A stretch of 64,000 nt of DNA, from the NCBI GenBank assembly GCA_001800905.1, contig MGWH01000002.1:744001-808000 (forward strand), read 5' to 3'. How positions within the stretch are numbered: position 1 is the first letter of the stretch; each line of letters begins with the position of its first letter. Made by a program: the position numbers and the translations under genes. The notes beneath the pieces were generated by a model, which was not told the DNA's origin, ran no database searches, and worked only from the letters and a program-made list of their open reading frames with translations. The stretch comes from Flavobacteria bacterium GWA2_35_26. Its GTDB lineage: Bacteria > Bacteroidota > Bacteroidia > Flavobacteriales > Flavobacteriaceae. Of this stretch, positions 1 to 64,000 are shown in pieces.

Positions 1-185
1 GTGTTTTTGTTATTGTAATTGCTGCTATGAATTTATTCTTGGACTTTGACCAAATTGAAGATGGTGCCAATAGAAAAATGCCAAAATACATGGAATGGTA
101 CGGCGCAATGGGATTGATGATTACCCTAGTTTGGTTGTATATGGAATTCTTGCGATTATTGTCAAAATTAAACAGCAGAGACTAA
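1..185 (+). CDS. Bax inhibitor-1/YccA-like membrane protein, C-terminal fragment (5' end outside window)
   Basis: Frame 3 reads VFVIVIAAMNLFLDFDQIEDGANRKMPKYMEWYGAMGLMITLVWLYMEFLRLLSKLNSRD* ending at 185; typical C-terminus of the flavobacterial Bax inhibitor-1/YccA family. Confidence 0.75.
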   Translation, partial: VFVIVIAAMNLFLDFDQIEDGANRKMPKYMEWYGAMGLMITLVWLYMEFLRLLSKLNSRD

Positions 186-207
186 ACTCAACGCTTCAAG
201 ATAAACT

Positions 208-240
208 AAACCCCATCACGTTTTCATGATGGGGTTTTTT
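208..240. terminator. Intrinsic terminator
   Basis: AAACCCCATCA-cgttttca-TGATGGGGTTTTTT hairpin plus T-tract between convergent genes. Confidence 0.85.
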
Positions 241-241
241 A

Positions 242-1324
242 TTAAAAAGCAAACTGCAATTGTACTACCACAGTTTTCTTTTGTTCGGTATTTAAATTAC
301 TCAATGAAATTCCAAGTAACCGAACGGAATCTTTCATTCGCTCTTGATACAATAGCTCTTTTACATTTTCAAGAATCAAGCCTTTATCCGCAATAAAATA
401 AGGAACCGTTTTACTTCGCGTTTGCTGCGAAAAATCGCTGTATTTAATTTTTAAGGTTACTGTTTTACCGGCAATATTTTGTTTTTTCAACCTTCGTTCT
501 AAACTAGTTGCGATTTTTTCAAGTTGTTCCAACATGAAAATTTCAGAAGACAAATTGGTATCAAAAGTATGCTCAGCCGCCACTGATTTTGTAATTCGAT
601 CTGGTTTCACTTCGCTATTATGAATGCCGCGTACCACATGGTAATAAAAGGCGCCTGATTTTCCAAAATGGGTTGATAAAAATTCTAAAGATTTACTCTT
701 CAATTCCAAACCGGTAAAAATTCCCAATTGGTACATTTTTTCAGTTGTCACTTTACCCACGCCATAGAATTTCCGAATTGGTAATTCTTCTAAAAATGAC
801 CGCACCTCATCAGGATTAACCGTTTTTTGACCGTTAGGTTTATTGTAATCACTAGCAATTTTGGCTACAAATTTATTGACAGAAATTCCAGCTGAAGCTG
901 TTAAACCGACTTCATTCAAAATTCGAGTTCTAATTTCTTTTGCCAATAACGTCGCACTAGGGTTTCCTTTTTTATTATGGGTCACATCTAAATAGGCTTC
1001 GTCAAGAGAAAGTGGCTCAACTAAATCGGTGTAATCATGAAAAATAGCGTGGATTTTTTTTGAAATTTCTTTGTACCGATCAAATCGAGGGGATACAAAA
1101 ATAAGTTCTGGACAATTTTTTTTTGCCAAAACTCCGCTAATAGCACTTCGTACACCAAATTTTCTAGCTTCGTAACTTGCTGCGGCGACAACACCTCTAT
1201 TTTCAGAGCCACCAACGGCAATTGGTTTGCCTCTTAATTCAGGATGATCCATTTGCTCCACAGAAGCATAAAACGCATCCATGTCGATGTGAATGATTTT
1301 TCTATTGGAATTAATTTCGAGCAT
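242..1324 (-). CDS. dinB: DNA polymerase IV (Y-family)
   Basis: IIHIDMDAFYASVEQMDHPELRGKPIAVGG and SLDEAYLDVT motifs, 360 aa. Confidence 0.96.
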   Translation of the reverse strand: MLEINSNRKIIHIDMDAFYASVEQMDHPELRGKPIAVGGSENRGVVAAASYEARKFGVRSAISGVLAKKNCPELIFVSPRFDRYKEISKKIHAIFHDYTDLVEPLSLDEAYLDVTHNKKGNPSATLLAKEIRTRILNEVGLTASAGISVNKFVAKIASDYNKPNGQKTVNPDEVRSFLEELPIRKFYGVGKVTTEKMYQLGIFTGLELKSKSLEFLSTHFGKSGAFYYHVVRGIHNSEVKPDRITKSVAAEHTFDTNLSSEIFMLEQLEKIATSLERRLKKQNIAGKTVTLKIKYSDFSQQTRSKTVPYFIADKGLILENVKELLYQERMKDSVRLLGISLSNLNTEQKKTVVVQLQFAF

Positions 1325-1392
1325 AGCACAAATTTATACAAAAAGGATTAGGAGAAAACACCTAACTTTGAAATCAACTAATCCAATTCGAT

Positions 1393-1860
1393 ATGATTGA
1401 AATAGAAAGAAAGTTTTTAGTTAGCTCAGACGCATTTAAAAACGATGCTTTGCGCAAAAATCATATTGCACAAGGCTATTTGAATTCTACTCCAGAACGT
1501 ACCGTACGTGTACGCATAAAAGGCGATACAGGGTACCTCACTATAAAAGGGAAATCAAATGAAACGGGGTTGTCTCGTTTTGAATGGGAAAAAGAAATTC
1601 CTCTTGAAGAAGCTAAAGCTCTTTTACTTCTTTGTGAAAAGGGAATAATTGAGAAAAACCGTTACGAAGTACAGGTAGGAAAGCACCTATTTGAAGTAGA
1701 TGAATTTTTTGGAGAAAACGAAGGACTACTTCTTGCTGAAGTGGAACTACAATCGGAATCCGAATTTTTTGAAAAACCACATTGGCTAGGAGATGAAGTA
1801 ACTCAAGACCAACGCTATTACAATTCCTATATAAGCAACCATCCGTTTACAAGTTGGTAA
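1393..1860 (+). CDS. CYTH domain protein (class IV adenylate cyclase/triphosphatase-like)
   Basis: N-terminal MIEIERKFLV (ExExK signature), 155 aa. Confidence 0.9.
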   Translation: MIEIERKFLVSSDAFKNDALRKNHIAQGYLNSTPERTVRVRIKGDTGYLTIKGKSNETGLSRFEWEKEIPLEEAKALLLLCEKGIIEKNRYEVQVGKHLFEVDEFFGENEGLLLAEVELQSESEFFEKPHWLGDEVTQDQRYYNSYISNHPFTSW

Positions 1861-1861
1861 C

Positions 1862-2344
1862 TTAGTTTTCTATTATTTCGATTTTCACGCGCAACATTCC
1901 GCTTCTTTTATTATCGGCTAAATCCATAAAAGCACGTTTGGTTAAATCAATCTCTTTAGAACGTACAAATGGCCCTCTATCTGTAACTTCGACTATAACC
2001 GATTTACCGTTGGCTTCATTAGTTACTTTAAGCTTGGTGCCAAATGGTAATTTTTTGTGCGCTGCAGTATAGCCGTTATTGCTGAATTTTTTCCCGCTAG
2101 TAGTTCGTCTTCCATTGAATTTATCCGCATAATAAGATGCAATAACTGACTTTTTAAATGCCTTTAGTTGGAGTGGTTTAGTTGAAATGCTATCCGTCAC
2201 TAAAGAAATATCAGCAGCTGTTGTTTTACTTTTTTTAACTGTATCTTTTGCTATTGTTTGCTTTTGTTTACTTTGAATCGATGTTTGACTCCAAACTAAT
2301 CCAACAACAAATACAATACACAACAGTATCAAACCTTTTTTCAT
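1862..2344 (-). CDS. RlpA-like septal ring lytic transglycosylase (DPBB domain)
   Basis: ASYYADKFNGRRTTSGKKFSNNGYTAAHKKLPFGTKLKVTN...VEVTDRGPF. Confidence 0.88.
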   Translation of the reverse strand: MKKGLILLCIVFVVGLVWSQTSIQSKQKQTIAKDTVKKSKTTAADISLVTDSISTKPLQLKAFKKSVIASYYADKFNGRRTTSGKKFSNNGYTAAHKKLPFGTKLKVTNEANGKSVIVEVTDRGPFVRSKEIDLTKRAFMDLADNKRSGMLRVKIEIIEN

Positions 2345-2375
2345 GTTTGTTGTTTTTTAATTTTAAATAATGGGA

Positions 2376-2399
2376 CAAAAAAAGTCCTGTTTAGGACTT
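2376..2399 (-). terminator. Intrinsic terminator of the 2404-2826 gene
   Basis: Minus strand AAGTCCT-aaac-AGGACTTTTTTT. Confidence 0.75.
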
Positions 2400-2403
2400 G
2401 TAA

Positions 2404-2826
2404 TTAGAACCATAAATTCCAAGGAATTCTACTTAAGATGAGTACCAATCCTACACCATAAAAAATGGCAATAGATTTGAATTTTCCCTCGTTTGTAGTT
2501 GCTTTTTTATGTTTAGACCAACCCATAGTAATCAATACAATTGCAATGATATTAACTAATGGATGTTCTAGTGAAGTTAAACGGTATGCCTCGTTTTTCA
2601 TTTGTCCAAAAACAGCTGACCCTAGTGGAGATAAAAAATACAACACTAAACCAACTAACAATTGAATATGAGTCCCTATTAAAGCAAACAAAGCAATTTT
2701 ACGGTCTTTGGCTGTAAATTCCTTTTGAGACGATTTCCCAATAAAAGAGTTTACTACAGCTATAACTAAAACTAAAATAGCTAAATACGCCCAGCCTGAA
2801 TGAAATTTTTGTATGAAATTGTACAT
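2404..2826 (-). CDS. Conserved small integral membrane protein (about 4 TM, His-containing)
   Basis: 140 aa with several hydrophobic segments; conserved-looking Bacteroidetes membrane protein of unknown function. Confidence 0.65.
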   Translation of the reverse strand: MYNFIQKFHSGWAYLAILVLVIAVVNSFIGKSSQKEFTAKDRKIALFALIGTHIQLLVGLVLYFLSPLGSAVFGQMKNEAYRLTSLEHPLVNIIAIVLITMGWSKHKKATTNEGKFKSIAIFYGVGLVLILSRIPWNLWF

Positions 2827-2872
2827 GATTCTTATTTAATTGAATTTCAAATATAGTAAAAAATTGGTACAA

Positions 2873-2908
2873 AAAAAACGGCAACTCCTTTTTATGGGAG
2901 TTGCCGTT
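2873..2908 (-). terminator. Intrinsic terminator of the TonB-dependent receptor gene
   Basis: CGGCAACTCC-tttttat-GGGAGTTGCCG; T-tract on the minus strand. Confidence 0.85.
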
Positions 2909-2930
2909 TGTATGTAGTAACTTTCTTTAC

Positions 2931-5693
2931 TTAGAAGTTATAACGCATTGTGAAGTTCCAAGTTCTTCCAAATCCGAAGAATACTTGGTTAGCATCTGCA
3001 ACACCATTGTAAGTTCTTCCAGCTGAATTGTAAGTTGGTCCTGATGTACCTGAAACAAAATCAGTAGCAAAAATATTAGATCTTGACTCAGCAATATAAA
3101 CTTCGTCTAAAACGTTATTGATGTTTAATCTGAAATTCAAAGATTTTGATTTGTCAGTTCCTAACAATAATCTGTATGAAATTCCAGCATCAACCAATCC
3201 ATAAGAAGGTAATTCTAATGTTCCTTTGTTTGTTGCAGAAGTTTGTCTTGTAGGATCTAAACTTGCAAATAATTTATCAGATAATCTGTAGTTAGCATCA
3301 ACATTAAAACGTGGTGCTAATTCATAAGCAGCACCTAAACTTGCTGTCATTTGAGCTACATCTCCCACTCTTGTTCCGTCTACGAAATAAGTAGTAGTTG
3401 TTCCACCAGAAATATTGTTGTTATTAACGTCAAATCTTCTTCCTGTAATATTGCCTTCATATACCCATTTACCTAATGAGAACATTCCGTTCAATTTTAA
3501 TTTATCCCCAACTTTTGCATTCATATCAAGTTCAACTCCTGAGTGAACTTGAGTAATTCCAGCAAAATCATAATAACCACCTGGATTATCAACGGCGTTA
3601 TCAGATGATCTTTGGTATCTGTCTTTCCATGTAGTATGGTATACATTCACATTTGCATTGAATACTGCAGAACGGAACCCGTATCCAGCTTCTAATCCTA
3701 ATACTTTCTCATTAGTCAAGTTTTCATTCACTAAAGATTGATTGTTTGGATATACTGCATTAAAGAAAGGTTGTTTAGAATAATAACCTGCATTTACAAA
3801 TACATTATGATTATCATTGATATTGTAGTTAGCTCCCCCTTTAACGTTTCCACCTAACAAGTTTTTGTAATCTGTAGATGACAATGGGTTAGGAGTTAAG
3901 TACAAGAAATAATCATCTCTTCTAAATCCTTGGTTAGATACAGAACCTTGGAAGAAAGCTGTTAATTTATCAGCAGAATACTCTAATTGAGTAAAAGCTC
4001 CATACCAGTTTACTAAACCATCATTATTATAGTTGATTTTATCTGTTTGATAACCCAAGCTATATAAAGGATTTAAATTTGGTCTTGCAGCATACGTTCC
4101 TGTTAATACTCTGTTTGGATTGTTTTTATCGTTATTATCAGCATAATTAGTAGATCCTAACAAATCAACCATGTTTTGGTAGTGAATACCTCTATATGTT
4201 CTTGCATCAACACCAAAATCTAAAGTAAATCTTTCTGATAATTTAGTGTTCAAGTTAACCACACCACCATACCAGTTGTGTGAGTTGATAGAAGCAATTT
4301 TTGTAATACCGTTTGTAGTATTATTTGATGTAGATGAGCTGTTTTGGTAAGCTCCCCCAACTAAAGTTCTAGTTGAAGTTCCTGTAGATCCAGGAATTAC
4401 AACACTTTTACCTGAATTCCAAGCGTTAATTAAATCCACATTGATGATCCCATTAGGTAATCTTAAGTTATCAGAGAAAAATCTATTTCCTCTCATTGCT
4501 CCAGCACCGTTAGATCCTCCTCCACGACCCCAAGAACCATACACTACAGTAGATAATTTAGTTTTGTCGTTAATTTTGTAATCCCAGTTAACCGATGCAA
4601 TTGGTTTGTGATAGAAGTTAGTTCTAAAGTTGTATTCTTGACCATTCAAAATACCCCAATCGTTGTTGTATCTTCTGTTTGGTTCACCATTAGAACCGTA
4701 TTTGATAAACTGTGCAATTGTTGGAGCAGCAGATCTTTGATTGTGCCATTGTGGTGCACCAGTAATTGTAAATTCTACATCATGTTTTGGGTTGATTTTG
4801 TAACCAATTCCAATAAAGTAGTTACCTGCTTCAAATTTAGTACCATCAATATAACCATCTCCATTAGTTTGGCTCAACAAAATAGAAGTAGACAAACCAT
4901 TTTTCATTACACCTGTTGAGTATGAAAATGCTTTTTTCAAGTAGTTATCATTGGCAACTCCTACAGAAACGCTTCCACCTTCTTTCATATCAGCAGAACG
5001 AGTTACGATATTAATAGTACCCCCTACAGATGAAATCGCTAATTTAGAAGATCCTAAACCTCTTTGTACTTGCATTGCTGAAGTTACGTCAGACAAACCC
5101 GCCCAGTTACTCCAATATACAGCACTGTTTTCCATGTCATTAACAGGAACCCCGTTAATTAATACGGCGATATTTCTTTGATCAAATCCACGAATGTTAA
5201 TTCTTGAATCTCCAAAACCACCCCCTGATTTAGTAGCATATACTGAAGGTGTATTAGCTAAAATTTCAGGAAATTCTTGAGAACCTAGTTTTTCTTGAAT
5301 TTCTGCCGCTTTAATAGTAGAAACCGCTACTGGAGTTTTTCTGTCCTTAGCAACGTCCACTACTGAACTTCTTACTACAATTTCTTGTAATTGATTATCA
5401 TCAGCAACTAAAGCAACAGTTCCTACGTTAGCAGCACCATTGAATTTAACTGTTTTTGATTTGTAACCAATAAAAGAAATTACTAATTCGCCTGAATTAG
5501 CAGTTGTATTGATAGAGAATTTTCCATCAAAATCTGTTGAAACAGCAATTTTTGTTCCTTTAATAACAATATTTGCTCCAGGCAAAGAACCTTTACCATC
5601 TGTAACAGTTCCTGAAACTTTTCCTTGAGCAAAAGCAGTAGAAACCATTAAAAACATTAATCCTGTAAGTAACCAGTTTTTCATTGTTTTCAT
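2931..5693 (-). CDS. TonB-dependent receptor with N-terminal carboxypeptidase-regulatory-like (CarboxypepD_reg) domain
   Basis: Signal peptide, GKVSGTVTDGKGSLPGANIVIKGT..., plug-domain INIRGFDQRNIAVLINGVPVND, terminal aromatic (NF). Confidence 0.93.
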   Translation of the reverse strand: MKTMKNWLLTGLMFLMVSTAFAQGKVSGTVTDGKGSLPGANIVIKGTKIAVSTDFDGKFSINTTANSGELVISFIGYKSKTVKFNGAANVGTVALVADDNQLQEIVVRSSVVDVAKDRKTPVAVSTIKAAEIQEKLGSQEFPEILANTPSVYATKSGGGFGDSRINIRGFDQRNIAVLINGVPVNDMENSAVYWSNWAGLSDVTSAMQVQRGLGSSKLAISSVGGTINIVTRSADMKEGGSVSVGVANDNYLKKAFSYSTGVMKNGLSTSILLSQTNGDGYIDGTKFEAGNYFIGIGYKINPKHDVEFTITGAPQWHNQRSAAPTIAQFIKYGSNGEPNRRYNNDWGILNGQEYNFRTNFYHKPIASVNWDYKINDKTKLSTVVYGSWGRGGGSNGAGAMRGNRFFSDNLRLPNGIINVDLINAWNSGKSVVIPGSTGTSTRTLVGGAYQNSSSTSNNTTNGITKIASINSHNWYGGVVNLNTKLSERFTLDFGVDARTYRGIHYQNMVDLLGSTNYADNNDKNNPNRVLTGTYAARPNLNPLYSLGYQTDKINYNNDGLVNWYGAFTQLEYSADKLTAFFQGSVSNQGFRRDDYFLYLTPNPLSSTDYKNLLGGNVKGGANYNINDNHNVFVNAGYYSKQPFFNAVYPNNQSLVNENLTNEKVLGLEAGYGFRSAVFNANVNVYHTTWKDRYQRSSDNAVDNPGGYYDFAGITQVHSGVELDMNAKVGDKLKLNGMFSLGKWVYEGNITGRRFDVNNNNISGGTTTTYFVDGTRVGDVAQMTASLGAAYELAPRFNVDANYRLSDKLFASLDPTRQTSATNKGTLELPSYGLVDAGISYRLLLGTDKSKSLNFRLNINNVLDEVYIAESRSNIFATDFVSGTSGPTYNSAGRTYNGVADANQVFFGFGRTWNFTMRYNF

Positions 5694-5834
5694 TGTTGTT
5701 TTATTAATTTATTTTTGGCAAAATTATAACATTTTTATATCAATACGTTAATACAACGTTAAAAAATTCACCTTTTTAGTGTTTTTTTTAAACAACTATT
5801 GATTTTTAAAGATGTTGCGAGAGCTAAATGTATA

Positions 5835-5868
5835 AAAAAAGCGCCTTGATTTATATCAAAGCGCCTTA
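5835..5868 (-). terminator. Intrinsic terminator downstream of pgi
   Basis: GCGCCTTGATTTATATCAAAGCGCCTTA hairpin; minus strand followed by a T-run. Confidence 0.8.
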
Positions 5869-5886
5869 CGTTATTTACTACTTGTA

Positions 5887-7530
5887 TTATTTATTTTTCA
5901 AAAAATGGTTCAATAAAAAGGAAGTAGAACTATCGTGGTTTTTTACTGTTTTAGTATTGATTTCATCTAAAATAGAATTAGCCAATTGTTTTCCTAATTC
6001 TACTCCCCATTGATCAAAACTAAAAATATTCCAAATCACTCCTTGAACAAAAATCTTATGTTCGTACATCGCTATTAATGACCCTAAAGATTTTGGAGTT
6101 AATTTTTGAATTAATAAGGTGTTCGTGGGTTTGTTTCCTCTAAACACTTTAAATGGCAACAAAGCGGCTGCTTTTTCTTTTGACAATCCTTGTTGGTCAA
6201 ATTCAGCTTGTACTTGTGCTTCTGTTTTACCATGTAACAAGGCTTCTGTTTGCGCAAAAAAGTTAGACATCAATTTGTCATGATGATTGTCATCTCCATA
6301 TAATGGTTTGACAAATCCAATAAAATCAGCCGGAATCACTTTAGTTCCTTGGTGAATTAATTGAAAAAAGGCGTGTTGCGAATTGGTTCCTGGTTCTCCC
6401 CAAATGATGGTGCCAGTTTGATAGTTCACTGGCTTACCATCTCGTGCCACACTTTTACCATTACTTTCCATGGTTCCTTGTTGTAAATAAGGAGCTAGTT
6501 TTTGTAAATATTGTGTGTACGGGATCAAAGCTTCACTTTCAGCACCAAAGAAGTTATTATACCAAACGCTCAATAAGGCTAAAGTTACCGGTATGTTTTG
6601 GTCAAAATCAGTAGTTTTAAAATGCTCGTCCATTTCATTGGCTCCGCTCAACAAGGCATCGTAGTTATCAAATCCAATAGCTAAGCTAATTGAAAGTCCT
6701 ACCGCGCTCCATAAAGAAAAACGACCACCAACCCAATCCCACATTGGAAAAACATTGTCTGGATTAATTCCAAAAGCTGTTACTTTATCCAAATTAGTGG
6801 AAACGGCAACAAAATGCTTCGCCACATCTTCTTGTTGGGCCGATTTCAAAAACCATTCTTTGATTGTTTCTGAATTGGTCAACGTTTCTTGTGTCGTAAA
6901 TGTTTTAGAAACAATGACAAACAAAGTCGTTTCTGGATTTATTTTCTTGATAATTTCATTTACATGATCCCCATCTACATTGGAAACAAAATGAACATTC
7001 AAATGATTTTTATAAAACTGCAAAGCCTCAACTGCCATGGCTGGTCCTAAATCAGACCCTCCAATCCCAATATTAACAATATCAGTAAACGTTCTACCTG
7101 TATATCCTTTTCGGTGACCCGAAACCACTTCATTTGTAAACGCCTTGATTTTATTTTTTACCGCATATACTTCCGGCATTACGTTTTGACCTTCAACGGT
7201 AATTACAGCCGATTCTTTAGCGCGTAACGCAGTATGAAGTACTGCTCTGTTTTCTGTTTGATTGATTAATTCTCCCTCAAAATAAGAAGCTATGGCTTCT
7301 TTCAATCCTACTTGATTGGCTAGTTCCAACAACAAAGTAATTGTTTCTTGATTGATTCTATTTTTTGAATAATCCAATAAAAAATCATTCCATTTCAAAT
7401 TGAATTTTTCAACTCGAGATGCATCGGCTTGAAATAATTCTTGCATAGAAGTCGATGCAATTGCGTTGTAATGTTGTTGCAATTTTGCCCAAGCATTAGT
7501 TTGGGTGGGATTAACTGTTTGTAAAGCCAT
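5887..7530 (-). CDS. pgi: Glucose-6-phosphate isomerase
   Basis: 547 aa; [50 protein letters not shown] motifs. Confidence 0.97.
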
Positions 7531-7638
7531 TTGTATAATTGGTTGGTTCTATTTTTATTTTCGGGGCAAAAATACTGAAATTAGTTTGAATACCAGTGGT
7601 ACTCAATTCCTATCACAATTTTAAGTAAAAAAGTGTAT

Positions 7639-8862
7639 TTATAAGTTAGCGACGCTATCTAACTGATGTTTTAAGGGTTCAATTTGTTGTAAGAATCGTT
7701 GTTTCGAACTTCCTGACATCGATTCTCCTGTTGGGAGTTTTAAACGTAACGCATCCACCTGAACCCCATTTTTCCAAAAACGATAACATACATGTGGTCC
7801 TGTTGCTAGTCCGGTACTGCCTACTCTACCTATAATTTGACCTTGGTTAACATGTTGACCTCGTCGCACCAGAATTTTAGACATATGTAAGTATTGTGTC
7901 GAATAGGTGCCGTTGTGTTTGACTTTTACAAAATTTCCATTTCCTGTAGTAAAACCCGTTTGTTCAACCACTCCTGCAGCTGTTGTAGTAATTGGTGTTC
8001 CATAAGGTGCTGCATAATCCGTTCCTTTGTGGGCTTTCCAGATTCCCTGAACTGGATGCAGTCTATTTGAACTGTATCTGGAGGTAATTCTACTAAACTT
8101 AATCGGCGTCTTTAAAAAGAAATTTTTCAGGGTTTTTCCTTCGTCGTCATAATACTCAATCTTTCCAGAACGATTAGTAGCATACGGAAATGCGTATACT
8201 ATTTTTCCTTTGTATTCAAAAAAAGCTGCTTCCAAACTGTCAACACCGTCATAAATTGTGTCATTGATGTACCTTTCGGTAAAAGTTAATGCAAAGCGAT
8301 CTCCCTTTTTTAATTTGAAAAAGTCAATGGACCAAGCATAAATTTTAGTGATTTTACTTGCCAAAGCGCCTTCTACTTTGGCACTTTCTAATGTTTCTGA
8401 AAGGGAACTTTTCAATACGCCTCCAATGGTTCTTCTTTTAATTCTAATTGGCTTGGCTTTTTTGTAGGCCACAACCGCAGTATCTCTAAGATCGACAACA
8501 TAATAATTCACGGCATCTGGCTGGTAAATAAAAACTTGTAGTTTGTTTTTTTTATGTTTGGATCGAAGTAAAACGTAAGGTTTGTTGAAACGCATTGTGC
8601 GAACATCAAAAGTGTCTTTGACTTTTTCAATAATATCATACACTTCTTTGTTGCCAATATTTTGCTTTTGGATAATACTCCCAAAAGTATCCCCGCTTTT
8701 TATGGTATCATGTACCACATTAAATTCTGAATACAAAAAGCCAAACTCACTTTTCTTAGTCTTTTTTTGCTCCTGTAAATCGGTTGCGTTTTCTTGCTTT
8801 TGAGTACAAGAAAACACCAAGACTAATAGTAGAAGTAAAAGAGTGATTTTTTTAATTGGCAT
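7639..8862 (-). CDS. M23-family metallopeptidase, predicted lipoprotein
   Basis: Lipobox LVFSC; LHPVQGIWKAHKGTDYAAPYGTPI...YSTQYLHMSKI...GLATGPHVCYRFWKNG. Confidence 0.9.
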   Translation of the reverse strand: MPIKKITLLLLLLVLVFSCTQKQENATDLQEQKKTKKSEFGFLYSEFNVVHDTIKSGDTFGSIIQKQNIGNKEVYDIIEKVKDTFDVRTMRFNKPYVLLRSKHKKNKLQVFIYQPDAVNYYVVDLRDTAVVAYKKAKPIRIKRRTIGGVLKSSLSETLESAKVEGALASKITKIYAWSIDFFKLKKGDRFALTFTERYINDTIYDGVDSLEAAFFEYKGKIVYAFPYATNRSGKIEYYDDEGKTLKNFFLKTPIKFSRITSRYSSNRLHPVQGIWKAHKGTDYAAPYGTPITTTAAGVVEQTGFTTGNGNFVKVKHNGTYSTQYLHMSKILVRRGQHVNQGQIIGRVGSTGLATGPHVCYRFWKNGVQVDALRLKLPTGESMSGSSKQRFLQQIEPLKHQLDSVANL

Positions 8863-8865
8863 AGA

Positions 8866-9804
8866 CTACAATTTTACAGATTCTCCCCAATTGGCTAATT
8901 CATCTGACGACCATAATTCAGGAAAAAATATTCTTCGTTGGTATTTAGGATGCATGTACTTTTTCCATTCACTACCACCTGTTGCTTCTCCGTCTCCTAA
9001 TCCGCTCTGATCAATGTATTTAATCGCCACATTTAAATGCTGCATTACCCAAGTGATGTTTATGGTATAATCCAAATGGCGCATGGCATCAATTAGATTC
9101 TGATTCTTTTGGTCTACTAAAGGCAATTGTTTGAATTTTTGCCAAATGTTTATAGAGTTGTATTCTTGCATATGGCTCAAGAAAACAGCTTTGTATTTTC
9201 GTTCAAATTCTTCCAAAAGAAAGGATTTTTTTCCAGTAGAATACTCTTTTCCCGCTGCTTGCCAATACAAGTGCTCAAAAGCAAATTCGTAGGAAGTAGT
9301 TCTGTCAATAGAAGATCTAAAACGGTAATCGATAAGGTTAATTAAATCTGTAGCACAAAATTCTATCAAACGGTATTGTGCGCTTTGAAAACCACTCGCA
9401 GGAGTTAGCGTATTTCTAAATTTCATGTATTGTTCTACTTCCATTCCATTCTCCATGATTTCAAATGAAGTGGTTAGCATTTCAAAATAACGACTAATTC
9501 GTTCCAACCGTTCTTTGAAAAAATGAGTGGTGATGTTTTCCGCATACGAAACTTGTTGCATCTCCCACAAAATCATTTTGAAAATCAATTCGTTAACTTG
9601 ATGGTACATGATGAACACCATTTCATCAGGAAGGGTGGTTCGCTGCGATTGTAAACTCAACAAAGCATCTGTTTGAATATAATCCCAATACGTTATTGGC
9701 TTCGACCAAAGTAAGCCTTCTAATTGAGTATCCGTTTTTTGATTAATTGCCTCAAACTTGGAATCAATTTGATTTAAAATAGTCTCTCTTGTCGTATTGT
9801 TCAT
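8866..9804 (-). CDS. Tryptophan 2,3-dioxygenase family protein
   Basis: TYWDYIQTDALLSLQ, DEMVFIMYHQVNELIFKMILWEM, TGGSEWKKYM motifs. Confidence 0.92.
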   Translation of the reverse strand: MNNTTRETILNQIDSKFEAINQKTDTQLEGLLWSKPITYWDYIQTDALLSLQSQRTTLPDEMVFIMYHQVNELIFKMILWEMQQVSYAENITTHFFKERLERISRYFEMLTTSFEIMENGMEVEQYMKFRNTLTPASGFQSAQYRLIEFCATDLINLIDYRFRSSIDRTTSYEFAFEHLYWQAAGKEYSTGKKSFLLEEFERKYKAVFLSHMQEYNSINIWQKFKQLPLVDQKNQNLIDAMRHLDYTINITWVMQHLNVAIKYIDQSGLGDGEATGGSEWKKYMHPKYQRRIFFPELWSSDELANWGESVKL

Positions 9805-10574
9805 TATAATTTCACTTTGAATGTGTGTTTTAATCCTTTAAAGGCTTCTAAATCTGCTTTTATCGAGCCAACGGCAAGACTGGCTTGTATTCGGATAGGA
9901 ATTTTATTTTCGTCATCTGAAATCCAAACCGTTACACTTTCTTGTTCTTTAAAAACTCTCCCGGATTGCACTAATGGTCTAAAAATCATAGTCGCAATAG
10001 TGCCAAATTTAGTTTTAATATTTTCCCGACCTATAAATTTTAACTTAAACTTGGTCGTCTCATCGTCAAAAAACAAATCAATCGCTACGGATTCTCCAGG
10101 TTTAATTTTGTCAATAGTGGAGAAATTTCGCAAATAATAAAAGGCGGATAAAATATCTTGTGTGTTTTTTGGAATCGAAAAAGTCTTTTCGGTATTGTGT
10201 TTATAATCTTTTACCAAAATTTTATTGGTGGACCAAATAAAAAATCCTTCTTGGTTTTTAGTATATCCACCTTCATTGATTTTTCTTAGAAATTGATTGG
10301 GAACAAAAGTATCTTTATCAATGTAACTTTCATATCGGTCATCTACTTTAAAAAAAAGCCGAGACAAGCCCGTAGTATATCCTTTGCCAATTAAATGAAA
10401 TAATTTTTCTGAGTTGATAGTTGCCTCTTTAACTTCTAATGTCGCATAGCCTGCATTGACAAAACCGTAGTGGATTCTAAATTTAAACCATTCGCCCACT
10501 CCAAAAGCAGTTTGTTGTTGAGCATAAACCGAAATGGAAAAGAAAAGTATAACGAATAATTGGTTTTTTTTCAT
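9804..10574 (-). CDS. DUF3108 domain-containing protein
   Basis: Signal peptide; FGVGEWFKFRIHYGFVNAGYATLEV typical of DUF3108. Confidence 0.82.
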   Translation of the reverse strand: MKKNQLFVILFFSISVYAQQQTAFGVGEWFKFRIHYGFVNAGYATLEVKEATINSEKLFHLIGKGYTTGLSRLFFKVDDRYESYIDKDTFVPNQFLRKINEGGYTKNQEGFFIWSTNKILVKDYKHNTEKTFSIPKNTQDILSAFYYLRNFSTIDKIKPGESVAIDLFFDDETTKFKLKFIGRENIKTKFGTIATMIFRPLVQSGRVFKEQESVTVWISDDENKIPIRIQASLAVGSIKADLEAFKGLKHTFKVKL

Positions 10575-10633
10575 TGTGTGTTTTAAAGGCTATGTCAATA
10601 CCATATCCTTAAATTTAAACCAAAGGTATTAAA

Positions 10634-10670
10634 ACAAAAAAACCCAGTCAAATTATGACTGAGTTTTTGT
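10634..10670. terminator. Bidirectional-looking terminator hairpin
   Basis: AAACCCAGTCaaattatGACTGAGTTTTT with A/T tracts on both sides. Confidence 0.7.
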
Positions 10671-10831
10671 GCTATTAACTAACCAAAAAACTATAAATTA
10701 TGAAAATTTATATCAAAATTTGAAAGGAAACCACCCCCTTCATTTTTGTACTACAAATTTATAGCATGTTGGAGTAATTATTTTTGTAAAAATTGACTTT
10801 AACAAAAGATTTGTCATTTCTAAATTCGAAT

Positions 10832-10873
10832 CCACTTATTTTTTTACATAATAAAAAAATAAGTGGGTTTTTT
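10832..10873 (+). terminator. Long AT-rich hairpin followed by T-run (plus-strand orientation)
   Basis: Perfect 14-bp stem CCACTTATTTTTTT / AAAAAAATAAGTGG, loop acataat, then GTTTTTT. Confidence 0.6.
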
Positions 10874-10874
10874 A

Positions 10875-10949
10875 ATGATTATTCTAATTAACTGGATTGT
10901 TTTTCTAGCGATTATTCTAAAAAATAAGTTAAAAAAGCTCTTTTTTTAA
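10875..10949 (+). CDS. Speculative 24-aa hydrophobic/basic small ORF
   Basis: MIILINWIVFLAIILKNKLKKLFF*: single predicted membrane helix with basic tail, directly after the hairpin at 10832-10866. Confidence 0.2.
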   Translation: MIILINWIVFLAIILKNKLKKLFF

Positions 10950-10982
10950 CAAAAAAACAATTCTAAAAAGCGTCATTTTAAT

Positions 10983-13310
10983 CTAAAACCAAAATCCAAC
11001 GCTAAACCATGTATATCCTTTGGTGCTTTCTGGCGACCAAGAATATTTGACTTCAATTGGGCCAATTCTTGTTTCTAAACCATACCCGAAAGCATAACCC
11101 GAATATTTAGGTAGTGAGATCCATTCTTTAGTCTTGAAAAGATTTTGTTCAAGATTAGCAAAATTGGCGGAAAAGTTCAAATGATTTTTCTTTAAAAAAA
11201 CATAATCAATAGTTCCAGAAGCTTTGATGTAACTATTGGCCGCTACACTCACAAAATCATACCCAAAAAACGGTTTAAAATTATTGATGCTATTGTAACC
11301 ATAACCTCCCAAAACAAAATTAAAAAACGGAATACCGTCATTTCCAATAGGCAGGCCTGCATCTCCCTGAAATTTGAAAGTAAATGAATTTGATACTGAA
11401 AATGCTTTAGAAAATTGCGCTTGTAGTACAGAAAACGGTTTGAAATCATTATGAAAGTCGGATGCAAATAAATACGATTGAAAATCAGAAGTGAAAGACC
11501 ACCCTTTTTTAGGAAAGTATTTATTATCAAACGAATCGTATTTTACATAGCCAAAACCACTCCAATAACTGCTCTTATCAATGATCGGATTTGAGATTGT
11601 TTTAGACGAAATGTGCAAATACTTTAATTCCACTCCCGCACCAAATAAAAAACGTTGTGCAATCCCTTTTTGTAAGTATGCCCTAGTAGAAAGATCTAAA
11701 TAATCTACATTGATTTGATTTCCGCCTGTGTCCAAAATAGATTTGGTAATTTCTTGTGTGATGTTTCTATTGAATTGACTCAATTGCGATTTAAACCCAT
11801 AACTAAAGTTAAATCCATTGTCCACATAGTAATCTAAATTGTACCTAAAATTATCTCCTAAAATAATATCTAGCGAAGCCAGGTCATTTTTAAATAAGGT
11901 GTTTTTGTGGGTAATATTAACTAAAATGCCACTTTTAAATAGTTCGTCATAATGCAGTCCTAATTTTAAATAGGTGTAAATAGGATTTTCTGCTAACTGA
12001 AGTTCTAAATCTTCCCCTTGCTCATTGTTTTTGAATGAATAACTTATTGAATGGAAGTTTTCTGTAGCTAGTAGGGTATTTATTCCTGATTCTAAATGAC
12101 TATAAGTTATTGGAGTCTTTGGCTTAAACCCTAATTTACCAAACACATAATCGTTGGTATATTTACGCAACTTAGTAGTGTTAATTTGGGCCAATTTCAC
12201 GCTGTCTTTATATACAGACAATCTTGGTTTTTTGAAATAATTTTGATCGGTAGATAGGGTTTTGATTTTTTCATACACTGCAAAAGCAGCTTCCTCGCCT
12301 CTTTGAATAATTTCTCTTCCTCGATCAAATGAAAGTACCCCAAAATTTTTAATGTCGGGTGTGATATAAATATCAGTTCCTTTAATTTTATTTTTCATCT
12401 GTTCAATGGAATGCAAATTGGTGATTTGCACCAAAATTTTTGTGGCGTTTTTTAACTGGTTTTTGTCCCATAATCCATCTTGAACGTCAACTCCAATAAT
12501 CAAATCAGCCCCTAAATTTTTCACTTCATCAACGGGAAAATTATTAGCAACTCCGCCGTCAATAAGCAATTGCCCATCAATTTCAATTGGGGTAAATAAA
12601 GTGGGAAATGCAGCACTTGCCAACATGGCCTGCGCCAAATTTCCTTTGTTTAGCAAGACCTGCTGACCCGTCTCAATATTAGTTCCTATACATAAAAACG
12701 GAGTGGGCAATTGGTTGAAATCATTCACCTGGCGCACATGTCGTGTCAATCGGCTCAACAAATTAAAATTATACAAGCCTTTAGAAAGTGCTTGAGGAAT
12801 TCCTACTTTGAAATTGCTAAAAGGAAGTGATAGTGCATAGGATTCGTCATTTCGTTTTTCATAAAAACTCTTCGCGGATCGCGGAATATAATCGTTTAGT
12901 AATTCGTCAAAATTGATTTTATGAAAAATAGAATCTATTTGTGTGGCATTGTAACCCGAGGCATACAAACCGCCAATAACTGCTCCCATGCTCGTTCCGC
13001 CGATATAATCAATTTTAATTCCAGCTTCTTCAATCACTTTTAAAACACCAATATGAGCAAATCCTTTGGCGCCTCCACCACTCAACACCAATCCTATTTT
13101 GGGACGTTTTTGTTCTTGAGCAAAGCTATTCTGAAAACTGAAAAGGAATAGTATAACAAGAAGCAAGCCCCAGATGGAAGTGAAAAGCGCCGCTGGTGAA
13201 AATGCTATTTTTTCTAGAGGAAAAAGAGCAACAGCAGGAGCTCCTTTTTTCTCTTTAGAAAAAAAGAATTGTGACAGCGGACTTGGAACGGAAAGCTGGG
13301 ATAGGCTCAT
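10983..13310 (-). CDS. Patatin-like phospholipase with POTRA-like and C-terminal Omp85/BamA-type barrel
   Basis: GLVLSGGGAKGFAHIGVL, GTSMG, DGGVANNFP catalytic motifs; beta-barrel C-terminus ending WFSVGFWF. The annotated N-terminus is doubtful (see findings). Confidence 0.9.
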   Translation of the reverse strand: MSLSQLSVPSPLSQFFFSKEKKGAPAVALFPLEKIAFSPAALFTSIWGLLLVILFLFSFQNSFAQEQKRPKIGLVLSGGGAKGFAHIGVLKVIEEAGIKIDYIGGTSMGAVIGGLYASGYNATQIDSIFHKINFDELLNDYIPRSAKSFYEKRNDESYALSLPFSNFKVGIPQALSKGLYNFNLLSRLTRHVRQVNDFNQLPTPFLCIGTNIETGQQVLLNKGNLAQAMLASAAFPTLFTPIEIDGQLLIDGGVANNFPVDEVKNLGADLIIGVDVQDGLWDKNQLKNATKILVQITNLHSIEQMKNKIKGTDIYITPDIKNFGVLSFDRGREIIQRGEEAAFAVYEKIKTLSTDQNYFKKPRLSVYKDSVKLAQINTTKLRKYTNDYVFGKLGFKPKTPITYSHLESGINTLLATENFHSISYSFKNNEQGEDLELQLAENPIYTYLKLGLHYDELFKSGILVNITHKNTLFKNDLASLDIILGDNFRYNLDYYVDNGFNFSYGFKSQLSQFNRNITQEITKSILDTGGNQINVDYLDLSTRAYLQKGIAQRFLFGAGVELKYLHISSKTISNPIIDKSSYWSGFGYVKYDSFDNKYFPKKGWSFTSDFQSYLFASDFHNDFKPFSVLQAQFSKAFSVSNSFTFKFQGDAGLPIGNDGIPFFNFVLGGYGYNSINNFKPFFGYDFVSVAANSYIKASGTIDYVFLKKNHLNFSANFANLEQNLFKTKEWISLPKYSGYAFGYGLETRIGPIEVKYSWSPESTKGYTWFSVGFWF
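13160..13308 (-). repeat. Possible degenerate copy 3 of the hairpin element, inside the predicted patatin 5' coding region
   Basis: Minus strand GAGCCTATCCCAGCTTTCCGTTCC...ATTCTTTTTTTCTAAAGAGAAAAAAGGAGC...CACTTCCATCTGGGGCTTG; left and right ends resemble copies 1 and 2. Confidence 0.45.
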
Positions 13311-13315
13311 ACAAA

Positions 13316-15109
13316 TTAATTGGTAGTGTAAAAGTCGGTAATTTTTTTGGCTTTTGACAGCCCAACGACTTCCGATATTTCTTTTTCGGTGGCCAATTTT
13401 AATCTTTTTACACTTTTAAAATGCTGAATCAAAGTGGTCATGGTTTTTTCGCCAATGCCGGGAATGGATTCTATAGACGAATTCAGTGCGGCTTTACTTC
13501 GTTTGTCGCGGTGATGGGTGATCCCAAAACGGTGCGCCTCGTTACGCAATTGTTGTATAACTTTTAGGGTTTCTGATTTTTTATCGAGGTAGAGCGGAAT
13601 CGAATCGCCAGGATAGAAGAGCTCTTCCAATCGTTTGGCAATACCAATAATCGTTATTTTTCCGCGAAGACCTAAGTCGTCAATACTTTTTAAAGCCGAA
13701 GACAATTGTCCCTTTCCACCATCAATAATTATTAACTGCGGCAAAGGCTGATTTTCGTCCAAAAGGCGTTTGTATCTTCGGTAAACTACTTCTTCCATGG
13801 AAGCAAAATCATTCGGACCTTCCACCGTTTTGATGTTGAAATGGCGGTAGTCTTTTTTGCTTGGTTTACCGTCTTTGAAAACCACACAAGCCGAAACTGG
13901 ATTGGTACCTTGAATATTGGAATTATCAAAACATTCAATGTGACGAGGCTCCACTGGCAATCGTAAATCTTTTTGCATCTGCGCCATGATTCTATTGACG
14001 TGGCGATCTGGATCTACAATTTGCAATTGTTTCAACTGTTCAATGCGATAGTATTTGGCATTGCGAAGGGACAAATCTAAAATTTGTTTTTTATCGCCCA
14101 ATTGCGGCACTGTGATCTTGATATTTTCTCCCAAATCTACTTCAAATGGGACAATAATTTCTTTAGACAATAACTGGAAGCGCTCTCGAAGTTCAATAAT
14201 GGCTAATTCTAAAAGTTCTTCATCCGTTTCTTCCAATTTCTTTTTGATTTCCATGGTATGGGAACGAATAATCGATCCGTGGGAAATTTGCAAAAAGTTG
14301 ACATAGGCCGCACTTTCATCAGAAACAATAGAAAAGACATCAATGTTGGTAATTTTCGGATTGATTATCGTAGAACGCGATTGGTAATTTTCGAGAATTT
14401 CTATTTTCTCTTTGATTTTTTGCGCTTCTTCAAAACGCATTTCTTGTGCCAATTCAATCATCATTCGCTTGAAGTCTTTCATGCTCTCTTTGAAATTTCC
14501 TTTTAAAATTTCTCGGATTGCATCGACTTGCTTTTGGTATTCGGCAACCGATTCATAGCCTTCGCAAGGGCCTTTACAATTGCCAATATGGTATTCCAAA
14601 CAGACTTTAAATTTCCCGCTTTCAATATTATTGGCACTCAAATCGAAGTTACAAGTACGCAACGGATACAATTCTTTGATCAAGTCTAAAATGGTATTCA
14701 CCGTCTTGAAACTGGTGTAAGGTCCAAAATATTCCGAACCGTCTTTGACCATTCGACGAGTGGAAAAAATGCGCGAAAAAGGTTCTTTTTTGATGCACAA
14801 CCAAGGGTAGGTTTTGTCGTCGCGCAACAATACATTATAACGCGGTTGCAAGGTTTTAATCAGATTGTTTTCCAACAAAAGCGCGTCGGTTTCCGTAGGC
14901 ACCACAATGTGTTTGATGGTTACAATTTTCTTAACTAAGACATTCGTTTTAGCCGTATCGTGAATTTTATTGAAATAAGACGAAACCCTTTTTTTTAGGT
15001 TTTTGGCTTTGCCCACATACAAAATTTTCCCGTCCTTATCGTAGTATTGATAAACTCCTGGATTATCGGGTAAAGTTTGAATTTGCAATGCAATGCTGGG
15101 TGGCGTCAT
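13316..15109 (-). CDS. uvrC: Excinuclease ABC subunit C
   Basis: LPDNPGVYQYYDKDGKILYVGKAKNLKKRVSSYF (GIY-YIG) and full-length UvrC; start set at MTPPSIALQ rather than the upstream ORF ATG at 15190. Confidence 0.96.
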   Translation of the reverse strand: MTPPSIALQIQTLPDNPGVYQYYDKDGKILYVGKAKNLKKRVSSYFNKIHDTAKTNVLVKKIVTIKHIVVPTETDALLLENNLIKTLQPRYNVLLRDDKTYPWLCIKKEPFSRIFSTRRMVKDGSEYFGPYTSFKTVNTILDLIKELYPLRTCNFDLSANNIESGKFKVCLEYHIGNCKGPCEGYESVAEYQKQVDAIREILKGNFKESMKDFKRMMIELAQEMRFEEAQKIKEKIEILENYQSRSTIINPKITNIDVFSIVSDESAAYVNFLQISHGSIIRSHTMEIKKKLEETDEELLELAIIELRERFQLLSKEIIVPFEVDLGENIKITVPQLGDKKQILDLSLRNAKYYRIEQLKQLQIVDPDRHVNRIMAQMQKDLRLPVEPRHIECFDNSNIQGTNPVSACVVFKDGKPSKKDYRHFNIKTVEGPNDFASMEEVVYRRYKRLLDENQPLPQLIIIDGGKGQLSSALKSIDDLGLRGKITIIGIAKRLEELFYPGDSIPLYLDKKSETLKVIQQLRNEAHRFGITHHRDKRSKAALNSSIESIPGIGEKTMTTLIQHFKSVKRLKLATEKEISEVVGLSKAKKITDFYTTN

Positions 15110-15226
15110 TATGTGTTGGCTCGAATTGTTTCCAAATTTACAAATAACATCTTTGCAAATCAAAATCAGTGGTTTTCTTTTTCGGAGCAAAAATTAATAG
15201 TACTTTTAGCTTCAATTTTTCAACGA

Positions 15227-15790
15227 ATGACAAAATCCGAATTGCGCTCACAATACAAAGCGTTACGTAAAAACCTTTCCGATTCAGCAATTGAAGAAAA
15301 TAGCCTGGCTATTGCTAATAAAGTGTTGGCGCTTGACCTTTGGAACAAAACCTATTTCCATATTTTCTTACCCATTGAAGAACAAAAAGAAGTGAATACT
15401 GAATTCCTACTGCACTTGCTCTCTGGAAAAGACAAAGAAATTGTGGTCTCTAAATCCGATTTTGCTAGCCGAAAAATGACCCATTTCCTGTTGACAGACA
15501 ATACCAAAATCAAGAAAAACGAATATAATATACCAGAACCAGTAGACGGAATTGAAGTGCCTTCGGCTAAAATTCAAGTCGTGTTTGTACCGCTTTTGGC
15601 CTTTGATTTGAATGGAAATCGGGTAGGTTATGGCAAAGGTTTTTACGATCAGTTTTTAGCCGAATGCCATCCAGATACTCTTAAAATTGGCCTTTCCTTT
15701 TTTGAAGCAGAAAAATTAATTGCTGATGTTGTTAAAACCGATATTCGTCTGGATTTTTGCATCACGCCAAAAAACTGCTACCGCTTTTAA
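15227..15790 (+). CDS. 5-formyltetrahydrofolate cyclo-ligase
   Basis: MTKSELRSQYKALRKNL...NGNRVGYGKGFYDQFLAE; start set at the internal ATG. Confidence 0.92.
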   Translation: MTKSELRSQYKALRKNLSDSAIEENSLAIANKVLALDLWNKTYFHIFLPIEEQKEVNTEFLLHLLSGKDKEIVVSKSDFASRKMTHFLLTDNTKIKKNEYNIPEPVDGIEVPSAKIQVVFVPLLAFDLNGNRVGYGKGFYDQFLAECHPDTLKIGLSFFEAEKLIADVVKTDIRLDFCITPKNCYRF

Positions 15791-15851
15791 TTTGAGCTAA
15801 AAAATTGGCTTTTTTTTACTTTCTTTACACCTTCAATTATTTGGCGTTTTT

Positions 15852-17843
15852 ATGAGATTTAACAAGAAAAAAATAGGAATTACACTGGGAGTTCTTTTGG
15901 TTTTATTTGTGGCTGCTTTAAGTACTTTTTACTATTTCAGAGATGAAATTTTGAAACTAACTTTGGAAAAAGTAGCAGTGAAAATGGAACGGGATTTTGA
16001 TAGTAAATTCACCATAAAAACAGCTTCATTTGACGGAATTTCAGCAGTCAGCCTAACGGATGTAGTTTTGGCTCCCCAACAAGCCGATACCTTATTCCGA
16101 ATCCAAAAAATGAAAACCAGCATCAGCTTTTGGCATTTACTTATTGGCGATGTACAATTGGGAACTTTGGAAATCCAAAATGGATTAGTACAATTGACAA
16201 AAAAAGGCAAAGTGCGCAACTTTGATGCTTTTTTGAAGAAAAATAAAAATCAAGAAGTTAGCACTGATAAAAGAGATTACGCAGCCTTAGCCAAACGCAT
16301 TATTTTCCGGTTGTTGAATTTGGTTCCATCAGACATGGATATCAAAAATCTAGTTTTCAAATTAGACGATAATGGAAAGAAAGCAACAATCGATATCAAA
16401 AAATTAATCTTGGACGGAGGCGATTTAGAAAGTGTGATCCATGTCAAAACCAATACTTTTGCACAACGCTGGCGAATTGCAGGCGAAGCTGATCCTAGAG
16501 ACCGCACTGCCGACATTCAGTTTTTCAATATGGATGGCGGACCAATAAAAGTGCCTTATTTTGACGAACGTTTTAATTTGATTTCTAGTTTTGACTCCAT
16601 TCATTTGAACGTTGAAAACATTGAAAGTGATGGCGATGAATTCCATATTGATGGCTACTCGTCTATTGCCAATTTAAAAGTAAATCATCCTAAAATTGCA
16701 AGTAAAGATGTGATCATTCGCAATGCGCGTTTTGATTACCGTTTGTTGCTTGGCGAAGATTTTATTTCAGTAGATAGTTCTTCTTCGATCCAATTGAACA
16801 AAATAAAAATCCAACCTTATTTGGCCTACGAGACAGAAGAAGATACCGTTTATAAAATGAATATTCGAATCCCAAAAATGACGGCACAGGATTTTATCAC
16901 TTCACTTCCGGATGGATTGTTCACCAATGTACAAGGGATGCTAGCTAGTGGTAATTTCGATTACAAATTGGACTTTATGTTCAACAAAAACAAGCCTGAA
17001 ACTATTGTTTTTGATAGTAAACTGAACAAAGAAAATTTACGTATTTTCCGTTTTGGCCAAGCCAATTTAAGTAAAATGAATGGCGAATTTGAATACCGTG
17101 CCATTATAAAAAATGTACGTCAACGCCCGATTTTTGTGGGCAGTTCCAATCCTGATTACACTCCACTCAATCAAATTTCGCCTTACTTAAAAAAATGTGT
17201 GTTGACTACCGAAGATCCTTCCTTCTTCAGACATCGCGGATTTATCACTGAGGCGTTCAAACAATCGATTATCAAAAATATTAAGACTAGAAAATTCTCT
17301 AGAGGAGGTAGTACGATTAGTATGCAATTGATTAAAAATGTATTCTTAACCCGCGAAAAAACTTTATCGCGTAAACTAGAAGAAATTTTATTGGTTTATA
17401 TTTTAGAAAACAACCGAATTGTAAGCAAAGAACGTATGCTTGAAGTGTATTTCAACATTATCGAATGGGGACCAAACGTATACGGGATTGGCGAAGCGAG
17501 TCGCTTTTATTTCCAAAAAAATCCTGCCGATTTGACTTTTAATGAATGCTTGTACTTGGCCACTATTATTCCGAGTCCGAAGAAATTCATGTATCAATTT
17601 GACGACCAAGGAAACCTAAAAGGTTTTGCCTTAAAAAACCAACGCTATTTGAGCAATCTAATGTTGCGTCGTGGTATAGTAACTAGCAGTGATAGTATTA
17701 ATCCGTATGGCGTTTCGCTTTCAGGAAATGCGCGTTCGTTCTTAACGATTCGCAAAGCGCAGGACACTACCGGTGTTGCGGTAGATTCTATTCCGCCAAA
17801 AGAAGACTTTGATTTTGAATTCCTAAAAACGGATGAGGAATAA
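15852..17843 (+). CDS. AsmA-like N-terminal region fused to a GT51 peptidoglycan glycosyltransferase domain (no transpeptidase)
   Basis: One N-terminal TM; AsmA/TamB-like region; GT51 motifs TTEDPSFFRHRGF, GGSTISMQLIKNVFL, RKLEEILLVYILE. Confidence 0.85.
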   Translation: MRFNKKKIGITLGVLLVLFVAALSTFYYFRDEILKLTLEKVAVKMERDFDSKFTIKTASFDGISAVSLTDVVLAPQQADTLFRIQKMKTSISFWHLLIGDVQLGTLEIQNGLVQLTKKGKVRNFDAFLKKNKNQEVSTDKRDYAALAKRIIFRLLNLVPSDMDIKNLVFKLDDNGKKATIDIKKLILDGGDLESVIHVKTNTFAQRWRIAGEADPRDRTADIQFFNMDGGPIKVPYFDERFNLISSFDSIHLNVENIESDGDEFHIDGYSSIANLKVNHPKIASKDVIIRNARFDYRLLLGEDFISVDSSSSIQLNKIKIQPYLAYETEEDTVYKMNIRIPKMTAQDFITSLPDGLFTNVQGMLASGNFDYKLDFMFNKNKPETIVFDSKLNKENLRIFRFGQANLSKMNGEFEYRAIIKNVRQRPIFVGSSNPDYTPLNQISPYLKKCVLTTEDPSFFRHRGFITEAFKQSIIKNIKTRKFSRGGSTISMQLIKNVFLTREKTLSRKLEEILLVYILENNRIVSKERMLEVYFNIIEWGPNVYGIGEASRFYFQKNPADLTFNECLYLATIIPSPKKFMYQFDDQGNLKGFALKNQRYLSNLMLRRGIVTSSDSINPYGVSLSGNARSFLTIRKAQDTTGVAVDSIPPKEDFDFEFLKTDEE

Positions 17844-17850
17844 ATAAATT

Positions 17851-17880
17851 GACGATTTACGATATTGGATTTACGAAGTT
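17851..17880 (+). repeat. Short word-repeat spacer after the AsmA/GT51 gene stop
   Basis: GACGATTTACGATATTGGATTTACGAAGTT: GATTTACGA words. Confidence 0.45.
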
Positions 17881-17892
17881 TGAAATACATTA

Positions 17893-17931
17893 AAAAGCTC
17901 CCAACTTTATAATAAGGATGGGAACTTTTTT
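17893..17931 (-). terminator. Terminator-like hairpin between convergent genes
   Basis: AGCTCCCAactttataataaggaTGGGAACTTTTTTTT, imperfect stem. Confidence 0.45.
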
Positions 17932-18969
17932 TTAGGGTGCTGGATCAGGAATTATCGCTTGAACAGCGTCAATGGCTTTTAATACTTCCTCAGAAAGCGT
18001 GACTTGTATGGTGTCTATATTTTCTTTCAACTGTTCCATTGTGGTGGCGCCAATAATCGTACTCGTTACAAAAGGCTGTTGCTCAATAAATGCCAAAGCC
18101 AATTGGGTTAAAGTAAAACCGTGTTGTTGGGCAATTTCGTTGTACAAACGAGTGGCTTCTGCTGATTGTGGACTACTGTAACGAGCCATTTGTGGGAATA
18201 AAGCCAATCGAGAAGTTGGATGTTGTTGTCCATTTAGGAACTTTCCAGACAAAAGTCCAAAAGCCATCGGCGAATAGGCTAACAAACCGATATTTTCACG
18301 CAAACACACCTCAGCGTTTCCTACTTCAAAGGAGCGATTCAATAAAGAATAGGGATTTTGTACCGTTTTAATTTTAGGTAAATTATGGTATTTATGTTCC
18401 TCCAAAAAACGCATCAAACCCCAAGGCGTTTCGTTTGATAATCCAATGTGTTTAATTTTACCTTGTTGGACAAAACCATCTAGGGTAGTCAACACCTCGT
18501 GAATATTATCTTCCCAAGCATCGTCTTGTTTTTTAAACCCGCGTTGCCCAAAGAAATTGGCCTTGCGTTCTGGCCAATGCAATTGGTAGATATCTACATA
18601 ATCTGTTTGTAACCGTTTCAAACTTTGATCCAAAGCATACTGAATACTGGCTGGTGAGAAATCTACTTTTTCACGCATATAGGCAAAGGCTGGATTGGGC
18701 CCCGCAATTTTAGTGGCCAAAACTACTTGCTCACGATTTCCTGTTTTTTTAAACCAAGTTCCAATAATTCGCTCGGTACTTCCATAGGTTTCCTCACGTC
18801 CAGGTACCGAATACATTTCGGCCGTGTCAAAAAAATTGACTCCGTTTGCTAACGCGTAATCCATTTGGGCGTGACCCTCAAATTCGGTGTTTTGTTCACC
18901 AAAAGTCATGGTGCCTAAACAAATTTTACTGACTTTAATATCGGTATTGGGTATAGTAATGTATTTCAT
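17932..18969 (-). CDS. Aldo/keto reductase (Tas-like)
   Basis: MKYITIPNTDIKVSKICLGTMTFGEQNTE...FFDTAEMY...YVDIYQLHWPER. Confidence 0.94.
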   Translation of the reverse strand: MKYITIPNTDIKVSKICLGTMTFGEQNTEFEGHAQMDYALANGVNFFDTAEMYSVPGREETYGSTERIIGTWFKKTGNREQVVLATKIAGPNPAFAYMREKVDFSPASIQYALDQSLKRLQTDYVDIYQLHWPERKANFFGQRGFKKQDDAWEDNIHEVLTTLDGFVQQGKIKHIGLSNETPWGLMRFLEEHKYHNLPKIKTVQNPYSLLNRSFEVGNAEVCLRENIGLLAYSPMAFGLLSGKFLNGQQHPTSRLALFPQMARYSSPQSAEATRLYNEIAQQHGFTLTQLALAFIEQQPFVTSTIIGATTMEQLKENIDTIQVTLSEEVLKAIDAVQAIIPDPAP

Positions 18970-19063
18970 TTATTGGATTATTTTTAAAAACAAATATACA
19001 AAGGAAAGGGAATTACAAAGGCAAAAGTCAATTTCAATTGTATATAAAAACTGTGTAAAAATG

Positions 19064-19094
19064 AAAAAGCCCAACATAAAGTTGGGCTTCTTTA
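19064..19094. terminator. Intrinsic terminator
   Basis: AAAAAGCCCAACataaaGTTGGGCTTCTTT. Confidence 0.75.
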
Positions 19095-19118
19095 TTTTAT
19101 TAATTAGGTGAATGAAAA

Positions 19119-20060
19119 CTAGTTAATTTCATTCAACATTTCTGCGATGGCGTCTAGTCTTGGTGTTAAGATAATTTCAATTCGACGGTTTTTAGCTTTA
19201 CCATCTGCCGTTTCGTTACTAGCTAAAGGAGAGAATTCTCCTCTACCCGCAGCGGTCAAGTTTTGTTTGTTGATTTTTTTATTTTCGCTCAAAATACCTA
19301 CAATTGAAGTCGCTCTTTTAGTAGATAAATCCCAGTTGTCTGTAATAGGTCCTGAAGCTGTAAAAGCATCATCATCCGTATGTCCTTCAATTAACACTGC
19401 AATATCTGGATTGTCTCCCAATACTTTTCCCAATTCCACTACAGCTTTCTTACCTTCTGAACTTACTGCCCAACTACCAGAGTTGAACAACAATTTGTTT
19501 TCCATAGACACATACACTTTCCCATTTTTTTGTTCTACAGTCAAACCTTTACCTTCAAAACTGTTTAAAGCTTTAGACAAGGTCTCTTTTAGTTTTTTCA
19601 TGCTCGCTTCTTTCGCTGCAATCATGTCTTCTAACTCTTTCAAACGTTGACTACTTTTGGTCAACTGCTCTTGTTCTAACGCTAAGGCTTTGGCTTTTTC
19701 ATCCAATTCATCAAGCAATTCACGATTCTTTTTCATGTTTTTTTCCAAAGACTCATTGCTGTTTTTTTCTAGCGCCGCATACGAATCTTGAAGTGCATTG
19801 TATTTATCCAAATTCGTTTCGTGTTCCGCTTTCAATTTGGTGTAATCTGCTTTTAGTTTGTCTAAATCTGTTTTAAGAGCCGCACCATCTAATTCCAATT
19901 GGTTTTTGGCTTTTGCCAAAGCCGCATTTTCGTCAGACAGCGTTCTGTTTTCTTTTTTTAGGTCCGTGTATTTGCTTTCTAAATCGGTATAGATTTTTTT
20001 AGACACACAAGAGGTACTAAGTGCCAATACTAACAATCCAAGGGAAACTTTTTTTATCAT
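19119..20060 (-). CDS. OmpA-family lipoprotein with coiled-coil
   Basis: Lipobox STSC; coiled coil; VLIEGHTDDDAF...LSTKRATSIVGIL...AAGRGEFSP...NRRIEIILTP. Confidence 0.93.
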   Translation of the reverse strand: MIKKVSLGLLVLALSTSCVSKKIYTDLESKYTDLKKENRTLSDENAALAKAKNQLELDGAALKTDLDKLKADYTKLKAEHETNLDKYNALQDSYAALEKNSNESLEKNMKKNRELLDELDEKAKALALEQEQLTKSSQRLKELEDMIAAKEASMKKLKETLSKALNSFEGKGLTVEQKNGKVYVSMENKLLFNSGSWAVSSEGKKAVVELGKVLGDNPDIAVLIEGHTDDDAFTASGPITDNWDLSTKRATSIVGILSENKKINKQNLTAAGRGEFSPLASNETADGKAKNRRIEIILTPRLDAIAEMLNEIN

Positions 20061-20148
20061 GATGAATGTGTTTATTTTTTATTTGTAACTACAACTTTAT
20101 TTGTTCTTTTTTATTGTACAAGCAGGTGCTTTTCGCAACTGAACAAAG

Positions 20149-20913
20149 CTACTCAATTTCTACCAAAATTGGACAATGGTCCGAATGTTTGGCTTCGGGC
20201 AAAATTAAAGCGCGTTTGATTCGGTTTTTTAATGGCTCACTTACTAGACAATAATCGATGCGCCAACCTTTATTATTCAATCTCGCCGAAGGAAAACGCA
20301 TCGTCCACCACGTATAATTGTCAGGTTCTTTGTTCAAAAAACGGAAGCTATCAATGAAACCACTTTTTAAGAAATTATCCAACCAACTTCGCTCAGCTGG
20401 CAAGAATCCGGATACATTTTTATTGCGAATGGGGTCGTGAATATCGATGGCTTCGTGGCAAATATTATAATCGCCACAGATCACCAAATTAGGAACTTTT
20501 TTTTTCAAATTGTCAATATAATTTTGGAAATCATCCATGTACATGAACTTGTGATCCAAACGCTCCGCATTAGTTCCAGAAGGCAGGTACAAACTCATCA
20601 CCGAAAGATCGTCAAAATCTACTCGGAGGTTACGCCCTTCAAAATCCATGTGCTCAATTCCGGTACCAAAAACGATATTATTGGGTTTGGTTTTGGATAA
20701 AATAGCTACGCCACTGTACCCTTTTTTTGTAGCTGGAAACCAATAATGGTATGGATATCCTGCGAGTTCAATATCTAAAGTAGGAACCTGATCTGCCTGA
20801 GCTTTAATCTCTTGGAAACAAATAACGTCTGGATTAGCTTGTTGCAACCATTCGAGTAATCCTTTAGAAATGGCAGCACGAATTCCATTGACATTGTAGG
20901 AAATAATTTTCAT
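20149..20913 (-). CDS. xth: Exodeoxyribonuclease III
   Basis: MKIISYNVNGIRAAISKGLLEWL...ICFQEIKAQ...CGDYNICH...WRIDYCLVS...HSDHCPILVEI. Confidence 0.95.
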   Translation of the reverse strand: MKIISYNVNGIRAAISKGLLEWLQQANPDVICFQEIKAQADQVPTLDIELAGYPYHYWFPATKKGYSGVAILSKTKPNNIVFGTGIEHMDFEGRNLRVDFDDLSVMSLYLPSGTNAERLDHKFMYMDDFQNYIDNLKKKVPNLVICGDYNICHEAIDIHDPIRNKNVSGFLPAERSWLDNFLKSGFIDSFRFLNKEPDNYTWWTMRFPSARLNNKGWRIDYCLVSEPLKNRIKRALILPEAKHSDHCPILVEIE

Positions 20914-21053
20914 TGAAAATTGGTGTTTTATGGATGCTTAATAAGGCATTTTACTGTCTTCAAATGTAATAAAAAAGTAGAAGTTTGCCATTGAAAATTC
21001 AGAAAATGGAGTTTTTTGTTATCTTTGTTGCTTGCCTCAAATATAAAAATGAT

Positions 21054-22856
21054 ATGGGTTTAGTAACTGCTAAAGAAGTTGCGAAAGCAATAAATACGGA
21101 TAAATACGGATTCTTAGGCACTTTTTCGGGCTGGTTGCTGATGAAAGTACTTAAAATATCGGAACTAAATAACGTATATGACCGAAACAAACATTTAAGC
21201 GAAGTGGCTTTTTTGAATGGGGTTCTTGACGACTTACAAATCAAATTTGAAATACCTGAAGCAGATCTAAAAAGACTGCCAAAAGAAGGTCCTTATATTA
21301 CAATATCCAATCATCCGCTCGGTGGTATTGATGGGGTTTTGTTGTTGAAATTAATGCTGGAAAGAGAGCCTAATTTCAAGATTATTGCCAACTTCCTTTT
21401 GCACCGCATTGAACCCTTAAAAAAGTACATCATGCCGGTCAATCCTTTTGAAAATCATAAGGATGCCAAATCGAGCGTGGTAGGAATCAAAGAAACTTTA
21501 CGTCATTTAAGTGATGGAAAACCGTTAGGGATGTTTCCCGCAGGTGAAGTTTCGACCTATAAAGACGGGAAATTAATGGTCGACAAGCCATGGGAAGAAG
21601 GTGCTATCAAAGTCATTCGCAAAGCACAAGTTCCTGTAGTTCCAATTTATTTTCATGCAAAAAATAGCCGATTATTTTATTTGTTATCAAAAATTAGCGG
21701 AACTTTTCGAACTGCAAAATTACCTTCGGAAGTATTCAGCCAAAAAAAGCGAGTGATTAAAGTGCGCATTGGTAAACCTATTTCAGTAGCCGAACAAAAC
21801 GAATACGAATCATTAGAGGACTATTCTGAATTCTTACGAAAGAAAACCTATATGTTGGCCAATCCTTTTGAAAAAGAAAGCAAACTGCTGCCAACTCCTA
21901 CTTTAAAATTACCTAAAAGTCCAAAAGAAATTGTCACTCCGGCAAATCAAGATAAAATTATTGCTGAAGTTGACGCACTTCGTGATTTAGACTGCCGCTT
22001 ATTACAAAGCAAAAATTATGAAGTCTTTTTTACCAAAGCCTCTGCAATCCCAAATGTTTTACATGAATTGGGTCGTCTTCGAGAAATTACATTTAGAGAA
22101 GTAGGCGAAGGAACTAATGAGTCTATTGATTTGGATAAATTTGATCAATACTACCACCATATGTTTTTGTGGGATGATGATGCTAAAAAAGTAGCGGGAG
22201 CTTATCGAATGGGATTGGGTTCTGAAATATATCCTAAATACGGCATGAATGGTTTTTATCTAAATGACCTGTTCCGTTTTGAACCGGAATTGCATGATAT
22301 GATGAGCAAGTCGATCGAAATGGGACGCGCTTTCATTATTAAAGAATACCAACAAAAACCGATGCCATTATTCCTTCTTTGGAAAGGAATTATTCATACT
22401 ACTTTACGTTATCCAGAACATAAATTCTTGCTTGGTGGCGTAAGTATTAGTAATCAATTCTCTGATTTTTCAAAATCATTGATGATTGAGTTTATGAAAT
22501 CCAACTATTACGATCCTTATATTGCACAATATATCCATCCTAAAAAAGCGTTTAAAGTCAAGTTAAAAGACGCCGATAAAGACTTTATTTTTAACGAAAC
22601 AGAAGCCGATTTAAATAAGTTTGATAAAATCATCGACGAGTTAGAACCAGGGAGTTTACGCTTGCCCGTTTTGATTAAAAAATACATTAAGCAAAATGCA
22701 CGGGTCGTTGCTTTTAACGTCGATCCCTTGTTCAATAACGCAGTTGACGGATTAATGTACATTCGCGTTGAAGACATCCCAGACAGTACCATGAAACCGG
22801 TGATGGAAGAATTCCAATCCGAGTTAGAACGAAAATTAAGCGAAAAAGAAGAGTAA
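21054..22856 (+). CDS. Bifunctional acyltransferase: N-terminal PlsC/LPLAT-like + C-terminal OlsB/hemolysin-type GNAT (OlsF-like)
   Basis: SNHPLGGIDGVLLL, FPAGEVS, VPVVPIYF (LPLAT) and LREITFREVGEGTNESIDLDKFDQYYHHMFLWD (OlsB-type GNAT); start set at MGLVTAKEV because a TATCTTTG -7 box (21020-21027) lies inside the upstream ORF extension. Confidence 0.88.
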   Translation: MGLVTAKEVAKAINTDKYGFLGTFSGWLLMKVLKISELNNVYDRNKHLSEVAFLNGVLDDLQIKFEIPEADLKRLPKEGPYITISNHPLGGIDGVLLLKLMLEREPNFKIIANFLLHRIEPLKKYIMPVNPFENHKDAKSSVVGIKETLRHLSDGKPLGMFPAGEVSTYKDGKLMVDKPWEEGAIKVIRKAQVPVVPIYFHAKNSRLFYLLSKISGTFRTAKLPSEVFSQKKRVIKVRIGKPISVAEQNEYESLEDYSEFLRKKTYMLANPFEKESKLLPTPTLKLPKSPKEIVTPANQDKIIAEVDALRDLDCRLLQSKNYEVFFTKASAIPNVLHELGRLREITFREVGEGTNESIDLDKFDQYYHHMFLWDDDAKKVAGAYRMGLGSEIYPKYGMNGFYLNDLFRFEPELHDMMSKSIEMGRAFIIKEYQQKPMPLFLLWKGIIHTTLRYPEHKFLLGGVSISNQFSDFSKSLMIEFMKSNYYDPYIAQYIHPKKAFKVKLKDADKDFIFNETEADLNKFDKIIDELEPGSLRLPVLIKKYIKQNARVVAFNVDPLFNNAVDGLMYIRVEDIPDSTMKPVMEEFQSELERKLSEKEE

Positions 22857-22926
22857 CTTCAACAAGTATATACTTGTCAAACTGAACTAGTTTCAGTTTC
22901 TTTAAATAATTGATTTAATAGTATAG

Positions 22927-22947
22927 ATTCCGAAATAAATTCGGAAT
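22927..22947. repeat. Palindromic REP-like motif (ATTCCGAA-ataaa-TTCGGAAT)
   Basis: GATTCCGAAATAAATTCGGAATGAC; 8-bp perfect stem. Confidence 0.6.
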
Positions 22948-22984
22948 GACAAAGCATAGATTAATATAATCTAGTTTATATTTA

Positions 22985-23266
22985 TTAAAACCAATGCTTT
23001 TGTCCTACTTGATAGGTATGATAAAACTCTTCGTCCGATTTTGTTAGGTAAATAATTCCTTCAATCAATCCGAACAAACCGGTTAATGTCCCGCAACTAC
23101 AAATACTTAAGATAAGCCAAAGTATTCCTGTTCCAGTATATCCTAAATAAAATTTATGGATTCCCAATGGCCCTAATAAAATGGCGAAAATACCACAGGC
23201 TATTTTTTTATTACTTTGAAATTGGGGTGTTGGAGTATTCCAAGCTTCTTGTTTTATAGTTTCCAT
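22985..23266 (-). CDS. TM2 domain-containing protein
   Basis: LLGPLGIHKFYLGYTGTGILWLIL...GLFGLIEGIIYL. Confidence 0.88.
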   Translation of the reverse strand: METIKQEAWNTPTPQFQSNKKIACGIFAILLGPLGIHKFYLGYTGTGILWLILSICSCGTLTGLFGLIEGIIYLTKSDEEFYHTYQVGQKHWF

Positions 23267-23280
23267 ACAACTCGATTTAA

Positions 23281-24225
23281 TTATACATAAAGTGCTTTTA
23301 TTTTGTCGACAATGACTTGCGCCAAACGCTCATGACTTTCAACTGTCCAGCCTGCTATATGGGGGGACAAAATTACGTTTTTAGCATTCAATAAATACTG
23401 AAACGCTTCAGGAGTTGTTGCTTCTTGGAACAAAGTTTCAAAAGATAATTTTTCATATTCCAAAACATCCAAACCAGCACCTAACACTTTTCCTGATTGT
23501 AATGCAGCAACCAAATCAGCTGTGACAATATTTTTTCCGCGCGACGTATTGATGATCCAAATTGGCTTTGCAAATCCATTAATAAATTCCGCATTGACCA
23601 TTTTATCCGTTTCAGGAGTCCAAGGCAAGTGCAAACTCAAGACGTCTACTTTTTGTTGAAATTCAGCAAAACTTACTTGTTTGGCATTGGCATCACCTAC
23701 ATTTTCTTGAATGTCATAACACAATACGTTTGCTTCAAAACCACGTAATTTTTTGGCGAAAGCCTTACCCATATTTCCATAACCAATAATCCCGACTGTT
23801 TTTCCGTCCAATTCATGTCCGCGATTGCTTTCACGATTCCAATGTCCCGCGCGAATCTCAGCATCGGCTTGGTTTAAGTTGTTAAACAACGACAAAATCA
23901 TCCCCAAACTATGTTCGGCAACCGCATTCCGATTCCCTTCTGGAGCGGCAATCAAGGCGATATTTTTCGATTCGGCATAGTCACAATCAATACTTTCCAA
24001 TCCGGCGCCAACTCGAGCTATGAACTGCAAATTAGTCGCTTTATCTAAAAACGTTTTGTCAATTTTGAATCGGCTACGAATAACTATGCCATCATAATCT
24101 TGAATTTTAGCTTCAATTTCTTCTTTAGAAGAGGTGAAATCTTTGTGATTCACAAACCCCGCTTGTTCCAATTGGTCCCAAAGCAAAGGATGATTGCTAT
24201 CGATATGAAGAATGTGTACCGCCAT
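23281..24225 (-). CDS. 2-hydroxyacid / phosphoglycerate dehydrogenase-like NAD-binding protein
   Basis: GKTVGIIGYGNMGKAFAKKLRGFE, HLPWTPETDKMVN, INTSRGKNIV, LSPHIAGWT. Confidence 0.9.
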   Translation of the reverse strand: MAVHILHIDSNHPLLWDQLEQAGFVNHKDFTSSKEEIEAKIQDYDGIVIRSRFKIDKTFLDKATNLQFIARVGAGLESIDCDYAESKNIALIAAPEGNRNAVAEHSLGMILSLFNNLNQADAEIRAGHWNRESNRGHELDGKTVGIIGYGNMGKAFAKKLRGFEANVLCYDIQENVGDANAKQVSFAEFQQKVDVLSLHLPWTPETDKMVNAEFINGFAKPIWIINTSRGKNIVTADLVAALQSGKVLGAGLDVLEYEKLSFETLFQEATTPEAFQYLLNAKNVILSPHIAGWTVESHERLAQVIVDKIKALYV

Positions 24226-24315
24226 AGAAGGATTGTGTTTTACAAACCCAAATTAACAAAAAAATTAGGTGTAAAAAGTGTAAATTGCGAGCATTCTAAT
24301 TAAAATGTAAAAAGT

Positions 24316-25455
24316 ATGACCGCCAGTCGATTGTTTCGAGATTTTTTTGAAAGCGAAAAAGCGGGCGGATTGTTATTGCTTTTGGTAACGCTACTTTCAT
24401 TGGCTTTAGCCAATTCCCCTATTCAAGCAAGCTATATCGGATTTTGGGAAACTGAAATTGGGCATCATTCCATCACCCATTGGATCAACGATGGATTAAT
24501 GACTATTTTCTTCTTGTTGATCGGATTGGAATTGGAACGAGAATTGTATGGCGGCGAATTGTCTACTATCAAAAATGCTGCTTTGCCTATTTTTGGAGCC
24601 CTCGGCGGAATGCTGATTCCAGCGGGAGTATTTTTAGCATTCAATTGGGGTACGCAAACACAAAACGGCGCTGGAATTCCGATGGCAACCGATATTGCTT
24701 TTGCTATTGGCATCTTATCACTTCTTGGGAATCGAGTGCCAACTTCATTGAAAGTATTCTTAACGGCTTTGGCAGTAATTGACGACTTGGGTGCTATTAT
24801 CGTCATTGCGATTTTTTATACTGAGACTATTTCCTTTATGTATTTGGGTGGAGCATTTGCAATTATGGGAATACTGTTTATTCTAAATAGAAAAAATGTT
24901 CACCATCTAGTTCCGTATTTAATGGGTGGGGGTTTGATGTGGTATTGTATGCTTCATTCCGGTGTACACGCTACCATTACTGGTGTGTTGCTGGCCTTTG
25001 TCATTCCGTATGGCGATGGAGGGAAAAACACTTCATCTTACCGATTACAACACTTTCTACACAAACCTGTTGCCTTTTTTATTCTGCCTTTATTTGCTAT
25101 CGCGAATACCGGAATTGCAATTAATTCCAACTGGCAGGAGGGACTTGCTCACGCTAACTCTATAGGGATTATGGTAGGTTTGATTGTTGGAAAACCAATT
25201 GGGATCACTCTTTTTGCTTTTCTCTGTGTAAAATTAGGCATTGGATCACTTCCAAAAGAGTTGCAATGGAAACAGATTCTCGGTGCTGGAATGCTGGGCG
25301 GAATTGGGTTTACCATGTCAATTTTCATTACGCTTTTAGCTTTCAAAAACGATGGCGAAGCTGTAATCACCTATTCTAAAATTGCCATTTTAATCGCTTC
25401 GTTTGTTTCAGGAACTTTAGGTTTCTTGTGGCTGAAAGTAAGTCTGAAGAAATAA
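24316..25455 (+). CDS. nhaA: Na+/H+ antiporter NhaA
   Basis: GLELERELYGGEL, MATDIAFAIGILSLLG, ALAVIDDLGAIIVIAIFYT. Confidence 0.96.
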   Translation: MTASRLFRDFFESEKAGGLLLLLVTLLSLALANSPIQASYIGFWETEIGHHSITHWINDGLMTIFFLLIGLELERELYGGELSTIKNAALPIFGALGGMLIPAGVFLAFNWGTQTQNGAGIPMATDIAFAIGILSLLGNRVPTSLKVFLTALAVIDDLGAIIVIAIFYTETISFMYLGGAFAIMGILFILNRKNVHHLVPYLMGGGLMWYCMLHSGVHATITGVLLAFVIPYGDGGKNTSSYRLQHFLHKPVAFFILPLFAIANTGIAINSNWQEGLAHANSIGIMVGLIVGKPIGITLFAFLCVKLGIGSLPKELQWKQILGAGMLGGIGFTMSIFITLLAFKNDGEAVITYSKIAILIASFVSGTLGFLWLKVSLKK

Positions 25456-25490
25456 AAAAGGCCGCTAGTTACAGCGACCTTTCGTTTTAT
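25456..25490. terminator. Intrinsic terminator
   Basis: AAAGGCCGCTagttacAGCGACCTTTCGTTTT (one mismatch). Confidence 0.65.
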
Positions 25491-25500
25491 TTAAAAGAAA

Positions 25501-26277
25501 TTATCCCTTAATCTGTTTCAAAGATGTTTTAATTCCTCTAATTAATGACGAACTAAAACCGTGCATTTCCATTTCGTTCAAGCCGGCAATGGTGCATCCT
25601 TGAGGTGTAGTTACTCGGTCAATCAATTGTTCTGGATGGGTTTTTTCTTCTAGTAGCATTTCGGCAGCACCTTTTACCGTTTGAGCCGAAATCGCCAACG
25701 CCGTTTGCCAATCGAATCCTATTTCTATTCCAGCTTGCATCGAAGCTCGAATATAACGCAAGGCAAATGCCGTTCCGCTAGCAGCCAAAACAGTTGCTGC
25801 ATCCATTAATTTTTCATCAATAATAGGAGCTGTTCCTAAACCTTCAAACAAACGTACTACGTTTTGAGCCGCTTCTTTATTGCTTTCTTGAAAAGCAATA
25901 CAGGTTGCCGAAGCGCCAAATTGTGCGGCAATATTAGGCATAATGCGCACCGCTTGATGGTTTGCACCTATTTTGTTTTGTAAATTTTCAATGGACAATC
26001 CACTCACAGCAGAAGCAATAGTTTTGTTGGTAATTGCAGGCAATATTTCGGCTAAAACAGTATCCACTTGATACGGTTTGATTGTCAAAATAATAATATC
26101 AGCGTTTTGGATATTGTGTTGGTTGTCTTTAGAAACAGTAACGCCTAATTGTTCTAGATGTAGAATATTCGCCGTGTTTCTTCTTGTTACAGTAACTTGA
26201 TTGCCTTCTGTAAATTTAGCAATTCCAATGGCAATAGAGGCTCCTAAGTTGCCTCCGCCAATAATGTGTACGTTCAT
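25501..26277 (-). CDS. proC: Pyrroline-5-carboxylate reductase
   Basis: MNVHIIGGGNLGASIAIGI..., VRIMPNIAAQFG, VTTPQGCTIAGL. Confidence 0.94.
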   Translation of the reverse strand: MNVHIIGGGNLGASIAIGIAKFTEGNQVTVTRRNTANILHLEQLGVTVSKDNQHNIQNADIIILTIKPYQVDTVLAEILPAITNKTIASAVSGLSIENLQNKIGANHQAVRIMPNIAAQFGASATCIAFQESNKEAAQNVVRLFEGLGTAPIIDEKLMDAATVLAASGTAFALRYIRASMQAGIEIGFDWQTALAISAQTVKGAAEMLLEEKTHPEQLIDRVTTPQGCTIAGLNEMEMHGFSSSLIRGIKTSLKQIKG

Positions 26278-26328
26278 GTTGTGTAGTTATAGTAGTTGTT
26301 GTTGTGTTGTTGTGTTTGGATTTTTATT

Positions 26329-27681
26329 TTAAAATCCTAAAATCATTTTGGCAATTGAAAAATAAATTAAAATTCCGCAAATATCATTGCTTGTAGTTAT
26401 AAAGGGGCCAGTTGCCAAGGCGGGGTCAATCCCAAATTTATCTAATAATAACGGAATAAATGTCCCGATTAAGGAGGCAATAATTATTACAGAAATTAGT
26501 GCTACCGTAACGATAACGCCAATTATAATTTCTACATCTAAAAGAAAATGACTCCCTACAAATAGGATCGTGGCCAATATCAATCCATTCAACAAACTTA
26601 AAGAGACCTCTTTAATCAACCTGTTGAACAAAGAACCACTCAAGGTATTGTTAGCTAAACCTTGAACAATAATAGCCGAGGATTGTACCCCAACATTTCC
26701 AGCCATCGCCGCTATTAGAGGGGTAAAGAAAAATAATTTTCCGTGCTCAATCATGGCGCCTTCAAATAGCCCCAAGACTTTTACCGAAATAAAACCGCCT
26801 AATAAAGCCAAGACCAACCATGGCAAACGTGCTTTGGTATGTTCTAAAATACTATCATCTGCCTCTACGTCTTGTGAGATACCCGCAGCTAATTGGTAAT
26901 CTTCATCGGCTTCATCTTTAATTACATCTACGATATCATCAATAGTAATGCGACCCACCAATCGACCCAATTCGTCAACTACCGGAATCGCTTCTAAATC
27001 GTATTTTTGCATGATACGCGCCACCTCAACATCTTCGGTATCGATATTAACATAATTTAATTTTCGAATGTAGACATCATTGATAGGCGTTCTGGAAGAA
27101 GTAGTCAACAAATCTTTAAGCGACAAACGTCCCTTTAAGCGGTCTTCATCATCCACTACATAAATCGAGTGCACTCTTGAAATATTTTCAGCTTGAATGC
27201 GCATTTCTTTGATACAAGTCAGCACATTCCAGTTTTCGTTCACTTTTACCAACTCTTTGTGCATGATTCCTCCTGCAGTATCTTCTGCATAACGAAGCAA
27301 ATCCACAATGTCTTTGGCGTGTTCAACGTCTTGTAATTCCGATATTACCTCCGCCTTAAGGTCTTGCGATAACTCGGCAATAATATCTGCAGCATCGTTC
27401 GTTTCTAATTCGTCAAGCTCTTCTGCAATTTCTTTTGGGGAAAGTCGTTTTAAGATATTTTCACGTAAATCGTCCTCTAATTCTAACAGAATTTCAGCCG
27501 TTTTATCACTGTCTAATACTTTAAAAATATAAGTTGCCTCATCAAAATCAAGTTCGTCTAAAACTTCGGCAATATCAGCATGGTGCATGTCATTCAACAA
27601 AACTTCCAACTGCTGGTCGTTTTTAGTTTGAATGAGTAGCTCTAATTCTTGAACTAGTTCTTTGCTGATTTTAAATTCCAT
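26329..27681 (-). CDS. mgtE: Magnesium transporter MgtE
   Basis: MgtE_N repeats, two CBS domains, TM domain with [16 protein letters not shown]. Confidence 0.95.
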
Positions 27682-28450
27682 CGGCTTCGATTTTTTGAGT
27701 GAGTGCTATAAAGTCCTCAACGCTAAGTTGTTCTGGACGAAGATCTAATACCTTGTCTTCTCTTAAATTATCCGACAAATTTAAGGTTTTTAAACTGTTA
27801 CGCAAGGTTTTTCTACGTTGTTGAAATGCTGTTTTTACTACCGTGAAAAATAATTTTTCGCCACAAGGCAAACTAAAGTCTTCTTTTCGTCGCAAACGCA
27901 TCACCCCTGATTTTACTTTCGGCGGTGGATCAAAAACATGCTCATCTACTGTAAACAAGTATTCGGCATGATAAAAAGCTTGCGCTAAAACGGATAAAAT
28001 ACCATAGGCTTTACTTCCTTTTTTTTCACAAATACGCTGTGCTACTTCTTTCTGAAACATTCCCGAAAATTCCGGAATTTGATGACGAAATTCCAAAGTT
28101 CTAAACACGATTTGTGTCGAAATATTGTAGGGAAAATTGCCAATAATAGCAAATTGCTTGCCTTCAAAAACTTCTTTTATATCATAGCGTAGAAAGTCCT
28201 TCGAAATGATTTTATCTTTCAACTTGGGATAATTGGCATCCAAATACGCCACCGACTCCGTGTCAATCTCAATCACATAGGTAGTGGTGGGTTTGTCCAA
28301 TAAATATTTGGTCAAAACTCCCATACCCGGACCAATTTCTAACACATCATTATAACCTTCTAAACTTAAGGTGTCGGCTATTGCTTTAGCAATGCTTTCA
28401 TCTTTTAGGAAATGTTGTCCGAGGTGTTTTTTAGCTTTTACTTTTTCCAT
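27671..28450 (-). CDS. rsmA: 16S rRNA (adenine(1518)-N(6)/adenine(1519)-N(6))-dimethyltransferase
   Basis: [47 protein letters not shown]; start set at MEKVKAKK since the upstream extension is repeat sequence. Confidence 0.95.
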
Positions 28451-28454
28451 TATG

Positions 28455-28482
28455 TGATTGCGAGGCACGAAGTAATCTCGCT
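28455..28482. repeat. Copy of a recurrent Bacteroidetes-type motif (GCGAGATTACTTCGTGCCTCGCAATCAC on the minus strand)
   Basis: GCGAG...CTCGC inverted termini; fills the short gap between DUF4286 and rsmA. Confidence 0.6.
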
Positions 28483-28487
28483 TTTTT

Positions 28488-28802
28488 TTATTTGTGTTCA
28501 GAAATCAATTCCAATTCTGTTCTAAAAGCCAGCATTTTTTCGCCAAATAATTGGTAACTTTCTTGACGGAATCGCGGTGCATCTTCAGCATAATACTTGT
28601 CCAAAGTCGCTTTACTATCCGTTGTAAATTGAATCGAATAGGTCGTTCCTCCCATTTCTTCTTCTATCAAAACCTTTACAATTTTAGCCGAAGAAAATTT
28701 TCCCGTAGCCAAAATAGCTGGAATTCGGGTTTGTTGCATCCATTGTAACCATTGGTCTTGAACGCTTTCGTGTATATTTACTGTTACGTTGTAAAGTATC
28801 AT
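28488..28802 (-). CDS. DUF4286 family protein
   Basis: [36 protein letters not shown]. Confidence 0.85.
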
Positions 28803-28829
28803 ATTTGTTTTTGCGTATGTTATTGATGT

Positions 28830-28860
28830 ATTTATTAGGTCATTTTTTAACCTAATAAAT
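28830..28860. other. AT-rich hairpin in the serS-DUF4286 intergenic region
   Basis: ATTTATTAGGT-cattttttа-like 9-nt loop-ACCTAATAAAT, perfect 11-bp stem. Confidence 0.5.
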
Positions 28861-28966
28861 TGGGTTTTGACTTGCTTTTGTTGGATTTTATATTTCCAAT
28901 TGATTCATTACAACACAAATGGGATTGGTTACGTAAAGTAAAAATCGCTAGATGTGTATAGAGTAA

Positions 28967-30238
28967 TTAGTTTATAATATCAAACCCGCAATACGGACGC
29001 AATACTTCTGGAATTACGATCCCTTCTGGTGTTTGGTAATTTTCTATAATGCCCGCCAAAACTCTTGGCAAAGCCAATGAACTTCCGTTTAAGGTATGTG
29101 CCAATTGGTTTTTTCCGTCCTTGTCTTTGAAACGCAATTTCAAACGGTTCGCTTGGAATGTTTCAAAATTAGACACCGAAGAAATTTCCAACCAGCGATC
29201 TTGAGCTGTAGAAAATACTTCAAAATCATAGGTCAATGCCGAAGTGAACCCCATATCACCACCACACAAACGTAAAATTCTATACGGTAATTTGAGTTCT
29301 TGTAAAATGTTTTTTACATGTTCTACCATACCGTCCAAAGCCTCGTAAGATTTGTCTGGATGCTCCACTCGAACAATTTCTACTTTGTCAAATTGGTGCA
29401 AACGATTCAATCCGCGTACGTGCGCTCCATACGAACCTGCCTCACGACGGAAACATGGGGTATACGCTGTACATAAAACAGGCAATTCACTTTCGTTCAA
29501 AATCACATCGCGGAACAAATTGGTCACTGGAACTTCTGCCGTTGGAATCAAATACAAATCGTCAATTGTTGAATGGTACATTTGTCCTTCTTTGTCTGGC
29601 AATTGTCCGGTTCCGTAGCCTGATGCTTCGTTTACTAAGTGTGGCACTTGCATTTCTTTGTAACCCGCTGCGGTATTTTTATCTAAAAAATAATTAATTA
29701 AAGCACGTTGCAAACGCGCTCCTTTTCCTTTGTAAACCGGGAAACCCGCTCCTGTAATTTTCACCCCCAACTCAAAGTCGATGATGTCGTATTTTTTTAC
29801 CAATTCCCAATGTGGTTGCGCTCCTTCGTGCAAAACAGGAATAGCACCTTCTTCAAAAACGTTTAGGTTTTCTTCGGGTGTTTTTCCTTCCGGAACTATG
29901 TCGGCTGGTAAATTAGGTAGTGTGTATAATTTTTGCGTTAATTCTTCGGCTAAAGCTTCTGCTTTTTCTCCCAAATCTTTGCTTTTTTCTTTTAGAGCAA
30001 CGGTCTTTTCTTTTAAAATGCCAGCTTTTGCTTTTTCGCCACTTTTCATCAATTCGCCAATGTCTTTGGACAATTTATTAGATTCGGATAAAGTGTTGTC
30101 TAATTCCACTTGCGTAGCGCGACGTTGCTCGTCTAATTGAACTACTTCGTCCACAATTTCTTTGGCATCGATGTTTCTTTTTGCCAAAGCTTTGATTACT
30201 TTTTCCTGATTCTCTCTAATAAATGCAATTTGTAACAT
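28967..30238 (-). CDS. serS: Serine-tRNA ligase
   Basis: MLQIAFIRENQEKVIKALAKRN...; class II motifs FRREAGSYG...RGLNRLHQFDKVEI; start set at MLQIAF. Confidence 0.97.
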   Translation of the reverse strand: MLQIAFIRENQEKVIKALAKRNIDAKEIVDEVVQLDEQRRATQVELDNTLSESNKLSKDIGELMKSGEKAKAGILKEKTVALKEKSKDLGEKAEALAEELTQKLYTLPNLPADIVPEGKTPEENLNVFEEGAIPVLHEGAQPHWELVKKYDIIDFELGVKITGAGFPVYKGKGARLQRALINYFLDKNTAAGYKEMQVPHLVNEASGYGTGQLPDKEGQMYHSTIDDLYLIPTAEVPVTNLFRDVILNESELPVLCTAYTPCFRREAGSYGAHVRGLNRLHQFDKVEIVRVEHPDKSYEALDGMVEHVKNILQELKLPYRILRLCGGDMGFTSALTYDFEVFSTAQDRWLEISSVSNFETFQANRLKLRFKDKDGKNQLAHTLNGSSLALPRVLAGIIENYQTPEGIVIPEVLRPYCGFDIIN

Positions 30239-30381
30239 AGCTTGATTTTTATAACTCTCTGTAATTTTTTGCGCCTTGCGCACGCAAATTTAAGGAAATG
30301 TTTGCTAAGAACGAGACAAAGTTGGTAGTTTTCCAAAGCTTCGTCTGTGTCTTTCGCACTTTTATAGGCTAGAAACCGTAG

Positions 30382-30411
30382 TTGTACCTATGATAAAAAA
30401 AGTTATTTTTG
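30382..30411 (+). promoter_or_regulatory. Bacteroidetes-type promoter upstream of metG
   Basis: TTG (30382-30384) - N19 - TATTTTTG (30404-30411), matching TTG-N17-23-TAnnTTTG. Confidence 0.6.
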
Positions 30412-30417
30412 CAGTCA

Positions 30418-30436
30418 TTCTGAATTGATTTCAGGA
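30418..30436. repeat. Degenerate REP-like palindrome in metG 5' leader
   Basis: CATTCTGAATTGATTTCAGGAGT; CTGAA/TTCAG stem, same family form as 22927-22947. Confidence 0.45.
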
Positions 30437-30452
30437 GTATTAAACTGTTATT

Positions 30453-32543
30453 ATGTTAGAAAATCCAACCCGAGGCAACGCCGAACTGAGCGGAGCTAAA
30501 AGATATACCATTACGGCGGCCTTGCCCTACACGAACGGACCTATTCACATTGGCCATTTAGCGGGAGTTTACGTGCCTTCGGACATTTATTCTCGTTATT
30601 TACGACTGCAAGGAAGAGACGTTTTGTTTGTTTGCGGAAGCGACGAACACGGTGTTGCTATTTCGATGAAAGCCAAAAAAGAAGGTATTACCCCTCAAGA
30701 AGTAATCGATAAATACGATGGTATTATCCGCAAATCGTTTGTAGATTTTGGAATTTCTTTTGATAACTATTCTAGAACTTCGGCTCAAATTCATCACGAA
30801 ACAGCTTCGGAATTTTTTAAAACGTTGTATGACAAAGGCGATTTTATTGAAGAAGTCACCGAGCAATTGTATGATGCCAAAGCAGATCAATTTTTGGCAG
30901 ACCGATTTGTAACAGGAACTTGTCCAAAATGCAGCAACGAAGAAGCCTACGGCGATCAATGCGAAAAATGTGGCTCTACCTTAAACGCTACCGATTTGAT
31001 CAATCCAAAATCGACCATTACTGGAGAAACTCCGGTTTTGAAATCGACCAAACACTGGTTTTTACCTTTGGATCGTTACGAAGCCTTTTTGAAAGAATGG
31101 ATTTTAGTTGGACATAAAAACGACTGGAAACCGAACGTATATGGCCAAGTAAAATCGTGGATTGATGGGGGTTTAGAACCTCGTGCCGTAACCCGTGATT
31201 TGGATTGGGGAATTGACGTGCCGGTTGCAGGAGCTGAAGGAAAAAAATTATACGTTTGGTTTGATGCGCCTATTGGCTACATTTCTTCTTCGAAAGAATG
31301 GGCAGCCCGTGAAGGAAAAAATTGGGAACCCTATTGGAAAGACCAAGATACCAAATTAGTTCACTTTATTGGGAAAGATAATATTGTGTTTCACTGCATC
31401 ATTTTTCCAGCGATGTTGAAGGCTGAAGGAAGTTATATTCTACCGGATAATGTGCCTGCAAATGAATTCTTGAACTTGGAAGGTAACAAATTATCGACCT
31501 CTAAAAACTGGGCGGTTTGGTTGCACGAATATTTGGAAGAATTTCCAAATCAGCAAGATGTATTGCGTTATGCTTTGACATCGAATGCACCTGAAACTAA
31601 AGACAATGACTTTACTTGGAAAGATTTCCAAGCTAGAAATAACAACGAACTCGTAGCGATTTTTGGGAATTTTATCAATCGTGTCGTGGTCTTGACGAAT
31701 AAATATTATAATGGCATCGTGCCACAACCGAATCAACTTTCGGAAGTAGACGAACAAACTTTGGCCGAATTAAAAGCCTATCCAGCGGTGATTTCGAGTT
31801 CTATTGAACGGTACCGTTTTAGAGAAGCTTTGGGCGAAATGATGAACGCGGCTCGTTTAGGAAATAAATATTTGGCAGACGAAGAGCCTTGGAAAGTGAT
31901 TAAAGACAATCCGGAGCGCGTACAAACTCAAATGTATGTGGCCTTGCAAATTGCTGCAGCTTTAAGTACGCTTTGCGAACCCTTCTTGCCTTTTACGGCT
32001 AAAAAATTAAGTCGCATTTTAAAAATCGATCAGCCATTAAACTGGAATGCAATTGCAGAACATAGCGATTTACTAGTTGCAGGTCACCAAATTGGCGAAG
32101 CAGAATTGCTTTTTGCTAAAATAGAAGACGAAGAAATCCAAAAACAAATCAACAAATTGGAAGCAACAAAAACAGCCAACCTGGCAGAGAACAAAAAAGC
32201 CGAACCGCAAAAAGAAGCGATTCAATTTGAGGATTTTGCCAAAATGGATTTGCGTGTGGGAACCATTTTAGAAGCCGAAAAAATGCCAAAAGCCAACAAA
32301 CTTTTAATCTTAAAAGTAGACACTGGAATTGACGTTCGCACCATTGTTTCTGGAATTGCCGAAAGTTTTGCGCCAGAGGATATCATTGGTAAAAAAGTGA
32401 CTGTTTTAGTGAATTTGGCACCAAGAAACCTTCGCGGCGTAGAAAGCCAAGGTATGATTTTGATGACTACTAATGCCGAAGGAAAATTAGTATTTGTCAA
32501 TCCAGATGCTGAAGGTGTTGGGAATGGAGAAACAATAAATTAA
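30453..32543 (+). CDS. metG: Methionine-tRNA ligase with C-terminal tRNA-binding (OB-fold) domain
   Basis: [51 protein letters not shown]-terminal [21 protein letters not shown]. Confidence 0.97.
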
Positions 32544-32549
32544 ACAGTT

Positions 32550-33233
32550 ATGCAACCAAAAATAATCGCTTTTGATGCTGACGATACCCTTTGGGTAAAC
32601 GAAACTTATTTTGACGAAACCGAAACAAAATTTTGCGAATTGATGCAAGATTACCTTTCGCATCAGGGGATTTCGCAAGAATTATTCAAAATCGAAATCG
32701 CCAATTTGAAGTTGTATGGTTACGGAATTAAAGGATACATTCTTTCCATGATAGAAGCGGCAATGGCTATTTCAAATAACACCATTTCTATTGAAGTGAT
32801 TGAAAAAATCATTCAATATGGTAAAGAATTACTTGAAAAACCAATTGTTTTATTGGATGGCGTTGAAGAAACCTTGGAAGCTTTAAAAGGAAAATACAAA
32901 TTAGTCGTTGCTACGAAAGGTGATTTATTGGACCAAAGACGAAAATTACACAATTCTGGTTTAGGGCATTATTTTCATCATATCGAAGTCATGTCAGACA
33001 AGCAAGAGATCGATTATTCCGATTTGATAAAACGTCTTGACATTGCGCCTTCTGACTTTTTAATGATTGGAAACTCTCTAAAATCGGATGTGTTACCTGT
33101 ATTAAATATTGGTGGGCATGGTGTTCATATTCCGTTTCATACCACTTGGGCACATGAACGAATAGATCATACTATTGAACATGAAAATTTTCATGCTTTT
33201 GAAAAAATCACCGACGTTTTGCGATTGGTATAA
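32550..33233 (+). CDS. HAD-family hydrolase
   Basis: IIAFDADDTLWVNETYF, LVVATKGD, FLMIGNSLKSDVLP. Confidence 0.92.
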   Translation: MQPKIIAFDADDTLWVNETYFDETETKFCELMQDYLSHQGISQELFKIEIANLKLYGYGIKGYILSMIEAAMAISNNTISIEVIEKIIQYGKELLEKPIVLLDGVEETLEALKGKYKLVVATKGDLLDQRRKLHNSGLGHYFHHIEVMSDKQEIDYSDLIKRLDIAPSDFLMIGNSLKSDVLPVLNIGGHGVHIPFHTTWAHERIDHTIEHENFHAFEKITDVLRLV

Positions 33234-33265
33234 CAACTCATTTCACAAATTGTGAGCTCCTTATA

Positions 33266-33889
33266 ATGAAACAAAAACTCGACCTCAATACCTGGAACCG
33301 AAAAGAACATTTTTTGTTTTTCAAACAAATGGAAGAGCCTTTTTATGGCATTACCACTACCATTGATTGTACCAAAGCTTATGCAAAAGCAAAAGAACTA
33401 GGGGTTAGCTTTTTTAGCTATTACCTTCATAAAACCTTAAGTGCAGTCAATGCGATTGAGAATTTTCGGTACCGAATTATTGAAGACGAAGTCTATGTTT
33501 TTGATGTAATTGATGCCTCGGCAACCGTAATGCGAGAAGACACCACCTTTGGATTTTCTTATATGCCGTATGCTGAAAACCCCATTGATTTTGCCCAAAT
33601 TGTTCAAACTGAAATCGAACGCATTCAAACTACAACGGGTGTTTTTACCAGAGAATATCCCGAGAATTTGATTCATTTTTCTGCATTGCCATGGATTAAT
33701 TTTAGTTCGTTATCGCATGCGCGAAGTTTTTCTTGGCCTGACAGTTGCCCTAAAATTTCTTATGGTAAACTATTGGATGAAAACGACAAAAAATCAATGC
33801 CTATTTCGGTTCATGTGCATCACGGTTTGGTGGATGGCTATCATGTCGGATTATTTCTAGACGCATTACAACAATTGATGAACGAATAA
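33266..33889 (+). CDS. Chloramphenicol O-acetyltransferase (CATase) family protein
   Basis: KEHFLFFKQMEEPFYGITTTIDCT..., LPWINFSSLSHA, catalytic HVHHGLVDGYHVGLFLDALQQ. Confidence 0.88.
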   Translation: MKQKLDLNTWNRKEHFLFFKQMEEPFYGITTTIDCTKAYAKAKELGVSFFSYYLHKTLSAVNAIENFRYRIIEDEVYVFDVIDASATVMREDTTFGFSYMPYAENPIDFAQIVQTEIERIQTTTGVFTREYPENLIHFSALPWINFSSLSHARSFSWPDSCPKISYGKLLDENDKKSMPISVHVHHGLVDGYHVGLFLDALQQLMNE

Positions 33890-33925
33890 AAAAAGCACAA
33901 AGCCTTTTGAACTTTGTGCCTTTTA
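33890..33925. terminator. Intrinsic terminator between convergent genes
   Basis: AAAAAAGCACAAAGccttttgaaCTTTGTGCCTTTT. Confidence 0.75.
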
Positions 33926-33940
33926 ATTATTGGGGGCTAT

Positions 33941-34264
33941 TTATTTACCTAGCAACAGGACTTCATTAACAACTATATCCGTTACGTATCGTTTTTCTCC
34001 GTTTTTATCGTCATAGCTGCGATGTGTTAATTTACCTTCAATAGCTATTTCTTTTCCTTTGGTTACGTATTTTTCAATAATTTCTGCGGTTTTACCCCAG
34101 GCGGTAACACGATGCCATTCGGTTTGTTCTACTTTATCACCATTGTCTTTGTAATAAACATCATTCGTAGCGATGGTAATTGTGGTTACTTTTTTTCCAC
34201 CTTCTAAGTTTTTTACTTCAGGATCTTGACCTACTCTTCCAATTAATTGTACTCTGTTTTTCAT
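33941..34264 (-). CDS. ssb: Single-stranded DNA-binding protein
   Basis: MKNRVQLIGRVGQDPEVKNLEGGKKVTTITIATND...EWHRVTAWGKTAEI. Confidence 0.94.
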   Translation of the reverse strand: MKNRVQLIGRVGQDPEVKNLEGGKKVTTITIATNDVYYKDNGDKVEQTEWHRVTAWGKTAEIIEKYVTKGKEIAIEGKLTHRSYDDKNGEKRYVTDIVVNEVLLLGK

Positions 34265-34488
34265 GGCGTATAAATTAAATAGTTATAAATAAATGGGTTA
34301 ACTGATTCGTTTCAATCAACGGTGCAAAGATGGAATAGGTGCCAAAAATTATTCGGTAACTAACTATTTACTTTCGGTTGTAACTATTTGTAAACGTTTG
34401 AAAACGGAAAATAATGTATATATTTGATAGATTTTAAATATATTTATTGCTCATTAACCCCTATTTTTAGTTAAAACCCCCAAATCTT

Positions 34489-34839
34489 ATGAATAAAAGC
34501 TGTTTAGAATGCGGTGATAAAATTATTGGCCGTGAAGACAAAAAGTTTTGCAGCGATGGCTGTCGCAATGCATATAACAACAAGATTAACAAAGACAGCA
34601 ATAATTTTATGCGCAACATCAACAACAAATTGCGTAAAAATTACCGCATTTTATGTGAATTGAATACCGAAGGAAAGTCCAAAACTACCCGAACTAAATT
34701 AGTCAGCAAAGGATTTGACTTTGAGTATTTTACCAATATTTTGCAAACAAAAACAGGCAATACCTATTATTTTTTATACGATCAAGGATATATGCTATTA
34801 GAGAATGAATATTACATGCTTGTCAAAAAAGATATTTAA
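34489..34839 (+). CDS. Small protein with N-terminal Zn-ribbon (DUF2116-like)
   Basis: CLECGDKIIGREDKKFCSDGCRNAYNN four-Cys pattern. Confidence 0.7.
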   Translation: MNKSCLECGDKIIGREDKKFCSDGCRNAYNNKINKDSNNFMRNINNKLRKNYRILCELNTEGKSKTTRTKLVSKGFDFEYFTNILQTKTGNTYYFLYDQGYMLLENEYYMLVKKDI

Positions 34840-34865
34840 CCCAAACCCCAAATCTGCCCTGACCA

Positions 34866-37274
34866 ATGAAAAAAAACCATTCCGCTCTTTACAGTACGCT
34901 TTTCTTACTAGTGGTGCTTGCAGTTACCTTTTTCACAATGATGCCACAATGGACATCCGATGAAGAAGGATCATTAACCGAATTCTCTACCCAAAGAGCA
35001 TTCAAACAGGTACGAGCTATTTCGCGTCAGCCACACTTTGTAGGTTCTAAAAACCATGAAGAAGTAGCCAATTATTTGTTGAAAGAATTGCAAAAATTAG
35101 GATTAGAAACTTCTATTCAAGAGGGGTATACTTTGAGTGATTGGGGCAACTTGGTCAAATCCAAAAATCTATTAGCACGAATCAATGGAACCGACAGCTC
35201 AAAAGCCTTATTGCTTTTATCTCACTACGACAGTGCTCCCCATTCTTATTCTTTGGGCGCCAGCGATGCAGGTTCGGGAGTGGCCACAATTTTAGAAAGT
35301 GTTCGTGCCTTTTTACACAATAAAAAAGCCCATAAAAACGATATTATCATTCTTTTTACTGATGCCGAAGAATTGGGCTTAAATGGAGCCGCGCTTTTTG
35401 TTACCCAACACCAATGGGCCAAAGAAGTGGGTATAGTGTTAAACTTTGAAGCGCGTGGTTCTTCGGGACCAAGTTATATGTTGATGGAAACCAATGGCGG
35501 AAATGCAGGATTGGTTCGTGAATTTGCTTCCGCCAATGTGCCGCTTCCTGCTTCCAACTCCTTGATGTACAGCATCTATAAAATGTTGCCTAACGACACC
35601 GACTTAACCGTATTTAGAGAACAAGGTAATATTCAAGGATATAATTTTGCATTTATCGACGATCACTATAATTACCATACTGCTCAAGACGACAGCAAGC
35701 ACCTCAACAAAAACACCCTAGAACATCAAGGAACCTATTTAATGCCGTTGTTGCAGTATTTTGCTAACGCCAATTTTGACAATACGGTTTCCAAAGAAGA
35801 TTTTGTTTATTTTACCCTTCCGTTTACTTTTATCAGTTATCCTTTTAGTTGGATTATACCAATGGTATTGGTTGCTTTACTTCTATTTGTATTCCTAGTT
35901 TTTATAGGGATTGGTAAACGAATAGTATCGTTCAAAGAAATTGGCAAAGGAAGTATTCCGTTTTTGGGTGCTACACTTACCAGCGGATTATTGGCTTATT
36001 TTGGATGGAAATTCTTGCTGAAGTATTATCCCCAATACAACGACTTGCTCAACGGATTTACCTACAACGGTCATTCATATATTGCCGGATTTGTAAGCTT
36101 AACTATTGCTATTTGTTTTGTTTTTTACCATTTTTTCTCCGAGAAAAAAATCACAATGAATCATTATGTTGCGCCACTTTTCCTTTGGTTAGTGATCAAT
36201 TGTGGGTTGGCCTTTGGTCTAAAAGGAGCCGGATTTTTAATCATTCCCGTGTTTTTTGGATTGATTGCATTTGGGTTTTTTATTTTGACGCAAAAATCAA
36301 ATACGATTCTCAATATCATTTGTAGTATTCCTGCACTATTAATTATTGCGCCATTTATACAAATGTTTCCTATCGGACTAGGACTTAAAGTACTTTTTGG
36401 AAGTGCTATTTTAACCGCCTTAACCTTTGGATTACTTTTGCCCGTTTTTGGGGCTTACACCAAAAAAGGCATGTGGTCGTTATTGTTTTTTGTTCTTGCC
36501 GGTATTTTTTTTGCGAAAGCACACATTCAATCCGGTTATGAATTAGGCAAAGCCAAATCGAACAGCCTGCTGTACATTTACAATGCCGATACTGAAAAAG
36601 CCAATTGGGTCACCTACGATACCAATTTAGATGCTTGGACCAAAAGCTATTTGGGCAACCAACCCAAATCAGCTGATTTTATGAAAGACATTCCGTTATT
36701 TAGCAAATACAATTCTGGATTTACTTATGCTGCCGAAGCGCCTAAAAAAGAATTGGAAGAACCAACTATTGAATTTTTAAAAGATCAAATTGATGGCGAC
36801 AAACGCGAATTAAAAATCAGAATTACTCCTAATCGAAATGTGAATCGCTATGATGTTTTTGCTTCCGAGGAAATGATCCTGTACCATTTTAAAGCAAATG
36901 AAGTGCAAGCTATTGGACAAAAAGGAGATAAATACGATCGCAAAAGAGGTAAAAAAATCTTGAGTTATTATGTTGTAGGCAACGAACCGCTCGAAATAGA
37001 ATTCAGCATCGATACACTTGTACCTTTTGATATGGAATTAGTAGAAAGTTCCTTTGACTTGATGCGTAATGAGTTGTTCCCAATGATCAAAAGACAAAAT
37101 TGGATGATGCCAACGCCTTTCGTTTTGAATGATGCGGTGGTAATTCAGAAAAAAATCATACCGAAACCCGTAGTAAAAAAAGTAGTGGAAAAAGTAGTTG
37201 AAATTACTCCTGTTCAAGATAGTATTACAGAACCAAAACCGGAAATTGAAACAGAAACACCTAAAGTTCCCTAA
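34866..37274 (+). CDS. M28-family peptidase with C-terminal multi-TM region
   Basis: LLLSHYDSAPHSYSLGASDAGSGVATILE, FTDAEELGLNGAALF, FAFIDDHYNYHTAQDD. Confidence 0.92.
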   Translation: MKKNHSALYSTLFLLVVLAVTFFTMMPQWTSDEEGSLTEFSTQRAFKQVRAISRQPHFVGSKNHEEVANYLLKELQKLGLETSIQEGYTLSDWGNLVKSKNLLARINGTDSSKALLLLSHYDSAPHSYSLGASDAGSGVATILESVRAFLHNKKAHKNDIIILFTDAEELGLNGAALFVTQHQWAKEVGIVLNFEARGSSGPSYMLMETNGGNAGLVREFASANVPLPASNSLMYSIYKMLPNDTDLTVFREQGNIQGYNFAFIDDHYNYHTAQDDSKHLNKNTLEHQGTYLMPLLQYFANANFDNTVSKEDFVYFTLPFTFISYPFSWIIPMVLVALLLFVFLVFIGIGKRIVSFKEIGKGSIPFLGATLTSGLLAYFGWKFLLKYYPQYNDLLNGFTYNGHSYIAGFVSLTIAICFVFYHFFSEKKITMNHYVAPLFLWLVINCGLAFGLKGAGFLIIPVFFGLIAFGFFILTQKSNTILNIICSIPALLIIAPFIQMFPIGLGLKVLFGSAILTALTFGLLLPVFGAYTKKGMWSLLFFVLAGIFFAKAHIQSGYELGKAKSNSLLYIYNADTEKANWVTYDTNLDAWTKSYLGNQPKSADFMKDIPLFSKYNSGFTYAAEAPKKELEEPTIEFLKDQIDGDKRELKIRITPNRNVNRYDVFASEEMILYHFKANEVQAIGQKGDKYDRKRGKKILSYYVVGNEPLEIEFSIDTLVPFDMELVESSFDLMRNELFPMIKRQNWMMPTPFVLNDAVVIQKKIIPKPVVKKVVEKVVEITPVQDSITEPKPEIETETPKVP

Positions 37275-37283
37275 ACTACAACT

Positions 37284-38087
37284 ATGACACAAATCAGTAT
37301 TTTAGGCTGTGGTTGGCTGGGTTTGCCTTTGGCAAAATCCTTACTTCAAAATGGATTTTCGATCAAAGGTTCTACTACCTCATTGGAAAAAATATCCCTG
37401 TTAGAATCGGAAGGTATCACTCCATTTTTAGTGCGATTAGAGGAACAACAAATCAGCGCATCTGTTGCTGATTTTTTAGCTGATAGCCAAATCTTAATCA
37501 TCAACATTCCGCCCAAATTAAGAGGCGGTTCTACCGAAAATTTTGTGGCCAAAATAACTACTTTGCTTCCTTTCATTGAAAATTCAACCGTTGAAAAAGT
37601 GCTTTTTGTGAGCTCAACTTCGGTTTATGGTGAGGACAATGAATTTGTTTCTGAGGTAACCGTCTTGAATCCAGATACAGAAGGCGGACGCCAACTGGCA
37701 ATTGTAGAAAATGTATTGCAAAAAAATAGTCGATTTCAAACTACTATTCTTCGTTTTGGAGGTTTAATTAGCGATGAACGAAATCCAGTTCGGTTTTTGT
37801 CTGGCAGAGAGACTATTGAAAATCCAGACGCCCCCATCAACTTGATTCATCAAGACGATTGTATTGGCATCATTGAAAAAATTATTGCCCTAAATTCTTG
37901 GGACGAAACTTACAACGCAGTCGCACCATTCCATCCAACCAGACAAGAATATTATACTCAAAAAGCGACCGAATTGAATTTGGCTTTGCCTAAATTTGCG
38001 GCTTTGAATACTATTGTGGGAAAAACGATTTTGAACAACAAATTAATCGAAGTCCTTGAATATTCCTTTATAAAACCAACATTATAA
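37284..38087 (+). CDS. NAD(P)-binding SDR/epimerase-like protein (YeeZ-like)
   Basis: ISILGCGWLGLPLAKSLLQNGFSIKGSTTS, VLFVSSTSVYGE. Confidence 0.88.
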   Translation: MTQISILGCGWLGLPLAKSLLQNGFSIKGSTTSLEKISLLESEGITPFLVRLEEQQISASVADFLADSQILIINIPPKLRGGSTENFVAKITTLLPFIENSTVEKVLFVSSTSVYGEDNEFVSEVTVLNPDTEGGRQLAIVENVLQKNSRFQTTILRFGGLISDERNPVRFLSGRETIENPDAPINLIHQDDCIGIIEKIIALNSWDETYNAVAPFHPTRQEYYTQKATELNLALPKFAALNTIVGKTILNNKLIEVLEYSFIKPTL

Positions 38088-38088
38088 C

Positions 38089-39012
38089 GTGAGAACCCGA
38101 ATTAAAAATGCTTTTTTAGCCAAAGTAAACACTATTGGATTACCCATTTTGGCATTATGCTGGGTCAGTTTTTTTTGGGGAACCACTTGGATAGCTTCAA
38201 AAGAAGGGGTGAAACACATGCCGGCTTTGCAACTCGCTGCGATCAGACAATTTATTGGAGGAATCATTTATATCAGCTACTTTTTGTGGAAAAAAACACC
38301 TTGGCCGAAAGGCAAACAATGGAAATTCATTTTGATTTTAAGTGTGCTTAATTTCGTTTTGAGTAATGGGTTGAGTACTTGGGGAGTAAAATTTATCAGT
38401 AGCGGTTTAGGAGCTATCATTGGAGCATTGGTCCCGCTATGGGTAGTGATTATTAGTTTTTTCAGAGGAGAGCGCTTGGCTAAAGCAGCTATTTTAGGAT
38501 TAATAATTGGGTTTTCGGGAATATGCGTTGTCTTCTACGATCATTTAAGTGATTTCTTTATCGCTGATTTCCGTTTTGGAATTTTTCTATCTATTGCTGC
38601 CACACTAACTTGGGCTTTTGGAACTTTATATACCAAGAAAAAAGCGGCAAGTTTTAATCCGTATTTTGGATTGGGATTGCAAATGTTTATTTCGAGTATT
38701 TTACTTTTTGCCTTTACAGGCGCTACAGGAACCTCGGTGAGTTTGTCTGAAATTCCGGCAGTTTCGTGGTGGGCCATTGGTTATTTGGTTTTATTTGGTT
38801 CGGTATTTACGTTTATTGCTTTCATTTATGCCTTGCAACGTTTGCCATCCGAAATCAGTAGTATTTATGCCTATGTCAATCCTATAATAGCGGTACTATT
38901 GGGTACCGTAATTTTTAATGAGCCACTTACCATTCCTATTGTCATTGGCGGAAGCATCACTTTAGTTGGATTGTACTTAGTCAATAAATCTATGCAGAAA
39001 AGTAAAATATAG
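38089..39012 (+). CDS. DMT-superfamily transporter (EamA)
   Basis: Two EamA repeats; GTG start; WVSFFWGTTWIASKEGVKHMPALQLAAIRQ. Confidence 0.9.
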   Translation: MRTRIKNAFLAKVNTIGLPILALCWVSFFWGTTWIASKEGVKHMPALQLAAIRQFIGGIIYISYFLWKKTPWPKGKQWKFILILSVLNFVLSNGLSTWGVKFISSGLGAIIGALVPLWVVIISFFRGERLAKAAILGLIIGFSGICVVFYDHLSDFFIADFRFGIFLSIAATLTWAFGTLYTKKKAASFNPYFGLGLQMFISSILLFAFTGATGTSVSLSEIPAVSWWAIGYLVLFGSVFTFIAFIYALQRLPSEISSIYAYVNPIIAVLLGTVIFNEPLTIPIVIGGSITLVGLYLVNKSMQKSKI

Positions 39013-39017
39013 AAACC

Positions 39018-39479
39018 ATGTACACAAGCATTGAAATTAAAGAATTGCCTCAAACTAATTGGGCATTTATCACTCATATTGGGGTGGAAGGATTAGAGAA
39101 ATCTTATGGCAAATTACTACAATGGGCAATCCCTAAAGGTCTTGTCAACGACAATTTAAAATTAGGTCGTATTTATCACGATAGTTTTAAATTTACTGAG
39201 CCTGACAAAGTAAGAATGAGCGTTTGTCTTATGTTATCCGAACCGGTTGCAACCCAAGGCGAAATTGGTTTGGTTTCGATTCCAAATGGAAAACATATTG
39301 TCGGACGTTATGAGATTGCTCCTCATGATTTTGGGAAGTCTTGGCAATCGCTATTTATTTGGATGAATGAGAAGGGGTATAAAAAAGCAGACCAAAACCC
39401 ATTTGAAATAATGCACAACGATTTCAATGAGCATCCGGAGAAAAAATGCATTGTCGATTTCTGTATTCCTATTTTATAA
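39018..39479 (+). CDS. GyrI-like / effector-binding domain protein
   Basis: YTSIEIKELPQTNWAFITHIGVEGLEKSYGKLLQWA...GKHIVGRYEI. Confidence 0.82.
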   Translation: MYTSIEIKELPQTNWAFITHIGVEGLEKSYGKLLQWAIPKGLVNDNLKLGRIYHDSFKFTEPDKVRMSVCLMLSEPVATQGEIGLVSIPNGKHIVGRYEIAPHDFGKSWQSLFIWMNEKGYKKADQNPFEIMHNDFNEHPEKKCIVDFCIPIL

Positions 39480-39552
39480 TAAATACAAAGCGGGTATCTT
39501 ATTTCAAATAGAATACAATTTAGATTTCGTATTTTTGCTTCAAATTTTGAAA

Positions 39553-40218
39553 ATGAAAGCTTTTCTACACCACTATCGTTTCTTTTTTGGAGGATTAATT
39601 GTCTTTTCAATTATTACGATTTCTTTGTTTTATTCGGCTTTGAAACCCGCCAAAACTTTACCCATATACAATCCTGCAGATGTAAATCCAGAATTAGTAG
39701 ATAGTACGATTCAATACAAAAGTAAATACCACACCATTGCTGATTTTTCTTTTGTCAACCAAAATGGAAAAACCATTACCCAAAAAGACTATGATGGTAA
39801 AATTTATGTAGCCAATTTCTTTTTTACGACCTGCGGATCTATTTGCCCAAAAATGACCACTAACCTAGAAGATGTTCAAAAAGCCATTCTCAATAATCCG
39901 AAAGTCCTGTTGCTTTCGCATACTGTTTTTCCCGAAACAGATAGTGTTCCCGTTTTAAAACGATATGCCATCAAACACCATGTGAATGATAGCAAATGGA
40001 ATTTAGTCACTGGTGATAAAAAAGCCATTTATTCCATGGCGCGTAAATCGTATTTAGCCGTAAAATTGGGCAAACCCGAAGAGTTGTATGATATGGTTCA
40101 CACTGAAAATTTTGTTTTGGTGGACCAAAAAAGACGCGTTCGCGGTTTCTATGACGGGACGAATAAAGAAGACGTGCAACGCCTCATAGAAGACATTGCT
40201 TTTTTATCCGAACAATAA
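39553..40218 (+). CDS. SCO1/SenC family protein
   Basis: FFFTTCGSICPKMTTNLEDVQKA (CxxxC), VLLLSHTVFPETDSVPVLKRYA; start set at MKAFLHHYRF. Confidence 0.92.
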   Translation: MKAFLHHYRFFFGGLIVFSIITISLFYSALKPAKTLPIYNPADVNPELVDSTIQYKSKYHTIADFSFVNQNGKTITQKDYDGKIYVANFFFTTCGSICPKMTTNLEDVQKAILNNPKVLLLSHTVFPETDSVPVLKRYAIKHHVNDSKWNLVTGDKKAIYSMARKSYLAVKLGKPEELYDMVHTENFVLVDQKRRVRGFYDGTNKEDVQRLIEDIAFLSEQ

Positions 40219-40247
40219 AATTACTTTCCATTGATTTTTTAGTATAA

Positions 40248-40265
40248 AAATGATAATTATCATTT
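40248..40265. promoter_or_regulatory. Fur-box-like operator upstream of feoAB
   Basis: 18-bp perfect palindrome AAATGATAATTATCATTT, resembling the Fur consensus core TGATAATnATTATCA. Confidence 0.7.
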
Positions 40266-40292
40266 GGTTTACTATTAAAATCTGTACTTTTG
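40263..40292 (+). promoter_or_regulatory. Bacteroidetes-type promoter of feoAB overlapping the Fur-like box
   Basis: TTTG (40263-40266) - N18 - TACTTTTG (40285-40292). Confidence 0.6.
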
Positions 40293-40318
40293 CAATCTTA
40301 ATTCAATCTAAATAAGGT

Positions 40319-40555
40319 TTGCATACCACTCTAAACATACTTAAAAAAGGCGAAAAAGCCATCATCAAGGAATTTGATGTTGATGCGGTACCTTTGAAAT
40401 TATTGGAGATGGGTTGTTTACCGGGCAATGTGGTTGAATTACTACAAATAGCGCCTTTTGGCGATCCGCTCTATTTAAATATTAATGGTTCACACGTTGC
40501 TATTCGAATAGAAACAGCCAAGGAAATTGAAGTTGATTTAATCGAAAACAACTAA
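40319..40555 (+). CDS. feoA: FeoA family protein (TTG start)
   Basis: TTLNILKKGEKAIIKEFDVDAVPLKLLEMGCLPGNVVELLQIAPFGDPLYLNINGSHVAIR; only TTG available after an in-frame upstream stop. Confidence 0.9.
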   Translation: MHTTLNILKKGEKAIIKEFDVDAVPLKLLEMGCLPGNVVELLQIAPFGDPLYLNINGSHVAIRIETAKEIEVDLIENN

Positions 40556-42657
40556 TGCTAAGCAGTCACAACATCAACGTAGCGCTAATTGGTAATCCTA
40601 ATGTGGGGAAAACTTCGGTTTTTAACCAACTGACAGGATTGAATCAACAAGTGGGTAATTATCCCGGCATTACGGTGGAGAAAAAAATTGGCTTTTGCAA
40701 ATTACCTAATAATTACAAAGCCAACATTCTTGATTTACCAGGAACCTACAGTTTGAATGCAAGTTCTATTGATGAAAATGTGGTGATTGAATTGTTGTTG
40801 AACAAAAATGATAAACTCTATCCTGATGTGGCTTTGGTAGTTACTGATGTAGAGAATTTAAAACGGAACCTACTCCTTTTTACCCAAATCAAAGATTTAG
40901 AAATTCCTACCATATTAGTCATTAACATGGCTGATCGAATGAAACACAATGGAATTTCTTTAGATATTCCTTATTTGGAAGAAAAACTCAAAACAAAAAT
41001 TGCTTTGGTGAGTTCCAGAAAAGGAACTGGAATTGACGAACTGAAGCAACTTATTGTTAACTATAAATCGATTCCGAAAGAACCCTGTTTGAACGCTTCG
41101 ATCATCGACGAGGAATATTTTGAAACCTTACGCAAAACCTTCCCAAATCAATTGTTGTACAAATTATGGCTGGTGATTACACAAGACGTCAACTTCTTGA
41201 ATTTGGATCGTAATGAAATTCGGAATTCGTATACCAAATCGCATTCTGACTTAAAACGTTTGCAGCAAAAAGAAACTATAAAACGCTATCAGTTCATCAA
41301 TGATGTATTGAAAGAAGGGTTGAAAATTGATACCAGTATTGCCAAAGATTTTCGTTCTATTTTAGATCGTGTATTGACTCACAAAGTTTGGGGTTATGCC
41401 ATTTTCTTTTTCATTCTTTTTGGAATTTTTCAATCCATTTTTGAATGGTCTAAAATTCCAATGGATTTTATAGATAGTGCTTTTGCTTCCTTGAGTGCTT
41501 TGGCAAGCGAAAAATTACCTGCAGGCGTATTGACTAATTTGATCGCGCAAGGGATCATTCCTGGTATTGGAGGCATCCTAATTTTTATTCCGCAAATTGC
41601 TTTTCTTTTTATGTTCATTTCCATTTTGGAAGAAAGTGGCTACATGAGCCGCGTCGTTTTTTTAATGGACAAAATCATGCGCAAATTTGGTTTATCTGGC
41701 AAAAGTATTGTGCCTCTAATTTCGGGTACAGCTTGTGCTATTCCAGCCATTATGGCCACCCGAAACATTGAAAACTGGAAAGAAAGATTGATTACAATTT
41801 TAGTAACTCCATTTACCACTTGTTCGGCAAGACTTCCTGTTTATGCGATTATTATTGCGTTGGTAATCCCTGACGAACGCGTTTTTGGCATCATCAATAT
41901 GCAAGGATTAACCTTAATGTTGTTGTACCTTTTAGGTTTTGGAATGGCCATATTCTCTGCCTACATTTTGAATACCATTTTGAAAATAAAAGGCAAAACC
42001 TATTTTGTTGTCGAAATGCCCAATTACAAATTGCCTATGTTTAAAAACGTAGCGATCAATGTAATTGAGAAAACTAAAGCCTTCATTTTTGGCGCAGGAA
42101 AAATCATTTTAGCCATTTCTATCGTATTGTGGTTTTTGGCTTCTTATGGTCCCGGTGATAAATTCCGAAATGCTGAAAAAATTGTTTTGGAGAAAAACCT
42201 TGAGAAACCATTAAATACTGCTAAATTACAAAATGCGATCGCTTCGCAAAAACTAGAAAACTCCTATATCGGATTAATGGGTAAAACCATTGAACCTGTT
42301 ATTTCTCCTTTAGGTTACGATTGGAAAATTGGCGTAGCGATTATAAGTTCATTTGCAGCACGAGAAGTGTTTGTGGGAACTCTAGCTACAATTTATAGCG
42401 TGGGAGATAGTGACAACGACAATACAATTAAAAACAAAATGCAAGCCGAAATCAATCCTGAAACCGGTCAAAAAATATTCAATTTTGCCTCAGGAATTTC
42501 GTTATTATTATTCTACGCTTTTGCGATGCAATGTGCTAGTACGATTGCCATCACTAAAAAAGAAACCAACTCTTGGAAATGGCCTTTAGGACAATTAATC
42601 TTCATGAGTGGATTGGCCTATGTAGTGGCTTTAATCGCTTTTCAAATCCTAAAATAA
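40555..42657 (+). CDS. feoB: Ferrous iron transport protein B
   Basis: GNPNVGKTSVFNQLTGLNQQVGNYPGITVEKK, DLPGTYSL; overlaps the feoA stop (TAATG). Confidence 0.97.
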   Translation: MLSSHNINVALIGNPNVGKTSVFNQLTGLNQQVGNYPGITVEKKIGFCKLPNNYKANILDLPGTYSLNASSIDENVVIELLLNKNDKLYPDVALVVTDVENLKRNLLLFTQIKDLEIPTILVINMADRMKHNGISLDIPYLEEKLKTKIALVSSRKGTGIDELKQLIVNYKSIPKEPCLNASIIDEEYFETLRKTFPNQLLYKLWLVITQDVNFLNLDRNEIRNSYTKSHSDLKRLQQKETIKRYQFINDVLKEGLKIDTSIAKDFRSILDRVLTHKVWGYAIFFFILFGIFQSIFEWSKIPMDFIDSAFASLSALASEKLPAGVLTNLIAQGIIPGIGGILIFIPQIAFLFMFISILEESGYMSRVVFLMDKIMRKFGLSGKSIVPLISGTACAIPAIMATRNIENWKERLITILVTPFTTCSARLPVYAIIIALVIPDERVFGIINMQGLTLMLLYLLGFGMAIFSAYILNTILKIKGKTYFVVEMPNYKLPMFKNVAINVIEKTKAFIFGAGKIILAISIVLWFLASYGPGDKFRNAEKIVLEKNLEKPLNTAKLQNAIASQKLENSYIGLMGKTIEPVISPLGYDWKIGVAIISSFAAREVFVGTLATIYSVGDSDNDNTIKNKMQAEINPETGQKIFNFASGISLLLFYAFAMQCASTIAITKKETNSWKWPLGQLIFMSGLAYVVALIAFQILK

Positions 42658-42663
42658 CGGATT

Positions 42664-42786
42664 ATGATTCAAGAAATTCTTGCCTTTGGTGTACTAATTC
42701 TAGCTCTTTCTTTTTTGATTCGAAAGTATTTTTGGAAGAAAAAATCAGATAAAAATTGTGGTAATGGCGATTGTGGTTGCGCTTAA
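42664..42786 (+). CDS. FeoB-associated Cys-rich membrane protein (40 aa, absent from the supplied ORF track)
   Basis: MIQEILAFGVLILALSFLIRKYFWKKKSDKNCGNGDCGCA*: one TM plus C-terminal CGNGDCGC; 6 bp after the feoB stop. Confidence 0.88.
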   Translation: MIQEILAFGVLILALSFLIRKYFWKKKSDKNCGNGDCGCA

Positions 42787-43601
42787 CCTAAAGCCACGTC
42801 CAGCATCATCATTACAATAAAACCTCCAATAAATCCAAGTGTTGCAATATCCGTGTTATTATCTTGTTGCGTTTCTGGAATCACTTCTTCTACTACTACA
42901 AAGATCATAGCGCCTGCGGCAAATGCTAAAGCGTAAGGCAGCAACGGCGTGAAAAAAGTAACTGCTACAGCCCCTAAAACTCCTGCAACGGGTTCTACTA
43001 ATGCCGAAGCTTGGCCATACATAAAACTTTTTCTTCTGCTCATTCCCATTCGGCGCAAAGGCATCGAAACAGCAATTCCTTCAGGAAAATTTTGAATTCC
43101 AATTCCGATAGCTAAAGTCAAAGCACCAGCTATAGAGGCTTCCGGAATTCCGGCAGCTACACCACCAAATAAAACACCAACTGCCAATCCTTCGGGAATA
43201 TTGTGTAAAGTAATGGCCAAAACCAGCAATGTGGTGCGTTGCCAAGGTGATTTCACTCCCTCTGATTCTTGAAAATTAATATGTAAATGGGGCAATACCT
43301 TATCCAAACCAAAAATGAACAAAGCCCCAAGAAAAAATCCAACCGAAGCCGGAATTACTTTTATAAATCCTTCACCGGCAGTCATTTCAATGGCAGGTGC
43401 CAACAAACTCCAAAAACTAGCCGCCACCATAACTCCGCCTGTAAATCCAAGCATTCCGTCCAAAACCACTCGATTCATGTTTTTAAAAAAGAAAACAAAA
43501 GAAGCGCCTAAGGCCGTTAAAAACCAAGTAAATAGTGTTGCATACAAAGCCGCTAAAACCGGATCTATACTTTCGAAATAATCAATTACAGTTTGAAACA
43601 T
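42783..43601 (-). CDS. ZIP-family metal transporter
   Basis: LAITLHNIPEGLAVGVLFG and GIGIQNFPEGIAVSMPLR motifs. Confidence 0.92.
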   Translation of the reverse strand: MFQTVIDYFESIDPVLAALYATLFTWFLTALGASFVFFFKNMNRVVLDGMLGFTGGVMVAASFWSLLAPAIEMTAGEGFIKVIPASVGFFLGALFIFGLDKVLPHLHINFQESEGVKSPWQRTTLLVLAITLHNIPEGLAVGVLFGGVAAGIPEASIAGALTLAIGIGIQNFPEGIAVSMPLRRMGMSRRKSFMYGQASALVEPVAGVLGAVAVTFFTPLLPYALAFAAGAMIFVVVEEVIPETQQDNNTDIATLGFIGGFIVMMMLDVALG

Positions 43602-43690
43602 AATTATTTTTTTTGCAAATCTACTACATTTATCATTTTTTCGATTGGAATACTCTTATTTTTGGTGTTTATTGAAGTGAATTTTTTAAT

Positions 43691-44836
43691 ATGAAACAAT
43701 ACGACTACATTTTTACCGGCGCAGGCTTATCCGCATTAATGACGGTGTATAAAATGGTATTGTCTAAAAAATTTCAAACCAAACGCATTTTACTATTAGA
43801 TGAAAATGCCAAACAAACTAATGACCGAACTTGGTGTTTTTGGGACCAAAAAGAATCTCTATGGGAACCCTCCGTTTCAAAAAAATGGAATTCGGTGGTG
43901 TTTGCCAATAGCGATTTTACTAAAAATTTAGACCTACATCCCTATCATTACAACAAAATTCAAGGATTGGATTTTTACAATCAAGTATTGAATTTGATTG
44001 CAAAGCAAAAAAATATTGATTTTGTCCAAGAAAAAGTACATGAAATTGAAGAATCAGACAGCATTGTTTTGGTAAAAACCGAAAGTCAAAGTTTTTCGTG
44101 TACTACACTTTTCAATTCGATTTACAATCCTTCATTGGCAACTAATCAAACCAAATATCCGTTGCTGCAACAGCATTTTCTGGGTTGGTTTATCCAAACC
44201 GAAACTCCTATTTTCAATTCGGAACAAGCCACTTTTATGGATTTTTCGGTAGAACAAAAAGGAAACACTCGCTTTATGTATGTTTTGCCAACATCGCCAA
44301 CCGAAGCATTGTTGGAATACACTTTGTTTTCAAAAGAGTTGCTTTCAAAAGAAGAATACGAAGCTGAAATTGAAAAGTACCTTCAACAATTAGGAATCAG
44401 CCAGTACACCATTCTTGAAAAAGAAGTGGGTACCATTCCCATGACTTGTTATCCATTTTGGAAACACAATACCAAAAATGTCATCAATATTGGTACTGCT
44501 GGCGGTTGGACCAAAGCCAGTACGGGATTTACTTTTAAAAATGCCGACAAGAAATCAAGTGAATTGGTATCGTTTATGGAAACCCAGACCGATGGCAGAA
44601 AGTTTCATTCCAAGACCAAATTCTGGTGGTACGATCTCTTGCTTTTGGATATTTTAGATCAAAAAAACGAAACGGGATCGGCTATTTTCTCAGCCCTTTT
44701 CGAAAAGGGAAATGCGCCACTGATCCTAAAATTTTTAGATGAAGAAACTTCGTTTTGGGAAGACTTACAAGTCATTTGGAAATGCCCAAAAGGACTATTT
44801 ATCAATGCTTTATTGAAACGACTATTCCGATTTTAA
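43691..44836 (+). CDS. crtY: Lycopene beta-cyclase
   Basis: YDYIFTGAGLSALMTVYKM, NDRTWCFWDQ, FMDFSVEQKGNTRFMYVLP, GTAGGWTKASTGFTF. Confidence 0.92.
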   Translation: MKQYDYIFTGAGLSALMTVYKMVLSKKFQTKRILLLDENAKQTNDRTWCFWDQKESLWEPSVSKKWNSVVFANSDFTKNLDLHPYHYNKIQGLDFYNQVLNLIAKQKNIDFVQEKVHEIEESDSIVLVKTESQSFSCTTLFNSIYNPSLATNQTKYPLLQQHFLGWFIQTETPIFNSEQATFMDFSVEQKGNTRFMYVLPTSPTEALLEYTLFSKELLSKEEYEAEIEKYLQQLGISQYTILEKEVGTIPMTCYPFWKHNTKNVINIGTAGGWTKASTGFTFKNADKKSSELVSFMETQTDGRKFHSKTKFWWYDLLLLDILDQKNETGSAIFSALFEKGNAPLILKFLDEETSFWEDLQVIWKCPKGLFINALLKRLFRF

Positions 44837-44961
44837 TTGGGCTATGTAACGATAACAAATCTTTATGATTTGATTCCTTCTTTAGACCAGATTTCTATTT
44901 ATCTTTGCCAAAGATTTTATTAAATCAAATACCGTACATCATCAATTAAATATAAATAATT

Positions 44962-45372
44962 ATGTATCCAGAAGAAATGGTAAGACCAATGAAAGCCGAA
45001 TTAGTGGACGCTGGTTTTCAAGATTTACATACTGCTGAGGCTGTTGAAAACGCTATCAAAGGAGCAGGAACCACTTTAGTAGTGGTAAATTCTGTTTGTG
45101 GTTGTGCTGCAAGAAATGCACGTCCAGGAGCAAAAATGAGTTTAGAAGGCGCTAAAAAACCAGATCATTTGATTACGGTTTTTGCAGGAGTTGATAAAGA
45201 AGCAGTTGATGCAGCGCGTCAACACATGTTCCCTTTTCCTCCTTCTTCGCCAAGTATGGCTTTGTTCAAAGACGGTGAATTAGTTCATATGTTAGAGCGC
45301 CACCACATTGAAGGCCGTCCAGCCGAATTAATTGCTGAAAACTTACAAGACGCTTACGCTGAGTTTTGTTAA
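44962..45372 (+). CDS. BrxA/BrxB family bacilliredoxin
   Basis: [19 protein letters not shown]..., [16 protein letters not shown] (CGC active site). Confidence 0.95.
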
Positions 45373-45390
45373 ACTAAACCAGTATTTTAA

Positions 45391-45427
45391 AAAACCTTTT
45401 AGAGAGTAATTTCTAAAAGGTTTTTTC
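45391..45427. terminator. Intrinsic terminator
   Basis: AAACCTTTTAGAgagtaatTTCTAAAAGGTTTTTTC. Confidence 0.85.
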
Positions 45428-45431
45428 TTTA

Positions 45432-45462
45432 TTGTCATTTTCAAAATTTCAAATTACCTTTG
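45432..45462 (+). promoter_or_regulatory. Bacteroidetes-type promoter upstream of the trhO-like gene
   Basis: TTG (45432-45434) - N20 - TACCTTTG (45455-45462). Confidence 0.6.
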
Positions 45463-45519
45463 TACCCGAGTTCTTCCATTTAGAACTCATACATAATTTC
45501 TCACTTAAACGTTTATAGC

Positions 45520-46881
45520 ATGCAACTGTACAACACCTTAAGCGCAGAAGAAAGAGCCGAACTGATTGATCAAGCCGGCAAACAAAGACTTACTTTGTCT
45601 TTCTATGCGTATGCCAAAATTGAAGACCCTAAAAAATTTAGAGACGATTTATTCGTTGCTTGGAATGCCCTTGATGCCCTTGGGCGAACTTATGTTGCCA
45701 AAGAAGGTATCAATGCGCAAATGAGTGTTCCGGCCGAAAATTTTGAAGCCTTTCGCGAGACCTTAGAAGTGTATCCTTTTATGCGCGGCATTCGTTTGAA
45801 TGTAGCGGTAGAACATGACGATCATTCGTTCTTAAAATTAACGGTAAAAGTGCGCGATAAAATTGTGGCCGACGGTTTGAACGACGAAACCTTTGATGTA
45901 ACCAACATTGGCGTACACTTAAAAGCAAAGGAATTCAATCAGATTTTAGACGATCCCAACACGATTGTAGTCGATTTTAGAAATCATTACGAAAGTGAAA
46001 TTGGGCATTTTAAAGGGGCCATCACACCAGATGTAGAAACTTTTAGAGAAAGTTTGCCTATCATCAATGAGCAATTGCAAGATTATAAAGAAGATAAAAA
46101 TTTGGTGATGTATTGCACCGGCGGAATTCGTTGTGAAAAAGCATCGGCCTATTTTAAACACCAAGGTTTTAAAAAGGTATTCCAATTGGAAGGCGGTATT
46201 ATCAACTATGCCAAACAAATCCAGGAAGAAAACTTAGAAAGTAAATTCATCGGGAAAAACTTTGTGTTTGATCATCGCTTGGGCGAAAGAATTACAGACG
46301 ACATCGTTTCGCAATGCCACCAATGTGGTAAACCTTGTGATAATCATACTAATTGTTCCAATGATGGCTGCCATTTATTATTCATTCAATGTGACGAATG
46401 TAAAGCCGCTATGGAAAATTGTTGTTCGTCAGAATGTCAAGAAACCATTCACCTTCCGGTAGACGAACAAATAAAATTACGTCGCGGAAAACAGGTGGGC
46501 AACAAAGTATTCCGTAAAGGAAAATCAGAGAATTTAAAGTTCAAACACTCCGGCGAATTGTCCGATATGGCATTGGCAACAGCCATAAAATCAAATGATA
46601 TTCGTCAAAAGATTAAAGTGAAAAAAGTGCTTTTAGGCAAAGTAGAACATTACTTTGTCAAAGCACAAGTAGGGCTTTTTAGTATTGAAAATAATGAATT
46701 AAACACTGGCGATACGTTGATTATTTCTGGTCCAACAACTGGAAATCAGGAATTAATTCTTGATAAAATGTTAGTCAATGGAACAGAAAATTCGACGGCT
46801 AAAATAGGTGACAAAGTAACTTTTGAAGTCCCTTTTAGAGTGCGATTGTCTGATAAATTGTATCTCAAAATACAAAATTAG
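45520..46881 (+). CDS. tRNA uridine(34) hydroxylase-like rhodanese protein (TrhO/YceA) with extra C-terminal beta-barrel domain
   Basis: GRTYVAKEGINAQMSVP, rhodanese MYCTGGIRCEKASAYFKHQGF, Zn-like CHQCGKPCDNHTNC...; extra ~100-aa C-terminal domain. Confidence 0.9.
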   Translation: MQLYNTLSAEERAELIDQAGKQRLTLSFYAYAKIEDPKKFRDDLFVAWNALDALGRTYVAKEGINAQMSVPAENFEAFRETLEVYPFMRGIRLNVAVEHDDHSFLKLTVKVRDKIVADGLNDETFDVTNIGVHLKAKEFNQILDDPNTIVVDFRNHYESEIGHFKGAITPDVETFRESLPIINEQLQDYKEDKNLVMYCTGGIRCEKASAYFKHQGFKKVFQLEGGIINYAKQIQEENLESKFIGKNFVFDHRLGERITDDIVSQCHQCGKPCDNHTNCSNDGCHLLFIQCDECKAAMENCCSSECQETIHLPVDEQIKLRRGKQVGNKVFRKGKSENLKFKHSGELSDMALATAIKSNDIRQKIKVKKVLLGKVEHYFVKAQVGLFSIENNELNTGDTLIISGPTTGNQELILDKMLVNGTENSTAKIGDKVTFEVPFRVRLSDKLYLKIQN

Positions 46882-46905
46882 CACCTCAAAAACATCAAAA
46901 ACTGA

Positions 46906-46937
46906 ATCCCATTTCGTAACTGAAATGGGATTTTTTC
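46906..46937. terminator. Intrinsic terminator
   Basis: ATCCCATTTCgtaactGAAATGGGATTTTTTC. Confidence 0.85.
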
Positions 46938-47039
46938 TTTCACAAAAAGCCTATAAACTTAAAACTAAAAAATACTATCTTTACACCTTATTCGTTTTAA
47001 GAACTTAAGTTGCATTCATTGCAACACTACATATAAATT

Positions 47040-48335
47040 ATGGCATGTACAAGTTGTTCAACTTCAGATGGTGGTGCACCAAAGGGTTGTAAAAATAATG
47101 GGACTTGCGGCACCGATAGCTGCAACAAATTAACGGTTTTTGACTGGCTTTCTAATATGAGCGCCCCTAATGGCGAAGCTCCTTTTGACTGCGTAGAAGT
47201 CCGTTTTAAAAATGGAAGAAAAGAATTTTATCGCAATACGGAAAAACTTACCCTAAGCATTGGAGACATTGTAGCTACCCTAGCTTCTCCAGGACATGAT
47301 ATCGGAATTGTTACTTTAACTGGCGAATTGGTTCGAGTGCAAATGAAGAAAAAAGGGGTTAATCCTGAAAGTCCTGAAATTCTAAAAATATACCGAAAAG
47401 CATCTCAAAAAGACATTGATATTTGGTCAGCGGCAAGAGATCGTGAAGAGCCTATGAAAGTGCGCGCGCGCGAATTGGCAATTCAACAAAAATTAGAAAT
47501 GAAAATTTCGGATATTGAATTTCAAGGAGACGGTTCGAAAGCTACTTTTTATTATACCGCTAATGACAGAGTCGATTTCCGATTGTTAATTAAAGATTTC
47601 GCTAAAGAATTCAACACCAGAATTGAGATGAAACAAGTTGGTTTCCGTCAAGAAGCTTCTCGTTTAGGCGGAATTGGATCTTGTGGAAGAGAGTTATGTT
47701 GCTCTACTTGGTTGACTGATTTTAGAAGTGTTAATACCTCAGCAGCTCGTTACCAACAACTGTCATTGAATCCGCAAAAATTAGCAGGACAATGTGGAAA
47801 ATTGAAATGTTGTTTGAACTATGAGTTGGATACTTACATGGACGCCTTGAAAGATTTCCCTGATTTTGATACCAAATTAGTAACCGAAAAAGGGGATGCT
47901 ATTTGTCAAAAACAAGATATTTTCAAAGGGTTAATGTGGTTTGCTTACACCAATAATTTTGCGAATTGGCATGTGTTAAACATCGAGCAGGTTAAAGAAA
48001 TCGTTGCTGAAAATAAATTGAAAAACAAGGTGTCTTCGTTAGAAGACTTTGCAATTGAAACGGTTGACGAACAAGAAAAGAACTTTAACAATGCGATGGG
48101 ACAAGAGAGTTTAACTCGTTTTGACCAACCTAAGAAAAAGAAAAGACCTAACAAAAAACCGAGACAAGCTGTAGATGGTAATCCAGGAAACAACAGACCT
48201 GCTAACCCAAACAACAACAAGCCTTCGGGAAATAATACTAACAGACCAAACAATAACAAGCGTCCGAATCCAAACCAAAAAAGTGGAGAGCCTAGAAAAC
48301 CGATAATTATTACTAAAAATGAGGATAAAAAATAG
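47040..48335 (+). CDS. PSP1 domain protein (RicT-like) with low-complexity Asn/Pro/Lys-rich C-terminal tail
   Basis: RFKNGRKEFYRN, KQVGFRQEASRLGGIGSCGRELCCSTWLTDF, GQCGKLKCCLNYEL; tail NNRPANPNNNKPSGNNTNRPNNNKRPNPNQ. Confidence 0.93.
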   Translation: MACTSCSTSDGGAPKGCKNNGTCGTDSCNKLTVFDWLSNMSAPNGEAPFDCVEVRFKNGRKEFYRNTEKLTLSIGDIVATLASPGHDIGIVTLTGELVRVQMKKKGVNPESPEILKIYRKASQKDIDIWSAARDREEPMKVRARELAIQQKLEMKISDIEFQGDGSKATFYYTANDRVDFRLLIKDFAKEFNTRIEMKQVGFRQEASRLGGIGSCGRELCCSTWLTDFRSVNTSAARYQQLSLNPQKLAGQCGKLKCCLNYELDTYMDALKDFPDFDTKLVTEKGDAICQKQDIFKGLMWFAYTNNFANWHVLNIEQVKEIVAENKLKNKVSSLEDFAIETVDEQEKNFNNAMGQESLTRFDQPKKKKRPNKKPRQAVDGNPGNNRPANPNNNKPSGNNTNRPNNNKRPNPNQKSGEPRKPIIITKNEDKK

Positions 48336-48798
48336 TCTTGTTTTTCTTTTAATGGGAATTCTCTTTTTTTCATGTGATAAAAAAAGAGTGTTTGACGAAT
48401 ACCATTCGGTTGGTAGTGCTTGGCACAAGGACAGCACGGTTACATTTGAATTACCCGAATTGGATTCGACTAAACGCTATGATTTGTTTGTCAATTTGAG
48501 AAGTAATGACAATTATCCGTTCAATAATTTGTTCTTAATTGTAGCTTTAGAATTGCCCAATGGATTTACCAAAGTGGATACTTTGGAATACCAAATGGCC
48601 AATCCAGACGGCACTTTATTAGGAGAAGGATTTACGGATATCAAGGAGAGTAAATTATTCTACAAAGAGAAAGTGAAATTTAGAGGGAAATACAAAGTAT
48701 ACATCAAACAAGCCGTTCGCGAAACAGGAAAAGTGCCTGGTGTAGAAGAGCTTGAGGGAATTACAGACGTAGGTTTTAGAATTGAAAATAAAGAATAA
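48319..48798 (+). CDS. gldH: Gliding motility lipoprotein GldH
   Basis: Lipobox LFFSC; VFDEYHSVGSAWHKDSTVTFELPELDSTKRYDLFVNLRSNDNYPFNNLFLIV. Confidence 0.93.
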   Translation: MRIKNSLVFLLMGILFFSCDKKRVFDEYHSVGSAWHKDSTVTFELPELDSTKRYDLFVNLRSNDNYPFNNLFLIVALELPNGFTKVDTLEYQMANPDGTLLGEGFTDIKESKLFYKEKVKFRGKYKVYIKQAVRETGKVPGVEELEGITDVGFRIENKE

Positions 48799-48805
48799 AA
48801 ACAGT

Positions 48806-51124
48806 ATGGCGATTATCAATAGAAAAAAAAATCAGGTACCAGATTCTGAAAAAGACATTCAATATTATTCCAAGTTATTCTGGAAATATTTCTTTTATGG
48901 CATGGGAGGCATCGCCTTATTTTTCCTATTTGCTTCTTGGGGGCTTTTAGGCTCAATGCCGTCGTTTGAAGACTTAGAAAATCCAGATTCTAATTTAGCC
49001 ACCGAAATTATCTCTGCTGACGGAGTCGTAATTGGAAAATATTTTGAAAAAAACCGTTCCCAATTAAAGTATTCCGACTTGCCTAAAAATTTAGTTCAAG
49101 CCTTAGTAGCAACCGAAGATGCTCGTTTTTACGATCACTCCGGAATTGACGGAAGAGGAACGTTAAGAGCTATATTGAGTTTTGGAACTTCGGGAGGAGC
49201 AAGTACGCTAACCCAACAATTAGCCAAACAATTATTTCATGGAGAAGGTTCCAAGTTTTTACCGTTTCGTATTATCCAAAAAGCAAAAGAATGGATTATT
49301 GCCATTCGCTTAGAAAGACAATACACCAAAAACGAAATCATTGCCATGTACTGCAACGTATATGATTTTGGAAACAACTCCGTAGGGGTGAACTCGGCAG
49401 CCAAAACTTATTTCTCAAAAGAACCGAAAGACCTAACAATTACAGAATCTGCTGTTTTGGTGGGTATGTTTAAAAACTCCGGTTTGTACAACCCGGTAAA
49501 AAATATCGAAGGGGTAACCAATAGACGTAACGTAGTATTGAAGCAAATGGAAAAAGCGGAAATTATTACCGAAGCTCAAAAACTACAATTACAACGTTTA
49601 CCAATCAAATTAAACTTCAAATTAGAAAGTCACAAAGACGGAACTGCTACCTATTTCAGAGAATATTTGAGAGAATACATGAAAAAATGGGTAGAAGAAA
49701 ATAAAAAACCAGACGGTTCAGATTATAACATTTACAAAGACGGATTGCGTATTTATACTACCATTGATTCGCGCATGCAATTGTATGCAGAAGAGGCAGT
49801 AGAAGCGCATATGGCTAATCTACAAGAAGAATTCTTCGACCAAGCCAAAGAGAATAAAAACGCACCATTTGTAAATATTTCGCAAGCCGAAACGGATCGT
49901 ATCCTGAAAAAAGCCATGAAAGCTTCTGCACGATGGAACATCATGGAATCCAATGACAAAAGTGAAGATGAAATCATCGCTTCGTTCAAACAAAAAACCA
50001 AGATGAAAGTCTTCACTTGGAAAGGAGAAAGAGACACGATTATGACGCCTTTAGATTCTATTCGTTATTACAAACACTTCTTGCAATCAGGTTTAATGGC
50101 CATGGAACCACAAACCGGAAACATCAAAGCGTGGGTGGGTGGTATCAATTACAAATACTTTCAATACGATCACGTTGGTCAAGGAGCGAGACAAGTAGGT
50201 TCTACCTTCAAACCCTTTGTATACGCAACTGCGATAGAACAATTAGGCATGTCGCCATGTGATTCTATTTTGGATGGTCCGTTTATGATTCGCAAAGGAG
50301 AACACAACGTTACCGAAGATTGGGAACCTAGAAACTCAGATAATAAATATAGGGGAATGGTCACTTTAAAAAGAGCATTGGCCAATTCCATCAATACGGT
50401 TTCGGCCAAATTAATTGACAAAACAGGTCCTGAAGCTGTGGTTGAATTAACACATAAATTAGGGGTAACCTCTGAAATTCCAGCGCAACCTTCTATTGCA
50501 CTTGGTGCAGTAGAAATTACCGTACAAGATATGGTGGCTGCTTATAGTACTTTTGCCAACCAAGGAGTCTATGTAAAACCTCAATTTTTAAGAAAAATTG
50601 AAGACAAAAGCGGGGTCGTCCTTTACGAACCTGTTCCTGAGTCTCACGATGTCTTGAACAAAGACATTGCATTTGCCGTGATCAAATTATTAGAAGGGGT
50701 TACCGAAGGCGGATCTGGAGAACGTTTGCGCACCGAAGGTGGTGGAAACGGAGACAACCGTTGGACTGGCTATCCGTATATGTTTAAAAATCCAATTGCC
50801 GGTAAAACCGGAACCACTCAAAATCAATCCGATGGGTGGTTTATGGGAATGGTTCCTAATTTAGTTACCGGAGTTTGGGTAGGTTGCGAAGACCGTTCCG
50901 CGCGTTTCAGAAGTCTTACTTACGGTCAAGGAGCAACAGCAGCCTTACCTGTTTGGGGGTATTTCATGAAAAAATGTTACGAAGACGAAACGCTCAATGT
51001 GTCCAAAGAAGATTTTGACAGACCCGCTAATCTTGGCATTAAAGTAGATTGTTATTCTAGACCTGCTGCGGTAGTTAAAGACTCTACTGATACGGAACAA
51101 AGCACCGAAGAGTTCGAATTATAG
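48806..51124 (+). CDS. Class A penicillin-binding protein (PBP1A)
   Basis: GT51 ATEDARFYDHSGIDGRGTLRAI plus transpeptidase GSTFKPF, KTGTTQNQSDGWFMG; start set at MAIINRKKN. Confidence 0.95.
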   Translation: MAIINRKKNQVPDSEKDIQYYSKLFWKYFFYGMGGIALFFLFASWGLLGSMPSFEDLENPDSNLATEIISADGVVIGKYFEKNRSQLKYSDLPKNLVQALVATEDARFYDHSGIDGRGTLRAILSFGTSGGASTLTQQLAKQLFHGEGSKFLPFRIIQKAKEWIIAIRLERQYTKNEIIAMYCNVYDFGNNSVGVNSAAKTYFSKEPKDLTITESAVLVGMFKNSGLYNPVKNIEGVTNRRNVVLKQMEKAEIITEAQKLQLQRLPIKLNFKLESHKDGTATYFREYLREYMKKWVEENKKPDGSDYNIYKDGLRIYTTIDSRMQLYAEEAVEAHMANLQEEFFDQAKENKNAPFVNISQAETDRILKKAMKASARWNIMESNDKSEDEIIASFKQKTKMKVFTWKGERDTIMTPLDSIRYYKHFLQSGLMAMEPQTGNIKAWVGGINYKYFQYDHVGQGARQVGSTFKPFVYATAIEQLGMSPCDSILDGPFMIRKGEHNVTEDWEPRNSDNKYRGMVTLKRALANSINTVSAKLIDKTGPEAVVELTHKLGVTSEIPAQPSIALGAVEITVQDMVAAYSTFANQGVYVKPQFLRKIEDKSGVVLYEPVPESHDVLNKDIAFAVIKLLEGVTEGGSGERLRTEGGGNGDNRWTGYPYMFKNPIAGKTGTTQNQSDGWFMGMVPNLVTGVWVGCEDRSARFRSLTYGQGATAALPVWGYFMKKCYEDETLNVSKEDFDRPANLGIKVDCYSRPAAVVKDSTDTEQSTEEFEL

Positions 51125-51130
51125 TTCTTG

Positions 51131-51214
51131 TTACAGGAGCTATTTCCCGCCATTCACTGTATCTTTATGGCTAAAACCTAGCCATAAAGGATGCTGTTAC
51201 TGCCGGGGCTAAGG
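51131..51214 (+). repeat. Copy 1 of a stop-codon-adjacent hairpin element
   Basis: GAGCTATTTCCCGCC-ATTCACTGTATCTTT-[ATGGCTA aaacc TAGCCAT]-AAAGGATGCTGTTACTGCCGGGGCTAAGG; homologous to the reverse complement of 58981-59055. Confidence 0.8.
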
Positions 51215-51283
51215 GTTGTGTTTTCAATTGGAAAATTGCAACTTAAATACTGTTTTTAAATTCATGAATTAATACTAATACAC

Positions 51284-51982
51284 ATGATTAACAAAAAAGT
51301 ATCCTCCGCACATGAAGCGCTTCAAGGTATTGAAGACAACATGACCCTTATGTTGGGCGGCTTTGGATTGTGCGGTATTCCCGAAAATGCTATTGCTGAA
51401 CTCGTTCAAAAACAAACCAAAAACTTGACCTGTATTTCTAACAACGCAGGCGTTGACGATTTTGGATTGGGACTATTATTACAACACAAACAAATCAAAA
51501 AAATGATTTCTTCCTATGTGGGAGAAAACGCCGAATTTGAACGCCAAATGCTATCGGGCGAACTCGAAGTGGAGCTCATTCCACAAGGTACTTTGGCCGA
51601 ACGTTGTCGTGCATCCCAAAATGGCATTCCGGCTTTTTTCACTCCAGCTGGCTACGGAACCGAAGTTGCACTAGGAAAAGAAACTCGAGAATTCAACGGA
51701 AAAATGCACGTTTTAGAGCATGCTTTCCAAGCCGATTTTGCCATTGTAAAAGCATGGAAAGGCGACACAGCAGGCAATCTAATTTTTAAAGGTACTGCAC
51801 GTAATTTTAATCCGTGTATGGCAGGTGCCGCAAAAATCACCATTGCCGAAGTGGAAGAATTAGTTGAAGCCGGCAGCTTAGATCCGAACCAAATTCATAC
51901 ACCAGGAATATTCGTACAACGCATTTTTCAAGGAGAAAAATTTGAAAAGAGAATTGAGCAACGGACTACTCGTAAAAAATAA
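51284..51982 (+). CDS. scoA: 3-oxoacid CoA-transferase subunit A
   Basis: [49 protein letters not shown]. Confidence 0.94.
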
Positions 51983-52015
51983 TTTGAAAATTATTCAATT
52001 TGAAAATTTGAAAAT
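51983..52015 (+). repeat. Short word-repeat spacer (TTTGAAAATT / TTTGAAAAT)
   Basis: TAA-TTTGAAAATTATTCAATTTGAAAATTTGAAAATAAA-ATG between scoA and scoB. Confidence 0.6.
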
Positions 52016-52018
52016 AAA

Positions 52019-53840
<1,822 letters not shown>

Positions 53841-53844
53841 AATA

Positions 53845-53876
53845 AAAAACCCGCTAACAATAGCGGGTTTTTTATT
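53845..53876. terminator. Bidirectional terminator between convergent genes
   Basis: AAAAAACCCGCTAacaaTAGCGGGTTTTTTATTTT. Confidence 0.9.
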
Positions 53877-53888
53877 TTATAAAGTAGG

Positions 53889-55490
53889 TTATAAATTCTC
53901 AAAGAAATCATTTCCTTTATCGTCCGTAATAATGAAAGCAGGGAAATCTTTCACGGTAATTTTACGTACCGCTTCCATACCCAATTCTTCAAAGTCTACT
54001 ACTTCTACCTTCAAGATGTTGTCTTGCGCTAAGATGGCCGCTGGACCACCAATAGAACCTAAATAGAATCCGCCATAAGTTTTACAAGCATCCATTACTT
54101 GTTTGGTACGGTTTCCTTTGGCCAACATAATCATACTTCCGCCTGCTTTTTGGAACTCTTCTACATACACATCCATTCGGCCTGCGGTAGTGGGTCCAAA
54201 ACTTCCAGATGGCATTCCATCTGGGGTTTTTGCAGGTCCTGCATAATAAATTGGGTGGTTTTTAAAATACTCCGGCATTGGTTTACCGGCATCTAATAAT
54301 TCTTTGATTTTAGCATGTGCAATGTCACGAGCTACAATCAAAGTTCCGTTTAATTTCAATCGGGTTTTAATTGGATATTGTGACAAATCAGCTAATATAT
54401 CTTTCATTGGTCGGTTCAAATCTACTTCAACTGGCGCCTCCAAATGCGGTGGCGTAGCCGGTAAAAATTGTTTTGGATTGGTTTCCAATTGCTCTAAGAA
54501 AATACCGTCATTGGTGATTTTCCCTTTGATATTTCTATCAGCAGAACAGGAAACGCCTAATCCAACTGGACAAGAAGCAGCGTGACGCGGCAAACGAATC
54601 ACTCGCACATCGTGAGCAAAATATTTTCCGCCAAATTGGGCTCCAATAGAACTTTCTTGGCAAAACTCCAATACTTTTTTCTCCCATTCTAAATCTCGGA
54701 AAGCCTGACCGGCCATATTTCCTGAAGTAGGTAAATTATCGAAATAACCTGCTGAGGCTTTTTTCACAGCTGCCAAATTCGCTTCGGCAGATGTACCACC
54801 AATAACCAAAGCTAAGTGATAAGGCGGACAAGCAGAGGTGCCTAAGTCTTTGATTTTTTGGCGAACGAAAGTCTCCATCGATTTTTCGTTCAACAAGGAT
54901 TTAGTTTGTTGGTACAAAAAAGTTTTATTAGCAGAACCCCCACCTTTTGCTAAAAATAAAAACTCATAAGACGCTCCTTTTTTAGCATAAATATCGATCT
55001 GAGCCGGCAAATTAGATCCCGAGTTTTTTTCTTCAAACATCGAAATGGGAACAATTTGCGAATACCTTAAATTCTTATTTTGGTAGGTGTTGAAAATTCC
55101 TTTCGACAACCATTCGGCATCATCAACTCCTGTGTATACATTTTCTCCTTTTTTAGCCATTACAATCGCCGTTCCGGTATCTTGACAAGAAGGCAACTGC
55201 CCTTCTACGGCTACTACTGCGTTTTGCAATAAATTGTACGCCACAAAACGATCGTTGTCTGTCGCTTCGGGATCGTTTAAAATGTTGTTTAGTTTTTGCA
55301 AATGCGCTGTACGCAACATAAACGAAACGTCGTTCATGGCTTCTTGCGCTAACAACTCCAGTCCTTTAGGGTCTACTGTTAGAATTTCTCGGTTGCCCAA
55401 TTGTTCTACTTGTACAAAGTCGGCAGTCAATTTTTTGTATTGCGTATCGTCTTTTAAAATGGGATACGGGTCTTGATATATAAAGTCCAT
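53889..55490 (-). CDS. Fumarate hydratase, class I (Fe-S)
   Basis: [56 protein letters not shown]. Confidence 0.95.
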
Positions 55491-55610
55491 TATTGAATTT
55501 TTAGAGGAGTAAAGTTACGGAATGTTTGACATTTACCCTTGGATTAATTTGCTAAATTACTATACTTGTTGTCAGTGTTTCGAATTTAAATTCCGAGCAA
55601 AAATTGGTAA

Positions 55611-57035
55611 TTAAAAGAACCAACTCGCTACAAAAATAGCAGTGATCACACAAATTACATCTACCAAAAGCATGGTGCCTAAAGCGTAGCGTGTGTTTTT
55701 AATGTTGACTGAACCAAAGTATACCGCAATCACATAAAAAGTGCTTTCAGCGCTGCATTGAAAAATACTACTCAATCGACCCGTTAGCGAATCGGCTCCA
55801 AAAGTATTCATAGAATCGATTAAAAAACCACGTGATCCTGCAGAACTAAATGGGCGCAACATTGCGACAGGAAGCGCATCGGTAATTTCTTTATTCACTC
55901 CCATATTAGAGAAAATAAAGGCAATCCAATTGCTGATGATTTCAAACAAACCGCTATTTCTAAATAGCGAAATCGCTACCAACATCGCTAAAACATAAGG
56001 AAAAATAACCACTCCGGTTTTGATTCCGTTATTTGCTCCAACCACAAAGGATTCGAAAACGGTGGTGTTCGCTTCTGTGAATTTTTTCTCTTTGACAAAA
56101 GAAAATACCAAGGTGAAAGCAATAATTGCAATTAATATTAAAGCAGAAAGGTTGCTTGTAAAATAGTTTTTACCAATTAAATCCAATTGGTTTACATAGA
56201 ATAACAAACCAATAATAGCTGCAATTAACACCATTAAAGACACCACTAATGAAGCGCTTTTGAAATTGATTTTTTGTTTTATACCTACGATTAAAAAAGC
56301 AGCAATAGTTCCAATAAATGACGTAATAATACAAGGCAGCATTACATCGGCTGGGTTGCTTGCGTTAGCGGCCGCACGATAGCCAATAATAGAAGTGGCA
56401 ATTAAGGTTAGTCCTGAAGCGTGCAAACACATGAACATGATTTGTGCATCGCTCGCCTTGTCTTTTTCGGGATTGAGTTCTTGTAAACTTTCCATCGCTT
56501 TCAAACCAAAGGGAGTGGCTGCCGAATCCAATCCAAGGAAATTAGCAGCAAAATTTAAGGTCATATATGAAATGGAAGGATGATTTTCTGGAACAGAAGG
56601 GAATACTTTTACAAATACCGGGCTCAATATTTGAGCTAATTTCCCAGAAGCACCTGATATAATTAGCAATTCCATCAAGCCACAAAAGAAGGCTAAATAC
56701 GCAATAAGAGGCAAAATCAAATCGACTAAAGTGCTTTTACAAGTAGCCAATAATCCGTCTGATTTTTGGACGCCGCTGTATATTTTTACCGTTTTGTTTG
56801 TATAGACATAAGTAGTATCAGAATTGATGACCATCGTTTGATCTGGTGCTTTAGTAATGCTGTCTTTGACAAAAGCCGGAACTTGTTCCAAATACTTTTC
56901 AGCCACTAAAATAGGATCGTCTTTTTTCCCATTTAATAAATGATCAATCGTATAATTGTCACCCGAAAACAAACTAAAAACGATAAAGGTAATTGAGGAA
57001 ATAAAAATCACCAACCAAAATCTACTTAATACCAT
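55611..57035 (-). CDS. Nucleoside recognition (gate) domain protein, fused SpmA/SpmB-like membrane protein
   Basis: Two gate-like halves: LNFAANFLGLDSAATPFGLKAMESLQELNP and LRPFSSAGSRGFLIDSMNTFGADSLTGRLSSIFQCSAESTFYVIAVYFG. Confidence 0.9.
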   Translation of the reverse strand: MVLSRFWLVIFISSITFIVFSLFSGDNYTIDHLLNGKKDDPILVAEKYLEQVPAFVKDSITKAPDQTMVINSDTTYVYTNKTVKIYSGVQKSDGLLATCKSTLVDLILPLIAYLAFFCGLMELLIISGASGKLAQILSPVFVKVFPSVPENHPSISYMTLNFAANFLGLDSAATPFGLKAMESLQELNPEKDKASDAQIMFMCLHASGLTLIATSIIGYRAAANASNPADVMLPCIITSFIGTIAAFLIVGIKQKINFKSASLVVSLMVLIAAIIGLLFYVNQLDLIGKNYFTSNLSALILIAIIAFTLVFSFVKEKKFTEANTTVFESFVVGANNGIKTGVVIFPYVLAMLVAISLFRNSGLFEIISNWIAFIFSNMGVNKEITDALPVAMLRPFSSAGSRGFLIDSMNTFGADSLTGRLSSIFQCSAESTFYVIAVYFGSVNIKNTRYALGTMLLVDVICVITAIFVASWFF

Positions 57036-57124
57036 AATTTATATTTTTTGTAAATGTAATAAATCCAATGCAAAGACAATTTCAACATCAAAGACAAATT
57101 GCAATTGCAACAAAGAGTTCGTCA

Positions 57125-57595
57125 TTATTCTTTATGTCGTATCATTTTTTTTATTAACGCTATTTGTCCCAAATGATAATGTGTGTGTTCAATTATTCCT
57201 GCTATATTTCTGAAATAATTCCCGTATTTTTCTTCGGAGAATACTTCAAATAATTTCGATTCCTCCAATTTCTCAACCTCTATTGCAAATTGTTCAGCAT
57301 CGTCTAAGGTTTTTTGAACTAAATGATCCCATTCTTCTTGAGAAGTAATCGTTGGACAATCAAAACTGACTGTATCACTTGCGTTCAAGGGATGACCTTG
57401 AAATACTTTTGCTACTGGATTTACATAGTAATTGATGTGAAAAAGCAAGGTGGCTATCGTGTTAAAATCTAGGTGTTTGGCGGTGGCTTCTTGCCAACTA
57501 ATATCAGCCATTGTGTCTTTCAGGTTGACAAAAGTCCAATTGCCTCCAAAATGAACGTCTCTAAAATGTTTGGCGAGTTGTTGGGCTGTTTTCAT
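57125..57595 (-). CDS. DinB-like superfamily protein (DUF1572-type)
   Basis: HFRDVHFGGNW, LLFHINYYV, GIIEHTHYHLGQIALIKK metal-ligand His pattern. Confidence 0.78.
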   Translation of the reverse strand: MKTAQQLAKHFRDVHFGGNWTFVNLKDTMADISWQEATAKHLDFNTIATLLFHINYYVNPVAKVFQGHPLNASDTVSFDCPTITSQEEWDHLVQKTLDDAEQFAIEVEKLEESKLFEVFSEEKYGNYFRNIAGIIEHTHYHLGQIALIKKMIRHKE

Positions 57596-57607
57596 AACGT
57601 TACTAAA

Positions 57608-58321
57608 TTAAACATGACTAATTTCGTCGTCTATTAATAAATCTTCACGGCGCAAGCGAAGGAAAATCTGTGCAACGGCAATCGTATCTTTTTCACAATA
57701 GGTCACAATACGGTCAATGTCTTTTTCTACATAAAACACATGTCCCACCTGACTACCATCGATATCGCCTTTTGAAGAGGGAATGCCCAAGATTTTACAC
57801 ATCAGTTTCAACGAAGTGAAATGCTTATAATCGCCAAATTTCCATAATTCTAAAGTATCTAAATGCGGGATTTCCCATGGTTTTTTACCAAATAAATTCA
57901 GCTTATTTGGAATGGAAATTTGGTTAATGATCATACGGCGCGCCAAAAACGGAATGTCAAATTCCTTGGCGTTGTGGCCGCACAAAATATGTTGGGCTTG
58001 ATTAAAATGATTGTTCAACAGATTATTAAAATCGCGCAAGATTTTCTTTTCGTCTCCAAAAAAAGAAGTGACTCTAAAATTACGGATGTCTCCTTTTACT
58101 ACAAAATAGCCTACGGAAACGCAAACAATTTTACCAAATTCAGCCCAAATTCCAGCGCGATCGTAAAACTCTTCGGGGCTAAAATCGTCTTTGCGTTGGT
58201 ATTGGGTTTTGTGTTCCCAAAGTGTTTTCATTTCGTCGTCAAGCGAATGAAAATGTTCTTCTTCTGGAACGGTCTCGATGTCTAAAAAGAGAATGTGATT
58301 GAGGTTAATTTTTTCGATCAT
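57608..58321 (-). CDS. 3'-5' exonuclease (PolB-like predicted exonuclease)
   Basis: ILFLDIETVPEE, CGHNAKEFDIPFLARRMI, YCEKDTIAVAQIFLRLR. Confidence 0.88.
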   Translation of the reverse strand: MIEKINLNHILFLDIETVPEEEHFHSLDDEMKTLWEHKTQYQRKDDFSPEEFYDRAGIWAEFGKIVCVSVGYFVVKGDIRNFRVTSFFGDEKKILRDFNNLLNNHFNQAQHILCGHNAKEFDIPFLARRMIINQISIPNKLNLFGKKPWEIPHLDTLELWKFGDYKHFTSLKLMCKILGIPSSKGDIDGSQVGHVFYVEKDIDRIVTYCEKDTIAVAQIFLRLRREDLLIDDEISHV

Positions 58322-58395
58322 GGGATATAGGGGTTAAATAGTTAGACCAATTAGATTATCAGAAAATAAATATACTAAACTGCCGATATTTTAAG

Positions 58396-58440
58396 ATTAA
58401 AATCTATCTAAATTTCTAACAATCTGAAAATCTAAATGTC
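58396..58440 (-). repeat. Word-repeat spacer after the ogt-like stop codon
   Basis: Minus strand ACATTTAGATTTTCAGATTGTTAGAAATTTAGATAGATTTTAATC: repeated TTTAGAT/TTTCAGAT/TTAGA words. Confidence 0.45.
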
Positions 58441-58914
58441 TCATTCAAAAAGGCTTTGTTGCGTACTTGGGTTTTCGTGTTCGAGTAACCACTTTTTGCG
58501 CCATAAGCCACCGGCATAACCGGTAAGTGAACCGTCAGTTCCAATAACGCGATGGCAAGGCACTACTATCCACAAAGGATTTTTACCATTGGCCGAGGCA
58601 ACCGCGCGAATCGCTTTGACATCGCCGAGTTGTTTGGCTAATTCCAAATAACTCATGGTTTTGCCAAAAGGAATTTTGCACAATCCTTTCCACACTTTTT
58701 GCTGAAACTCAGTTCCGGCGGGATTCATTGGAAAATCAAAATGCGTTCGTTGTCCATTAAAATAGGCTTGCAATTGCGAAACCGCTTCTTGTAGCACCAA
58801 CGGAATGCCTTTTGAAATCAATCCTTCATCTGCAATTGCGATTTTTGCAATTCCATTTTCATCTCCTGTGATAGTGGCAATTCCTAAAGGGGTTTTGATG
58901 CTGGTTGTTTCCAT
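58441..58914 (-). CDS. ogt: Methylated-DNA--protein-cysteine methyltransferase
   Basis: FQQKVWKGLCKIPFGKTMSYLELAKQLG, NPLWIVVPCHRVIGTDGSLTGYAGGLWRKKWLLEHE; start set at METTSIKTPLG. Confidence 0.94.
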   Translation of the reverse strand: METTSIKTPLGIATITGDENGIAKIAIADEGLISKGIPLVLQEAVSQLQAYFNGQRTHFDFPMNPAGTEFQQKVWKGLCKIPFGKTMSYLELAKQLGDVKAIRAVASANGKNPLWIVVPCHRVIGTDGSLTGYAGGLWRKKWLLEHENPSTQQSLFE

Positions 58915-58944
58915 TGGATAAAGATAAATGATTTTGGTACAAAA

Positions 58945-58980
58945 TAAAAAACCACTCGAGTCGTCGAATGGTTTGTTTTT
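58945..58980 (-). terminator. Intrinsic terminator downstream of hemB
   Basis: Minus strand AACCATTCGAcgacTCGAGTGGTTTTTTATTTT (one mismatch). Confidence 0.7.
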
Positions 58981-59055
58981 TAGCCCTGATAGTAGCGGCA
59001 TCCTTTGCTGCCGATTTTCGGCAGGAAAGATAGAGCGGATAGCAGGATAAGCTTC
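58981..59055 (-). repeat. Copy 2 of the stop-codon-adjacent hairpin element
   Basis: Minus strand AAGCTTATCCTGCT-ATCCGCTCTATCTTT-C[CTGCCGA aaa TCGGCAG]C-AAAGGATGCCGCTACTATCAGGGCTA. Confidence 0.8.
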
Positions 59056-60051
59056 TTATTTATTCAAAAGTATTGCGGCTTCTTTGGCAAAATAGGTCGA
59101 AATCAAACTGGCTCCAGCGCGTTTGATGCACATTAATTGTTCCATCATAATTTTGTCGTTGTCGAGCCAACCTCTTTCGGCTGCTGCTTTAATCATCGCA
59201 TATTCGCCAGACACATGAAATACGGTTACGGGAACATTCACGGCATTTTTTACTTCACGAACGATGTCCAAATAGGCAATTCCGGGTTTTACCATGACCA
59301 TATCGGCGCCTTCTTCAACGTCCCAAAGAACCTCTTTAATGGCCTCGATGCGATTGGCATAATCCATTTGGTAGGTTTTTTTGTCTTTAGGTACCACAAC
59401 GTCTGATTCTCTTGGCGCACTGTCCAAGGCATCGCGAAACGGACCATAAAATGCCGACGCATACTTAGCCGAATAGCTCATAATCCCTACATTTTCGAAT
59501 CCTGCTGCATCCAAACCTTGGCGCAAACGCAAAACACGTCCGTCCATCATATCGCTTGGCGCTACAAAATCAGCTCCCGCTTGTGCATGAGAAACGGCCA
59601 TTTTTACTAAAGCCTCGTTAGTAGCATCATTGGCTACATCGCCCTTTTCAATGATTCCGTCATGACCGTAAATCGAATAGGGATCCAAGGCCACATCAGG
59701 CATTACGATCATCTCAGGGCAAGCTGCTTTAATCGCGCGAATGGCTTGTTGCATCAATCCGTTTGGATTCCAAGCTTCCTTGCCTGTATTGTCTTTTAGA
59801 TCTTCGCTTACTTTCACGTAGATATTTACGGCACGAATACCTAAAGCAAATAATTCTAGGACTTCTTTTACGGTTAAATCAATCGAACGACGATAAATTC
59901 CTGGCATCGATGGAATTTCAACTTGCACATTTTCACCCTCTGCAATAAACATCGGAAACATAAAATCAGCCGGACTTAACGTCGTTTCACGAACTAATGA
60001 ACGAATGCTTTCGTTCAGGCGTAATCTTCTACCTCTTTGTAATGGGAACAT
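59056..60051 (-). CDS. hemB: Porphobilinogen synthase
   Basis: MFPLQRGRRLRLNESIRSLVRETTLSPADFMFPMFI, MVKPGIAYLDIVREVK, GEYAMIKAAAERGW. Confidence 0.97.
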   Translation of the reverse strand: MFPLQRGRRLRLNESIRSLVRETTLSPADFMFPMFIAEGENVQVEIPSMPGIYRRSIDLTVKEVLELFALGIRAVNIYVKVSEDLKDNTGKEAWNPNGLMQQAIRAIKAACPEMIVMPDVALDPYSIYGHDGIIEKGDVANDATNEALVKMAVSHAQAGADFVAPSDMMDGRVLRLRQGLDAAGFENVGIMSYSAKYASAFYGPFRDALDSAPRESDVVVPKDKKTYQMDYANRIEAIKEVLWDVEEGADMVMVKPGIAYLDIVREVKNAVNVPVTVFHVSGEYAMIKAAAERGWLDNDKIMMEQLMCIKRAGASLISTYFAKEAAILLNK

Positions 60052-60056
60052 ATTTA

Positions 60057-60701
60057 TTAGTTTGTTTTTAGTATTTTGTGTGAACCGTCACATTGCGGCA
60101 TTTTTTTTGAAAGCCCGCAAGTACAATCGTTCATTCCTTTTCCGTCAATAATTTGATCTGTAAATTTATTAATCCTTGAAAATCTTGTCTCAGAATGTTT
60201 TGCTGCCGCAAAAAACAAATGATAGGCTCTTTGTCTTCCCGGCGTTAAAGACTCGAAAGCAACTTTAAGTTCAGGGTTTTTGGCAAAAGCAATTTCGAGT
60301 TCTTCAATACATTCAAATTTTGCTTCAGTAGTTTTTACAATTTTAACCCCGATTTTTTCAAGCTCAATTGCTTGATTAATATAATTACTGATAGCATTTC
60401 CCTTCTTATCTAAATCTTTATTTTCAGATAATTTTATCATTCGTACATTTTGGGTGTTGTCCCCTGGTTTTTCTAATATTTCATACGAATCATTAAGGAA
60501 AGATCCTTTGAAAAACGAAACGCCGAAAGAATTCTTAAAATTGAATATCATACACACATTCTTATTTTGAAATGTGTAACAAGGGGCATTCCATTTAAGT
60601 TCTTCCTTTAAATCCGCTTTAAGCACGATCGATCGTAAACGATTTAATTCTTCTTTTCTATTTTTCTGCTCTTCAAAATAGTGGTCCAAATCAGCATTCA
60701 T
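60057..60701 (-). CDS. YdeI/DUF1801-like protein with C-terminal CDGSH-type iron-sulfur motif
   Basis: LKADLKEELKWNAPCYTFQNKNVCMIFNFKNSFGVSFFKG; LTPGRQRAYHLFFAAAKHSETRFSRI; C-terminal CTCGLSKKMPQCDGSH. Confidence 0.85.
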   Translation of the reverse strand: MNADLDHYFEEQKNRKEELNRLRSIVLKADLKEELKWNAPCYTFQNKNVCMIFNFKNSFGVSFFKGSFLNDSYEILEKPGDNTQNVRMIKLSENKDLDKKGNAISNYINQAIELEKIGVKIVKTTEAKFECIEELEIAFAKNPELKVAFESLTPGRQRAYHLFFAAAKHSETRFSRINKFTDQIIDGKGMNDCTCGLSKKMPQCDGSHKILKTN

Positions 60702-60784
60702 AACTATAATTTAAAAAAAAATACTACCATTATAAATTAAATGTATCGGTATTAATCCCTCAGCATTGTATCTTTCGCTTACAG

Positions 60785-61687
60785 TTAAATCCAATTTTTC
60801 GGATTTTCTAATATTCGAATTAATTTCTCTTCTTCACTCCCCGTTACCGGATGATGGTCGTAATGCCATTGCACATGAGGAGGTAAAGACATTAAAATAC
60901 TTTCTATTCGGCCATTGGTTTTTAAGCCAAATAAAGTGCCTTTGTCATGAACCAAATTAAATTCGACATATCGACCACGGCGAATTTCTTGCCAAGTTCT
61001 TTGCTCAGCTGAATAAGGTAAGTCTTTTCTTTTTGCCACGATGGGTAAATACGCCTCAAGGAATGAATTCCCAACTTCAGTAACAAAGTGGTACCAATCT
61101 TCCATTGTTTGTTCTTCGGTTGCTTTTAAATAATCAAAGAATAAACCACCTATTCCACGCGCTTCATTTCTATGGGCGTTCCAAAAATAGGCATCGCATT
61201 GTTTTTTATATTTCGGATAAAAATCAGAATTATGTTTGTCACAAGCCGTTTTACACATTTGGTGAAAATGTGTTGCATCTTCTTCAAACAAATAATACGG
61301 AGTCAAATCTTGGCCTCCGCCAAACCAACTATTGATTACCTTTCCATTGTCGTCATACATTTCAAAATAACGCCAATTCGCATGTACCGTTGGCACCATC
61401 GGACTTTTAGGATGAATGACCAAACTCAATCCGCAGGCAAAAAAATCAGCTTCGCCTACGTTGAATAATTTCTGCATCGAATCGGGTAATTTTCCGTGAA
61501 CGGCTGAAATGTTTACGCCTCCTTTTTCAAATACGGAACCATTTTCTATCACCCGCGTTCTTCCGCCACCGCCTTCGGGTCTGTCCCAAAGATCTTCACG
61601 AAATTTAGCCACGCCATCTAGCTCCTCTAATCCTTTACAGATTTGATCTTGTAGGTTTTGTATGTATTGGTAAAATTGGTCTTTCAT
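60785..61687 (-). CDS. hemF: Oxygen-dependent coproporphyrinogen III oxidase
   Basis: GGGGRTRVIENGSVFEKGGVN, SWFGGGQDLTPYYLFEEDATHFH, EARGIGGLFFDYL. Confidence 0.97.
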   Translation of the reverse strand: MKDQFYQYIQNLQDQICKGLEELDGVAKFREDLWDRPEGGGGRTRVIENGSVFEKGGVNISAVHGKLPDSMQKLFNVGEADFFACGLSLVIHPKSPMVPTVHANWRYFEMYDDNGKVINSWFGGGQDLTPYYLFEEDATHFHQMCKTACDKHNSDFYPKYKKQCDAYFWNAHRNEARGIGGLFFDYLKATEEQTMEDWYHFVTEVGNSFLEAYLPIVAKRKDLPYSAEQRTWQEIRRGRYVEFNLVHDKGTLFGLKTNGRIESILMSLPPHVQWHYDHHPVTGSEEEKLIRILENPKNWI

Positions 61688-61701
61688 TGTAAATAGCGTT
61701 T

Positions 61702-61725
61702 AGCCAAAAGCTGTCAGCTGTTAGC
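61702..61725 (-). repeat. Short word-repeat spacer directly after the hemE stop
   Basis: Minus strand TAA-GCTAACAGCTGACAGCTTTTGGCTA (CAGCTGACAGCT words). Confidence 0.5.
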
Positions 61726-62751
61726 TTATTTATTGTACTCTTTAACTGCTTCCACAAATGCTTTCGCGTGATCTACCGGGATATTAGGTAAAATACCGTG
61801 ACCTAAGTTGACGATATAATTGTCCTTGCCAAATTCGTCAATCATTTCGTGCACCATTTTTTTGATGGTTGGAATAGGTGACAACAAACGACTTGGATCA
61901 AAGTTTCCTTGTAAGGTAATGTTACCGCCTGTTAAATAGCGCGCATTTCTTGGTGAACAGGTCCAATCAACTCCTAAAGCTGACGCTTTCGATTTGGCCA
62001 TATCGCCTAAAGCAAACCAACATCCTTTCCCGAAAACAATTACTTTGGTGTCGTCTGCCAAAGCTTCTACAATTTGGTTGATGTATTGCCAAGAAAATTC
62101 TTGATAATCTACTGGAGACAACATGCCGCCCCAAGAATCAAAAATCTGAATGGCGTTACAACCCGCTTTTACTTTTTCTTTCAGATATAAAATAGTAGTA
62201 TCGGTAATTTTTTGCAATAAGGTGTGCGCCGCTACTGGATTAGAAAAACAAAATCCTTTGGCTGTATCAAAACTTTTAGACCCTTTTCCTTCTACAGCAT
62301 AACAAAAAATCGTCCATGGTGAACCTGCAAAACCAATTAATGGTACCTCATCGTTCAACATTTCTTTGGTCAATTTGATGGCGTCAAAGACATAACCCAA
62401 AGTTTCGTTGACATCTGGAACAAATACTTGATTCACTTGTTCCATGGTTCGAATTGGGTTCGGGATTATCGGACCTAAGTTGTCTTTCAATTCAACATGA
62501 ATTCCCATGGCTCTTGGTACTACCAAAATATCAGAGAACAAAATTGCTGCGTCTGGTTTCACAATACGAATGGGTTGCACTGTAATTTCTGCTGCTAATT
62601 CAGGAGTTTCACAACGGGTGAAAAAATCATATTTATCACGTAATGCTCTAAATTCTGGCAAATATCTTCCGGCTTGACGCATCATCCAAACAGGTGGGCG
62701 TTCTACTTTTTCGTTATTTAAGGCTCTTAAAAAAAGGTCGTTTTTAATCAT
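61726..62751 (-). CDS. hemE: Uroporphyrinogen decarboxylase
   Basis: [63 protein letters not shown]. Confidence 0.97.
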
Positions 62752-62786
62752 TTGTTTTTTATATTAAACCTGAAAGGGTTTTGAAA

Positions 62787-63464
62787 TTAATTGTATTCTT
62801 CGATCACATCCGCGAGTAACTCTTCAATAGAAGGTTGTGGCGCAACAATGATATTTTTAGTGGCTTTTTCTAAGGCTTCGGCTGTCGTTTCGCCAATGCA
62901 AAAGCACAATTCTTTTTTGATGGTATTGTCTTTCAAATAACTGGCAACTCCAGACGGGCTAAAAAATAAAATCGCATCTACGGCATTCGTTATTTTATGT
63001 GGGTTCAACTTGGTTTCATACACTTCAATTTCATTGAACTCAATACCGGCTTCTTCTAATGCCAAAGGCAAAGTCTCTTTTCTCAAATTACCACTAAAAA
63101 AAGTGTAGTTTGCATTGGCATAAATTAAACTGATAATCTCAGCTAAATCTTCCGCATAATCAGCATAGGCAACGACTTCAAAACCGGCATCGGTCAAAAT
63201 TGTTTTGCTTTTTACGCCAACGCAAAAAACTTTTTTTTGTTGAAGTTCCGATTTTAATTCCTCATATTGGAGATGACTTAAAAAACTGCGAACCGCATTC
63301 TGACTCGTGAAAATCAAATTGTCTTTGATTCCTTTTAATTCGAAGTTCTTAGTTGCCACCTCAATAAAATTGGATTCCAAAACCTCCAAACCAACATCGG
63401 TCAAGACTTGTTTTTGATGACTCAAGAGTACCTTTGTCGATAAAATGCGTGTTGGAGTTGCCAT
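62787..63464 (-). CDS. hemD: Uroporphyrinogen-III synthase
   Basis: NLIFTSQNAVRSFL, AILFFSPSGVASYL, CIGETTAEAL; located between hemC and hemE. Confidence 0.9.
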   Translation of the reverse strand: MATPTRILSTKVLLSHQKQVLTDVGLEVLESNFIEVATKNFELKGIKDNLIFTSQNAVRSFLSHLQYEELKSELQQKKVFCVGVKSKTILTDAGFEVVAYADYAEDLAEIISLIYANANYTFFSGNLRKETLPLALEEAGIEFNEIEVYETKLNPHKITNAVDAILFFSPSGVASYLKDNTIKKELCFCIGETTAEALEKATKNIIVAPQPSIEELLADVIEEYN

Positions 63465-64000
63465 TATTTTTTCAATTGGTTTTTAATTTCAACCATTAAT
63501 TCGGCACCTCCGTTATTCAAAATTTCTTGAGCAGAATGAAATCCTAATTTTTTCCACTCCGATATATCCACTGATTTTTCGATTTCTATTTTTTGTTTTC
63601 CGTCCACCGAGAACAATACCCCTTTGAATTCGATCGTGTCTTTTTCTTCGTCGTATTGTGCCAAAGCGCCAATAGGTGCTGTACAACCTCCCTCTAAAGT
63701 CTTTAAAAACTGTCTTTCGATATAGGTGCAAATCTCGGTTTCAATATCGTTCAACTGACTCACAGCCTCCTTGGTAAATTCGTCATTTGCCATAGCCACA
63801 ACCAGCATAGCGCCTTGTGCTGGAGCTGGAATCATCCAATCCAGATTGATATAATTGTCTGGCTTCAAATTGATTCGTTCCAAGCCTGCAGCGGCAAAAA
63901 CGGCTCCGTTCCAATCGCTTTCGGCTAATTTTTGCATGCGGGTATTTACATTCCCTCGTAAATCGACCACTTGGTGATTTGGGTATTTGTGCCACCATTG
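63464..64000 (-). CDS. hemC: Hydroxymethylbilane synthase, partial (5' end beyond window)
   Basis: Open frame continues to the edge as QWWHKYPNHQVVDLRGNVNTRMQKLAESDWNGAVFAAAGLERI...; FLKTLEGGCTAPIGALA. Confidence 0.95.
   Translation of the reverse strand, partial: QWWHKYPNHQVVDLRGNVNTRMQKLAESDWNGAVFAAAGLERINLKPDNYINLDWMIPAPAQGAMLVVAMANDEFTKEAVSQLNDIETEICTYIERQFLKTLEGGCTAPIGALAQYDEEKDTIEFKGVLFSVDGKQKIEIEKSVDISEWKKLGFHSAQEILNNGGAELMVEIKNQLKK

Follow-up and report, generated by a model that had tools for sequence, protein, structure and literature searches.

Flavo-1 (RF01705) was described from Bacteroidetes, according to the motif description of Weinberg et al. (2010; PMC2864571), and bears the Rfam type label "Gene; sRNA". 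A survey counted it among the commonest sRNA families (PMC9029176). For the F. psychrophilum transcriptome it has been reported that Flavo-1 matches lie indistinctly sense or antisense to transcribed regions, and that many of them lie in none (PMC9723704).

Several classes of small bacterial repeats can be compared with this family. ERIC/IRU (127-bp enterobacterial repeats) and other bacterial MITEs (PMC2229807) are likewise imperfect palindromes of small size and stable fold, scattered between genes and non-autonomous, and some of them overlap reading frames, as some Flavo-1 copies do. This is a likeness by description; unlike these elements, Flavo-1 has no visible terminal inverted repeat or TA target, and its stem varies in a strongly compensatory way. 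The REPs of the GTAG and CGTC super-families (PMC3733652) are also palindromic, intergenic and multi-copy, and those of the CGTC super-family share with Flavo-1 the lack of an adjoining transposase. However, REPs are 20-40 bp long and carry a terminal tetranucleotide tag (PMC3733652), whereas Flavo-1 has a length of 76-147 nt and internal loops. The ends of Flavo-1 read TAGCCC and AGCTCC.

Flavo-1 copies in the window

The window, that is, the whole analysed stretch of 64,000 nucleotides, contains two short copies of Flavo-1 and one longer relative (Table 1). Copies 1 and 2 match RF01705 at full length (positions 1-76), with the same sequence, length and pairing over all 76 positions as in the published family (Weinberg 2010, PMC2864571). 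Both lie above the curated cut-off for membership, 42 bits across the model, with E-values within the window of 1e-11 (copy 1) and 5e-14 (copy 2). The window hairpin is one member of a known, dispersed family.

The preliminary description had noticed a hairpin at 51131-51214 that aligns with a second copy at 58981-59055, and the sequences are as it gave them, including the stems which differ and yet pair (ATGGCTA/TAGCCAT in copy 1, CTGCCGA/TCGGCAG in copy 2). It did not recognise the Rfam family, and it needs correction in orientation, as the folded strand begins near TAGCCC and finishes near AGCTCC and copy 1 is thus antisense to PBP1A. The longer relative is an addition to it. The central stem of copy 1 is a perfect hairpin with a predicted fold of -26.6 kcal/mol, and 12 bases separate the PBP1A stop from the right end of this copy.

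Table 1. Flavo-1 elements in the window and their parts (window positions).
Feature	Position	Strand	Basis or setting
Flavo-1 long form, 147 nt	13163..13309	+	Model R2, 137.6 bits; Flavo-1 ends, inner helices, conserved loops
Flavo-1 copy 1, short form	51139..51214	-	RF01705, 64.0 bits; model R1, 79.8 bits at 51129-51221; PBP1A stop (51122-51124) on one side, scoA-like start (51284) on the other; antisense to both
Copy 1 right end, folded strand TAGCTCC	51137..51143	-	Sequence and right flank profile
Copy 1 variable central stem	51163..51189	-	11-bp arms 51163-51173 and 51179-51189, five-base loop
Copy 1 left end, folded strand TAGCCCC	51205..51211	-	Last C covaries with n of AGCnGGA
Hairpin and T-run abutting copy 2 left end	58949..58980	.	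Junction common to orthologous loci
Flavo-1 copy 2, short form	58978..59053	+	RF01705, 72.6 bits; flanked by hemB stop (59056) and ogt; antisense to both
Copy 2 variable central stem, CTGCCGA TTT TCGGCAG	59008..59024	+	Sequence

Covariation and the folded strand

How far is the structure itself conserved among the copies? In 41 copies aligned without structure, standard pairs filled 96.5% of the pair cells, against 71.6% after shuffling. Cells changed on both sides numbered 242 versus 72 in the shuffles, and such double changes occurred in 18 of the 22 pairs. When the partner was slid by one column, standard pairs fell to about 49%; this control flatters the fold, the structure being derived from the same copies, while the double changes are independent of that. 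The base following TAGCCC pairs with the n of AGCnGGA, all four Watson-Crick pairs being found at this position. Some of this genome's diverged copies, read by eye, have GGG:CCC in place of the terminal CCC:GGG.

The mismatches distinguish the two strands. Among 189 central stems (2012 pairs) there were 42 G.T mismatches versus a single A.C (p 1e-11), and the long forms had 41 versus 7; kinship among copies makes such p-values optimistic, and a covariance model which tolerates G.U over A.C may have biased the collection. A single mismatch would not exclude most copies, whose scores of 70-90 bits are far higher than any threshold. For the outer helix, the copies that had not been selected by pattern gave 9 versus 4, which is not significant alone. 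Seventeen C.A mismatches counted among copy-1 orthologues were taken to reflect the bulged C in ATCC, and this count was left out of the evidence. The strand that folds is that of the Rfam model, and for copy 1 this is the minus strand at 51139-51214. Palindrome-correcting copying errors could partly produce perfect pairing, but the G.U excess is not explained by them. The earlier suggestion that selection acts on structure is therefore confirmed by the covariation, which is significant in the central stem too, and by the asymmetry of G.T and A.C.

Copy number and distribution

The genome under study (2.1 Mb, 6 contigs) has 26 Flavo-1 matches, 22 of them above the Rfam cut-off, and the family is thus not confined to the pair of the window. 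Other genomes of the genus have from 0 to 138 matches each, and some species (G018, G020) lack Flavo-1 entirely. Matches to the sequence pattern derive from Flavobacterium, Chryseobacterium and Epilithonimonas records. Recurrence in Flavobacterium, offered in the preliminary description as an impression, proved correct. One exact pattern was searched for in viral contigs and gave no match. The genes enclosed by pairs of copies were judged by eye to encode ordinary, unrelated proteins.

Copies of Chryseobacterium type (L085, L077, L150, L146, L092, L168, L158) share the inner sequence GGTTACCCC..CAGC ... GGCGCGAGGAGTATGAGTGG and are perhaps a third form of Flavo-1.

Insertion and retention in place

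Synteny with genome G106 extends over ~300 kb at ~85% identity, and most copies are common to both genomes. The G106 copy at C52:226342 has AATTAAAAC on each side, forming a 9-bp direct repeat, while at the aligned site of this genome AATTAAAAC stands once and the element is missing. Had this genome precisely lost the part between the repeats, the picture would be identical to that of an insertion in G106; the repeats bound the element either way. This is the single case of a clean insertion with a target repeat. No terminal repeat was seen when one was looked for in the inserted segment. A second empty site was found in G064, orthologous to L018, and one copy of this genome, L001, carries a 12-bp direct repeat. 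The distance between target repeat and TAGCCC is variable, and over 230 copies there was no general excess of direct repeats compared with shuffled controls. The preliminary description had left the choice between an RNA element and a mobile REP/MITE-like unit. Mobility is supported by the filled and empty site with its 9-bp repeat, by the second empty site, and by copy numbers from 0 to 138; a strict RAYT-linked REP is not.

Many other copies, with copy 1 among them, are old and occupy the same place in many species. Most of the relatives examined have copy 1 at the same site, oriented alike and with stems that are different but paired; a few relatives have an intrinsic terminator there instead. 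Copy 2 was found in several relatives. In G106 its place is held by a perfect palindrome, which is present elsewhere in that genome, including the inside of Flavo-1 stems.

Another palindromic repeat, AAGGCTTCCAGCC...GGCTGGAAGCCTT, is found both alone and nested in the tips of Flavo-1 stems: L357 (G106 C52:226376), L363 (343767), and G106 C52:485997 and 553824. In some mutually unrelated copies a motif of ~20 bases, roughly TTCTTTTGAAAACnnnTGCCC, lies 5' of TAGCCC; copy 1 has its own version. The element may extend further left.

Possible nature of the element

We consider that Flavo-1 is probably a dispersed, non-autonomous mobile palindromic element of ERIC/MITE-like kind, mobilised as a folded single strand by an enzyme acting in trans. 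A copy would insert in intergenic DNA in either orientation, sometimes at least duplicating a short target. The target of recognition would be the fold of one particular strand. In that fold purine-rich internal loops break the outer helix, whose tip is a short variable stem in the short form (~76 nt) and a larger conserved-loop domain in the long form (~147 nt). The enzyme, supplied in trans, may act on the folded strand in the form of either RNA or single-stranded DNA. We infer both the enzyme and the single-stranded intermediate, the route through a folded single strand being suggested by the strand asymmetry. The nesting of other palindromes in the stem tips of G106 copies also speaks for mobility. 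Against it stand the single clean insertion with a target repeat, the lack of a general excess of direct repeats, the variable distance from target repeat to TAGCCC, and the failure to find a partner enzyme among the sampled Y1 loci or, as Y1 or reverse transcriptase, in this genome. Moreover, many copies at orthologous sites keep their pairing over long divergence, and simple decay after insertion predicts otherwise.

If the Rfam label is taken literally, then Flavo-1 is an independently transcribed small RNA. We regard this as unlikely, although an RNA gene would account for the maintenance in place at orthologous loci and for the restriction of the strong covariation and the conserved loops to a single strand. 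Up to 138 matches per genome with unrelated stems do not suit such a gene, and no conserved promoter was seen upstream, apart from the left motif of some copies. RNA-seq of F. psychrophilum did not reveal consistent transcription (PMC9723704). Thus Rfam names an sRNA, but a mobile repeat is what orientation, copy number and an empty site indicate, and the evidence here favours the latter. If Flavo-1 is a mobile repeat, many annotated Flavobacteriales "sRNAs" are not RNA genes.

Orientation bears on the remaining explanations. With respect to flanking genes, as placed by a simple gene caller, 37 copies were sense and 47 antisense; the neighbouring genes were divergent for 36 copies and convergent for 15. 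Replication-strand bias was absent in three complete genomes (68 copies on the leading strand by GC skew versus 82 on the other, p 0.29, with origin and terminus located roughly from 20 samples per genome). The element is therefore not tied to the direction of transcription or replication, and this unbiased orientation makes part of an mRNA or a terminator unlikely. Such a hairpin at the mRNA 3' end, terminating or stabilising the transcript of the upstream gene, has in our opinion little chance of being the explanation: G.U is kept on the Rfam strand though half of the copies run antisense to their gene, and copies between divergent genes outnumber those between convergent ones. Its support comes from the place of copy 1, where some species have an intrinsic terminator, and from the right end, which frequently has a stop codon 3-15 bases away. 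But when copies 1 and 2 were checked as intrinsic terminators, neither had a 3' U-run in its sequence, and the orientation relative to genes did not suit a terminator either. Terminators at the left end were barely above expectation (11/221 copies versus 2.6% background, p 0.05). On the same count, insertion beside terminators, to which a few copies had pointed, was rejected as a general rule.

A DNA hairpin that binds protein or organises the chromosome, and is kept for the benefit of the host, seems to us equally improbable. It would agree with retention at orthologous sites and with independence of transcription and replication direction, but not with its absence from G018 and G020 and its very uneven numbers. 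Finally, a REP moved by a RAYT (Y1) transposase, which the palindromic, intergenic and multi-copy character might suggest, is largely refuted and very improbable: there was no Y1 match in this genome, G004, G011, G012, G016 or G064, all six of which carry copies, no Flavo-1 copy adjoined the sampled Y1 loci (23 with the short-form model, 30 with the long-form model), and the weak Y1 gene of G106 adjoins a different palindrome.

At G106 C52:550328-550561 and 550834 this weak, RAYT-like gene lies beside the perfect palindrome CCTACAAGGTTTT...AAAACCTTGTAGG, likely a REP of its own. The search for an autonomous partner of the mobile repeat covered Y1 and reverse transcriptase. Reverse transcriptase (RVT_1) has one or more matches in G106, G126 and G004 but none in this genome or G013. 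It was rejected as partner, being absent from these two copy-bearing genomes.

The long form

The long form was spotted by model matches of unusual length (144-149 nt), which have the same ends and outer helix as the short form. Its inner domain comprises extra helices, the internal loop TTTCTTG/TTAGAAA and the apical AGCGACCnnnGGAAGCT; the copy in the window deviates slightly from this family consensus. Alignment without structure of 33 copies, several of them orthologues of each other, gave double changes in 26/30 pairs, 230 cells changed on both sides versus 70 in shuffles, and a covariation score of 0.607 versus 0.187. A long-form model built on nine copies matches 24 of 38 genomes, with up to 70 matches per genome, short-form cross-hits included; it has no match in genomes without Flavo-1. 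The RF01705 model does not contain the inner domain, and cmscan against all Rfam reported the long-form stretches as Flavo-1 with an insert or missed them.

The left junction of copy 2 is shared by short forms at L248, L251 and L254 and by a long form at L261. At the copy-2 locus of G044, a long form sits on the same left junction where others carry the short form. Short and long forms belong to one family, because both share this junction. We infer that the short form arose from the long one by reduction. It is possible, and we propose it tentatively, that a new kind of mobile element has the long form as its fully functional unit. A mobilising enzyme of Flavobacteriales would then bind the structured strand, with its near-fixed length and its conserved inner and apical loops TTTCTTG/TTAGAAA and AGCGACCnnnGGAAGCT, and the catalogued Flavo-1 "RNAs" would be its reduced derivatives. 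The family was already known, while the long form and the evidence of mobility are apparently new. With its near-fixed length, conserved loops and one active strand, the long form is a concrete, testable object for the enzyme search.

The long form of the window overlaps a patatin-like ORF on the minus strand (10983-13310). It falls inside the start predicted for this ORF, whose frame is open through the whole element. Either the true start of this ORF is downstream or its N-terminus is supplied by the element. An open frame through the long form was also seen at the related loci L444, L448 and L468, and, for another gene, at L174.
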